Shown: one piece after another, positions 1 through 45,115 of the stretch
Layout: every line of letters starts with the position of its first letter
How positions within the stretch are numbered: the stretch's first letter is position 1
Source of the DNA: Gemmatimonadota bacterium
GTDB lineage: Bacteria > JBHIER01 > G020348925
Assembly (NCBI GenBank): GCA_020348925.1
Contig: CP070758.1
Coordinates: 3,574,202-3,619,316, forward strand
Direction: 5' to 3'
Length of the DNA: 45,115 bases
The notes under the pieces: generated by a model
What the model was told of the DNA's origin: nothing
The model's input: only the letters and a program-made list of their open reading frames with translations
The model's database searches: none
Made by a program: the position numbers and the translations under genes

Positions 1-84
1 ATTTGGGTAAGCCTTGATTTGCACTATATTCTGTTGTGATCACAAGGGAAATCTCGAAAAAAAGGGAAATTTTTTTTGAAAATC

Positions 85-124
85 GGAAATAGGTATACCT
101 CACAGAGTGGGGAATTTTGGTATT
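85..124. repeat. 40-nt direct repeat, copy 1
   Basis: This copy matches 199-238 at 38 of 40 positions, and its first 29 nt (85-113) are identical to 199-227. Each copy contains a perfect 10-nt palindrome, AGGTATACCT, at 91-100. The copies start 114 nt apart with 74 nt of unrelated sequence between them, which is too far for CRISPR. The window's first bases (atTTGGGTAA) resemble the sequence just after this copy (TTGGGTAA at 123-130), so a further copy may lie just outside. They could be operators, iterons or element-end repeats. The position upstream of a DUF3987 gene fits a replication or control region, but that is inference. Confidence 0.75.
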
Positions 125-198
125 GGGTAAACATAGAGCACGGTCTTTAAAACGTCGAATTTGCCACTTCTAAGCCGACAGGAGGCGCGTACTTTAGG

Positions 199-238
199 GG
201 AAATAGGTATACCTCACAGAGTGGGGATTTTTGGCATT
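199..238. repeat. 40-nt direct repeat, copy 2
   Basis: Second copy of the repeat at 85-124, with the AGGTATACCT palindrome at 205-214. The two differences from copy 1 are A to T at 228 and T to C at 235. Confidence 0.75.
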
Positions 239-355
239 TGTGATTTCGACAGACTTGTATTTAAATTGAAGAACCGGATCCGATTTCAATGAGCTGCAAA
301 TTTTGCAGTTGAAACGACCAAACTTTTATCATTAACAATCAACTTTGTCTAAAAA

Positions 356-384
356 GGGGCTTGTAACCGCAAGCCCCATTTTTA
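356..384 (+). terminator. Intrinsic terminator
   Basis: A perfect 8-bp stem, GGGGCTTG (356-363) with CAAGCCCC (370-377), encloses a 6-nt loop and is followed by ATTTTTATTT. It would end transcription entering from the left, outside the window. It insulates the promoter 33 nt downstream. Confidence 0.85.
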
Positions 385-416
385 TTTATACAGCATGCGT
401 TTTTTTGAAAAAAAAC

Positions 417-445
417 TTGACAAGGTATTGACAACGAATTATTAT
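417..445 (+). promoter_or_regulatory. Strong sigma-70-type promoter
   Basis: A perfect -35 TTGACA (417-422), 17 nt, then a -10 TATTAT (440-445). Transcription should start near 452, directly at the first hairpin of the structured RNA region. A second TTGACA at 428-433 has no matching -10. Confidence 0.8.
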
Positions 446-451
446 TAAGTT

Positions 452-604
452 GTCCTAAATAAAGGACGATTAAATCACGACTCGTAGAGTCGCTAAGCGT
501 TTTGTTAGACTCTTATGAGTCGTCGAAACAAACTAAACTCAACGCCACTTTTTATGGGTTGTGGATGTGAGGGGTGGCGATTATAAAAAGGAGTGGTGTT
601 TTTT
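452..604 (+). ncRNA. Structured leader or small RNA of the mobile element
   Basis: The stretch runs from the predicted start to a T-run and has no convincing ORF. Hairpins seen are GTCCT/AGGAC (452-456/463-467), CGACTC/GAGTCG with a GTA loop (478-483/487-492), and GACTC/GAGTC with a TTAT loop (508-512/517-521). The last two can instead join in one long rod, 477-483 pairing with 517-523. At 543-555, CGCCACTTTTTAT can pair with GTGGCG at 574-579, or with 583-598 to form a terminator-like stem followed by TTTTTT (599-604). It is either an independent RNA of about 150 nt or an attenuated leader for the genes starting at 665. No known RNA family was recognised. Confidence 0.5.
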
Positions 605-664
605 ATTTGCTTCAAAAAGAAGCGATAAGATGAAAATAATTATTCGATGAAAGGAGGTTATCAG

Positions 665-913
665 ATGAAAAATGAAATAAAAGTAACAGATATTGAGTTC
701 GCAACAACCCTCCTATATCATGAAATCCCCATAACAGACACAGAAAAAAACGGCAGTAAAATAATTTTTATATTCGAGAACAATCCCCGTATTAGAGAAT
801 TACAAATCAAGTTTATCAATGGTGATCTTGCGGTTGACCTCAAAAAGTTTATGGCATTGCTTAGGTCGACTAAGGGATTGTTCATTTTCGGTAGTACAAA
901 AGATAACCATTAG
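665..913 (+). CDS. DUF5659-like small mobile-element protein
   Basis: An 82-residue protein. The start at 665 is chosen because AAAGGAGG lies 7 nt upstream; the ATG at 647 would put that Shine-Dalgarno inside the gene. The layout fits what I recall of DUF5659: a T-D-I-x-F-A opening, a middle strand followed by I-I-F-I-F-E, an R-I-R-E-L-Q helix, then a short F-I-N-G-D strand and a K-K-F helix. That family is common on phages and integrative elements and has no known function. It follows the structured RNA region and precedes a zinc-ribbon gene and a DUF3987 ATPase on the same strand, so all three are probably co-transcribed. The family call is from pattern memory only. Confidence 0.6.
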   Translation: MKNEIKVTDIEFATTLLYHEIPITDTEKNGSKIIFIFENNPRIRELQIKFINGDLAVDLKKFMALLRSTKGLFIFGSTKDNH

Positions 914-942
914 CATGATAGAAGTGAGAGGAGGTGTAAAAG

Positions 943-1149
943 ATGAATAATTGCGAATGGTGCTTAAAAGACGCAGAGAGTATAGTCGCAGAAAGAAGAT
1001 GTGTTAACGGAAAATATTTCTGGGATAACGCTCGAACTCTCTGTAGTCTGTGTTCAGCGAGACATCGGGAAATTTTTGGCCAAAATAGCTTTGAATGGTC
1101 AATCAATACAATAGCTGAAAATGTACGGTGTTTAGTTGAGATTAATTAG
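943..1149 (+). CDS. Small zinc-ribbon-like protein
   Basis: A 68-residue protein with a good ribosome site (AGGAGGTG, about 9 nt before the ATG). Cysteines at C4-x2-C7 and C34-x2-C37 form two CxxC knuckles 26 residues apart, with His41 and Cys20 near them, which fits a zinc-ribbon fold. No catalytic motif is seen. It lies 29 nt after the DUF5659-like gene and 103 nt before the DUF3987 gene. Small zinc-ribbon proteins of this kind are common accessory genes on phages and plasmids. A specific function cannot be given. Confidence 0.6.
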   Translation: MNNCEWCLKDAESIVAERRCVNGKYFWDNARTLCSLCSARHREIFGQNSFEWSINTIAENVRCLVEIN

Positions 1150-1252
1150 ACCCCAGAAAATTTAAAAAGTGGTGTCATCTATGTTTTAAATAAGGGTCTA
1201 TTGAATTAACAAGTAGTTCTTTAAAGTGATATGAAAAGAAAGGAAAAATGAA

Positions 1253-2386
1253 ATGGATGATGGGAGGACGGGAGGTTTCATAGAGACATATGTAAAATGG
1301 GTTGAACCCTGGATAGACGGCCCAAGGTCTTACCATGAATGGACTGCAATTATGATGCTTGGTACTGTTTCATCAGACAAGATATATATAGTCCAGGGTG
1401 ACGACAAAATACACATGAACCTTTACACCCTTTTGATAGGAGATTCCTCTTATATGAGAAAAGGTTCTTGTATTCGGCAATCGGTCAAATTACTAAATGA
1501 AGTAGATCCCGAACTTATATGTCCGACGTTTTCTTCAACTGAATCTTTTTTCGGTAGCGATTTGAAGGGTTTAATGCCTCTTGGTGAGTTTGATATGTTT
1601 CTTGAACATGCATCAAAGGATTACGCAAAAGGATTCAAGTCTCTAATAACAGATTTGTATGAACCACTTCCATCAGGTGCTTATAAGAGAAAGACTCGAA
1701 GTGAAAATGTTCAGGTGATAGGCCACACAAACATTAGCATTTTTGGAGCTACCGCTTTGTCGTGGATTAGAGATAGAATACGTCCAAATGACTTTATGGG
1801 TGGGTTCCTTCCAAGATTTTGTCCTGTACTTGAAACTAAACGAGACAGGGAAATTATAAGGATACGTCCGAAAGCAGATGAAGCCATGAAAGAAAATCTC
1901 GTACGTTTCCTGAGAGAGTTACATGGAGAGCTTAAAGGGGAAATTGACACAAGGGGATACATTAATAAATACGACGAATGGGGTCGTAACTTTGAGCTTG
2001 AAATAAAAGATACTCCGAACGAGGAGCTACTGAGTCCTTACTACACACGTCTTGAAGGAGTAATGCACAAATTGACTGTTCTTAACCACATTTCGAATTG
2101 TTTCAATAGCGATTCACCATACTATTACTTTCCCGACGTAAAAGCATTTAGCGAGGCCAAGACACACGTGATAGCCCTTTCTCACAATGTAAGGGAGCTG
2201 TTACAGCTTTTGCCTTTGAGTAAGGATAGACGGGAACAAGAGAGGCACAGAATAAAGGAATATTTGAGAAAAAATGGGATCACAAACCGAAGTGAGTTCT
2301 TACAGAATGCAGTGAAATGTTCAGGCAAAGAATTAACCTGGCACCTTGAACGTTTGCGACGTTCCTATTCGATACGATATTTGTAG
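1253..2386 (+). CDS. DUF3987-type mobile-element ATPase/primase-associated protein
   Basis: A 377-residue protein that fits the DUF3987 family, found on phages, plasmids and integrative elements and thought to be a P-loop replication protein. Visible features are a degenerate Walker A (G63-D-S-S-Y-M-R-K70-G-S72), an acidic Walker-B-like strand G-E-F-D (111-114), and G-G-F-L-P-R-F (183-189), the family's usual arginine-containing motif. The C-terminal 50 residues look like a winged helix. The Walker A lacks the usual G-K-S/T ending, so ATP hydrolysis is uncertain. The ribosome site AAAGGAAAA precedes the ATG. The stop lies 22 nt inside the convergent lipoprotein gene, so this may be where the element joins the chromosome, and the last residues may come from host sequence. 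Confidence 0.7.
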   Translation: MDDGRTGGFIETYVKWVEPWIDGPRSYHEWTAIMMLGTVSSDKIYIVQGDDKIHMNLYTLLIGDSSYMRKGSCIRQSVKLLNEVDPELICPTFSSTESFFGSDLKGLMPLGEFDMFLEHASKDYAKGFKSLITDLYEPLPSGAYKRKTRSENVQVIGHTNISIFGATALSWIRDRIRPNDFMGGFLPRFCPVLETKRDREIIRIRPKADEAMKENLVRFLRELHGELKGEIDTRGYINKYDEWGRNFELEIKDTPNEELLSPYYTRLEGVMHKLTVLNHISNCFNSDSPYYYFPDVKAFSEAKTHVIALSHNVRELLQLLPLSKDRREQERHRIKEYLRKNGITNRSEFLQNAVKCSGKELTWHLERLRRSYSIRYL

Positions 2387-3414
2387 AACCAGCCAGTTCT
2401 CCCGTGTTTGCAAGCCCAGAGGAAGCCATCTCTGTATTCAAGGCCTGTTACAGGTGATTCCTGAAGGACGTAATATCCTGTTGACGTGAGGTTGTCTCCA
2501 TTCAGCAGATACAGTCTGTTGGAACGTTGGGTCGTCAACCAGAAATTGCTTCCGTCCCAGGCGATACCTGAGGGTCGCTCGTCCGGGGGATCGTATGTTT
2601 CGATAACATTCATATCATTTTGATGTTTATAGATCTTGTGTTCTCTTGCTGAACACGACCAGAGGTGTGCTCCGTCGTACGTCAGATCGTCGAGGAGAAC
2701 CGTAACATCCGGCCCATAAACACTGTTCGGTGTTTTATAGCGGGCTTCCGTGGAAAGGGTTGCGTCCGACCTGACGGCTGATTTATACGTATACGCAGCT
2801 CCATCGTCGAAGGCAACCGATACCCAGAGATACCTGGTTTCACCTTCCTGGGTGGCCGTTAAGCCATAGGGGGTTGTGTATTTCTCCTTGGGAGGAAAAG
2901 AGCCGGGTGAATCAAGATAGTTCACCCAGTTCAACGTTCCGTTGAGTCTGTATATTCTTTTGCGAAGCCCGTCACTGGACCACGGATTATCCCCAGTCCA
3001 GCAAAGTCCGTTCGGTTCACGATATGGCCCTTGAAATCGATCGCTGAAGTAGATGATTTTGCCCAGGATAATATCGAAAGAGTCAAGATCCGCGTACCCC
3101 AACAGCAAAATTGTCTCGAACGTTTCAAAGTACGCCTTTGTTACGGTGACGTTATGGCTTGCTCCGCCGGGGACATTGGAGATGGTGTATTGGCCGAGGC
3201 TGTCTGTGAGAGCACTCTGGTCTTCGATAATCACTCTCGCTCCGGGCAACGGCTCATTTGTGACACTGTGGAAGACCCTGCCGGAAACGGTGTAATTCGG
3301 CAGCTCCGGCCCGATTGCCTCGTGGCCCTGTTTTTTAAAGCACGAAAAAAAGAGGAATGAAACTATGACAAGGCACGAAAGAGATTGTATTGTTCTGGGT
3401 ATAAAGGCTGTCAT
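2365..3414 (-). CDS. Secreted lipoprotein: carboxypeptidase-regulatory-like domain plus beta-propeller
   Basis: About 349 residues from the ATG at 3414; the upstream in-frame ATG at 3486 would add 24 residues before the signal sequence. The hydrophobic signal is followed by F-F-S-C, a loose lipobox, so a lipid anchor is likely. Next comes a Y-T-V-S-G-R-V-F domain with P-L-P-G-A-R-V and D-S-L-G-Q-Y-T-I, the standard carboxypeptidase-regulatory-like (Ig-type) pattern. The rest holds repeated blades such as L-T-Y-D-G-A-H-L-W and I-A-W-D-G-S-N-F-W, typical of a beta-propeller. A role in surface binding or adhesion is possible but not shown. The gene converges with the DUF3987 gene and overlaps its 3' end by 22 nt. 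Confidence 0.75.
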   Translation of the reverse strand: MTAFIPRTIQSLSCLVIVSFLFFSCFKKQGHEAIGPELPNYTVSGRVFHSVTNEPLPGARVIIEDQSALTDSLGQYTISNVPGGASHNVTVTKAYFETFETILLLGYADLDSFDIILGKIIYFSDRFQGPYREPNGLCWTGDNPWSSDGLRKRIYRLNGTLNWVNYLDSPGSFPPKEKYTTPYGLTATQEGETRYLWVSVAFDDGAAYTYKSAVRSDATLSTEARYKTPNSVYGPDVTVLLDDLTYDGAHLWSCSAREHKIYKHQNDMNVIETYDPPDERPSGIAWDGSNFWLTTQRSNRLYLLNGDNLTSTGYYVLQESPVTGLEYRDGFLWACKHGRTGWFYKYRIE

Positions 3415-3446
3415 TTTAATTGCCGAACCTTGAGCCTGGATTATTT

Positions 3447-3471
3447 GCCACAGAGGCACTGAGACACAGAG
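3447..3471. repeat. CACAGAGGCACTGAGA intergenic repeat, copy 1
   Basis: GCCACAGAGGCACTGAGACACAGAG. The first 23 nt match 5243-5265 with two differences. Degenerate CACAGAG runs like this are scattered between genes in many uncultured bacterial genomes. Function unknown. Confidence 0.6.
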
Positions 3472-3915
3472 ACAATCGAAATACAATATGCTATATTATA
3501 TCAACATAAAAGTTTGTTTTTAGAAAAGTTTTATGTTCACTGTCCTCCGTCAGTCCATTCTTCAGCCCAAGTGGGACGCACATCGGAACATCAGCGCATC
3601 AGTGGGAAGAAGATCAGATAACCGGGATATCAGATGTATTGTGTCCACCGCTCTATTCTTTTCATGTTCCTGTCTCCTGATCCCTTCAAACGTCAAAGGG
3701 CCTAAGAAGGCATGAGAAGGCTTTATTCTTTCAGTTTTTCTCTCTTCTTTTGCCCTCTTCAACGAGTATCCTGCTCACTGATCACCTGATTCTCTAGTAT
3801 GCTCATAGAGTACTGTACTTAGTTTGTTTGCTGAGCACATTTGTGTAATATGTAAATACTTGATTGCAGCTCTGCTGTGCTATGAATTAATCAAGTTAAA
3901 GGTGGCTCTTCTGTC
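3472..3915. other. Intergenic region, no gene seen
   Basis: About 440 nt between the lipoprotein and the dockerin remnant. Short ORFs on both strands lack ribosome sites and family features. The part at 3481-3530 is AT-rich and reads TATAAT on the minus strand at 3500-3495, a possible -10 for the lipoprotein gene, but no good -35 lies 16-18 nt away. No terminator or RNA was recognised. Confidence 0.5.
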
Positions 3916-4351
3916 CTATCGATCTGGTAACATCTGATGACCTATTTCAATTACATCAAGAATGTCGATGTCGCAATCCCCGTTGATATCTGCAGCCCAC
4001 AATTGATATTGTGTGGGTTCGAAGCCAATACCCAAAATGAAATATTCAACAAAGATGAGATCAACGATATCAATAGAGCCGTCTTGTGAAACATCGCCAA
4101 TACTCCTTTTGACAGTGACGGTTGCAGGCAACCTGATTATGGGATGAGCAAGATCGTTGGAAGTTATGATGATGTCGAAGGTGTACGTTGAATCGGGGGA
4201 TCTCCCTTTGTGTTTTTTGTGTCGTGTGTGGTTGATATCGCAGGGGCTGTTGTCTCGAGTCGGATATTGTATTCCTTTGAGCAGAGAGCGGTAAAAACTG
4301 AAGCAGCAAAATTGCACTCACAGCAGTATATATCTTTTGTTTTTCAGACAT
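3916..4351 (-). pseudogene. Frameshifted remnant of a secreted dockerin-domain protein
   Basis: The start at 4351 has a perfect ribosome site (AAAGGAGG) and encodes a signal peptide ending L-P-L-S-A-Q. After about 30 residues that frame loses sense, while a second frame (to 3916) carries an Ig-like tail, T-S-N-D-L-A-H-P-I-I-R-L-P-A-T-V-T-V, joined to a dockerin-like pair of calcium loops: G-D-V-S-Q-D-G-S-I-D-I-V-D and A-D-I-N-G-D-C-D-I-D-I-L-D. This order (Ig-like end, then dockerin) is usual at the C terminus of large secreted proteins in such lineages. The simplest reading is internal deletion plus frameshift of a longer gene, leaving its two ends. A sequencing error alone would not explain the missing middle. 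Confidence 0.65.
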
Positions 4352-4602
4352 TAGCTCCTCCTTTATGGGGTAAAAGGAGTTGAGTTACAATAGAGCGTTT
4401 AGTATTCGTATTTTCTGGTCAGGATGTTGATAGCGAAACAGGCAAACCGGGTAACGGATCAGGTGTCTATGTTACAATCCTCTTTACCTCCGTATAACGT
4501 GTGTTGAGTTTACTAACCTCAAGTTCCCAATATATATTCTGTAATTTCTTTGTCAAGGCCCGATTACCTCATGGCCCTGCTATTCTAAGTTTTATAAAAC
4601 TC
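4352..4602. other. Intergenic region, no gene seen
   Basis: Holds the ribosome site of the minus-strand dockerin remnant (4355-4368). Otherwise I see no ORF with a start signal, no terminator and no known RNA. With the tRNA leader to 4743 the gene-free stretch is 392 nt; its right part carries the tRNA promoter. Confidence 0.5.
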
Positions 4603-4631
4603 TTGACATGCTGAAGCGTCTATAATATATT
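4603..4631 (+). promoter_or_regulatory. Promoter of the tRNA-Lys/tmRNA unit
   Basis: A -35 TTGACA (4603-4608), 17 nt, then a -10 TATATT (4626-4631). The start would be near 4638, about 106 nt before the tRNA. A TATAAT at 4621-4626 also exists but is only 12 nt from this -35. No other promoter is evident before the tmRNA. Confidence 0.7.
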
Positions 4632-4743
4632 TGGAAGCCCGATCCGGAGAGAAATTGAGATCTACGCGACCGATTCGGAGTCATATTTTTGGTACGTTGG
4701 GATGAGGGGTAGAAGAGCCGGGTCGGATGTTCTTTGATACCGT

Positions 4744-4819
4744 GCGCCCATAGCTCAATTGGTAGAGCAGCGGACTCTTAATCCGTTGGTTCGGGGTTCA
4801 AGTCCCTGTGGGCGTACCA
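4744..4819 (+). tRNA. tRNA-Lys (anticodon CTT)
   Basis: A 76-nt cloverleaf. The acceptor stem is GCGCCCA (4744-4750) with TGGGCGT (4809-4815), containing one G-U. The anticodon stem GCGGA/TCCGT encloses loop CTCTTAA, with anticodon CTT at 4777-4779. The T-arm contains GGTTCAAGTCC. Discriminator A4816 and an encoded CCA (4817-4819) follow. The tmRNA begins 7 nt downstream, so the two are almost certainly cut from one transcript. Confidence 0.96.
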
Positions 4820-4826
4820 ATATTTT

Positions 4827-5180
4827 GGGGGCGACAGGTTTCGACGGGGATAGAGGGGGCAGGGATAGCAGGTCGAGCATTCCCAATAACTCGTTAAACT
4901 GACGGGAACCAAATGTAAGTGCAAACGGTTATTCTTACGCACTGGCTGCTTAATGCAGCTCGTTCTCACCGGCCCTGCCTGTTGGGCTGGATGAGGGCGT
5001 CGTAAAAAACAGGCTGGCCTCTCCTTCACGCCGAGGGAGAAGAGGTGAGATTTTATCGGCTGGTGCCCTCCGGATCCCGCTTGTTGGAGCCGGATGGCAT
5101 GAGACTCAAAAAGCAAGCTAAGCCTGTAGAGGTCCCTGTGACCGTATCTTCGGACGTGGGTTCGATTCCCACCGCCTCCA
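4827..5180 (+). ncRNA. ssrA: Transfer-messenger RNA (tmRNA)
   Basis: A 354-nt RNA that rescues stalled ribosomes and tags the nascent protein for proteolysis. The 5' end GGGGGCGACAGGTTTCGAC is the family signature. GGGGGCG (4827-4833) pairs with CGCCTCC (5173-5179) as the acceptor stem, and the T-arm reads GGGTTCGATTCCC. The tag frame resumes at GCA 4921 and stops at TAA 4951-4953, encoding ANGYSYALAA, which ends in the usual A-L-A-A degradation signal. After discriminator A5180 the sequence is CTG, so CCA is not encoded and must be added, unlike in the neighbouring tRNA. It is a one-piece tmRNA; the pseudoknots were not modelled. Confidence 0.96.
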
Positions 5181-5195
5181 CTGCGTCCCTCGTAA

Positions 5196-5228
5196 GCCAC
5201 CGTGAAACATCCTCACCGGCGGCTTTTT
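5196..5228 (+). terminator. Intrinsic terminator of the tmRNA
   Basis: An imperfect stem, GCCACCGTGA (5196-5205) with TCACCGGCGGC (5213-5223), is followed by TTTTT (5224-5228), 16 nt after the mature tmRNA end. One bulge and one mismatch lie in the stem. Confidence 0.75.
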
Positions 5229-5242
5229 GATTTTAAAGATGG

Positions 5243-5266
5243 GCCACAGAGGCACTGGGATACAGA
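5243..5266. repeat. CACAGAGGCACTGGGA intergenic repeat, copy 2
   Basis: Matches 3447-3469 over the first 23 nt with two differences. It lies just after the tmRNA terminator. Confidence 0.55.
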
Positions 5267-5376
5267 ATATGTATAATGATAAATGCGGTGATATGTGGTA
5301 AACGCAAAGACAGTGTCACTGCCAGGGAGGCCGTGTTACAGGCGGCAGGTGAAAGCAGTTTTATTCCAGAACGCGG

Positions 5377-5430
5377 GAGATTGCTTCGCGGCGCCTGTCC
5401 CGGATACAGTACCGGGGCTCGCAATGACAG
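5377..5430. repeat. Palindromic intergenic element (GAGATTGCTTCG ... CTCGCAATGACA)
   Basis: The ends GAGATTGCTTCGC and CTCGCAATGACAG are the typical arms of a palindromic repeat spread between genes in many bacterial lineages, here around an inner CCCGG/CCGGGG hairpin. It is framed by two degenerate copies of a GGGAGGCCGT unit (5325-5334 and 5451-5460). The region 5229-5610 otherwise holds no gene, only a possible promoter for the sigma factor operon. Confidence 0.6.
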
Positions 5431-5502
5431 GCAGGGAGTGACTATTGTGCGGGAGGCCGTATTGTACGCGACAGGACAATTTTTCAAAAATTGCCCGATG
5501 CG

Positions 5503-5530
5503 GGAACTTTTCGGGCGGGACATTTGTTTT
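5503..5530 (+). promoter_or_regulatory. Possible ECF-type promoter of the redox operon
   Basis: GGAACTTT (5503-5510) matches the -35 core recognised by RpoE-like ECF sigma factors. It lies 108 nt before the sigma gene, where autoregulation would be expected. The region 16-17 nt downstream (around TTTGTTTT, 5523-5530) is only a poor -10, so this is tentative. Confidence 0.3.
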
Positions 5531-5610
5531 TTTATGTTGCGAAGCGTAAAGAACGGCGGACGATATTTCGACCAGCGGCATGAGGCCGGAGTGCAGGGGG
5601 GGATGGTTCG

Positions 5611-6195
5611 ATGAGGCGCTGGCGAAGACGCCGGACGAAGCAAGGGGAATTTGAAGAAACAGCACTGAGCCATTTCGATTCCCTATACAACGCCGCCGTC
5701 CGAATGACAGGGAGTGCGTGGGAGGCCGAAGATCTCGTTCAGGAAACCTACATGAAAGCCTACGCCTCTTTCCATCAGTTTCAGCGGGGCACGAATTGCA
5801 AGGCATGGCTCTTTCGAATTTTGATGAATACATACCTTAACACTTATCGGAAAGACAAAAGAGAAGCCCAGGCTCTTTCTCTTGAGATCCCTGAGGATGG
5901 TTACATTTTCAATAGATTTGAAGAGGAGATTCCGAACTTCGGGGAGGTTATGGGCGAAGAGTTTTTGGGGAAACTCGTAAGCGATGACGTGAAACGCGCC
6001 ATCGATGACCTTCCAGCGGAGTTCAGAGCCGTCGTTCTTCTGTCGGATTTGGAATCCTTGACGTATCAAGAGATCGCGGATGCTCTGGATTGCTCGCTGG
6101 GGACGGTCAAATCACGGCTTTTTCGAGGGAGGCGAATGCTCCAGAAGAGCCTGTGGGACTACGCCGTGGAGAAAGGCATCGCGAGGAGGAGATGA
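5611..6195 (+). CDS. ECF-family RNA polymerase sigma factor
   Basis: A 194-residue sigma-70 family protein with only regions 2 and 4. Region 2 (about residues 22-80) includes the core-binding [11 protein letters not shown] and the [10 protein letters not shown] helix. Region 4 (about 126-178) has [11 protein letters not shown] and the helix-turn-helix [19 protein letters not shown]. The Arg-rich start (R-R-W-R-R-R-R) is unusual but translation from 5611 has a G-rich ribosome site just upstream. The anti-sigma gene starts 1 nt after the stop. It likely directs transcription of the redox operon behind it, released by an envelope thiol or metal signal; the latter is inference. Confidence 0.92.
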
Positions 6196-6196
6196 G

Positions 6197-7027
6197 ATGA
6201 CCTGTGAACAAGCCACAACCCGTCTCCACGAGTTTCTGGACCACGAGCTGTCCGGGCAGCGCCACTCCGAGGTCGGTGCACATCTTGCGTCGTGTCCGTC
6301 GTGCAGACGAATGTACGAGTTCGAGCAACAGCTTCGGAATACCGTCTGGGAGAAAGGCCGCGAAGAGAAAGCCCCCGCTTACGTCTTCGAAAGGGTCAAA
6401 CGAAACGTATTTGAAAAGAAGAAGAGAGAAGTGAAGGATCGTTCCGAACGCTCGTGGATGGGACTGAGACCGGCTTGGAATTGGGCCGTCGCCGCCCTTG
6501 TCGCTGTCACCGTGGCGGGGACCTGGGTGGCCCTGAGGGGGAAAGGAGGACCTCCGCCCTTGCTGGCGGAGCTGGTGGGCGATCACATGCAGTACGCTGA
6601 GGCTGAGAAGCCGTCGGAAATGGTCTCCTCCGACGCTGATGAAATCGAGATCTGGTTGGAGGGGAAACTGGGGTACGCCATCGTGGTGCCCCGGTTCGAA
6701 GGGCCACATATGCACCTCATCGGGGGCAGGATCCTGGATGTGAAGGGGATGAAGGTGGCCTACCTCTTTTATCAGGGGGACGGGCGCGCGCTGTCCCTGT
6801 ATGTGACAAAGGTTTCGACCGCCGAGCTGTGTGCCAAGGATAAGCTTCAACTCCAGGATTGCCGGCTCTGCCTCGTGAAGTTTCACAACTGCGAGCTGTG
6901 CATCAGTAAATTTCGGGACTACAACATCCTGTCCTGGGAGGAGGAAGGGGTCACCTATGCCATGGTCTCGGATTTGGATAGTGAGCACATGCTCGATGTG
7001 ACGTGCCCCCGAGGCATCCCAAGTTGA
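6197..7027 (+). CDS. Membrane anti-sigma factor with Cys-rich periplasmic sensor
   Basis: A 276-residue protein. The start at 6197 follows the sigma stop by 1 nt; the longer in-frame extension overlaps the sigma gene and is discarded. The N terminus is a zinc-binding anti-sigma domain with H29-x3-C33-x2-C36. One membrane span lies at about 94-113. The periplasmic part contains G-Y-A-I-V-V-P-R-F-E and V-A-Y-L-F-Y-Q-G-D-G-R, a pattern seen in anti-sigma sensor domains, then an unusual run of cysteines: C212, C222-x2-C225, C232-x2-C235 and C270. These could bind a metal or form disulfides that report the periplasmic thiol state, fitting the downstream CcdA and thioredoxin-like genes. The sensing role is inference. 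Confidence 0.88.
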   Translation: MTCEQATTRLHEFLDHELSGQRHSEVGAHLASCPSCRRMYEFEQQLRNTVWEKGREEKAPAYVFERVKRNVFEKKKREVKDRSERSWMGLRPAWNWAVAALVAVTVAGTWVALRGKGGPPPLLAELVGDHMQYAEAEKPSEMVSSDADEIEIWLEGKLGYAIVVPRFEGPHMHLIGGRILDVKGMKVAYLFYQGDGRALSLYVTKVSTAELCAKDKLQLQDCRLCLVKFHNCELCISKFRDYNILSWEEEGVTYAMVSDLDSEHMLDVTCPRGIPS

Positions 7028-7059
7028 GAGAACGAAATCTATTTCAAAGGTACTGATTT

Positions 7060-7794
7060 ATGGAAGAAGTGACTATTTTTGCGGCATTTATTGCGGGTGT
7101 TATATCCTTTGGATCACCTTGTGTCCTGCCGCTCGTTCCGGCCTATATATCCGTCATCTCCGGAATCTCCCTCGATGAGCTCAAAGGGGGCCACGATAAA
7201 AAACTGGTCTGGAGAAAGGTGAGCCTCAATTCAATCGCCTTTATTCTGGGATTTTCGACTGTGTTCGTTCTCCTGGGGGCATCGGCCACGGTTGCGGGCC
7301 AGTTTCTGTTGAGCAAACTGACGGTTATTACCAAGATTGCCGGGGTGCTCATTATTATCTTCGGGCTGCACACCATCGGTCTCTTTCGGCTTAAATTTTT
7401 ATATTACGAAAAGCGGTTTCAAGCCCAACAAAAGTCCGTCGGCCTTTTAGGCTCCTTCGTTATTGGATTGGCGTTTGCCTTTGGTTGGACGCCCTGCATT
7501 GGTCCGATTCTGGCGGCTATTCTTATTGTGGCCGGGACTCAGGAGACGGTGCTGCAGGGCATCTCCCTTCTGGCCATCTATTCGCTCGGCCTCGGGTTGC
7601 CCTTCTTCATTACCGGCCTCAGCATCAATTTCTTCCTGGGCATGTTCAGTAAGATGAAGTGGAAGTTTTTCCGCACCATCGAGATCGTCAGCGGAGTGTT
7701 CCTGATCGTTGTCGGCGTCCTCATCTTTACGAATTATCTCTCTATTATTAGTAGCGTACTCATGCAGTGGTTTCCGTGGCTCAATTTGGGATAG
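7060..7794 (+). CDS. ccdA: CcdA-type thiol-disulfide transporter (DsbD transmembrane family)
   Basis: A 244-residue protein with six or more hydrophobic spans. It carries the two membrane cysteines that define CcdA/DsbD-beta: C21 in G-S-P-C-V-L-P-L and C146 in W-T-P-C-I-G-P. The family moves reducing equivalents from cytoplasmic thioredoxin across the inner membrane to periplasmic acceptors. Here the obvious acceptors are the TlpA-like protein encoded 13 nt downstream and the putative selenoprotein after it. It begins 32 nt after the anti-sigma gene with a weak ribosome site (AAAGGTACTG region). The length is normal for a stand-alone CcdA with no fused thioredoxin domain. Confidence 0.92.
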   Translation: MEEVTIFAAFIAGVISFGSPCVLPLVPAYISVISGISLDELKGGHDKKLVWRKVSLNSIAFILGFSTVFVLLGASATVAGQFLLSKLTVITKIAGVLIIIFGLHTIGLFRLKFLYYEKRFQAQQKSVGLLGSFVIGLAFAFGWTPCIGPILAAILIVAGTQETVLQGISLLAIYSLGLGLPFFITGLSINFFLGMFSKMKWKFFRTIEIVSGVFLIVVGVLIFTNYLSIISSVLMQWFPWLNLG

Positions 7795-7807
7795 GAAGGT
7801 GCACATC

Positions 7808-8341
7808 ATGCCGATTCGAATGAAACAATGGAGTCTGTTCCTCTTTGTCCTGATAGTGACCGTGAATGGGATGCGGTGCTCGGGCAGGCAGAAGGAGGCT
7901 ACGCACGCCGATCTTCAGATTGCACCGGATTTCACCCTGAACGACCTGAACGGTCGAACCGGCAAACTGTCGGACTATCGAGGCAAAGTCATCATATTGG
8001 ACTTCTGGGCAACCTGGTGTGGGCCCTGCCACATGCTCATCCCGCACTTTAACGATCTGTATACGAAGTATAAGGAGGCCGGATTCGAGATCGTCGGAGT
8101 GGCCCTAGATCAGGGAGGAGCCAAGCTGGTGAAACCCTTTGTGGAGAAACATTCGATCGCCTATACGAACTTCATCGGAAACCATGACGTGGCCATGAAG
8201 TACGGGGGCCTGCGAGGTATTCCGACGACCTTTGTTCTTACGAAAGAGGGTCGGATTTTCAAGAAATATGTTGGAGTTCCCCCCAACCCACGGGATACGT
8301 TTGAAAATGATATTCGAACGTTACTCTCTCTGGAGGGTTGA
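7808..8341 (+). CDS. TlpA/ResA-like periplasmic thioredoxin
   Basis: 177 residues from the ATG at 7808, which has AGGAAGG upstream; the longer frame overlapping ccdA is discarded. An N-terminal hydrophobic segment (about 8-20) is followed by C24 in G-M-R-C, not a standard lipobox, so it is either a lipoprotein or an anchored protein. The thioredoxin fold shows D-F-W-A-T-W-C71-G-P-C74 and a cis-Pro in G-I-P-T-T-F. Members reduce disulfides or assist cytochrome c maturation, taking electrons from CcdA. The neighbours make it the likely electron relay from CcdA to the DUF1573 protein; that link is inferred from gene order. Confidence 0.92.
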   Translation: MPIRMKQWSLFLFVLIVTVNGMRCSGRQKEATHADLQIAPDFTLNDLNGRTGKLSDYRGKVIILDFWATWCGPCHMLIPHFNDLYTKYKEAGFEIVGVALDQGGAKLVKPFVEKHSIAYTNFIGNHDVAMKYGGLRGIPTTFVLTKEGRIFKKYVGVPPNPRDTFENDIRTLLSLEG

Positions 8342-8391
8342 GATGCGGCCAGAATAAGGAGGTGATATCGACTCAGAGACTTTCACATGAT

Positions 8392-8484
8392 ATGGATCGA
8401 AAAAGAGTTCAACGTATTATGAGAGTTCCGCAGTACGTAAAAAACCGTTACATTGTTGCTGTCATTGTTTTGAAAGGAGGATAA
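8392..8484 (+). CDS. Possible 30-codon leader ORF
   Basis: An open frame from ATG 8392 to TAA 8482-8484, ending 1 nt before the next gene's ATG. The peptide is basic with a hydrophobic V-A-V-I-V-L end. An 11-nt perfect complement to the 16S 3' end, AAGGAGGTGAT (8356-8366), lies upstream, but it is 25 nt from this ATG and only a GTG overlapping it (8362) is in frame. It may be a coupling leader, or noise. No family was recognised. Confidence 0.25.
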   Translation: MDRKRVQRIMRVPQYVKNRYIVAVIVLKGG

Positions 8485-8485
8485 C

Positions 8486-9883
8486 ATGAAAGGTACGGTC
8501 GGAAGAATAGTGGCGCTGGTGGTTGTTGTGATCATTGGCGTGGCAGCAATATATTTCGTTGCTTCAAACGCGGGCAACAAGGTCGTCCCGCCAGTGGCTG
8601 AAGGGGAAAAGGTGTCCTCAGGTGAAACAGCTGAAGGCACAGTCGTTGCTACCGGGCCTCAGCCGCAAATTCAATTCGAGGAGATGGTGTACGATTGGGG
8701 TACGGTCTACCAGAACCAAAAGGTCCCCCACGTATTTAAATTTAAAAACGTGGGTGAAGTCGATCTGGTCATAGAGAATGTGAGGTCCTCGTGAGGATGC
8801 ACGGCAGCGTTGCTGTCGGAAAAGGTTATTCCCCCCAAGGGTGAAGGTGAAATAAAAGTCACTTATAATTCCGGGAAACGGAAAGGTTCCCAGTCCAAGT
8901 CCGTTTCGGTTGAAACGAACGACCCCAATAACAAGAAGCTGTCGTTGAAGGTAAAAGGCATTGTGAAAGAGGCGGTGGCGTGCAAACCCGATCGGCTCAA
9001 TTTCGGCAAGATCGTCCAGGGAGATACCCAAATGCGGGAGGTCACAGTCACACCGGGTGAGGGCGAAAAGGTGAAAGTGAACAAGGTGGAGTCCTTGTCG
9101 GAATATGTGACGACCAAGCTTTCAAAGAATCCCGAGGGTGAAGGCTATGTCGTTCAAGTGACGCTGAGCCCGAAAGCTCCGCGGGGCCGTCTGGACGGAC
9201 AGGTGAAAGTCTACACGGACAATGAAAACGCGCGGGAAATTACAGTCTATGTGAATGCCACGATCACCGGGGAGATCGTCTTCGTCCCGGATCGGGTAAC
9301 TCTCATTGTCCAGAAGGAACAGGAGAACCAGGGGGCGACGGTCACCGTGCACAAGGAGCGAGAGGGGACCTTCGCAATTACGAAGGTCGAATGTGACGTG
9401 TTGCATGTGTCGACGGAACTTCAGACTTTGGAGGAGGGAAGACGTTACACTGTGCTTCTGAATGCCTCGGACCAAGTCGACATCGGAAGGGACAGCGGCA
9501 CCCTGACCCTTCACACCGATGCGCCGGACGATCCTGAGGTGAAAGTTCCTCTGACACTCATTGTTCGCGGCAACTTGAACATCATCCCAGAGCAACTGTC
9601 CTTCGGCCTGGTCAATCAGGGAGATCAGAGGACGAAAACGATCACCGTGTCGACGAGTAAGGAAAAACTCAAGATCAAAAAAGTGAAATGCGACTTGGGC
9701 TTTTTGACGACGAATGTGGAGGAGAGAGAAGCCGGGAAAAGCTTCCAAATCAAAGTCACCACAGAGGCGAACGCGCCTGATGGGCAGTTCGATGGAACAT
9801 TGACGATAGAGACCGACGATTCGCTTCAGCCGAAGGTGGAAATTCCGGTGAACGGGAGAGTTCGCGCCAAACCCTCGACGTAA
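8486..9883 (+). CDS. Putative selenoprotein: DUF1573 domain plus Ig-like repeats, Sec at TGA 8792-8794
   Basis: 465 residues if TGA 8792-8794 (codon 103) is read as selenocysteine; frame and homology continue unbroken on both sides. An N-terminal membrane anchor (about 8-26) is followed by a DUF1573 domain (about 60-165): Y-D-W-G-T-V, F-K-F-K-N-V-G, I-E-N-V-R-S-S-U103-G-C105-T, then P-K-G-E-G-E-I-K-V and S-V-E-T-N-D-P. The family signature here is S-C-G-C-T, so the TGA falls on the first Cys. At least three more Ig-like units follow to the end. A hairpin sits just after the TGA. The gene has a strong ribosome site (AAAGGAGG). It lies between a TlpA-like gene and a rhodanese, so a redox role is likely. 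The alternative is a nonsense mutation. Confidence 0.8.
8792..8818 (+). promoter_or_regulatory. Candidate bacterial SECIS element
   Basis: In-frame TGA (8792-8794), then 7 nt, then a 7-bp stem CGGCAGC (8802-8808) with GCTGTCG (8812-8818), one G-U pair, and a three-base loop GTT whose first base is G. Bacterial SECIS hairpins lie immediately 3' of the UGA and usually have a G early in a small apical loop; here that G is 15 nt past the A of the TGA, short but near the range of known examples. The stem is inside the coding frame, as required. Confidence 0.65.
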
Positions 9884-9916
9884 GAGACGAACCCAGCACA
9901 TGCAGAGTGTGAACAC

Positions 9917-10417
9917 ATGGAACCGAGAAAAGTGTGGCGGTCCGTTGTAAAGGAGGCGGTGTGGATTATTCTTGTTTCATCCTTGATCGGCTTTACTGTG
10001 AATCTCTCTTTTGTGATCGACGTCTTGCGCGGCGAAAGGGCCGTCAGTCCCGAACAGAAGATTGATTCGATTCTCAACAATAGCGACGTAACGCCGGTCA
10101 CGCTTCCTGAAGCAAAGAGAGCCTTTGACTCGAACAGCGCTCTTTTTGTCGACTCCCGAAGTGCGAAGGATTATGCTGAAGGCCACATCCTGGGCTCGAT
10201 CAATCTGCCCTGGGAGGATTTCGAAGAGCTCAAGGCCGACCTCGAGGCTCTGATCCAGGAGGACAGAACAATCATCACCTATTGCGGAGGTTCGTGCGAT
10301 AGCAGTGCTGAGTTGGCCGAGGCGTTAAGAGCACATGGTTTTACACATGTAAAGGTCCTTTTGGACGGATGGCCGTTGTGGGTCAAAGCACAATACCCGG
10401 TGGATGCATTCGAATAA
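9917..10417 (+). CDS. Membrane-anchored rhodanese-like protein
   Basis: A 166-residue protein. An N-terminal membrane segment (about 14-36) anchors a rhodanese domain (about 60-160) with V-D-S-R-S-A-K-D-Y-A-E-G-H-I-L-G-S-I-N-L-P, the classic rhodanese pattern. The active-site loop is T-Y-C123-G-G-S-C127-D-S-S; Cys123 is the expected catalytic residue, and Cys127 could pair with it. Rhodaneses carry persulfide sulfur. It lies 33 nt after the DUF1573 gene and precedes the MauE-like gene, so it belongs to the same operon. Whether it handles sulfur or selenium here is unknown. The ribosome site is weak. Confidence 0.9.
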   Translation: MEPRKVWRSVVKEAVWIILVSSLIGFTVNLSFVIDVLRGERAVSPEQKIDSILNNSDVTPVTLPEAKRAFDSNSALFVDSRSAKDYAEGHILGSINLPWEDFEELKADLEALIQEDRTIITYCGGSCDSSAELAEALRAHGFTHVKVLLDGWPLWVKAQYPVDAFE

Positions 10418-10477
10418 AAGGGACAGAACAGAGCCCCAACCGAGCATGTTGTCGGTAACAAATGAGAAGAGAAGGGG

Positions 10478-10966
10478 GTGAGTTTTTTCGAGTTTCTGAA
10501 GCAAGTTGTCTCGCACAAAATCCTGGGATTTTTCTTTCGGATGTTATTAGGGGCGACGTTCCTGTACGCCTGCTACGATAAGATCCTTCATCCGGAGGCG
10601 TTCGCCGAGGCCGTGGCCAACTATCGGATGCTTCCCGCAGCCCTGGTGGGACTCTTGGCCGTGACATTGCCCTGGGTGGAACTCTTCTGCGGGTTATTCC
10701 TCATCCTGGGCCTGTTCATCCGCAGTAGCGCCCTCATCGTTTCCCTCATGTTTTTCGTATTCAGCATCGCCCTGTCCGCCGCCGTCCTGCGAGGCATCGA
10801 TATCGATTGTGGCTGCTTCCGTGTCACGGATGGCGGTCACAGCGTGACCGTCGGTTTGATTCTCCGGGATCTCGGCTATCTCGTGTTAAGCCTTCACGTG
10901 CTTTTTTTCGATAAGGGATTTCTGAGTTTCTCGCCGCTCATACGACAATTGCGTCGCAAAGCGTAG
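10478..10966 (+). CDS. MauE/DoxX-type membrane protein with CGC motif
   Basis: 162 residues from a GTG at 10478 (G-rich ribosome site just upstream). About four hydrophobic segments fit the DoxX/MauE fold. A pair of cysteines, C111-G-C113 in I-D-I-D-C-G-C-F, sits after the third span. MauE-type proteins often carry such cysteines and accompany periplasmic disulfide enzymes and thioredoxins. This is the last gene of the redox operon, 60 nt after the rhodanese. No terminator with a T-run was seen after it, only a short C5/G5 inverted repeat near 10985-11010. Confidence 0.8.
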   Translation: MSFFEFLKQVVSHKILGFFFRMLLGATFLYACYDKILHPEAFAEAVANYRMLPAALVGLLAVTLPWVELFCGLFLILGLFIRSSALIVSLMFFVFSIALSAAVLRGIDIDCGCFRVTDGGHSVTVGLILRDLGYLVLSLHVLFFDKGFLSFSPLIRQLRRKA

Positions 10967-11048
10967 CCTGACAGGAGAGGAGTTCCCCCGTTATCGGTTC
11001 CCTTGGGGGTGGATATTTGAACGGAAGCGGTTGTCCCATGAGAAGCTA

Positions 11049-11075
11049 CGTTCCCAAGCGGAGTTCGGGAAGGAG
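11049..11075. repeat. Degenerate palindromic repeat (CGTTCCCAAGC ... TTCGGGAA)
   Basis: An imperfect inverted repeat of the CGTTCCCAAGC-loop-GCTTGGGAACG type, commonly scattered between genes in uncultured bacteria. It lies in the 206-nt gap between the redox operon and the convergent EamA gene; nothing else was seen there. Confidence 0.5.
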
Positions 11076-11172
11076 GGACGGTTCCCTAACCGTTCGACGA
11101 AGTGCCCCTTATCCGAGCCGCCGTAGAACCTCGTCACGCTCACCGAATGACGTCCCTTGAGGGATCTCCCAC

Positions 11173-12054
11173 CTATCGTACCGCTAAGGCGACAGAGCCC
11201 AGTACGAGGGCGCTGCCAGCGATCATGCGAAGGTTCATCGTTTCCCCGAGTATGACCCATCCCAGAAAAACCGCCACGACCGGTGTCACCAGGACGATAA
11301 AAGAAAGCCGCGTAACTTGAATTCGTTTCAGAAGCCAGTAGTACATGACAAAGGCGATGACGGTCCCGATCATTGAGAGGTACACCAGCGCCCCGATCGA
11401 ATTTTTTGTGATAAGAAAATCGCTCGGGTTCTCCCGCATCAATCCGCAGAAGAGGAGTAGGATCGCCCCGAAGAACATTTGGACGGCAGTCAGGACGAAG
11501 GGATTCACCTGCGTCAGGTCCCGTTTGACCATGATGTTGCTTGCGGCCATAACTGCCGCGCTGAAGAGCAGGGCTCCCGCACCCCATAGGCTTGCATTCG
11601 TTCCCAGGGTGAGATTATCGGAAAATATGAGGACGACCCCACACAGTCCCCCGGCTATTCCAGAGATTTTTTTAAAACTGAGCTTCTCCTCGGGAATGGT
11701 AAAGTGAGAGAAGAGGGCGACGTGGAGGGGGAAGGTGGAAAAGAGCACGGCCGTCAGGCCTGAAGGTATATACTGCTCTCCCCAGTAGACGGCTCCGTAC
11801 CCCATGCCGACGAGAAGACCGGTGAGGATCATAAGATACCAGGTTTTTTTTTCGCGGGAAAACGATATCCTTTTCAACAGGATTATGATGGTGAGGACGG
11901 CACTGGCGAGGGCGAAACGAAGGCCTGCTGAGAGAAAGGGAGGTGAATCTTCCAGCCCTATCTTAATAGCCAGCCACGTGGAACCCCATATGAGACACAG
12001 GAGGCAGAAGGCAAGGGCAGAGAGGTATTCTTTTCCAGATTCTGAGGATGTCAC
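11173..12054 (-). CDS. EamA/DMT-family transporter
   Basis: A 293-residue protein with ten predicted membrane helices in two EamA repeats. The first repeat opens with L-C-L-I-W-G-S-T-W-L-A-I-K and contains the G-L-R-F-A-L-A helix; the second has S-N-I-M-V-K-R and ends with V-F-L-G-W-V-I-L-G-E. This is the drug/metabolite exporter superfamily, in the inner membrane; the substrate cannot be told from sequence. It lies alone on the minus strand between a radical SAM gene and the redox operon, with which it converges. Confidence 0.92.
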   Translation of the reverse strand: MTSSESGKEYLSALAFCLLCLIWGSTWLAIKIGLEDSPPFLSAGLRFALASAVLTIIILLKRISFSREKKTWYLMILTGLLVGMGYGAVYWGEQYIPSGLTAVLFSTFPLHVALFSHFTIPEEKLSFKKISGIAGGLCGVVLIFSDNLTLGTNASLWGAGALLFSAAVMAASNIMVKRDLTQVNPFVLTAVQMFFGAILLLFCGLMRENPSDFLITKNSIGALVYLSMIGTVIAFVMYYWLLKRIQVTRLSFIVLVTPVVAVFLGWVILGETMNLRMIAGSALVLGSVALAVR

Positions 12055-12164
12055 GCCGACGATCTTTTTCCTTTTTCATGCATTGTGAGAAGTGTGCATC
12101 CCGGTCTTATCCGTCGAGACACTCCGGGCAGTGCCAAAAGTTCGGTTCATCCGCAAGGGCAGGG

Positions 12165-13040
12165 TTACAGACCTCTCAGAAACTCGGGGCGGAGACATGC
12201 GTCTCCGGCGTGAAGCGCTTCGTCAATGGTCTGCACTAATTTCTCTTTATCCCGAGGCAGTGTCCCTGCTAAGGGGAGATAGTTGGAGGCGTGATTTGTT
12301 CGAAAAATGCAGCCGGAAAGTCCATGCAAATTGTCGATGATCAGTCGCATCTCTCTCAACATGTCCAAGGGTTCAGGGAGCGCGAACGACCCTTGTCTCC
12401 ATTCATCATAGAGCTCTGTTCCGGGGACGATCATCAGGGTGAGTAAGGAGAAGAAGCGAGGATCCATCTGGCTGACGGCCCTGCCTGTCGCTTCCGCATG
12501 CTCCCGCCACATATCAAGACCTCCGAGACCCAATAATCCGATGACGGAAACTTTGAGACCGGCAGCCTGAGCTTGGCGCACGGCCTCAATCATCTCCTGG
12601 GAGGTGGCACCCTTCTTCACGCGGCGCAGGACTTCGTCGCTGCCGCTTTCAAGACCGATATAGATAATGGTCAGTTTCAGCTTGCAGAGTTCCGCAAGTT
12701 CCTGACTGCTCTTGTTCAGAATGTCCCGGGCATTGGCATAGATGCCTACTCTTTGAAGAGCCGGGAAAGCGGAATTGAGAGCTTCAAGGATCGTCTTGAG
12801 GCGGCGCTGACTGAGGACGAGCCCATTGCCGTCGCACAGGAAGACCCGGCGCGTATGGGGGGCTGCCGTCTTGGCCATCTCGATATCCTCCAACACGTCT
12901 TGCTCGGCCCGCACGCCGAAGGATTTCTCCAGATACGTCGGACAGAAGGTGCAGGTGTTCTGCGAGCAGCCGTACGTTACTTGTAACAGATAGCTCCCTG
13001 CTTCGCTCGGAGGGCGGATTATGGTCCCTGTATAACGCAC
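12165..13040 (-). CDS. Radical SAM protein (B12-independent, COG1032-like)
   Basis: A 291-residue protein. It binds a 4Fe-4S cluster through Y-G-C-S-Q-N-T-C-T-F-C, the CX4CX2C spacing used by this subfamily instead of the usual CX3CX2C. Other landmarks are C-D-G-N-G near strand 2, I-Y-I-G-L-E-S-G-S-D-E-V-L-R-R-V (the conserved glutamate strand), and G-L-L-G-L-G-G. The substrate is unknown; HemN-like porphyrin enzymes share the E-S-G-S motif but lack this cluster spacing. A 100-nt gap separates it from the EamA gene, so co-transcription is possible but not certain. Confidence 0.88.
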   Translation of the reverse strand: MRYTGTIIRPPSEAGSYLLQVTYGCSQNTCTFCPTYLEKSFGVRAEQDVLEDIEMAKTAAPHTRRVFLCDGNGLVLSQRRLKTILEALNSAFPALQRVGIYANARDILNKSSQELAELCKLKLTIIYIGLESGSDEVLRRVKKGATSQEMIEAVRQAQAAGLKVSVIGLLGLGGLDMWREHAEATGRAVSQMDPRFFSLLTLMIVPGTELYDEWRQGSFALPEPLDMLREMRLIIDNLHGLSGCIFRTNHASNYLPLAGTLPRDKEKLVQTIDEALHAGDACLRPEFLRGL

Positions 13041-13387
13041 TTTATCTACTTCAATATGACGCTCTATCGTTTTGAAAAAACATATGGAGTGAACACCGTC
13101 TTGCTGGCAGTGTCCATGTGTTCTGTAAACTTTTTGATCTCAGCTTTTTGACTCATAAAGGGAACGAAAGTTTCTCGGAGACTCCATGAAGAGTCCGCTT
13201 TGTCGTGGTTGCTCTCATTCTTTCGATCATCGAAGCCTCCCTTTTCACCCATACGATGACAGAGAGAAACGACGGAGACTTTACCATCGCCACGGAGATC
13301 GTGCTTGGGGCGGCAGGACGAAGCAGTCTCAAGCCGGCCAAGCCGTGCCTCAGTTGCAGGCACAGGGAGTCCCTCAGGGGCGGAGCG
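13041..13387. other. Intergenic region, no gene recognised
   Basis: 347 nt between the radical SAM and M16 genes. Open frames exist on both strands (13064-13363 minus, 13205-13537 plus) but no ribosome site, domain or family was recognised. The plus frame has a hydrophobic V-V-A-L-I-L-S-I-I-E stretch and could be an eroded gene. Confidence 0.4.
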
Positions 13388-14962
13388 TTACTTCTCGAAT
13401 ATCTCCGTGGCCTGGATGATGTTGACCCTGGTTACATTCAACGGATAACCCTCGTAGATCTTATCCTGTTCCGAAATCTCAGGTGGCGTCGATCCGGGAT
13501 CCTGGTAGGTTATGGGCGTGATGGCATTGGTCACTAAAGCATTTTTTACCTTGACCGCATCCTCACAGGTCATGGCTACCTTGAGATTTTCGAATTGGAG
13601 GTATCTCTTGATGGCCGCATTGACGTCATCGACGGTCAATGTGCGCAGTTTTTCGTCAATATTCTCGATGAAATTCTTCACCTGATACTCGAGAGGCAGC
13701 TTCTTTTCAAAATCAGAGCCGATCTCGTTGATGAGTCGCTGCGTGTCGTAGAATTCCGAATCCATCTGATATCCAAGTCGGCGGCTCAATGTCTGGGTCC
13801 ACTGCTTGGAGTAATTGAGGACAAACTGGCGCGACAGCTCAAAATCCTCCTCGGAGAGTCCCTTCTCAACCAGATTTTGGAGCTCCTTGACCGCTGCTTT
13901 CAGTGAAAAAAGGGCGTTCTCCTGGGCCACGGGCCGGATCCAAATGCTGAAAAACTGTTGCCGCCGCGGAATGTTGGGGCGGGCGAAGCGGCCCATGCCC
14001 TGGATGAAGTTTTCTATGTAGGAGTAATCTCCGTAATTGAGGCCCCGGGCTTCTCTGAGAGTATTGTAGAGCACGCCGACCGACATGCGATGCTCACCCA
14101 GATAGGAGTTGGCCACCATGAGGGCGTAGAAATCGTCGTCCGCCCTGGTCACATCGATGGGACAACCGATGGAGATGGCCGATGCCCGACCGGGTTTTTC
14201 CACCAACAAAACCTCAATACCGTCGATGGGCTCAGGATCGGGAAGACCCATCGGTTTGACCTTGCCCTTGGGAAGTGTCTCGAAGTCCTGTCTGACCCTC
14301 TCGATAAACTCCGCTGGATATCCGCCGGCGAGGCCGATTGTTATCCGGTCCTTGGTGTACATTTTCTTGTAGAAACGTTTTACGTCATCGAGAGTGATGG
14401 ACTTGAGCCCCTGGACTGTGCCTTCATTGGGATGGCCGTAAGGATGGTTCTGGTAGAGTAAAATGTTCAAAGCCTCCTTGCCCAGATCCTCGTCGTCGGT
14501 GCCCCGAAGTGTTTTTTCAAGATAGTTGAGTAGCTGGTCCCTGTTGCGCTCAAAGTCGTCGGGATCGAACCTCGGATGAAGCAAAAGGTCAGAGAAAATC
14601 TTGTAAAACTTCTTGAGATGATCCCTGTGGACATTCCCGGTGAACACGGTCACCTCCTTATCGGCCTGAACACCGATCCCCGCGGCCATGGGGTACAGGG
14701 TTGTGATGACCTCCTGGTACGTCAATTCTTCCGTTCCGCCGGATCCGAGTACATTGGCCGTGAGTGTGTTCAACCCCTCTTTGCCCGGTGGATCATAGAT
14801 TGATCCTGAATGGACGAATATGCGGAAGGCGATGAGGGGTGAATCGGGGCTTGGAATTTGACTTGTCTTCACCTCTGTTTCACTGTATGCATTGAAATTC
14901 ATCATGGTACCCATCATAATGAGTGTAAGCGCACATGCAAAAAAACGGCCTGTTGTGTTCAT
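13388..14962 (-). CDS. M16 peptidase-family protein, non-catalytic subunit
   Basis: A 524-residue protein with a signal sequence and two M16 half-domains. The zinc motif HxxEH is absent: where it belongs the chain reads G-K-E-G-L-N-T-L-T-A-N-V-L-G-S-G-G-T. The second half retains the substrate-chamber pattern L-R-E-A-R-G-L-N-Y-G-D-Y-S-Y. This matches the inactive partner of bacterial M16B heterodimers, as in mitochondrial MPP alpha/beta. Its start overlaps the stop of the catalytic gene by 4 nt (14959-14962), so the two are translated together and should form one complex in the periplasm or outer membrane. Confidence 0.88.
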   Translation of the reverse strand: MNTTGRFFACALTLIMMGTMMNFNAYSETEVKTSQIPSPDSPLIAFRIFVHSGSIYDPPGKEGLNTLTANVLGSGGTEELTYQEVITTLYPMAAGIGVQADKEVTVFTGNVHRDHLKKFYKIFSDLLLHPRFDPDDFERNRDQLLNYLEKTLRGTDDEDLGKEALNILLYQNHPYGHPNEGTVQGLKSITLDDVKRFYKKMYTKDRITIGLAGGYPAEFIERVRQDFETLPKGKVKPMGLPDPEPIDGIEVLLVEKPGRASAISIGCPIDVTRADDDFYALMVANSYLGEHRMSVGVLYNTLREARGLNYGDYSYIENFIQGMGRFARPNIPRRQQFFSIWIRPVAQENALFSLKAAVKELQNLVEKGLSEEDFELSRQFVLNYSKQWTQTLSRRLGYQMDSEFYDTQRLINEIGSDFEKKLPLEYQVKNFIENIDEKLRTLTVDDVNAAIKRYLQFENLKVAMTCEDAVKVKNALVTNAITPITYQDPGSTPPEISEQDKIYEGYPLNVTRVNIIQATEIFEK

Positions 14963-16299
14963 TTCTCACCTCCGTAGGTGAGGGTCACAATGGTACGATT
15001 TTCCACGCCGAAATATTGTTGAGCGACGTCCATAACATCCTGGGGTGTGACTTGGTCGTAGAGCATGTAGACGCGGTTGACCGTCTCATAGTCAGCCGTC
15101 ATCTGGAGATAATGGGCCAACGTCCCGGCGATACGGCCGGGAGTATCAAGTCCCATGGCGAAATTGTATTTCATGTGGGATTTGATCTCAGCCAAACGTT
15201 CCTCTGAGACCGGTGATTTTATCGTCTCTTCGATGGCCGCAAAGATCTCTTCCCGGACCCGCTCCATATCCTGTTCGTCCTTGATGCGGGTCACAATCGT
15301 GAAGAGCGGCGGGTCTCGATGATCGGTACAGCCACCGTAAATAAATTCGACGACGGCCTCTTCAACCACAAGCTTCCGATAGAGGGGCGAACTTTCTGAA
15401 AAAGCGAGCTGGGACATGAGGTCCAGAGCCGGCATATCGATCTGCCGATCACTGAAAGCCGGACCATGGTACCCGATGAGGAGAATCGGCATCGTCGGGT
15501 TGTCCCAGGTGATATGGGCTGTCTTCTCTTCGGTCTGGGGTGGCTCGACAGGAATATCCACCTTGTAGTCGCTTCGCTCCCAGTCGCCGTAATATTTCTT
15601 AACGAGCCGGATGAGAGTGTCCTGATCGAAGTCGCCGACGACGACGATGATGCTGTTATCGGGCCTGTAGTAGCGGTCGTGGAACTGAAGGCTGTAATTG
15701 TACAGGTTGGGCATGTTCTCGATATCCTGGAGAAAGCCCATGGTGGTATGTTTGTACGTGTGAGTGGTGTACGCGTTATCGTGGAGCTTTTCGAACATGA
15801 TCAAGAAGGGGTTGGATGAGTTCATGTTGTATTCGCCGAGGACCGCACCGGCCTCCTTCCTGAATGCCTCCTCCGAGTATTTCAGGTTTTTGAACCGGTC
15901 CGACTCCAGGTCGATGATGGTCTCCAGAGCGTCCTTCGTGCCCACCAGATGGTAGCAGGTGTAATCATCGGTGGTGAAGGCGTTGTCGTCGATGCCGTAG
16001 CTCTGCAGTATCTCATCGTACTTATCGGATGGATATTTTTCCGTCCCCCGGAACATCATGTGCTCGAAGAAGTGGGCGAAGCCGGATCGGCCCGGTTCCA
16101 CCTCATTTCGCGAGCCAGCCCGGACAACGGTGTAGTAGGCGATCAATCCCGGACTGTCGTAGGGAACGGAGACCACTTTCAGGCCGTTGTCCAGGATGAC
16201 CTCGTTGACCTTGTAGGGAAAGACCTTGGAATGAGCCCCGTTCGACCCCATGACCAGCCCTATCAGGACGAATGCCACAAGGGCAAAACCTTTTGTCAT
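14959..16299 (-). CDS. M16 zinc metallopeptidase, catalytic subunit
   Basis: A 446-residue secreted peptidase; the signal sequence ends about residue 24. The zinc motif is H76-F-F-E79-H80 and the third ligand E156 lies 76 residues after H80 in V-L-G-E-Y-N-M, the exact family spacing. The C-terminal half has the usual M16 inactive domain with V-V-E-E-A-V-V-E-F-I. These enzymes degrade short peptides inside a closed chamber. It is read first in a minus-strand pair with the inactive partner. A strong ribosome site (AAAGGAGGTGGCGT region) precedes the start. Confidence 0.92.
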   Translation of the reverse strand: MTKGFALVAFVLIGLVMGSNGAHSKVFPYKVNEVILDNGLKVVSVPYDSPGLIAYYTVVRAGSRNEVEPGRSGFAHFFEHMMFRGTEKYPSDKYDEILQSYGIDDNAFTTDDYTCYHLVGTKDALETIIDLESDRFKNLKYSEEAFRKEAGAVLGEYNMNSSNPFLIMFEKLHDNAYTTHTYKHTTMGFLQDIENMPNLYNYSLQFHDRYYRPDNSIIVVVGDFDQDTLIRLVKKYYGDWERSDYKVDIPVEPPQTEEKTAHITWDNPTMPILLIGYHGPAFSDRQIDMPALDLMSQLAFSESSPLYRKLVVEEAVVEFIYGGCTDHRDPPLFTIVTRIKDEQDMERVREEIFAAIEETIKSPVSEERLAEIKSHMKYNFAMGLDTPGRIAGTLAHYLQMTADYETVNRVYMLYDQVTPQDVMDVAQQYFGVENRTIVTLTYGGEK

Positions 16300-16433
16300 A
16301 CGCCACCTCCTTTGATTTTAAAAGTAGTATAGTTATCACACCCCTAAATGATGGACACGCTCCAAAGTGGAGTGTAAATATATGGATGAGACAGAGGAAA
16401 GTCAAGGTGTGTCTAGATTGCATCCAATAGGTC

Positions 16434-16454
16434 CTCCCCTTTTTCAAAGGGGAG
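16434..16454. repeat. Palindromic intergenic repeat (CTCCCC...GGGGAG)
   Basis: CTCCCCTTTTTCAAAGGGGAG, an inverted repeat of a kind widely dispersed between genes in uncultured bacteria, followed by TTAGAGGGGATTT. It lies in the 282-nt gap upstream of the M16 pair. Confidence 0.6.
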
Positions 16455-16510
16455 TTAGAGGGGATTTCAAGAGTTGGGGCGAAGGCAGAATTCTAACTCC
16501 AAATCAGGCT

Positions 16511-16535
16511 GGGGCAGGAGTTGTCCTCCTGCCCC
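16511..16535. repeat. Perfect 10-bp inverted repeat
   Basis: GGGGCAGGAG (16511-16520) and CTCCTGCCCC (16526-16535) with a TTGTC loop. There is no T-run on either strand, so it is not a standard terminator. It lies between the M16 pair and a small membrane protein gene. Confidence 0.6.
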
Positions 16536-16581
16536 CTAAGAGTGTCGAAATGACATTCTGTTTTTACGTATAAGTATGACT

Positions 16582-17016
16582 TTATTCCGTAACAGGAGTA
16601 CCCGTTCCCTCAAGCGGCTTATAAATAACGGCCACCAGGATGCCCAGAATGACCATCTCAATGAGTCCGATGAGGAACCAGTAGATGACGAACTTGAAGG
16701 GGATGGGGTAGACCGTCCATTGCCAGATGGACGTAATGAGACTGTAGAAAAGAGCCATCAGAATCCCGAACCGAACGCCCTCGATAAGGCCCTTGCCCTC
16801 ACGGCCTCTGATGAAAATATAGCAGAAGAGAAAAGCCCACAGGAGAGTGAAGATATACCCGATGGGCATGACTTTCATCATCTCAGAATCGGACCGTGTA
16901 ACCTCCTGTATCTCTTCGTACACAGGGCCCATCAAACCCATGTGGAAGATGAAATCGAGGATCATCATGGCCACGAAGACGGCGATACCGGCGATCACGA
17001 ACCGTTTGACGTTCAT
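16582..17016 (-). CDS. Small inner-membrane protein of unknown function
   Basis: 144 residues from the ATG at 17016, which has an excellent ribosome site (AAAGGAGG); the longer frame to 17094 lacks one. Four hydrophobic segments are visible, with a conserved-looking F-H-M-G-L-M-G-P-V-Y-E-E after the first and R-G-R-E-G-K-G-L-I-E-G-V-R-F-G in the cytoplasmic loop. I have seen this layout in unnamed membrane proteins but cannot give a family or function. The neighbours (M16 pair downstream, M1 peptidase upstream) do not suggest one. Confidence 0.7.
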   Translation of the reverse strand: MNVKRFVIAGIAVFVAMMILDFIFHMGLMGPVYEEIQEVTRSDSEMMKVMPIGYIFTLLWAFLFCYIFIRGREGKGLIEGVRFGILMALFYSLITSIWQWTVYPIPFKFVIYWFLIGLIEMVILGILVAVIYKPLEGTGTPVTE

Positions 17017-17169
17017 AACAGCCTCCTTTGGAAAGGTGAGGTTTATAATACCATGATATTTTATGATGGCAAAGGCGATTTTATACTTCTTCAAGCTTGC
17101 ATCGAGCCAGTTCTATGGTTTTCTTACTCCGGTCAGGGCCTTTTCGTTCTCTTCAGGGTCGTCAGAATA

Positions 17170-17400
17170 CTAGGCGGGAAACTCACCCGGAAGACCATGT
17201 GGATTATGGGTCGGGAAATAGTAGTCGTCAAGTCTTTTTCCACCATATAGGGATTTGAAATCGTCGTCAATGGAAATGGCCATTTTCGAGGAGGGTCCTG
17301 CGGAAGAAATGGTCCCGGAATCACTGAGAGACTTTACATTTTCGGTAACATCGTGATCCGTTGCATTTCCCACCTTGATTTCCAAAACAGTCAGTCCCAT
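17170..17400 (-). pseudogene. Eroded retropepsin-like (clan AA aspartic protease) gene
   Basis: 76 residues from ATG 17400 (AGAGGTG upstream). The start M-G-L-T-V-L-E-I-K-V-G-N and the following x-x-V-T-E-x-V-K-S-L-S-D-S-G-T resemble small bacterial retropepsin-like proteins, in which F-L-V-D-S-G-A is the catalytic strand and a Y-S-V-V-P strand follows. Here the D-S-G remains, but the sequence after it (I-S-S-A-G-P-S-S-K) does not fit, and the rest of the domain, including the helix with L-G-I and the flap, is missing. It is either a degraded copy or a diverged small protein. Confidence in the family is modest. Confidence 0.4.
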
Positions 17401-17517
17401 TTCATTCACCTCTAAGTGTATAAAGGAGATGTAAAAATGGTCTGGAAATGTATTTCCATAACTTGACGAATAATAAAACAAAGAGAGTCTCAAGTCAATA
17501 GAAAATCAGTTAAGCGT

Positions 17518-20500
17518 TTAGAATGCATGACCCAGAGCCACCAGCCAGCGGAATTCGAGTTCATCCTCGTCCGGGAGAGGATGACTGACATAGACCGGGA
17601 AATCGGCACGGATGATGTACTTTCCCAAGCGAGGGGGTATTTTGGGAACCGTCCAGAGGAAGCCGAGGCCGGCGTCGTGTTGAAACGTGAAGGTGTAATC
17701 TTTCTGGCGGATGTCCCCCATATCGAAGAAGGCATAGTTTTCGATTGTGCTGAGATGTTTTCCGATCAAGGGTAGTGTTGCTAAAGGGCGCCTCAATATT
17801 TTTGGAAAATTGAGTTCGAGGTTGAAAGCGAGAATACGATTCCCGATTTCATTCTGTTCCAGGTAACCCCGCATGTTCCCTCCACCGCCCTTGTGGAGAT
17901 GTCCGTCTTTCCGCCAAACATTCGGAAGCCCTCCTTTGCTTCGATAGAATTGGGCGTCGTACTCCTCGGCCGGATTGGCTCCAGTGAGGTAAAACTGTCG
18001 TTGCATCGGCACATCACCCTCTCCGTGTCCCCAGTAGAATCGGCTATTCATGTGCCAGGAACGGCCCAGATTGAAGTTCTTCACGACAGCCACGTCGACC
18101 CGACTGAAATCGTAATCGCTCTTGAAGGTGTTGGTGACAAAGCTGGCACAGAGATGAGTGTGGACTCGCCTGGTTCGGGTGTGATGGCCGAACTGTGCTT
18201 CGACGGTAGTAACGACACCATCATCCCAGGGTGAGATGAGATAGGAGGCATCATGTAGCTCCATTCGCTGTGCCGTCAGATCGAGGGTCGTATAAGGGAA
18301 TCCTCCGAGCATGCGCCGGTAGACATCGCTGAATCCAAGGGCGATTTCCGATCGGCCCTCAATACGGCTACCCTTCAGGATGAAATTGGTAAGCCGTCCG
18401 AAATGCCTGACCGGAGTTGTGTAGTGTATATTATAATCGAACTCACCGCTCATCGGACCGATCCACAAGCCTCCCCGGAAGTGATGATCGGCGCTGTATT
18501 CCGTCTTCATATAACTCCCCTCGCAGATCAATCCCGACTTGAGACCGTCGACGTCATTGTACGCGAAGGAGGGACGAAAAGTGATGTGATAGGCGTCCCA
18601 CGTGGGGTAGTCCACATAGAGGTTGTCCAGGCGAACGTCGAGTTTGGGAAGCAGACCGGACCGATTATTGAGCCGGCTCGTTTCAGCCAAGCGGAGGCTT
18701 GGATCGATTTCGGCTGATATCGCTTTTGTGGGAAGGCTGACCGATGCTGTGTACATCCGATTGAATTCATCCCAGCCGTACCATGGCTCCAGAACGATGG
18801 CTCCCTCCTCCTGTTTCGAAAATTGATCGATGGGGATGATGAGCTTCTGCCGTGTGCCGTCGGCCAGAGTGAGCACGAGGTCGATGGGCATAATAATCTC
18901 GCCGCAACGCCTTAACCCGATGTTCACTTCATATTGTCCGCTGGACAGCTTCTTGTTCTTGAGGGAAGCGACGGCATAATCGCACGTCTTCGTCGTGTTC
19001 CACCACTGCTCGAAGAACCAGTGCAAAGGGCGGCCGCTGATCTCCTCGGCGATGGCCATGAAGTCATCAGGATACGGATGGTGAAATGTATAGCGTTCAT
19101 AGTACGTTCGTACTACTTCGTTGAAGACATCGTCCCCCAAGACATATTCGAGCATGTAGAGGGTGATGGCCGGCTTGTTGTAGGCTGAGTTCCGATACGT
19201 CAGTCGCTCCCTGGTTTGATCGGAATGGATGAGGACCTTCTCCTCGTACCCTGTTTTGGCCAGGGTGAGATATTTGTGGTAGCGTGACAGGCGCATGTTT
19301 CTCTTTTGATAGAAGGTTCTCTCGTACCACGTTTTGAGGTCCGGCCAGTCGAGGTTTTCATATTCCTCGACCAGGCTGTCCAGGGCGAAGGCGGTCAGGT
19401 AGGTGGTGAAGCCTTCGTCGAGACAGGGGTAGGCCGTTTCGTTGCTACCCACAGCTCCGTAGAACCAGTTGTGACCGATCTCGTGGTAAAAGAGGTACTG
19501 ATAACTGGGGCTTGTCCCACCGCACATGACGATCATCGGATACTCCATACCCTGATCGACGTCTGCGACCGTCATCTGAGGATAGGGGTACGTGCCGAAG
19601 TTCTCCGAGAAGAGGCGGATCGCGTTGCGTGTCGCTTCGGCCGCATCGTGCCAGGTGTGAGCTTTTCGCTCACGGACAAGGGTGTAGATATGAACCCCCT
19701 CCCATTCTGCAGTACCGATGCGGAAGGTGCGATCGGCGCACCAGGCAAAATCGTGAACGTTTTCGGCCCGGAAGATCCACGTTTTTGTTGTATCGCCTCG
19801 CAGGTTTATTTTGGGCCACAGGTACTCAGGCGTACCTCCGTAATTCTTTATGTCCAGCTTTTCCATGAGAGTGTCTGGGAGGACGTCCGCTCTGTTTATA
19901 AGGACCCCGGTAGCCCCGACAATGAAATCCGATGGCACAGTGATTTCAACATCGAAGGAGCCGAATTCTCCGTAAAACTCGTGGCCGAAGTGCTGATCGG
20001 TGTGCCAGCCGCCGCAGTCGTCGTAGACGCATATTTTCGGATACCACTGGGAGATCACGAATTGACCACCTTGTGCATTGATCCGCCAGGCTCGCTTGCC
20101 GATCTTTGTGACAAAATCCATTTCAAAGGCCGCCTGCTCTCCGGGTGGGAGGGGTCGATTCAACGGAACTCTCATGATGGTATTGTCCGTCTCTTGGGCG
20201 AGGAGATCCCCGCTTCCGTTTCGGAGATGGGAGATCTGAATCCAGCCCCGGTCCTCCCCATTCAGGTCTGCCAGGGTGTAATTGTGTCGTGACCGAAATT
20301 TGTTATCAAGGTAACTGCCCGGTTGAAACGCGTTCTGATAGAGGTGAAAGTGGACCTCGTACAAAGTGTCGGGTGAATTGTTGGTGTACATCAGAATTTC
20401 GTGGCCCGTCAACTTCTCTTCATGCGTATCCAAAGAGACCCGAATAGTATAGACTACAGCCTGTTGCCAAGCAATTACCGAACCCCAGCCGCAAAGGAGC

Positions 20501-20553
20501 ACGAGGATGATGGCTGACATGAAGAGACGGGCAAGGACCTGTTTGGGTTTCAT
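17518..20553 (-). CDS. M1-family aminopeptidase fused to an outer-membrane-barrel-like domain
   Basis: A 1011-residue protein with a signal sequence (about 1-29). The gluzincin core is complete: G335-M-E-Y-P in the exopeptidase position, H357-E-I-G-H361 and E380 after 18 intervening residues. Residues from about 620 to the end change to alternating strands with many aromatic residues (Y-D-F-S-R-V-D-V-A-V-V-K, M-R-G-Y-L-E-Q) and finish in L-G-H-A-F. The terminal Phe and the G-G-G-N-M-R-G-Y motif resemble Omp85/surface-antigen barrels. It probably anchors a peptidase at the outer membrane surface. It is transcribed singly; ribosome site AAAGGGGG. The peptidase call is firm; the barrel is inferred. 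Confidence 0.88.
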   Translation of the reverse strand: MKPKQVLARLFMSAIILVLLCGWGSVIAWQQAVVYTIRVSLDTHEEKLTGHEILMYTNNSPDTLYEVHFHLYQNAFQPGSYLDNKFRSRHNYTLADLNGEDRGWIQISHLRNGSGDLLAQETDNTIMRVPLNRPLPPGEQAAFEMDFVTKIGKRAWRINAQGGQFVISQWYPKICVYDDCGGWHTDQHFGHEFYGEFGSFDVEITVPSDFIVGATGVLINRADVLPDTLMEKLDIKNYGGTPEYLWPKINLRGDTTKTWIFRAENVHDFAWCADRTFRIGTAEWEGVHIYTLVRERKAHTWHDAAEATRNAIRLFSENFGTYPYPQMTVADVDQGMEYPMIVMCGGTSPSYQYLFYHEIGHNWFYGAVGSNETAYPCLDEGFTTYLTAFALDSLVEEYENLDWPDLKTWYERTFYQKRNMRLSRYHKYLTLAKTGYEEKVLIHSDQTRERLTYRNSAYNKPAITLYMLEYVLGDDVFNEVVRTYYERYTFHHPYPDDFMAIAEEISGRPLHWFFEQWWNTTKTCDYAVASLKNKKLSSGQYEVNIGLRRCGEIIMPIDLVLTLADGTRQKLIIPIDQFSKQEEGAIVLEPWYGWDEFNRMYTASVSLPTKAISAEIDPSLRLAETSRLNNRSGLLPKLDVRLDNLYVDYPTWDAYHITFRPSFAYNDVDGLKSGLICEGSYMKTEYSADHHFRGGLWIGPMSGEFDYNIHYTTPVRHFGRLTNFILKGSRIEGRSEIALGFSDVYRRMLGGFPYTTLDLTAQRMELHDASYLISPWDDGVVTTVEAQFGHHTRTRRVHTHLCASFVTNTFKSDYDFSRVDVAVVKNFNLGRSWHMNSRFYWGHGEGDVPMQRQFYLTGANPAEEYDAQFYRSKGGLPNVWRKDGHLHKGGGGNMRGYLEQNEIGNRILAFNLELNFPKILRRPLATLPLIGKHLSTIENYAFFDMGDIRQKDYTFTFQHDAGLGFLWTVPKIPPRLGKYIIRADFPVYVSHPLPDEDELEFRWLVALGHAF

Positions 20554-20678
20554 AGTTCCCCCTTTCAGCAGAGATGAAAGTCCGGGTCAAAAATACATAA
20601 GAAAAGCATAAAAATCAAGGAGGGATCGTGCCGGCTGCTACATTTCGTTAGAAAAGACGGTCGAAATTGAAAAAGGGC

Positions 20679-20707
20679 TTGACGTTGGGGCTTTTTTATT
20701 GTATGCT
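20679..20707 (+). promoter_or_regulatory. Promoter of recJ
   Basis: A -35 TTGACG (20679-20684), 17 nt, then a -10 TATGCT (20702-20707); start near 20714. It lies in the 281-nt divergent gap between the M1 peptidase gene and recJ. A leader of about 120 nt remains before recJ; no RNA motif was recognised in it. Confidence 0.6.
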
Positions 20708-20834
20708 ATATTTGTCCGTTGAGCTGTGGTTCCATGAGACTGTTCGACAGGACGGAACTGTGGTGTTCAGGGCTCAATGTGACTTCGGTATGACTTTTAA
20801 CGATCGTTCCTGCGAGATGAGCTCAAAGTAATTC

Positions 20835-22556
20835 ATGGATATGTTTTTGCATGATTGGTGGTTACCAAACGCTCGACCCAAATTGGTCGAAACTATTTCG
20901 AGTCAATTATCCTTAACACGCCCAATAGCAACGATTCTTGCCAACCGTAGATATGAAAATACGGAGGAGGTCTTCTCTTTTCTCCACCCAAGACTTGAGT
21001 CTCTTCACGACCCCTTCATATTACCGGATATGGAGATCGCTGTCCGCAGAATCTTAAGGGCTGTGGACGAAAAGGAGCCTATTGTTATATACGGACATGA
21101 CGATGTGGACGGAATGACGAGCGCCCTTGTTCTGTGCGAGGTGATAAGAAAGCTCCAGGGTTCGGTTTCTTCGTATGTTCCGAATCGAATTGCAGAGGGC
21201 ACCGGACTCAGTTTTGACAATGTGAACAGACTCGCCCATCAGGGTGCGAAACTCATTGTCACTGTCGATTGCGCAGTTGAGAGTCGGCGTATCGGTGAAA
21301 ACGTCCACCGGCTTCCCCTCGATATTATTATTACGGATCATCACGAGGTGCATGATGTCGTGCCCCTGCCCTTTTCTTTTGTCAATCCGAAACGGAGTGA
21401 TTCTGCCTATTTTTTCAGAGAGTTATCAGGAGTGGGAGTGAGTTTCAAATTAGCTCAGGCGCTCCTGTTGGAGCGGGGTCATGCCGTGCACCCATTTTTT
21501 GACAAGATCGGGGATCTGATAGCCCTGGGGACACTGGCCGATAAGGTCCCTCTCGTTGACGAGAATAGAGTTTTTACAAGATTGGGATTTGAGCTCATGA
21601 ATAAACGGTTGCGACCAGGTTTAGGTGCTATCGGGGACCTTTTCAACGAGAACGAAACGATACAAACAGGATTTGTGATGAGGAAAATGATTCCGATTCT
21701 CAGTTCCGCTCATTCGGTGAAAGGTCGGAATGCCGGTTTTGATCTCCTGCAGACAGAGAACCGGAATCGGGCAGCTCAGATAGCTGGAAAACTTCGGAAG
21801 GCCAGCCAGGAGTGGCAACAGATGCTTCTCGAATCGTACCAGCGAATTTTAGAGCAGGTGGGAGAGGACCATGATAGAAACCTGATCTTGATTGTCGATG
21901 AGCGGACGCCACCCGGTGTCCTCGGAGCGACCGCTGCAAAGCTCATGAGAGACCATCACTGTCCTGCAATTATGTTAAGTTTCTATGAGGATCGATATTT
22001 GGGTGAAGGGCGAGCTCCCAAGGGAATAGACCTTGTGGATCTCTTGAGTCAATGTCGTGATCTCCTCATCACTTTCGGAGGTCACAAGCAGGCTGCGGGT
22101 TTTTCGCTCTTTCCGGAATATGTTACAGATTTTCAGGAACGCCTGAAAGAACTGATCCAAGACATGGTCGTACCGGTCACACTCTCCAGACGACTTGATT
22201 TGGAAACAGATTTATGTGCCTTTGATCAACGTTTTTTCAGGGAGTATGATCTCTTGGCTCCTTTTGGTCGGGAGAATCCGAATCCATTTTTCATGTGCCG
22301 TGGCGTCAACATCAAATCCACATCTGCTGAGGAACTCGATGAACAGTATATAGGTATCGGGACCGTCCGCGAGTTTCCCTTGATTGCGTTCCGGCACCAG
22401 CAGGAAATCCACTCGAAGCTCAAGGACCATCTTTCAACACCATGTGATATTGTGATCCAAATTGTAACCCTGTACGGAAATACGCCGCATATGCTCCTGA
22501 GGGATTTACGAAGAGCTGAGTTTTTCAAGCATAGCAATCATCGGTCTTCTTCTTAG
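20835..22556 (+). CDS. recJ: Single-stranded-DNA exonuclease RecJ
   Basis: 573 residues, the usual length. The DHH phosphoesterase motifs are present: G-H-D-D-V-D-G-M-T-S (87-96), V-D-C (144-146) and I-T-D-H-H-E with the namesake D168-H-H. The DHHA1 nucleotide-binding part appears as G-G-H-K-Q-A-A-G-F-S, followed by an OB-type domain with L-L-A-P-F-G-R-E-N-P-N-P-F. RecJ degrades single strands 5' to 3' in recombination and mismatch repair. The usual C-G after V-D is C-A here, a small change. It is first in a plus-strand run leading to the sirtuin and TPR genes. Confidence 0.93.
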   Translation: MDMFLHDWWLPNARPKLVETISSQLSLTRPIATILANRRYENTEEVFSFLHPRLESLHDPFILPDMEIAVRRILRAVDEKEPIVIYGHDDVDGMTSALVLCEVIRKLQGSVSSYVPNRIAEGTGLSFDNVNRLAHQGAKLIVTVDCAVESRRIGENVHRLPLDIIITDHHEVHDVVPLPFSFVNPKRSDSAYFFRELSGVGVSFKLAQALLLERGHAVHPFFDKIGDLIALGTLADKVPLVDENRVFTRLGFELMNKRLRPGLGAIGDLFNENETIQTGFVMRKMIPILSSAHSVKGRNAGFDLLQTENRNRAAQIAGKLRKASQEWQQMLLESYQRILEQVGEDHDRNLILIVDERTPPGVLGATAAKLMRDHHCPAIMLSFYEDRYLGEGRAPKGIDLVDLLSQCRDLLITFGGHKQAAGFSLFPEYVTDFQERLKELIQDMVVPVTLSRRLDLETDLCAFDQRFFREYDLLAPFGRENPNPFFMCRGVNIKSTSAEELDEQYIGIGTVREFPLIAFRHQQEIHSKLKDHLSTPCDIVIQIVTLYGNTPHMLLRDLRRAEFFKHSNHRSSS

Positions 22557-22682
22557 GGTGCGAGGCGGGAATTGCGAAAACCCGCATCCAAAGAATCTGA
22601 AAAGACTTGATCTGTATGGTGAAATATAGTATACTTTTGAGCAGTGGTTAAGAAGGTTTCATCGATCTCTTTGAAGGATATT

Positions 22683-23429
22683 ATGACTGAGACAAGACGA
22701 TTTTCAACGGCGCTCATTGATAGGTTGCGATCTGCGGAAGCCGTGGCTGTTCTCACAGGTGCCGGCATATCCGCTGAAAGCGGGGTGCCGACCTTTCGCG
22801 GGCAAGATGGTCTGTGGAAAAAATACAGGCCGGAAGAATTGGCCAATTTCGATGCGTTCATGCGTAATCCCACACTTGTCTGGGAGTGGTACAATTATCG
22901 GCGTGAGCTCATCTCGGAAGTCGATCCAAATCCCGGTCATTACGCCTTGGCACAGTTGGAAAAAATGTGCGACACCTTCACTCTCATCACTCAGAATGTT
23001 GACGGATTACACCAGCGAGCAGGCAGTAAGAGAGTTCTTGAATTGCACGGCAATATTACAAAAAACAGGTGCGTTTCATGTTCCAAGACAGATGGTGTGA
23101 GCAGGACAATTGATGATCTTCCGCATTGTGACTGCGGCGGACTTCTCCGGCCTGATGTGGTTTGGTTCGGAGAGTCGCTGCCGCAGAAGGAATTGGAATT
23201 AGCCTTCGATACGGCCTCCAGGAGTACGGTCTTTCTCAACATCGGCACCTCAGGCGTCGTTCAACCAGCCGCATCCTTATCGCTTGTGGCCAGGAGGAAC
23301 GGGGCCTACGTGTGTGAGATTAACATTGAGGAAACGGTCCTGTCGGGTCAGATGGATGAAACGATTTTGGGGCCGTCAGGTGAAATAATGCCTCATCTTG
23401 TGGAGTTACTCAAAAAAAACAGAATGTAA
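22683..23429 (+). CDS. cobB: NAD-dependent protein deacylase, Sir2 family (SIRT5/CobB type)
   Basis: 248 residues from ATG 22683 (AAGGA upstream); an in-frame GTG at 22644 would add 13. The NAD site reads G-A-G-I-S-A-E-S-G-V-P-T-F-R-G; Q-N-V-D-G-L-H-Q and the catalytic H in L-E-L-H-G-N follow. Zinc ligands are C-V-S-C and C-D-C. The Y-N-Y-R in W-Y-N-Y-R-R fits the Tyr-x-x-Arg that binds acidic acyl groups, so removal of succinyl or malonyl groups is likely besides deacetylation. It starts 126 nt after recJ. A weak inverted repeat with G3/C3 and T6/A6 arms (23436-23457) follows. Confidence 0.92.
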   Translation: MTETRRFSTALIDRLRSAEAVAVLTGAGISAESGVPTFRGQDGLWKKYRPEELANFDAFMRNPTLVWEWYNYRRELISEVDPNPGHYALAQLEKMCDTFTLITQNVDGLHQRAGSKRVLELHGNITKNRCVSCSKTDGVSRTIDDLPHCDCGGLLRPDVVWFGESLPQKELELAFDTASRSTVFLNIGTSGVVQPAASLSLVARRNGAYVCEINIEETVLSGQMDETILGPSGEIMPHLVELLKKNRM

Positions 23430-23801
23430 AAACGTGGGATTTTTTGCGAAAAAACCCTGAGTATTACGAAGCGACCTCTCCTCCAGCCATTTCAATTTGG
23501 CGTTTGCTCATACTTCGGAAGGCCAAAATTATCAAGGAGAAAGGAACAAAATGCTGGAAAGAGTGTTCGAGTTATTAAGAACGATGGTGACGCCTGCTGA
23601 GCGATGTGAACCGCAACCGATTCTCCGGCGTGGAACGGATTACGCCCGTAACAGCGCATCGTTTCTCTCAATACTTTTGTGAAGCGATCTTCGTCCGGCA
23701 GTAGGAGGTGACTTGATCCTGGCAGCGTCATTGTATTTCTTCCGTATCTTGATTTGTATGACGCCGACTCTTTTATTTTCGAAAAGGATAGTACACATTC
23801 C
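23430..23801. other. Intergenic region with a possible 43-codon ORF
   Basis: 372 nt between the sirtuin and the TPR lipoprotein. A frame from ATG 23551 to 23682 has AAGGAG about 10 nt upstream and would give a 43-residue basic peptide of no known family. No tRNA, terminator with a clear T-run, or known riboswitch was recognised. A GGAGGTGACTTG at 23705-23716 resembles a ribosome site but opens no useful frame. Confidence 0.35.
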
Positions 23802-25901
23802 ATGAAGAGGATAATATACTTATTAGGTGCGATCCTGGTTGTGACATCTGTTTTGCAGTGTGCTCGATTCAATACGTATTATAATGCTCAACAATATTTT
23901 CAGCAAGCTGAACAGGCTCGAGAACGCTCCACGACATCTCAACTCTCCTCGTCGGAGATCGACTTGTATAACAAAGCTATCAAGAAGGCTTCGAAGGTCA
24001 TAACGTTCTATCCCAAAAGTAAGTTGGTGGACGATGCTCTTCTCTTGATGGGAAAGGCCTTTTATCGTAAGGGCGAATATTCGAAGGCACAGAGAAAATT
24101 TAACGAGCTCATTTCAAATTTTCCCGAGAGCAATTTGAGCAATGAAGCCACCTTCTGGTTGGGGAGATCATATTTCGCTAACGGTGATTATGTGAAAGCA
24201 GAAAAATCTTTGTCCGGCATTGTGACTCAAAAAAAGGCGAGGACGTGGGCCGCTGAGGCCCAATTTCTCTTGGCTGAAATGGCTTTTCTCAAACACCGTT
24301 ATAAATATGCCTTGGGGGAATACGAGAAGGTTGTGAAGGGGTTTCCCAAGAGTTCTCGAAGTGCTGAGGCTCAGTACAGGATCGGACAGTGCCTGACACT
24401 CTTGGATAGCCCCTACGAAGCCCGATTAGCCTATGATCAGGTTTTTTCCTTCGACCCACACGATACGCTCAAACTGAATGCCATGTTCAGTGTCGGGCAA
24501 TCTTTGAGAGAGGAGGGGAGGTACGATCAGGCCATTGATGTTTTTGAGGAACTTCTGAGGGACTCCCGAAACATGGACTATTATTCGGCCATTCGTCTGG
24601 AGATTGCCGAATCTGAAGCGGAAAAGGGGGCTTTGGAGGCCGCCATTTCAGAATATGAAAAAATCATAGAGGACTATCCAAAGTCCGAAAGCTCTGCCGA
24701 AGCCCAGTACAGACTCGGATTGATTTATCTTGAAATTCTCGAGGATTTCGAAAAAGCCAAGGAGCATCTCGATTCAGTGAAAATGGAATATGCCAAATCA
24801 CAATATGCGGAGCAGGCCCAGGGTATCAGTAGAAATATCGAAAAATTGACGGGCCTCTATTACAAGCTTTCACCGCCGCCGGTCGATTCGACGGTTGCTG
24901 CGTCGATACCTTCGTTGGGAGATCAAACGCTGGTGATGAGATCTGATGATGCTGCTCTTGATGAACTCGTCGACTCCATCCTGGCGAGTGTGGGTGCGCT
25001 GGAGGAGGAGGCGCAAACCGGAGTCGCGTTTCCCGGACAAATTCCAGGAACCGGGCTGGTGAATCTTCCGAGGTCTGCGACGGAGGCGCAACCCGGAGTC
25101 CCGGTACCCGGACAGGTTTCAGGACGTGAACATGTTCCGGGAACTGCATCGGACACTCCTCCGGCCACGATTGAAAATCAAGGGGCAGCTGTCGATACGG
25201 CCGAAGTCCATTTTAAATTGGCCGAACACTATTTGTTCCATTTTTTCAAAGCCGATTCGGCCTTGAAACACTATCGAACCGTGTTGGACAGATACCCCGA
25301 GAGTGATTATGGCGCGAAATCGGCGTATGCGATAGCCTGGATAACTGACATAATTCTGAACGAGGCCACGGCGGCGCAGGAAGCCTATTTGAGCACGATT
25401 GCGAATTTTCCTGGAACACCATACGATAAGGCCGCTCGAGTGGCTTTAGGAGAACGGTCGACACCTGAACAGGATTCGTCCTTGGCTCAAGAACAGTTTC
25501 TTGAGGCTGAGACAATGTTTCTGAGGGGAGGGGATGTCGATTCACTCATACGGGCCTATCAGAAAGTGATTGACGAATATCCCGAGAGTTCATATGCGCC
25601 GAAGGCGGGTTATACTATTGGCTGGATTTTAGAATATGTGGTGTCGAATCCACAGGCGGCTGAGGAGGTCTACGAGAAACTCCAGAACGAATATGGTGAT
25701 ACGGAATTCGGCGGTGAAGCAAAAATAAAACTTGGAATGGTCCAACGGGCGAAACAGCAGGAGAAACAGCCGAAAAGGAAAGAGAAAAAGGAGAAAAAAG
25801 ACGTAACACCGGAAGAATCATTGAACCTCGATGATATTGAGAGGGAATTGCTGGAGGAGGGGCCTATTATTTATACTGAAACTGATGTCACCCGTAATTA
25901 A
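23802..25901 (+). CDS. TPR-repeat lipoprotein
   Basis: 699 residues from ATG 23802; the extension to 23754 precedes the signal sequence. The start M-K-R-I-I-Y-L-L-G-A-I-L leads to S-V-L-Q-C, a near-lipobox with Q at -1, then A-R-F-N-T-Y-Y-N-A-x-x-Y-F-x-x-A-E, a signature I know from envelope TPR lipoproteins of candidate phyla. At least eight TPR-like units follow (for example D-D-A-L-L-L-M-G-K-A-F-Y and E-A-x-Y-R-I-G), then a low-complexity linker with a twice-repeated E-A-Q-x-G-V-x-x-P-G-Q (about 420-455) and more TPRs. The C terminus is Lys-rich. It probably acts as a periplasmic scaffold; no enzyme motif is present. Confidence 0.85.
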   Translation: MKRIIYLLGAILVVTSVLQCARFNTYYNAQQYFQQAEQARERSTTSQLSSSEIDLYNKAIKKASKVITFYPKSKLVDDALLLMGKAFYRKGEYSKAQRKFNELISNFPESNLSNEATFWLGRSYFANGDYVKAEKSLSGIVTQKKARTWAAEAQFLLAEMAFLKHRYKYALGEYEKVVKGFPKSSRSAEAQYRIGQCLTLLDSPYEARLAYDQVFSFDPHDTLKLNAMFSVGQSLREEGRYDQAIDVFEELLRDSRNMDYYSAIRLEIAESEAEKGALEAAISEYEKIIEDYPKSESSAEAQYRLGLIYLEILEDFEKAKEHLDSVKMEYAKSQYAEQAQGISRNIEKLTGLYYKLSPPPVDSTVAASIPSLGDQTLVMRSDDAALDELVDSILASVGALEEEAQTGVAFPGQIPGTGLVNLPRSATEAQPGVPVPGQVSGREHVPGTASDTPPATIENQGAAVDTAEVHFKLAEHYLFHFFKADSALKHYRTVLDRYPESDYGAKSAYAIAWITDIILNEATAAQEAYLSTIANFPGTPYDKAARVALGERSTPEQDSSLAQEQFLEAETMFLRGGDVDSLIRAYQKVIDEYPESSYAPKAGYTIGWILEYVVSNPQAAEEVYEKLQNEYGDTEFGGEAKIKLGMVQRAKQQEKQPKRKEKKEKKDVTPEESLNLDDIERELLEEGPIIYTETDVTRN

Positions 25902-25923
25902 AGAATGGTAGATCTGCGAACGT

Positions 25924-26730
25924 ATGCCCATCCATACCTGTCACATTCTATCCCATGAACGACTTTCAGGTGATGTGTATCGGTTGAAATTTGTTTCGGA
26001 GCCCATATGTCGTGGTGCGCAACCGGGTCAGTTCGTCCATATCCGTGCAGATGTTCAATCCGATCCTCTTCTGCCCAGGCCTTTTAGCATCCATGATATT
26101 GATCGTGAAGTGATGGGTGTTGAGATCCTTTTCCAAGTGGTAGGATCTGGAACTCGCATTCTGTCCTCGAAGCGAAAGGGAGAATCGATCGAGGTCCTCG
26201 GCCCACTGGGACGCGGGTTTGGCGTTGACCACGAGCGGAGGATATCAGTCCTCGTTGCCGGTGGGATTGGTCTTGCGCCGTTCCCATTCCTGATCAAACG
26301 CCTTCGTGAGAGTGGCCATTCGGTCTTCGTTTTAGCCGGTTGGAAAACAGTTGAAGAGATCGTCGGACTTGAGCGAATTGAGTCCTCGGGTGCTTCTGTT
26401 GACGTCGCGACAGAGGACGGGAGGCGAGGCTCTTGTGGGACTGTTACGAAACTCCTCAATACCCGGTTGAGGGCCGGAGATTTTGGTTCGGAATCGGAAA
26501 TCGGTCTCTATGCCTGTGGGCCAGGTGCGATGTTGGCCACAGTAGCTCACATGGCCCGTCAATATAATGTGCCTTGTCAGGTTTCCCTGGAAGAGAGGAT
26601 GGCCTGTGGTGTCGGAGCATGCTATGGTTGCGCAGTATTGGCGGCCGATAGAGAAAACGCTTGCCCCGAGTACAAGCTGGTCTGCAAAGACGGCCCTGTC
26701 TTTGATATGAATGAGGTTTGTCTGAAATGA
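25924..26730 (+). CDS. pyrK: Dihydroorotate dehydrogenase electron-transfer subunit
   Basis: A 268-residue flavoprotein subunit that passes electrons from the class 1B dihydroorotate dehydrogenase to NAD+ in pyrimidine synthesis. The FAD motif is R-P-F-S-I, the nucleotide-binding strand is L-V-A-G-G-I-G-L-A-P, and the 2Fe-2S ligands are C228-x4-C233-x2-C236 with C254 in Y-K-L-V-C-K-D-G-P-V-F. Its stop overlaps the pyrD start by 4 nt (ATGA), as is usual for this pair. It is the first pyr gene; the gap after the TPR gene is 22 nt. Confidence 0.95.
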   Translation: MPIHTCHILSHERLSGDVYRLKFVSEPICRGAQPGQFVHIRADVQSDPLLPRPFSIHDIDREVMGVEILFQVVGSGTRILSSKRKGESIEVLGPLGRGFGVDHERRISVLVAGGIGLAPFPFLIKRLRESGHSVFVLAGWKTVEEIVGLERIESSGASVDVATEDGRRGSCGTVTKLLNTRLRAGDFGSESEIGLYACGPGAMLATVAHMARQYNVPCQVSLEERMACGVGACYGCAVLAADRENACPEYKLVCKDGPVFDMNEVCLK

Positions 26731-27647
26731 GCGTCGATCTGTCAGTGAAAGTCAGCGCCATCCGTTTGAGGAATCCGGTGCTCGTTGCCTCCGGCACCTT
26801 TGGTTACGGTGAGGAGTATGCCGATCACATTGATGTTCGGAAGCTGGGCGGTATTGTCACCAAGTCGATTTCTCTCCATCCTCGGCCGGGGAATCCTCCG
26901 CCGCGGATTGCGGAGACCCCGTGTGGAATGCTGAATGCCATCGGATTGGCGAACGTCGGCGTTCACCGATTCATTGAGGAGAAACTGCCGTTCTTGCGAT
27001 CCCTGGATGTGCCCATTATTGTCAATATTGCCTGCAGCACCGTGAGTGAATATGCCGAAGTGGCTGCAATTCTGAGCGAGTGCGATGGTCTGGCAGGAAT
27101 TGAGATAAACATCTCCTGCCCGAATGTCGAACGCGAAGGGATGGCCTTTGGAAGTGATCCGAGCACAGCTCACACGGTTGTGGCGGCCGTGCGTCAAGCG
27201 ACACATCTCCCCGTTATCGCGAAATTGACACCGAATGTGACCGATATAGTGACCATTGCCCAAAGCGTTGTCGATGCCGGAGCTGATGCCATCTCACTCA
27301 TCAATACCCTTGTCGGGATGTCCATAGACATTAACAGTCGCAGGCCGAAGCTGGCCAACATCACCGGTGGTCTCTCCGGACCGGCCATTCGACCGGTGGC
27401 TTTGGCTCTGGTGTGGAAAATCGTTCGACTTGGGACCGTTCCGGTGATTGGAGTTGGTGGCATCACAACGACGGAGGATGCCCTCGAATTCTTTATCGCC
27501 GGCGCGACAGCCATTCAGATCGGTACAGGCAATTTTGTTGATCCCAGAACGCCGTTACGCATTATTGAGGAGTTGAAAACGTTCCTTGAGGAGGAGGGTT
27601 TGGAATCAATATCCGAGCTGATAGGGAGTCTCACAATTGAGCCTTAG
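26727..27647 (+). CDS. pyrD: Dihydroorotate dehydrogenase, class 1B catalytic subunit
   Basis: 306 residues from ATG 26727, coupled to pyrK. It oxidises dihydroorotate to orotate using FMN. The family features are L-x-N-P-V-x-V-A-S-G-T-F-G, K-S-I (flavin site), N-I-S-C-P-N-V-E with the catalytic Cys, N-T-L-V-G-M-S-I-D, G-G-L-S-G-P-A-I-R-P and G-V-G-G-I. The Cys active base and the pyrK neighbour place it in class 1B, which uses NAD+. The rlpA frame starts 11 nt before its end. Confidence 0.95.
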   Translation: MSVDLSVKVSAIRLRNPVLVASGTFGYGEEYADHIDVRKLGGIVTKSISLHPRPGNPPPRIAETPCGMLNAIGLANVGVHRFIEEKLPFLRSLDVPIIVNIACSTVSEYAEVAAILSECDGLAGIEINISCPNVEREGMAFGSDPSTAHTVVAAVRQATHLPVIAKLTPNVTDIVTIAQSVVDAGADAISLINTLVGMSIDINSRRPKLANITGGLSGPAIRPVALALVWKIVRLGTVPVIGVGGITTTEDALEFFIAGATAIQIGTGNFVDPRTPLRIIEELKTFLEEEGLESISELIGSLTIEP

Positions 27648-28053
27648 AAGAGCGGTGAGAGAAACTCTTCTTCTCTGGATTGTCGTCGGAACGGCCCTTC
27701 AGGGGTGTTCCACGACGCCGAGGTACCGTGTCGGGGGTGGAATGGACACCGTTCAGACGGGTATCGCCTCGTATTACGGGTCAAAATACCATGGGCGGAA
27801 AACCGCCAACGGCGAGGTTTTCGACATGTACGGCGTATCAGCTGCGCATAAAGACCTGCCCTTTGGGACAAGAATAGAAGTGACGAATCTGAACAATAAT
27901 AAAAAACTCATCGTCCGGATCAACGATCGTGGTCCCTTTGTCAAAGGGAGAATATTGGACCTGTCTTATGGGGCGGCAAAAGAATTGGATATGATCGAGT
28001 CGGGAACGGCACCGGTCCGGATCAAGGTGCTCGAATTAGGAGAAGGGAGATAG
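27637..28053 (+). CDS. rlpA: RlpA-like double-psi beta-barrel lipoprotein
   Basis: 138 residues from TTG 27637, overlapping pyrD by 11 nt (AGGGAG upstream); a GTG at 27655 is the alternative. A signal with a good lipobox L-Q-G-C precedes a short linker and the RlpA core: G-I-A-S-Y-Y-G-x-x-Y-H-G-R-K-T-A-N-G-E-V-F, P-F-G-T-R-I-E-V-T-N-L-x-N and V-R-I-N-D-R-G-P-F. RlpA cleaves or binds denuded peptidoglycan glycans at the outer membrane. There is no C-terminal SPOR domain, so septal targeting is unlikely. Its place inside the pyrimidine operon is odd. Confidence 0.92.
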   Translation: MSLRRAVRETLLLWIVVGTALQGCSTTPRYRVGGGMDTVQTGIASYYGSKYHGRKTANGEVFDMYGVSAAHKDLPFGTRIEVTNLNNNKKLIVRINDRGPFVKGRILDLSYGAAKELDMIESGTAPVRIKVLELGEGR

Positions 28054-28055
28054 AA

Positions 28056-28871
28056 ATGGCATCGCTATTTATAAAAAAATTGGAGCGGATTTGTCGGAAA
28101 AATGAAAGTCTTGTGTGTGTCGGGCTGGATGTGGATATGAATCGTATACCGACGTTTCTGCATGACGTGGGCGAACCCGTTCTAACCTTTAACAGGGCCA
28201 TTATTGATGCGACCCACGATCTCGTCTGCGCCTATAAACTCAATATCGCATTTTATGAAGTTTTGGGTGCCGAAGGGCTTCAGCAATTCCGAAAGACCGT
28301 TGATCATATTCCGGACGATGTTATCAAAATTGTCGACGCGAAAAGGGGCGACATCGGGAATACGGCCCGCATGTACGCAAAAAGTTGCTTCGAGTATTAT
28401 GGTGGCGACGCCGTCACTGCCAGTCCTTACCTCGGTCGTGATTCGCTTCAGCCGTTTCTCGATTATGAGGAGAAATGTACGTTTGTATTGTGTCTTACTT
28501 CAAATCCCGGATCGAAGGATTTCCAATATCTGTCGCTTGGGGGGAAAACGCTGTATCAACTCGTCGCCGAAAATGTGAACCGATGGAATGAGAAGAGGAA
28601 TTGCGGTTTGGTTGTCGGGGCCACACATCCCGAAGAACTGAAAAAGGTTCGTGAGATTGCTCCGGAGCTTCCGTTTCTCATTCCCGGGATCGGTGCGCAG
28701 GGGGGGGATGTTGGCCAAACGGTTCGGTTCGGAACGGACAAGAAGGGCGAAAGGGCCATAATTAATTCCTCCCGCGGGATCATCTACGCCTCCGCCGGGA
28801 AGGACTTTGCGGATGCGGCTCGGGCGAAAACAAAAGAACTTCGTGAGGCCATCAACACATGGAGGTCGTGA
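28056..28871 (+). CDS. pyrF: Orotidine 5'-phosphate decarboxylase, type 2
   Basis: 271 residues, starting 2 nt after the rlpA stop, with a ribosome site in GAAGGGAGATAG. The protein removes CO2 from OMP to give UMP. Landmarks: V-C-V-G-L-D-V-D near the start, Y-K-L-N-I-A-F-Y-E, the catalytic D-A-K-R-G-D-I-G-N-T and the phosphate loop P-G-I-G-A-Q-G-G-D. The D-A-K-R-G-D-I form and about 270-residue length mark the type 2 (larger) subfamily. Confidence 0.95.
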   Translation: MASLFIKKLERICRKNESLVCVGLDVDMNRIPTFLHDVGEPVLTFNRAIIDATHDLVCAYKLNIAFYEVLGAEGLQQFRKTVDHIPDDVIKIVDAKRGDIGNTARMYAKSCFEYYGGDAVTASPYLGRDSLQPFLDYEEKCTFVLCLTSNPGSKDFQYLSLGGKTLYQLVAENVNRWNEKRNCGLVVGATHPEELKKVREIAPELPFLIPGIGAQGGDVGQTVRFGTDKKGERAIINSSRGIIYASAGKDFADAARAKTKELREAINTWRS

Positions 28872-28966
28872 CCATTGCGAAACAAAAGGCAGGAGGGTCG
28901 TTCAGATGATTACGTTTTCAAGCACAGGAAGGTTATTCGAACGTTTGCAATAAGGAGGTTTTGATC

Positions 28967-29548
28967 ATGATCGCGAAAGATGAAATGCTCAATATATTCC
29001 AAGAGACGGGTGCACTTTTATCAGGCCATTTTCTTCTGACATCGGGTCTGCACAGTCCGCAGTATTTTCAGTGTGCTTTGCTCCTTCAGTATCCGCAGCA
29101 TACGATGCGGCTTTGCGGTGAACTCGCCAACGCTTTCTCCGGGAAGGAGATCGACCTCGTCATCGCTCCTGCGATCGGAGGTATTGTTGTGGCACAGGAA
29201 GTGGGACGCGTTCTGAACAAGAGATCGATATTTGCCGAGAGGGAGGGCGGCGTCATGAGCCTGCGGCGTGGATTTTCTATTCAACCCGGAGAAAAGGTGT
29301 TGGTGACGGAGGACGTTATTACGACCGGGGGTTCGGTCAAGGAAGTGATCGATCTCGTGGAGAAAAACGGTGGGGACGTCGTCGGTGTCGGCGTCATTGT
29401 CGATCGCAGCCGCGGCAAATTCACACTGGACGTCCCCTTTATCCCTCTCCTTGAAATGGACGTCGTCGTGCACCAACCCGAGGCGTGTCCCTCGTGTAAG
29501 GACGGAATCCCCATCGTGAAACCTGGCAGCAGAAAAAGGAAATCCTGA
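28967..29548 (+). CDS. pyrE: Orotate phosphoribosyltransferase
   Basis: 193 residues from ATG 28967 with AAGGAGG upstream; a TTG two codons earlier is less likely. It joins orotate to PRPP. The S-G-x-x-S-P-Q-Y-F substrate strand, P-A-I-G-G-I loop, F-A-E-R-E-G and the PRPP motif L-V-T-E-D-V-I-T-T-G-G-S are all present. It lies 95 nt after pyrF; the last gene of the pathway set in this operon. Confidence 0.95.
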   Translation: MIAKDEMLNIFQETGALLSGHFLLTSGLHSPQYFQCALLLQYPQHTMRLCGELANAFSGKEIDLVIAPAIGGIVVAQEVGRVLNKRSIFAEREGGVMSLRRGFSIQPGEKVLVTEDVITTGGSVKEVIDLVEKNGGDVVGVGVIVDRSRGKFTLDVPFIPLLEMDVVVHQPEACPSCKDGIPIVKPGSRKRKS

Positions 29549-29552
29549 TCCA

Positions 29553-31463
29553 TTGAAAATACTCCGAATTTCAGCATGTGCGGGTTTCCGCCTCTTTTTC
29601 CTCATTTGTCTCCACTCAATATCTTTTTGCGATGTGGGAGCAGATTCGTCGTCTGTGACCGTAACGACATCAAAGCCTGCCTACTATCGCTATGAAATCG
29701 TTGAAGTTACGGTCCACCTCAATTATTCAGATCAACATCTTATTGCTCCCGATACAATCTATGCGTCCGTCTCTCGAAACGGATCTGTCGTGCCCACAAT
29801 CGCTCAAATGGTCCGAGTTCCCTGTCTTTTCGGCGGTGTTGAGGGACTTTGGCACGGGTATTGGCCTATTCCCTGGAATCCGGTTTTGGGAACATATGTC
29901 GTTGAAACGGAGGTGTTCGCTTCGGATTCAACGGACACCCTTCGAGCCCGGGCGCCCTTCGAAATCATCGGAAGACCGCTACAGCCCTTGGAGCCGGGCA
30001 TGTGTGTCATGACCATAGAGTCGACGATCGATTTTCTCAAAACGCCCTTTCCCGTTCCCTTCGATGCTTCCGGTTCAGAGGAAAGTTTCCTAACGTGGGC
30101 GCGTTTTCTCGGGGCCGATGCGATCTGGTATTCGGTCGGCCAAACCATGGAAGGAGAATCCGGTGTCACCGATCAAGATCCATGGTATCCGCTCAATGTT
30201 CGGCTTTTCCCAGAGGTGGCGTTAAAAACCAAGGAAGCGGGGTTCCGTTTTGGGGGTTGGATTGGATGTTATTTTCTCTGGGGTGAAAATCTGAAGGAGC
30301 TCGACTACACGTATTCGTGGGATTACTGGAAGCCGACGGGAAAAATGTACCGACCTCACCGCGTTTCAATCACTGATGAGAAACGGCTGTCCGACATCAT
30401 TGGTTTGGTGAGGATGCTGGATGCTGATCCTCATGTCGATTACGTCGGACTGGATTACATTAGAACAGGTTTTGGTGGGTATGAGATGGTGGAAGATTTC
30501 GTGAGAGCAATGAGTGTCGGAACACCGTGTGAATGGCATGACGACTCAGTTTTTGAGAAGAGAAGGTGGCTTGCCTTGGAGATCGAGGTCGAGAAGGACT
30601 CCGGAATTGTCGAGAAGTGGCAATGGTACTGTGCGCATAGAGTGGCACAGAACATACGTACTATTGTTGAACGATCCGGTTTGAAGAAACCGTTGTGGGT
30701 CTTCCTTCTCGGCTGGAGACACGGTCAGGAGCACGGCCAGGATCCGATTATGTTCCACGATGCGGGGGCTTCATGGTGTGCGGTCATGCTCTATGAATCG
30801 AATGCGGATCACTGCCGGGAGATGAATAAGAGCTGGTCGTCATATCTTGAAAAAGGGCGGGTGAATCTTATTGTCGGAGAGTCGGTGGATTGGGAGCTGC
30901 TGCAGAGAAGCACGGAGCCTCCGGGGCCTGAGGAGTTTTATCGACGAGTGACGGAAGCGGTTGACGGTCTGTACGGGGGTGCACCGGTGGAGGGTGTTTT
31001 TTGGCACGATCTCAATCGGGGTGCCTGGGGGAAGCGGGGACCGTACCGAAGGTTGGAGTGGGCTGTAACAGGGGCCGCCTCGTTTTCCTATGTCAGATCG
31101 CAGAACGGCCGATTCCCTCTTCTCGTCTCCCTCGGAGTGCCGGATGAGATGCTATCGGGTACGACGTTTACAATGACCGTGCATTTGGAGAATAAAGGGT
31201 GTTCAGATGTCAATGATGTTGTGGTTGAACCGATCGAGATGCCGGGGATTACGTTTCTCAAGAGCGGTCCCATACCTGTGGGTACCCTTCGGTCCAACAC
31301 GGAAACGCGCCTCAATTGCCGATGCGTTTTCTCCGGGTCGGAGAATGATGGTACCCATATTATGATAGCCACGCGGACAAAATGGGCGCCAGAAACACAT
31401 CAAAATCAATACGTTAGTTTTGCGTATCTTAGGCGCGCATCTAAAAAGATATTGACAAAATAG
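29553..31463 (+). CDS. Large secreted protein with probable TIM-barrel domain, function unknown
   Basis: 636 residues from TTG 29553 (AAGGAAAT upstream), 4 nt after pyrE. A signal sequence (about 1-28) leads to an Ig-like domain with Y-R-Y-E-I-V-E-V-T-V-H-L (about 35-140), seen at the front of many secreted enzymes. A long middle part (about 160-510) has G-Y-D/V-G-L-D-Y-I-R-T-G-F-G-G-Y, W-V-F-L-L-G-W-R-H-G and V-E-G-V-F-W-H-D-L-N-R-G, the strand ends of a (beta/alpha)8 barrel of the glycoside-hydrolase-like kind. A C-terminal Ig/NEW3-like domain (about 535-630) follows. No catalytic pair could be assigned. A polysaccharide-acting enzyme is possible, given the cluster downstream, but not proven. 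Confidence 0.6.
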   Translation: MKILRISACAGFRLFFLICLHSISFCDVGADSSSVTVTTSKPAYYRYEIVEVTVHLNYSDQHLIAPDTIYASVSRNGSVVPTIAQMVRVPCLFGGVEGLWHGYWPIPWNPVLGTYVVETEVFASDSTDTLRARAPFEIIGRPLQPLEPGMCVMTIESTIDFLKTPFPVPFDASGSEESFLTWARFLGADAIWYSVGQTMEGESGVTDQDPWYPLNVRLFPEVALKTKEAGFRFGGWIGCYFLWGENLKELDYTYSWDYWKPTGKMYRPHRVSITDEKRLSDIIGLVRMLDADPHVDYVGLDYIRTGFGGYEMVEDFVRAMSVGTPCEWHDDSVFEKRRWLALEIEVEKDSGIVEKWQWYCAHRVAQNIRTIVERSGLKKPLWVFLLGWRHGQEHGQDPIMFHDAGASWCAVMLYESNADHCREMNKSWSSYLEKGRVNLIVGESVDWELLQRSTEPPGPEEFYRRVTEAVDGLYGGAPVEGVFWHDLNRGAWGKRGPYRRLEWAVTGAASFSYVRSQNGRFPLLVSLGVPDEMLSGTTFTMTVHLENKGCSDVNDVVVEPIEMPGITFLKSGPIPVGTLRSNTETRLNCRCVFSGSENDGTHIMIATRTKWAPETHQNQYVSFAYLRRASKKILTK

Positions 31464-31480
31464 AACAATTGTGGTATTTT
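31452..31480 (+). promoter_or_regulatory. Promoter of the polysaccharide cluster
   Basis: A -35 TTGACA (31452-31457), 17 nt, then a -10 TATTTT (31475-31480); start near 31487, 40 nt before ugd. The -35 lies inside the last codons of the preceding gene. No operator was recognised. Confidence 0.7.
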
Positions 31481-31526
31481 TAGCCTTTAAAATTGGTTAG
31501 TAGCCACTCAAAGTGAGGAGATAACG

Positions 31527-32828
31527 ATGAGAAAAATTTGTATGATCGGGACAGGATATGTTGGTCTCGTAACGGGAGCGTGTTTTGCTGACTTCGGCAA
31601 TTCGGTCTTATGTGTCGATGTCGATTCGGAGAAGATAGAACTGCTTAAGAATTCGGTGGTCCCGTTCTTTGAGCCGGGCTTGAAAGAGTTTATTGAACGA
31701 AATACAGCCAGACAACGACTCGGATTTTCCGACGACGTCGAATGGGGTATTCGCGAGTCAGAGGTTATTTTTATTGCGGTGGGGACACCTTCCCTCCCTG
31801 ACGGAAGCGCGGATTTATCTCAGGTTTTCTCTGTTTCGGAGAAAATTGCGGAAAACATGACCGAATACAAGGTGGTGGTCAATAAAAGTACCGTCTCCGT
31901 AGGTACGGGCGCAAAGGTGGCGGACGTCGTTCGAACGCATCAGAAAAAACCTATTCCTTTTGATGTCGTTTCAAATCCGGAGTTTTTGAGGGAAGGATCT
32001 GCTCTTGAGGACTTTATGCGACCTGACAGAGTTGTTATTGGCGCCACAAGCGATCGTGCCCTGGATATCATGTCTGAAATATACCGGCCCTTGTACTTGA
32101 TTGAAACGCCGATTATCAAGACGAACCTGGAAACGGCAGAACTGATCAAGTATGCATCGAATGCGTATTTGGCAACGAGAATTTCGTTTATTAACGAAGT
32201 AGCCAATCTCTGTGAGAAGGTTGGAGCGGATGTCAATGTTGTCGCCAAGGCCATGGGCTTGGATGGTAGAATTGGACCGAAATTCTTGCATGCGGGTGCG
32301 GGGTTTGGGGGATCATGTTTTCCCAAAGACACGCGAGCGCTGATTAAAATTGCTGAACAAGCGGGTTCGCAAATATCCATTGTGGAAGCAGCCATTGCTG
32401 TGAATCAAAATCAGAGAGAAGTCGTTTTCCAGAAGATTCAAAAAATGAATGAATCCCTTGAGGGAAAATGTATCGGCTTTCTGGGTCTCTCGTTCAAACC
32501 GAAGACCGATGACATGCGTGAAGCTCCATCGATTACGGTAATTGAAAAATTGATCCAGCACAAGGCTACGATCAAGGCGTACGATCCCGTAGCCCAGGAG
32601 AATGCGAAGAAAGTCCTGAAGGATATTGAATACTGTCAGGATCCTTACAGTGTAGCCGAACATACTGATACCCTTGTGGTTATGACTGAGTGGAATGAAT
32701 TTCGTGAACTCGATTTCCCGCGAATTAAAGAGGTCATGAATGTGCCAAAAATTGTTGACGCCAGAAACGTATACGATCCTGAAAAAATGAGGGAATTGGG
32801 CTTCGAGTACGCCGGAATCGGAAGATGA
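31527..32828 (+). CDS. ugd: UDP-glucose 6-dehydrogenase
   Basis: A 433-residue cytoplasmic enzyme making UDP-glucuronate for surface polysaccharide. The NAD site I-G-T-G-Y-V-G-L-V-T-G is at the start; V-N-K-S-T-V-S-V-G-T-G, N-P-E-F-L-R-E-G and the catalytic G-G-S-C264-F-P-K-D are all in place, with the C-terminal F-K-P-K-T-D-D-M-R-E-A-P domain. Ribosome site GTGAGGAG. GDP-mannose or UDP-sugar variants share the fold, but UDP-glucose is the usual substrate for this length and motif set. It opens the exopolysaccharide cluster. Confidence 0.94.
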   Translation: MRKICMIGTGYVGLVTGACFADFGNSVLCVDVDSEKIELLKNSVVPFFEPGLKEFIERNTARQRLGFSDDVEWGIRESEVIFIAVGTPSLPDGSADLSQVFSVSEKIAENMTEYKVVVNKSTVSVGTGAKVADVVRTHQKKPIPFDVVSNPEFLREGSALEDFMRPDRVVIGATSDRALDIMSEIYRPLYLIETPIIKTNLETAELIKYASNAYLATRISFINEVANLCEKVGADVNVVAKAMGLDGRIGPKFLHAGAGFGGSCFPKDTRALIKIAEQAGSQISIVEAAIAVNQNQREVVFQKIQKMNESLEGKCIGFLGLSFKPKTDDMREAPSITVIEKLIQHKATIKAYDPVAQENAKKVLKDIEYCQDPYSVAEHTDTLVVMTEWNEFRELDFPRIKEVMNVPKIVDARNVYDPEKMRELGFEYAGIGR

Positions 32829-33123
32829 TATCCTTTCGGCAGATAAAGGAAGCCAACGGTTCAGGCGAGGAATTGACCTCATGAGGCATTTTATACAACC
32901 GGCACGTACGTTTGCACTATGCGAAACTGAAGGTTCATCAAAGCAAACATCGCCGGTCATCGGATTGTATAGACATTTATGTCGGAAGTGAGCGGTATTC
33001 TCATCTCTGTTCGAAAATTCAGCCTGTTGGTCGACGGTTCACTCCCTTGTCGTACGCGCCAACATAGAATTCAAGGAAATGTCAGCTTTCGGGAAAAACC
33101 TTTTGTGTCGTATGGAAAGTATC

Positions 33124-34836
33124 ATGAATCACTCTCATGTGTTTAAATCGAGATGCACATCTCGACGGACCCCCTCTTCTCTCGATCCGCTGTTGAACGG
33201 AAGATTGAAATTGTTCTGTTTTCTATGGGTCGCGGTCCTTTTTCTGCTTCACACTCTGACCTTGTGTGAGGCTCAGAGCCAACAAGGAGTTACGGAAACG
33301 GTAAAAATTGACAGTCTGAAGGAAGAATGGAAGTCCAAGATGCAGCTTCAGCTCATGGAAGAGATAGCGTTGGAGGGTATCATTGACCCGGAGCAGTATG
33401 TCTTGGGTCCTGGGGATGAAGTGATCATCAATATTTGGGGAGATGTGAGTGCGGGGTTCGAATTTCTTATTCCGCCAAGGAGTGCGGTTACTCCTGAGGG
33501 AAAAATTCTCATACCTACGATTGGAGACATAAGTGTTGGTGATCAGACCTTGGCCCAGGCTTCGAAGGCTATCGCTCGTGAGGTCAAGAAGAAATTTAGG
33601 AATGTCACGGTGACGGTGAACCTTGGCAAGCTCCGCAAGTTTCGGGTATTTGTCCTGGGAGAAGTCAGCATTCCCGGGACATATGTGGCTAAGGCTATTG
33701 ATCGAATTTCCGCTTTGGTCGAGCGGGCTGGCGGATTCACCCCGAAATCATCAACACGGAAAATTGAAATACGACGTGGAGAACATGAAATCCTCTCTGC
33801 CGATTTGGTCCTTTTCAATTGGACAGGAAATTTAGAGTATAATCCCTATGTTCTTGAGGGTGATGTCATCTTTGTTCCGGTAAAATTGGATTCTGTGAGC
33901 ATTTCAGGGGCTGTAAACTTGCCCGGTGATTACGAATATAAAGAGGGAGACACACTCAAGGATCTCATCAAAATAGCGGGAGGGCTTTCCAGCGGAGCTT
34001 ACTTGACAAAAGCTGAAATTGTTCGCTTCCTACCCGATGGGCTTACAACCGAACACCTCACAATAGATTTGGACACGCTTCTTGGGCAAGATAATCCGGA
34101 CGGGCATTTTGCCCTGCAAAAAGACGATCAGGTATTCATACGATCGAAGCCGGAGTGGCGGATACGGCGAACCGTTACACTTGAAGGAGAGGTTCGCTAT
34201 CCAGGGGAGTATGCCATTGACAAGGATAATACAAATCTGAGTGAGATTATTGAGAAGGCCGGAGGATTTACTGTCGATGCTTCTCTCGATGAAGCCAAAG
34301 TGATCCGACAGATCTATACTGAGATTGTTGATCCCGAATATGAACGCCTTCGTCGAATGAGTGTGGCAGATATGACTGCTGAGGAGCGCGAGTATTTCAA
34401 AACAAAATCGAGAGAGCAGCCGGGTATCGTTGTTGTGGACTTTGAACGATTGTTTAACGACCGTGATGTATCCCAGGACATTGTTCTGAAACCTATGGAT
34501 ATAATAACCATCCCAAAAGTGCGGAATACCGTCACCGTCAGTGGGGCGGTGGACAACCCCGGCTCGATCATTTATAAAGCGAAAGGGTCCGTTGATTATT
34601 ATATTGATCAGGCGGGCGGATACACCAAAGAGGCTCGCAAGAGTAAGGTGAGACTCATTAAGGGCGACACAGGAGTATGGTTGCGACCGGATGAGGTGAA
34701 TGAGATCAAGCCTGGCGATACCGTCTGGGTTCCAGAGAAGCCGGACAGAGATTGGTGGGCCCTTTTTCGAGATTTTATGTGGGTTTCGGCACAGATAGCG
34801 ACAGTAGCTATTGTGATCAAACAGATCGCCTACTAA
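33124..34836 (+). CDS. Polysaccharide export protein with SLBB domains (Wza/GfcE type)
   Basis: About 570 residues from ATG 33124; ATGs at 33079 and 33112 are alternatives, and the signal sequence follows all of them (about L-F-C-F-L-W-V-A-V-L-F). A Poly_export domain (Y-V-L-G-P-G-D-E-V-I-I-N-I-W-G) precedes SLBB/soluble-ligand domains recognised by V-x-I-x-G-x-V-x-x-P-G repeats (F-V-L-G-E-V, S-I-S-G-A-V, T-L-E-G-E-V, T-V-S-G-A-V; about four). A hydrophobic tail (A-Q-I-A-T-V-A-I-V-I) ends the chain. Such proteins form the outer-membrane channel for capsule or O-antigen. No lipobox is visible. Confidence 0.9.
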   Translation: MNHSHVFKSRCTSRRTPSSLDPLLNGRLKLFCFLWVAVLFLLHTLTLCEAQSQQGVTETVKIDSLKEEWKSKMQLQLMEEIALEGIIDPEQYVLGPGDEVIINIWGDVSAGFEFLIPPRSAVTPEGKILIPTIGDISVGDQTLAQASKAIAREVKKKFRNVTVTVNLGKLRKFRVFVLGEVSIPGTYVAKAIDRISALVERAGGFTPKSSTRKIEIRRGEHEILSADLVLFNWTGNLEYNPYVLEGDVIFVPVKLDSVSISGAVNLPGDYEYKEGDTLKDLIKIAGGLSSGAYLTKAEIVRFLPDGLTTEHLTIDLDTLLGQDNPDGHFALQKDDQVFIRSKPEWRIRRTVTLEGEVRYPGEYAIDKDNTNLSEIIEKAGGFTVDASLDEAKVIRQIYTEIVDPEYERLRRMSVADMTAEEREYFKTKSREQPGIVVVDFERLFNDRDVSQDIVLKPMDIITIPKVRNTVTVSGAVDNPGSIIYKAKGSVDYYIDQAGGYTKEARKSKVRLIKGDTGVWLRPDEVNEIKPGDTVWVPEKPDRDWWALFRDFMWVSAQIATVAIVIKQIAY

Positions 34837-34866
34837 ATATCGGCAGTTTTTCCATTGAGTAGAACC

Positions 34867-36120
34867 ATGGCTCGCGATTCCAATATTTTCGAATACCTCC
34901 ATGTGCTCGTGAAATGGAGAAAGTTCATTCTTCTTAATTTTCTCATCGTGTGCCTTCTCGCTGCCATAATCAGTCTGATCCTTCCCAAGTGGTACAGGGC
35001 CACGACGACCGTTCTGCCGCCCGAGGAACAAACGTTCGGAATGGGGCTGTCCTCAATGTTAGGCGACCTTCCTTTGGGGGGGCTCGGTATACCGGGAATC
35101 ACCACTCCCGGTATTATGTATGTGGCTATACTTGAGAGCAGGACGGTCAGAGAACGTGTGGTTCAGAAATTGAACTTAATGGATATTTATAACTCCAAGA
35201 ATATGGAGGAGGCGGTAAGGACTCTCGGGACCAGAACACGGGTCGAGATTTCGGAAGAAGGTGTGGTTCAGCTTCAGGCCACAGATCGAATGCCTCAGCG
35301 GGCAGCATCCATTGCCAACGCGTACGTCCAGGAGCTCGATAGAAAGAATACCGAGTTAAATGTTGCTCAAGCGCGGAATAATCGCATCTTCATTGAAGAA
35401 CGTCTGGCTCAGAACAAGGAGGCCCTGAGGACCGCAGAGGAGGATCTGCGTCACTTTCAGGAGAAATATAAGGCCATCTCTTTGCCGGAGCAGACGGCGG
35501 CAGCCCTTGAAGCGGCCGCGGAAGTCATTGGCGAGATGCGGACCCTGGAGGTGAAGCGAGATGTCTTGCTGGCCACTATGAAACCCACCAATCCAAATGT
35601 CGTTCAAGTTCAGACTCAGATTGACGCTCTGCAGAACCAGTTGGAGCGGATGGAATTCGGTGCGGGAGGAAAACCGGAGAGCGATGACTCAACGGAGACC
35701 GATCGAAACAGTGAAATTTATGTTCCCTTTTCGGAAGTCCCGACTATCGGGCTCGAATTGGCCCGGTTAATGAGGGAGCTTAAGATTCAGGAGGTGATTT
35801 TCGAGCTGTTGACGAGTCAGTATGAACAGGCCAAAATTCAGGAGGCGAAGGATACTCCCACAGTGCAGGTCTTGGATCAGGCTGTGCCGCCTGAAAAAAG
35901 AACGAAACCGAAGAGAAAAGTCATCGTGATAGTTGCTGGGATATGTAGTTTCTTTTTGAGTACGTCTTACGCCTTTCTGAAGGAGTATCTGGAGCGACTC
36001 AACAGAACGAAGAATACTGATTATCAAAGGGTTCAGGGCATCTCTCAAGCGATTCGAAGCGACTTGAACTGGTTGAGAGAAAACATCTTGAGGCGAAAGA
36101 GAAAGAATGCACAGGAATGA
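34867..36120 (+). CDS. Wzz/GumC-type chain-length determinant
   Basis: 417 residues from ATG 34867 (a TTG at 34855 is possible). Two membrane spans, near 16-38 and 350-370, frame a periplasmic part. It begins with the Wzz pattern W-R-K-F-I-L-L-N-F, L-P-K-W-Y-R-A-T-T-T-V-L-P-P and ends with a Pro-rich stretch V-L-D-Q-A-V-P-P-E-K-R-T-K-P-K-R before the second span, as in polysaccharide co-polymerases. The central region is coiled coil (E-E-R-L-A-Q-N-K-E-A-L-R-T-A-E-E-D-L). No tyrosine-kinase domain is attached. It controls polymer length with the export protein upstream. Its stop overlaps the flippase start (ATGA). Confidence 0.92.
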   Translation: MARDSNIFEYLHVLVKWRKFILLNFLIVCLLAAIISLILPKWYRATTTVLPPEEQTFGMGLSSMLGDLPLGGLGIPGITTPGIMYVAILESRTVRERVVQKLNLMDIYNSKNMEEAVRTLGTRTRVEISEEGVVQLQATDRMPQRAASIANAYVQELDRKNTELNVAQARNNRIFIEERLAQNKEALRTAEEDLRHFQEKYKAISLPEQTAAALEAAAEVIGEMRTLEVKRDVLLATMKPTNPNVVQVQTQIDALQNQLERMEFGAGGKPESDDSTETDRNSEIYVPFSEVPTIGLELARLMRELKIQEVIFELLTSQYEQAKIQEAKDTPTVQVLDQAVPPEKRTKPKRKVIVIVAGICSFFLSTSYAFLKEYLERLNRTKNTDYQRVQGISQAIRSDLNWLRENILRRKRKNAQE

Positions 36121-37481
36121 ATATTTTAAGAAACACAGCGATAATATTTTCATCCAAGATGGTTTTGTGCATACTGAATTTCGCTAAGAGTGTTTTGATT
36201 AATCGAATCTTAGGACCCTTTGGTAAAGGACAGTTTGCACTCATAACCCTGATTCCAAAACTCCTAACAACACTTGGAAATCTTGGAATCGGGGTTTCTA
36301 ATGTCTATTATACTGGTCGGTGAAAAGACAACATATCTCATATTGCCTCAACATCTCTTGTCGTTGCCTTGCTTTTGGGATTCATCATCATCGGCCTGCT
36401 TTTTTTTTCAATCGATTACATACCTGACTCTCTGCTCAAGGACGTTCAAAACAAGAAGATCCTCATTGCAAGCTTGATGATCCCATTCGGCTTACTAAAC
36501 ATTTATCTCAGTTCAATACTTCTGGGGAGTGATCGTACCAAGGAGGTAGGAGTTTTGTGGATTTTGGCGCCCTCCACACTCATATTGTATTTGATTGTTC
36601 TTACCATATTTTTTCAGACAGGAGTTATGGGTGCTGTATCGGCTTGGATATTGTCAACGATGAGTGTCACGGTATTCTCGGTGATTTTCGTAGGCCGGCG
36701 GGTTAAGTTACGGTTAAAAATGAATGTGCACTTTCTTAAAAAATCACTCGTTTATGGTCTCAAAGCGCATCTCGGGACATGTACCCAATTTCTGAATTAT
36801 AGATTAGACATGTTTTTTGTTCAGTATTTCTTGGGATTTACTCAATTAGGGTACTACTCCCTCGCTGTTGCTTTTTCAGAGCTTCTGTGGGATATCCCTT
36901 ACTCAGTGAGCACCGCATTATTTCCAAAGGTGTCGTCATCTTCTATGGAAGAGGCAAGCAGCTTAACGCCGAAGATCTGCAGAAATACGGTATTTGTGAT
37001 GATCATACTTTCCCTGGGTGTATTCGTCTTTTGTGAAATAATAATTCGTATTGCCTATTCACAAGTTTTCCTGCCGTCGGTCGTACCGCTGAGAATACTT
37101 CTTCCCGGAATCGTCATCCTGAGTATATCGAAAGTTTTATCCGGTGATTTGTCGGGAAGAGGGATGCCTATCTTCAGTACTCGAGCGTCGATAGCTTCGC
37201 TGTTTCTCAATGTTCCTTTAAATTTTTTCCTCATTCCGAAATGGGGAATCGCAGGGGCAGCCTTTGCCTCGACCGTTTCTTACACCGCACAGACTTTCAT
37301 CGTCATCTACTACTTTGTGAAAATTTCGAAAAACAGAGTTTTCGATACCCTCATCATCAAGCCGGCAGATTTTCACGCTTATCGGTCTCTTGTTCTGGAA
37401 CAATTGAATAAATTGGTTTTAAAAAAAAACTTCTTCCACCTGATAAGGAAAAGAAACAGTGAAGCATTGGGATACATATAA
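36117..37481 (+). pseudogene. Wzx-like polysaccharide flippase with in-frame TGA at 36321-36323
   Basis: About 454 codons with 12-14 hydrophobic segments and the flippase start (I-I-F-S-S-K-M-V-L-C-I-L-N-F, then N-R-I-L-G-P-F-G-K-G-Q-F), the usual layout of lipid-linked-oligosaccharide exporters. Codon 69 is TGA in Y-Y-T-G-R-x-K-D-N-I; the frame continues without a shift and fits the family on both sides. CGA to TGA (Arg) is the simplest cause. No hairpin like the one in the DUF1573 gene follows, and the position is not a conserved Cys. The gene may be newly inactive, or this may be an assembly error. It overlaps wzz and the next gene. Confidence 0.8.
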
Positions 37482-38226
37482 TATCCAGGATTCGATAGCA
37501 GAGGTGGATGCGTCCACAAATTTGGCTTTATATATGCGGAATGCTTATTCCGAAAAAATTGAAGCAATTCTTAATTCATGTTTCGATGCGGGTGACTTCG
37601 TCTTGGATATAGGCTGCGGAATCGGAAAGTGGGTGACATACCTTCTGGGGAAAGATATAAATTGCATAGGGATTGATTCTTCCGAAATTGCCATTGAAAA
37701 GGCAAAGACACATCTGGAGAAAATTTCCCGTGCAGACGCAGTGAAAATGGGTGACGCAGCCCGTTTAGAATTCAAAGGGAAAAGCTTTGACGGAATAATA
37801 TCCTTCGGCCTTTTGGAACATTTTCCGGATCATGAAAAAATACTGAATGATTGGGTTTCACTGTTAAAGGATGGCGGTAGGATCGTTCTTTCAGTCCCGA
37901 ATGCTCTCAGGCTCGATTGGTTGATTTGGAATGCACTCTGGGTTCATATGATCAGAAGGCGCCGTGCGGTCACTTTGGCTCCCCGATTGAGAGGATTCGT
38001 GACAACGTTTCACGGCTATGAAGAAAGGTGGACACCCAGGTATTTTACAAAACTCTGTCGGCGCAGCGGACTCAGATCTATAGAGACGAAAACTCTGTTT
38101 ACTTTACCCGCCCCGCTGTTCTATCATCTCTCAAATCGATTACCGAGCAAAGTATTCAGGCTATTAACCTCTGAAAATGAGTCGAAACGATGGGGACTCT
38201 ATATTGTTGTGGTGGCACGGAAGTAG
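37459..38226 (+). CDS. Class I SAM-dependent methyltransferase
   Basis: 255 residues from GTG 37459, overlapping the flippase end by 23 nt (AAGGAAAAG upstream). The AdoMet motif is V-L-D-I-G-C-G-I-G-K-W-V; the second acidic position is G-I-D-S-S, and F-D-G-I-I-S-F-G-L-L-E-H-F-P-D and L-K-D-G-G-R-I-V-L-S-V-P-N follow. This is the UbiE/COQ5-like type. Inside a surface polysaccharide cluster it probably methylates a sugar or caps the chain; the substrate cannot be told. Confidence 0.9.
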   Translation: MKHWDTYNIQDSIAEVDASTNLALYMRNAYSEKIEAILNSCFDAGDFVLDIGCGIGKWVTYLLGKDINCIGIDSSEIAIEKAKTHLEKISRADAVKMGDAARLEFKGKSFDGIISFGLLEHFPDHEKILNDWVSLLKDGGRIVLSVPNALRLDWLIWNALWVHMIRRRRAVTLAPRLRGFVTTFHGYEERWTPRYFTKLCRRSGLRSIETKTLFTLPAPLFYHLSNRLPSKVFRLLTSENESKRWGLYIVVVARK

Positions 38227-38300
38227 TTACGTAGGATCGTGCCAGGGCATATGACGTTGCACGATACCGTTTCTACAGGAATTGTTGGGGAGAAACTTCG

Positions 38301-39677
38301 GTGGAAAGAATAACAGCGAAAGGGATATCTCTGAGGAATATAAGTGTTTCAATGTGGAAGGTGGCGCTGATACAGGGCGTGGGAATTTTAGCGTTCCTGT
38401 ATCTTTTTTTTCATAAAGAGCTTGGGATACTGGGGATACTTCTTTTCTGTTCCGTATTGGCTGGACTCCTGATCCTGTTTGAGCCAAAATTGGGCCTTCT
38501 CTTATGCATCGCTTTCAACATCACGAGCGCTTCTGCCTTTTTTCTTGGCGGTTTGTATCTGGGTGTTGCGGCGGTGACTATTGCAGCCTGGATTCTACAA
38601 AGATTGGCCACCGAGCCAGTTGTTCTTCGGTCTCCTCAGAATCAGCTCATTTATGCATTTACAGCAGTGGCAACTTTCTCCCTCGTTTTCTGTACCGATC
38701 TTGGTCGCGGGTTCGAGTCAATGACGGTCTATTTAAAAGTTGTCGCGTTATACATCTTGATTGTTAATATCGTCGACTCGGCAAGATTCTTGAAAGTGGT
38801 ATTATGGGTCATTATTCTATCCGGACTTTCAATTTCGCTTTTGGGTATGTATCAATTTCTCTCTTCACCCCACTTTGCGGTATGGATGAACCGAATTGCA
38901 AGTACCAGACAAGACCCAAATAATCTGGCCCTGACGCTTGTTTCTGTGTTTCCCTTAGCAATTGCACTTCTGAGGGCCGAGAGAGGAAAAAAGAGAAAAA
39001 TATTCCTGTTTTTTGTTAGCGTAATTATTTTTTTTACAATTCCACTTACTCTCTCAAGAGGTGGATTCCTCGCTTTAAGTGCTATTCTTTTTGTCTTTAT
39101 GATGAAAGCTCGGAAGAAAAAAATAGCCGTGTTGCTCCTTGTATCGATTATAGGATGTTCAATCCTTCTTCTTCCTGGTGAAGTCTGGGAGCGGATTGGA
39201 ACATTAAGTGCAAAGTCGATCGATCGATCCATTCAGATGCGTATGATGCTTTTTAAGGGTGGTCTCAATATGTTTCTTGATCATCCACTTTTTGGGGTTG
39301 GCATTGGAAATTTTATAATCCATTCTGTGCATTATTCAGGGGTGTTCATACCGAGCTTCGCCCATAATATGTTTATACATGTCGCTGCAGAGATGGGTAT
39401 TTTGGGAATTCTTTTTTTCTCATCTTTACTTTGGATGACGTGGCGATATCAACGACGAGTGCAACAGGCGGCTTTTCACGAAAACGATTCGTTCTTTCTC
39501 CAGATATCGCAGGGTCTGGAAATATCCCTTATCGGCTTTTGTGTCGGATCTTTATTCTTGTCGCAGCATTTCAATAAGATGCTGTGGATAATTATTGCGC
39601 TGACCGTGAGTATCAACCATATTTATTTTCAGAGACAACAATCGGTCATGCATTCGAAGGAAACGGGTTTTGACTGA
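38301..39677 (+). CDS. O-antigen ligase/polymerase (Wzy_C family)
   Basis: 458 residues from GTG 38301 (TGGGGAGAA upstream) with about twelve membrane helices. The Wzy_C signatures are R-Q-D-P-N-N-L-A-L-T-L, T-L-S-R-G-G-F-L-A-L-S, H-P-L-F-G-V-G-I-G-N-F and S-F-A-H-N-M-F-I-H-V-A-A-E-M-G-I-L-G. The family either polymerises O-units or ligates polymer to lipid A in the periplasm; the sequence does not separate the two. Followed by a 7-bp inverted repeat (39709-39715 with 39728-39734) without a T-run. Confidence 0.9.
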   Translation: MERITAKGISLRNISVSMWKVALIQGVGILAFLYLFFHKELGILGILLFCSVLAGLLILFEPKLGLLLCIAFNITSASAFFLGGLYLGVAAVTIAAWILQRLATEPVVLRSPQNQLIYAFTAVATFSLVFCTDLGRGFESMTVYLKVVALYILIVNIVDSARFLKVVLWVIILSGLSISLLGMYQFLSSPHFAVWMNRIASTRQDPNNLALTLVSVFPLAIALLRAERGKKRKIFLFFVSVIIFFTIPLTLSRGGFLALSAILFVFMMKARKKKIAVLLLVSIIGCSILLLPGEVWERIGTLSAKSIDRSIQMRMMLFKGGLNMFLDHPLFGVGIGNFIIHSVHYSGVFIPSFAHNMFIHVAAEMGILGILFFSSLLWMTWRYQRRVQQAAFHENDSFFLQISQGLEISLIGFCVGSLFLSQHFNKMLWIIIALTVSINHIYFQRQQSVMHSKETGFD

Positions 39678-39796
39678 GAATGGGAACAGCCTTCTCGGAG
39701 AGAAACATCAGGGATTTCAATGTATTGATCCCTGCATAAAGATGCAACCCGGTATGTTCTTCACCGCATGGTCGATCGTGAGTCTGAACTAATAAA

Positions 39797-40936
39797 ATGA
39801 AAATTTGCCTTGTATGTAATGCCAGGAGTATCCACTTTCAAAGATGGGCAAGGTATCTTCAAATACGAGGCCACAGGGTAAAAATGTTTTCTCAGGAATT
39901 TGAATCCATTCGTGGTGTTGAGGTTTCGAAATTGGGTGCTCCGAAGGCCCCATTTCCGATGTTCAAGTCAGTTAAAAAAATTTTAAAAGCACTTTATAGA
40001 ATTGAAAGAGCTTTCAATATGAAGAGAGTACTGAAGGAGTTCAAACCTGATATTGTGCATGCTCATTTTTTAACCGATTCGGGTTGGATCGCTTCATGGA
40101 CAGGGTATCATCCGTTGATCTTGACTGCTCATGGATCGGACGTGTTAGTGCATCCGAAGCATTCCCTGATTGACAGAATGGTAGTTCGTTTCGCTCTGCA
40201 TAAGGCTGATGTTGTCACTATTGTTGCGCAGCACATGAAGAGAAAAGTGATAGAGCTGGGGTGTGCGCCTTCAAAACTTGTTCATCTTTCAAACTTTGTT
40301 AACACCGATCATTTCAACGCAATTTCACGGGAGCGACGGTACCGGGGAACCAGGCTTGCGAACCCTCTGATTATCTGTGTCAGAGGTCTCAACCCGATTT
40401 ACAATGTGAGAATGCTCATAGAGGCCGTACCGAATGTTGTCGAGGAAATTCCTGACGCACGCTTCCTTATAATTGGTGACGGTGACCAGAAAGAACAATT
40501 GGTGACTCTCACATGTCAACTGAAGGTGAATGGCTTCATCAGGTTTATTTCACATGTACCTCATGAGGAGCTTGCACGATATTTCCAGCAAGCGGATATC
40601 TACGTTTCAACCTCCCTATCCGACGGTCTTAGCGTTGCTCTGCTTGAAGCGATGGCCTCGGGACTTTATCCGATAGTGACCGATATCCCTGGAAACAGAG
40701 AAATCATTGAGGACGGAGTCAACGGTTTCTTGATCCCGATAGGGAATACGGAAGCTCTCGGCGCACGAATCATCGAAATTATCAACAAACCGAAACTTTT
40801 TCAAACCGCTTTCAAGAAAAACTCCGATCTCATCAGATCGAAGTATGATGAGAAACTGGTCATGAGCAAGATAGAGGAGTTATACATGGGTCTCAGTGGA
40901 ACAAAGGGGATAAGACGGTCCTTTAGAAAGGAATAA
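39797..40936 (+). CDS. GT4-family glycosyltransferase
   Basis: 379 residues. An N-terminal Rossmann half opens with M-K-I-C-L-V-C-N-A-R-S and has H-A-H-F-L-T-D-S-G and T-A-H-G-S-D-V. The C-terminal nucleotide-sugar half carries F-L-I-I-G-D-G-D-Q, the E-x7-E region (S-D-G-L-S-V-A-L-L-E-A-M-A-S-G) and G-N-R-E-I-I-E-D-G-V-N-G. It adds a sugar to the growing repeat unit at the cytoplasmic face of the membrane; donor unknown. The ATG is 119 nt after the ligase gene with only a weak ribosome site. Confidence 0.92.
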   Translation: MKICLVCNARSIHFQRWARYLQIRGHRVKMFSQEFESIRGVEVSKLGAPKAPFPMFKSVKKILKALYRIERAFNMKRVLKEFKPDIVHAHFLTDSGWIASWTGYHPLILTAHGSDVLVHPKHSLIDRMVVRFALHKADVVTIVAQHMKRKVIELGCAPSKLVHLSNFVNTDHFNAISRERRYRGTRLANPLIICVRGLNPIYNVRMLIEAVPNVVEEIPDARFLIIGDGDQKEQLVTLTCQLKVNGFIRFISHVPHEELARYFQQADIYVSTSLSDGLSVALLEAMASGLYPIVTDIPGNREIIEDGVNGFLIPIGNTEALGARIIEIINKPKLFQTAFKKNSDLIRSKYDEKLVMSKIEELYMGLSGTKGIRRSFRKE

Positions 40937-40953
40937 GAACAATTAAAAGACTC

Positions 40954-42255
40954 TTGATAATTTCCCATAATTTCGCGCCTGCAGGGGGTGGGGGTGTGCA
41001 GAGAACTGTGAAATTTGTGAAATATCTGACGCGTTTCGGATGGGAACCCATAGTCCTCACGGTCTCCGGTGAATATTTTGATGTGATCGATGAAGATATA
41101 GTAAAGGATGTACCCGGAGATACAAAGATATATCGGACAAAAAGCTTGGTGAGTAAGAAAAGGACCGATGTCTTTCGGAGAGAGACATTAAGAGGTCAAG
41201 TCAATTCCGCCTTGGGAAGGAAGCGACAAATCACGGGGATGAAAAATAAGTTTCTGTGGTTCATTCGTGACCTCATTTTGATACCGGATACGCAAGTAGG
41301 GTGGATGCCCATGGCTTTCGTTTCAGCGATGAAAATAATAAAAAAACATAAGATCGACGTTATTTACACAACTGGAGGTCCTTTCTCTACTTTTCTTACG
41401 GGATATGCTTTGAAAAAACTTACCCGGAAACCATGGTTGGTCGACTTCCGCGATGCCTGGACACAATTCTCCTACCGAGCATGGGAGAATCGGTTTCGAA
41501 AACGGGTTGAACATTTCATGGAACACAGGATTCTGCTTAATGCGAATACGATTGTCACCGCAACGAAGTCTATGTCTGATTATTTTGGGAAAGTGTACCC
41601 GGATATACCGGCCTCGAAATTTTCGGTAATTCAGAATGGATTCGACCCATGTGATTTTAAGAATATTCCGAAAAAAGAGTTCCTCAAATTTACCGTATGC
41701 TATACTGGGCAAGTAAGGTTCGATATGTATTCGCCAGAGTATTTCTTTGAGGCCATGGCGTTGCTGTTACGTGAATTTGTTGAAATCAGAAAAAATATTC
41801 AGGTTATTTTTGTTGGCACTTTCGCTGAAGATTGCAAATCCTTAATTTCGGAATATGGATTGAAAGATGTTGTTAAAATAATGGGTTACGTTCCCCATCG
41901 GGAGGCCATCAGTTATCAAAAAAGCGCCGACGTTTTATTGATGTTCCTGAATGTCGGCCATGGAGGAGAAGAAATGCTTACGGGGAAGCTCCTCGAATAT
42001 TTGAATCACGAAATACCCATTTTAGCTTTGATTCCAAAAGAGAGCGAAGCCGCGAAGCTTATTTGTCGGACAGAAGCCGGCGTGGTGGTGCATCCAAAAA
42101 ATATTCAAAACATAAAAGAAAACTTATATAATTACTACATGCTTCATAAAGAGGGACGTTTATCGATGAAGAAAGTTGAGAGGGGTGTATTGGAGAGGTA
42201 TAACAGAATTGAATTAACGGGCAAATTAGCGGAGCTTCTCCAAGATATTGGCTGA
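40954..42255 (+). CDS. GT4-type glycosyltransferase (possible ATT start at 40942)
   Basis: 433 residues from TTG 40954. The usual start of this family (M-K-x-L-L-I-I-S-H-x-F-x-P) appears if translation begins four codons earlier at ATT 40942, which has AAAGGAAT at a good distance; the TTG alone has no such site. The N-terminal G-G-G-G-V-Q-R-T donor loop, T-T-G-G-P-F-S-T and V-D-F-R-D-A-W are clear. The C half has V-C-Y-T-G-Q-V-R, V-G-T-F and Y-Q-K-S-A-D-V-L-L-M-F-L, then a G-K-L-L-E-Y-L stretch. Fits enzymes that act in surface polysaccharide synthesis; substrate unknown. Confidence 0.85.
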   Translation: MIISHNFAPAGGGGVQRTVKFVKYLTRFGWEPIVLTVSGEYFDVIDEDIVKDVPGDTKIYRTKSLVSKKRTDVFRRETLRGQVNSALGRKRQITGMKNKFLWFIRDLILIPDTQVGWMPMAFVSAMKIIKKHKIDVIYTTGGPFSTFLTGYALKKLTRKPWLVDFRDAWTQFSYRAWENRFRKRVEHFMEHRILLNANTIVTATKSMSDYFGKVYPDIPASKFSVIQNGFDPCDFKNIPKKEFLKFTVCYTGQVRFDMYSPEYFFEAMALLLREFVEIRKNIQVIFVGTFAEDCKSLISEYGLKDVVKIMGYVPHREAISYQKSADVLLMFLNVGHGGEEMLTGKLLEYLNHEIPILALIPKESEAAKLICRTEAGVVVHPKNIQNIKENLYNYYMLHKEGRLSMKKVERGVLERYNRIELTGKLAELLQDIG

Positions 42256-42637
42256 CAGATCGTGATAAGAATTATGAGTCGGGGAATCGAGCTTCATGGA
42301 GATAGAGCGAAAGATTATGCGGACGTAATGGATGACATCCTTCATACGTGGAACCGCGTTTTGAAGTTTGAAATCTCAAAAAAAGATCATACCTGAAAGA
42401 CTTTGGTACGTTAAATTATGAGTCTTGAAGAGAGATTTTCAGGTAGACGTGAATTGGCTCGGACATGGGACTGTGAGGCGTGGCATGGGGCCGACATGTG
42501 AGTGTTACCTAATTGAAGAAATCGCGTGTTGTGTGTGGGGACCGCAGGTTGAACAGGAGTGGAGAGTACGTTACCCGTGATATGACAGAATGGCGGAACT
42601 GCCTCATTTCAACAGAAGTTGAATGCAGGTAAAACAT
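42256..42637. other. Intergenic region inside the polysaccharide cluster
   Basis: 382 nt. A frame from ATG 42274 to TGA 42394-42396 would give 40 residues (M-S-R-G-I-E-L-H-G-D) without a clear ribosome site; it may be a remnant of a lost gene. Nothing else was recognised. Confidence 0.35.
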
Positions 42638-43792
42638 ATGCGCATTTTGATTGATACACACCTTTCGGATGAGAAAACCGACGGAATTGGTAGATACCTG
42701 AATGAGCTGGTGCGTGCATTACTGCGGATCGATCAACAAAATGAGTATGTTCTTTTAACCAATTCTGGAATCGGTGTTACTCATCAGCTCCAAAGTTTGG
42801 AGGCTCCCAATCTGGTGAAAATACCCGTGGGATTGCGTGGTCTGGATTGGAGAGCGCATTTTGTCATTCCCAGAATTATGAACCGTGTTCGTCCCGATGT
42901 CTATCATCATCCGCATTTTGATTTACCGTGGTTTCACAATATTCCATCGCTCATTACTGTTCATGGACTCAAATACATTAAACATCCTGAGTTTTATAAA
43001 TGTCAAAGCGGTTCCACACGAGTTTATTTGAAGCGAGTTTACATGGAAACAATGATGGGTCTCTCAATTCGAAAGGCTCAGCGAGTGATTGCCGTGTCGA
43101 GGAGCGTGAAAGATGATATCATGTCGGTCTTCAAGACCACCCACGATAAGGTTTCGGTTGTACACCTTGGAAGTCCTTTGAAACACAATATATCTTGTAC
43201 CGACGCGGATATCTCGAAATTCTACAAGAAATACGGAATCAAAGGGAAGGTTATTCTTTTCGTGGGTGCCCAGCTCCCCCACAAGAATCTCATTCGCCTG
43301 ATTGAGGCGTTCGATATTTTTCAAAAAAGCATCGGAGGAATGTTCCAACTTGTCATTGCGGGGAGGTCTTACTCCAGTTATTCAAAACCCCTTGATAAGG
43401 TTCAAGAGCTTGCCTTAGAGGAAAAGGTGATCTTCACCGAACATCTTAGAGATGATGAGTTAAAGATCATATATCGGACTGCAGAAGTATTTGTAATGCC
43501 TTCACTTTACGAAGGTTTCGGTTTGCCCGTTCTGGAGGCTATGAATAACGGTGTTCCTGTGATTGCTTCCAATCTGAGTTCCCTTCCCGAAATTGTTGGT
43601 GAGGCCGGTATATTGGTGAATCCGTTTCATACGCAAGAAATTGCGGCAGCCCTGGAGAAAATTGTTACGGACAACACTACTTTCAGGGAACTGAAAGTCA
43701 AAGGTGTGGAGAGAGCCGGGAATTTTACATGGGAGACAGCGGCACAGCAGACCCTGGAAACCTATAGAGAGGTGTATGAGAAGTCGGGATGA
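42638..43792 (+). CDS. GT4-family glycosyltransferase (mannosyltransferase-like)
   Basis: 384 residues from ATG 42638 (AGGTAAAA upstream); ATG 42623 is also in frame. The front [20 protein letters not shown] and H-H-P-H-F-D-L-P fit the GT4 enzymes of the mannosyltransferase group. The back half has [11 protein letters not shown]-x-R-L-I-E-A-F, V-I-A-G, and the nucleotide loop [16 protein letters not shown] with the E-x7-E pair, then [13 protein letters not shown]. Donor is likely GDP- or UDP-sugar; unproven. Confidence 0.92.
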
Positions 43793-43816
43793 ATCCGAAA
43801 CTTGAGAGGAGCGGTT

Positions 43817-44977
43817 TTGCGGAAGATTAAAGTCTTACATATGATTACCGAACTGCCTGTGGGAGGTGCACAGGACAACACTCTTCTCACAGTGAGTCAC
43901 TTAGACAAAAGGAAATATGACGTCACATTGCTGAGTTCTCCAGCGGGGTCCTGGGTTCAAAGAGCCCAAAACATTCCGGGAATCAGAGTTCTCCTTGAGA
44001 AAAGTATCCAGAGGGAAATTCACCTCATTAGCGATTTTGTCGCATTTTGGAAAATCTATATGCATATTCGACGCGAACGATATGATATTGTTCACACCCA
44101 TAGCTCGAAACCTGGTGTTTTGGGGAGAGCGGCTTCGAAATTGGCCGGGGTACCTGTCGTTATTCACACCATTCATGGCTTTCCATTCAACGATTACATG
44201 AATTTTTTTGTGAGGAAGTTTTACATCTTCTTAGAAAAAATGGCCTCAAAGTGGGCCGACAAAATGATTACGGTGTCCAATTTGAATTTGGAAAAAGCTG
44301 TGGCTTTAAGAATAGCCCAGCGGGAAAAATTTGTAAACATCTACAGCGGGATAGATTTTGATAGTTTCAGTATAAAAACGGACGTCCCTCAAAAGAGAAG
44401 GGAGCTCGACATCCCCCCAGGACATTTTGTGGTCGGCATGGTGGGCAGGCTTTCTCCGCAGAAGGCACCCCAGTATTTTATTCAAGCCGCGGCACATGTG
44501 CTCAAAGATATCCCCAACGTCATGTTCCTTCTCGTCGGCGACGGCAGTCTCCGAGAAGAACTGGAGAGACTTTCATACAGGCTCGGTCTCGAAAACCATA
44601 TTCGTTTCTTAGGCGAGAGAGACGATATACCGGAAATTCTGAATGTTTTTGATGTCTTCGTTCTTTCATCCCTGTGGGAAGGTCTGGGGCGGGCACTCAC
44701 CGAGGCGATGGCTATGGCAAAACCCACTGTGGCCACATCTGTGGAGGGGGTGCCGGAACTGGTTGACAATGATAAAACTGGAATTTTAGTGCCTCCTAAA
44801 GATCCGGAATCGTTGGGCGCTGGAATTCAAAGGCTATTGAGAGATAAGTCTTTTGCCGCGGAGTTGGGTCAGAACGCTCAGAGCAGAGTATTGAGAGATT
44901 TCAGCGCGGAGATAATGATTGAGAGAATAGATGCTCTTTATGAGCAGTTGTTATCGCACACAGGAGAGTGGCAATAA
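43817..44977 (+). CDS. GT4-family glycosyltransferase
   Basis: 386 residues from TTG 43817, which sits about 7 nt after AGAGGAG; an in-frame TTG at 43802 lies before that site. The N-terminal half has H-M-I-T-E-L-P-V-G-G-A-Q-D-N-T and H-T-H-S-S-K-P-G-V-L-G-R-A, the pattern of pglA-like enzymes. The C half has V-G-M-V-G-R-L-S-P-Q-K-A-P and E-G-L-G-R-A-L-T-E-A-M-A. It closes the cluster within this window; 138 nt without a gene follow to the window's end. Confidence 0.92.
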   Translation: MRKIKVLHMITELPVGGAQDNTLLTVSHLDKRKYDVTLLSSPAGSWVQRAQNIPGIRVLLEKSIQREIHLISDFVAFWKIYMHIRRERYDIVHTHSSKPGVLGRAASKLAGVPVVIHTIHGFPFNDYMNFFVRKFYIFLEKMASKWADKMITVSNLNLEKAVALRIAQREKFVNIYSGIDFDSFSIKTDVPQKRRELDIPPGHFVVGMVGRLSPQKAPQYFIQAAAHVLKDIPNVMFLLVGDGSLREELERLSYRLGLENHIRFLGERDDIPEILNVFDVFVLSSLWEGLGRALTEAMAMAKPTVATSVEGVPELVDNDKTGILVPPKDPESLGAGIQRLLRDKSFAAELGQNAQSRVLRDFSAEIMIERIDALYEQLLSHTGEWQ

Positions 44978-45115
44978 TTTTGATAAGTAGCGCGGGATTG
45001 GACTTGTGCGCAGACTCAATACTTGGCGCTAGCGGTGTCTCATAGTATGCGCGAATTCCCGGTCGTCTTTTCTCATGTCTGTTCTCTTCAGAAACAGTCG
45101 TTCCGGTCGATGTAC

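Follow-up and report, generated by a model that had tools for sequence, protein, structure and literature searches.

The gene considered here (8486-9883, plus strand) lies within a window of 45,115 nucleotides, the whole stretch of DNA that was analyzed, and stands in a run of genes that all share its orientation. In order, these encode an ECF-type sigma factor (5611-6195), a zinc-finger anti-sigma factor (zf-HC2; 6080-7027, true start probably near 6197) that resembles RsrA below the cut-off, a CcdA/DsbD transmembrane-domain protein (7060-7794), a TlpA/ResA-like thiol-disulfide oxidoreductase with the motif WCGPC (7709-8341, true start probably near 7808), the DUF1573 protein itself, a rhodanese-domain protein with a hydrophobic N-terminal segment (9917-10417), and a MauE/DoxX-like membrane protein (10478-10966).

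Preceded by a Shine-Dalgarno-like AAAGGAGG, the frame that opens at ATG 8486 runs for 102 codons to a TGA (8792-8794, plus strand), its sole in-frame break, and then for a further 362 codons to the terminal stop. With the TGA read as selenocysteine (Sec; U103), translation and profile matches give a predicted selenoprotein of 465 amino acids, in which a hydrophobic N-terminal segment is followed by a DUF1573 domain carrying U103-G-C105 and by further Ig-like repeats. The Pfam model PF07610 spans the TGA (residues 62-160, E 3e-39), and its 133.4 bits against a curated cut-off of 26.1 place the protein in DUF1573. The surrounding residues are V-R-S-S-U-G-C-T, and the codon aligns with the first Cys of the S-C-G-C-T motif; an in-frame UGA thus stands where the UGC motif begins, a position held by Cys in homologues. 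A preliminary description, made from the letters of the sequence, had claimed a single frame interrupted once, a TGA at this cysteine, a hairpin with a G-first GTT loop behind it, and CcdA and thioredoxin-like proteins encoded just upstream. Each of these points was borne out, by the translation, by the PF07610 match and the alignment of relatives, by the predicted fold and by the gene order, respectively. A single-sequence AlphaFold model of the protein had a pLDDT of 38 and was not used, and a PDB sequence search with the protein matched no relative. Including this gene, 14 TGA-interrupted candidates were found mechanically in the window; the other 13, judged by position only, look antisense, intergenic or like adjacent genes sharing a frame, and were set aside.

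Selenocysteine machinery of the genome

The genome from which the window derives is a single contig of 5.04 Mb, 96% complete. It encodes SelA (599 bits), SelB (396 bits) and SelD (372 bits) together with a tRNA-Sec(UCA) of 65.8 bits that has TCA in its anticodon loop, so that the machinery expected to accompany a bacterial selenoprotein gene, on which the preliminary description had made its claim depend, is present in full. The SelD gene has an internal TGA of its own, which places U within VRCAGUASK, and a formate-dehydrogenase-like gene has a TGA that places U within ARIUHSATV. We take both to be the usual Sec places of these proteins, the latter being the FdhF Sec site; besides the DUF1573 protein, at least two proteins of this genome thus seem to contain selenocysteine. 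A formate-dehydrogenase-like match in the same genome (G000:C1:4215473-4215949) contains one in-frame TAG.

These observations bear on the possibility that the TGA at 8792-8794 specifies a different amino acid, such as Trp or Cys, by way of a recoded tRNA. The complete Sec system and the TGA codons at classic Sec sites elsewhere in the genome speak against it, as do the presence of Cys and not Trp at this column in other family members and the use of TGA to terminate ordinary genes of the window, such as 42623-43792, which precedes 43802-44977. We consider it extremely improbable.

Exchange of cysteine and selenocysteine in the family

A search of 386 genomes with the NCBIfam model NF041425, in which stops were translated through and E values up to 1e-12 accepted, gave 102 DUF1573 matches in 78 genomes. 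An in-frame stop occurs in 16 of these matches (14 genomes) and is TGA in every case; no TAA or TAG was found as an in-frame stop among the 102. The 16 TGA codons occupy one and the same alignment column, where Cys and TGA alternate, and the second motif Cys (C105) is kept in all 16 copies, with UGC in 15 and UAC in one. TGA at positions other than this Cys, which the preliminary description had named as a finding that would speak against it, was thus absent from these matches. SelB scored over its cut-off in 13 of the 14 TGA genomes vs. 28 of the 64 genomes without a TGA copy (Fisher p 0.0008). The one TGA genome in which it did not is G190, from which a contig may be missing.

The closest homologue, L059, comes from another genome, is full length with 199 of 460 residues identical (43%), and keeps the TGA. 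A search of its class and phylum for close homologues covered the window's genome alone, the sole representative of both in the genome set, which points to a thinly sampled bacterial lineage. A scan of viral contigs found no DUF1573 relative, while a scan of further genome contigs added one Cys-form relative, from Flavobacteriales. In a family tree of 40 domains the Sec/Cys label changes six times on the best tree, and well-supported branches force only one of these changes, so that the tree does not fix the number of gains and losses of Sec. The window's genome also has a second DUF1573-type protein (L072:2157-4379; G000:C1:2947333-2947626), which contains Cys and not Sec at the motif (SSCTTCS).

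The suggestion in the preliminary description that this might be a new, undescribed type of selenoprotein was not upheld, since catalogue entries and a curated model show that the family is already known. An entry for the selenoprotein OS_HP2 (pfam07610, motif UxC) gives 2 sequences with Sec and 354 with Cys, as the columns are understood from the table layout (PMC2398784, 2008), and a DUF1573 domain protein with the motif UGC appears among listed selenoproteins in two later papers (PMC9312934, 2022; PMC13188914, 2026). The second of these credits the DUF1573 selenoprotein to Zhang and Gladyshev 2007. In the literature found, its status as a selenoprotein is given only in catalogue tables and with few Sec sequences. 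The NCBIfam model NF041425 bears the name 'OS_HP2 family (seleno)protein'. With C in place of U and two stretches summed, the 8486-9883 protein scores 104.8 bits against its cut-off of 100, a narrow pass, as the best single domain reaches 77.2 bits and so falls below that cut-off.

The product of 8486-9883 belongs to the known OS_HP2/DUF1573 family (PF07610, NF041425) as a new member that is long and has multiple repeats, and is not a new kind of protein. It shares with the family a DUF1573 domain in which Sec takes the place of the first Cys in a UGC (UxC) motif, Cys forms being the majority, and differs in its 465-residue length, its extra Ig-like repeats, its modest best-domain score on NF041425, and its place in a run of sigma factor, anti-sigma factor, CcdA, TlpA, rhodanese and MauE genes. 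UGC-containing TlpA disulfide reductases and the WAxxUGC ResA-like selenoproteins (NF041054) likewise combine a U-G-C redox motif with an extracytoplasmic redox setting, but they have a thioredoxin fold, whereas the window protein carries its motif in an Ig-like DUF1573 domain; the TlpA-like neighbor in the window, unlike them, has Cys. In the window CcdA, TlpA and rhodanese are separate proteins, and each matches part of the model for the TsoB rhodanese/DsbD fusion-like selenoprotein (NF045694). Membership of that family was rejected for all three, as their scores lie far below its 805-bit cut-off and none carries a TGA.

A putative SECIS hairpin and the reading of the TGA

Shortly after the TGA a hairpin is predicted, CGGCAGC-GUU-GCUGUCG (8802-8818, plus strand). 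The published bacterial SECIS model allows a loop of 3-9 nt with G in one of its first two places, a stem of 4-16 bp, a spacing of 16-37 nt, and an energy of -7.5 kcal/mol or lower. The GUU loop, the 7 bp stem and the energy of -10.2 kcal/mol lie within these limits, and the start of the loop, 14 nt after the UGA, lies outside the spacing range. In most family hairpins the loop stands 18-23 nt after the UGA, and the nearer position is common to the 8486-9883 gene and L059. Taken alone, the energy of the hairpin is not unusual for its own sequence (z -0.33).

Comparison with relatives favors this hairpin as a putative SECIS element. L059 keeps every nucleotide of it: codons 106-112, which underlie the hairpin, are all identical, vs. 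40% of shared-residue codons over the whole gene, a rate at which six consecutive identical hairpin codons would arise by chance with a probability of about 0.004. Conservation is complete only in the hairpin stretch, and the same test applied to codons 104-115 as a block gave no significant result (p 0.15). Among family members in general, the predicted hairpins are stronger in the 16 Sec copies than in 24 Cys copies of equal GC content (median -9.3 vs. -5.35 kcal/mol; p 0.0003, a value that serves only as a guide because the compared rows are related to each other).

An annotation in which TGA can only mean stop would cut the gene in two. If translation truly ended at the TGA, or if the codon had arisen by nonsense mutation, the locus would be a pseudogene or would encode two separate proteins. 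An internal TTG start at 8810 and the unremarkable energy of the hairpin by itself are compatible with this. However, the frame stays open for 362 codons past the TGA, a full-length homologue in another genome has the same codon, every in-frame stop in the family is a TGA at one column, and the genome holds the Sec machinery. The long open frame and the TGA shared with the homologue make chance or sequencing error very unlikely, and we regard a true stop as highly improbable. Strong support for selenocysteine comes from the full machinery together with the Cys/TGA exchange at a single column and the conserved hairpin. On this comparative evidence, 8486-9883 very probably encodes an OS_HP2/DUF1573-family selenoprotein in which the TGA at 8792-8794 is read as Sec at position 103. 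SelB and tRNA-Sec, helped by the hairpin directly 3' of the UGA, would insert the residue.

Gene neighborhood and a possible redox role

Sec-containing DUF1573 genes adjoin thiol-redox genes in three places. At the window locus the neighbors are CcdA and the TlpA-like protein; in L063 (317-2825), which belongs to G190, the Sec-DUF1573 protein has a C-terminal cytochrome-c-like part with CxxCH and is followed in a row by a thioredoxin-domain protein and MauE; and in L060 an MsrB gene (SelR domain; 6701-7282) lies directly 3' of the Sec-containing gene. Just upstream of the L059 homologue lies what remains of a TlpA-like sequence, short, decayed and containing a stop (L059:6930-7010; E 1e-5 for a search space of 1 kb), which suggests that the linkage of TlpA and DUF1573 is older than the window's genome. 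CcdA, TlpA and rhodanese genes are not conserved beside most other Sec copies, and the electron path proposed below therefore rests on the window locus, L063 and the L059 remnant. The confinement of Sec to a single column across 14 genomes, its association with SelB and with stronger hairpins, and these thiol-redox neighbors give a domain of unknown function a testable role.

The 8486-9883 product may be a membrane-anchored, extracytoplasmic protein whose first Ig-like domain bears U103-G-C105 as a selenenylsulfide/selenol redox centre fed by CcdA and TlpA. Electrons would probably leave the cytoplasm via CcdA, be handed to the TlpA-like protein and reach U103, and this residue would reduce an extracytoplasmic substrate; we give this path, with its substrate, an even chance. 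The main rival is that the protein is a selenoprotein in which U103-G-C105 serves metal binding, binding of selenium or sulfur compounds, or a structural cross-link, and not electron transfer fed by CcdA and TlpA. The relation of DUF1573, as Ig-like repeats, to HYDIN-type and choice-of-anchor domains suggests scaffolding, and the rhodanese encoded by the next gene and the lack of CcdA/TlpA neighbors at most other copies also fit a binding or structural role. Against it stand the thiol-redox genes adjoining the window gene and the L063 and L060 copies, and redox catalysis is what a replacement of Cys by Sec usually indicates. This rival is possible but the less probable of the two.

In the electron-transfer reading, the downstream rhodanese and MauE-like proteins would be partners of the selenoprotein, and the sigma/anti-sigma pair would act as the redox-responsive regulator. 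More tentatively still, the locus might constitute a dedicated, redox-regulated selenium relay in which a SigR/RsrA-like pair controls CcdA, the TlpA-like protein, Sec-DUF1573, rhodanese and MauE. Such a relay would supply the first functional assignment for DUF1573, as a reductase or a peroxidase/sulfur-relay centre outside the membrane. Elsewhere in the window, at 4744-5183, a tRNA-Lys(CTT) is followed directly by a tmRNA with the tag ANGYSYALAA.
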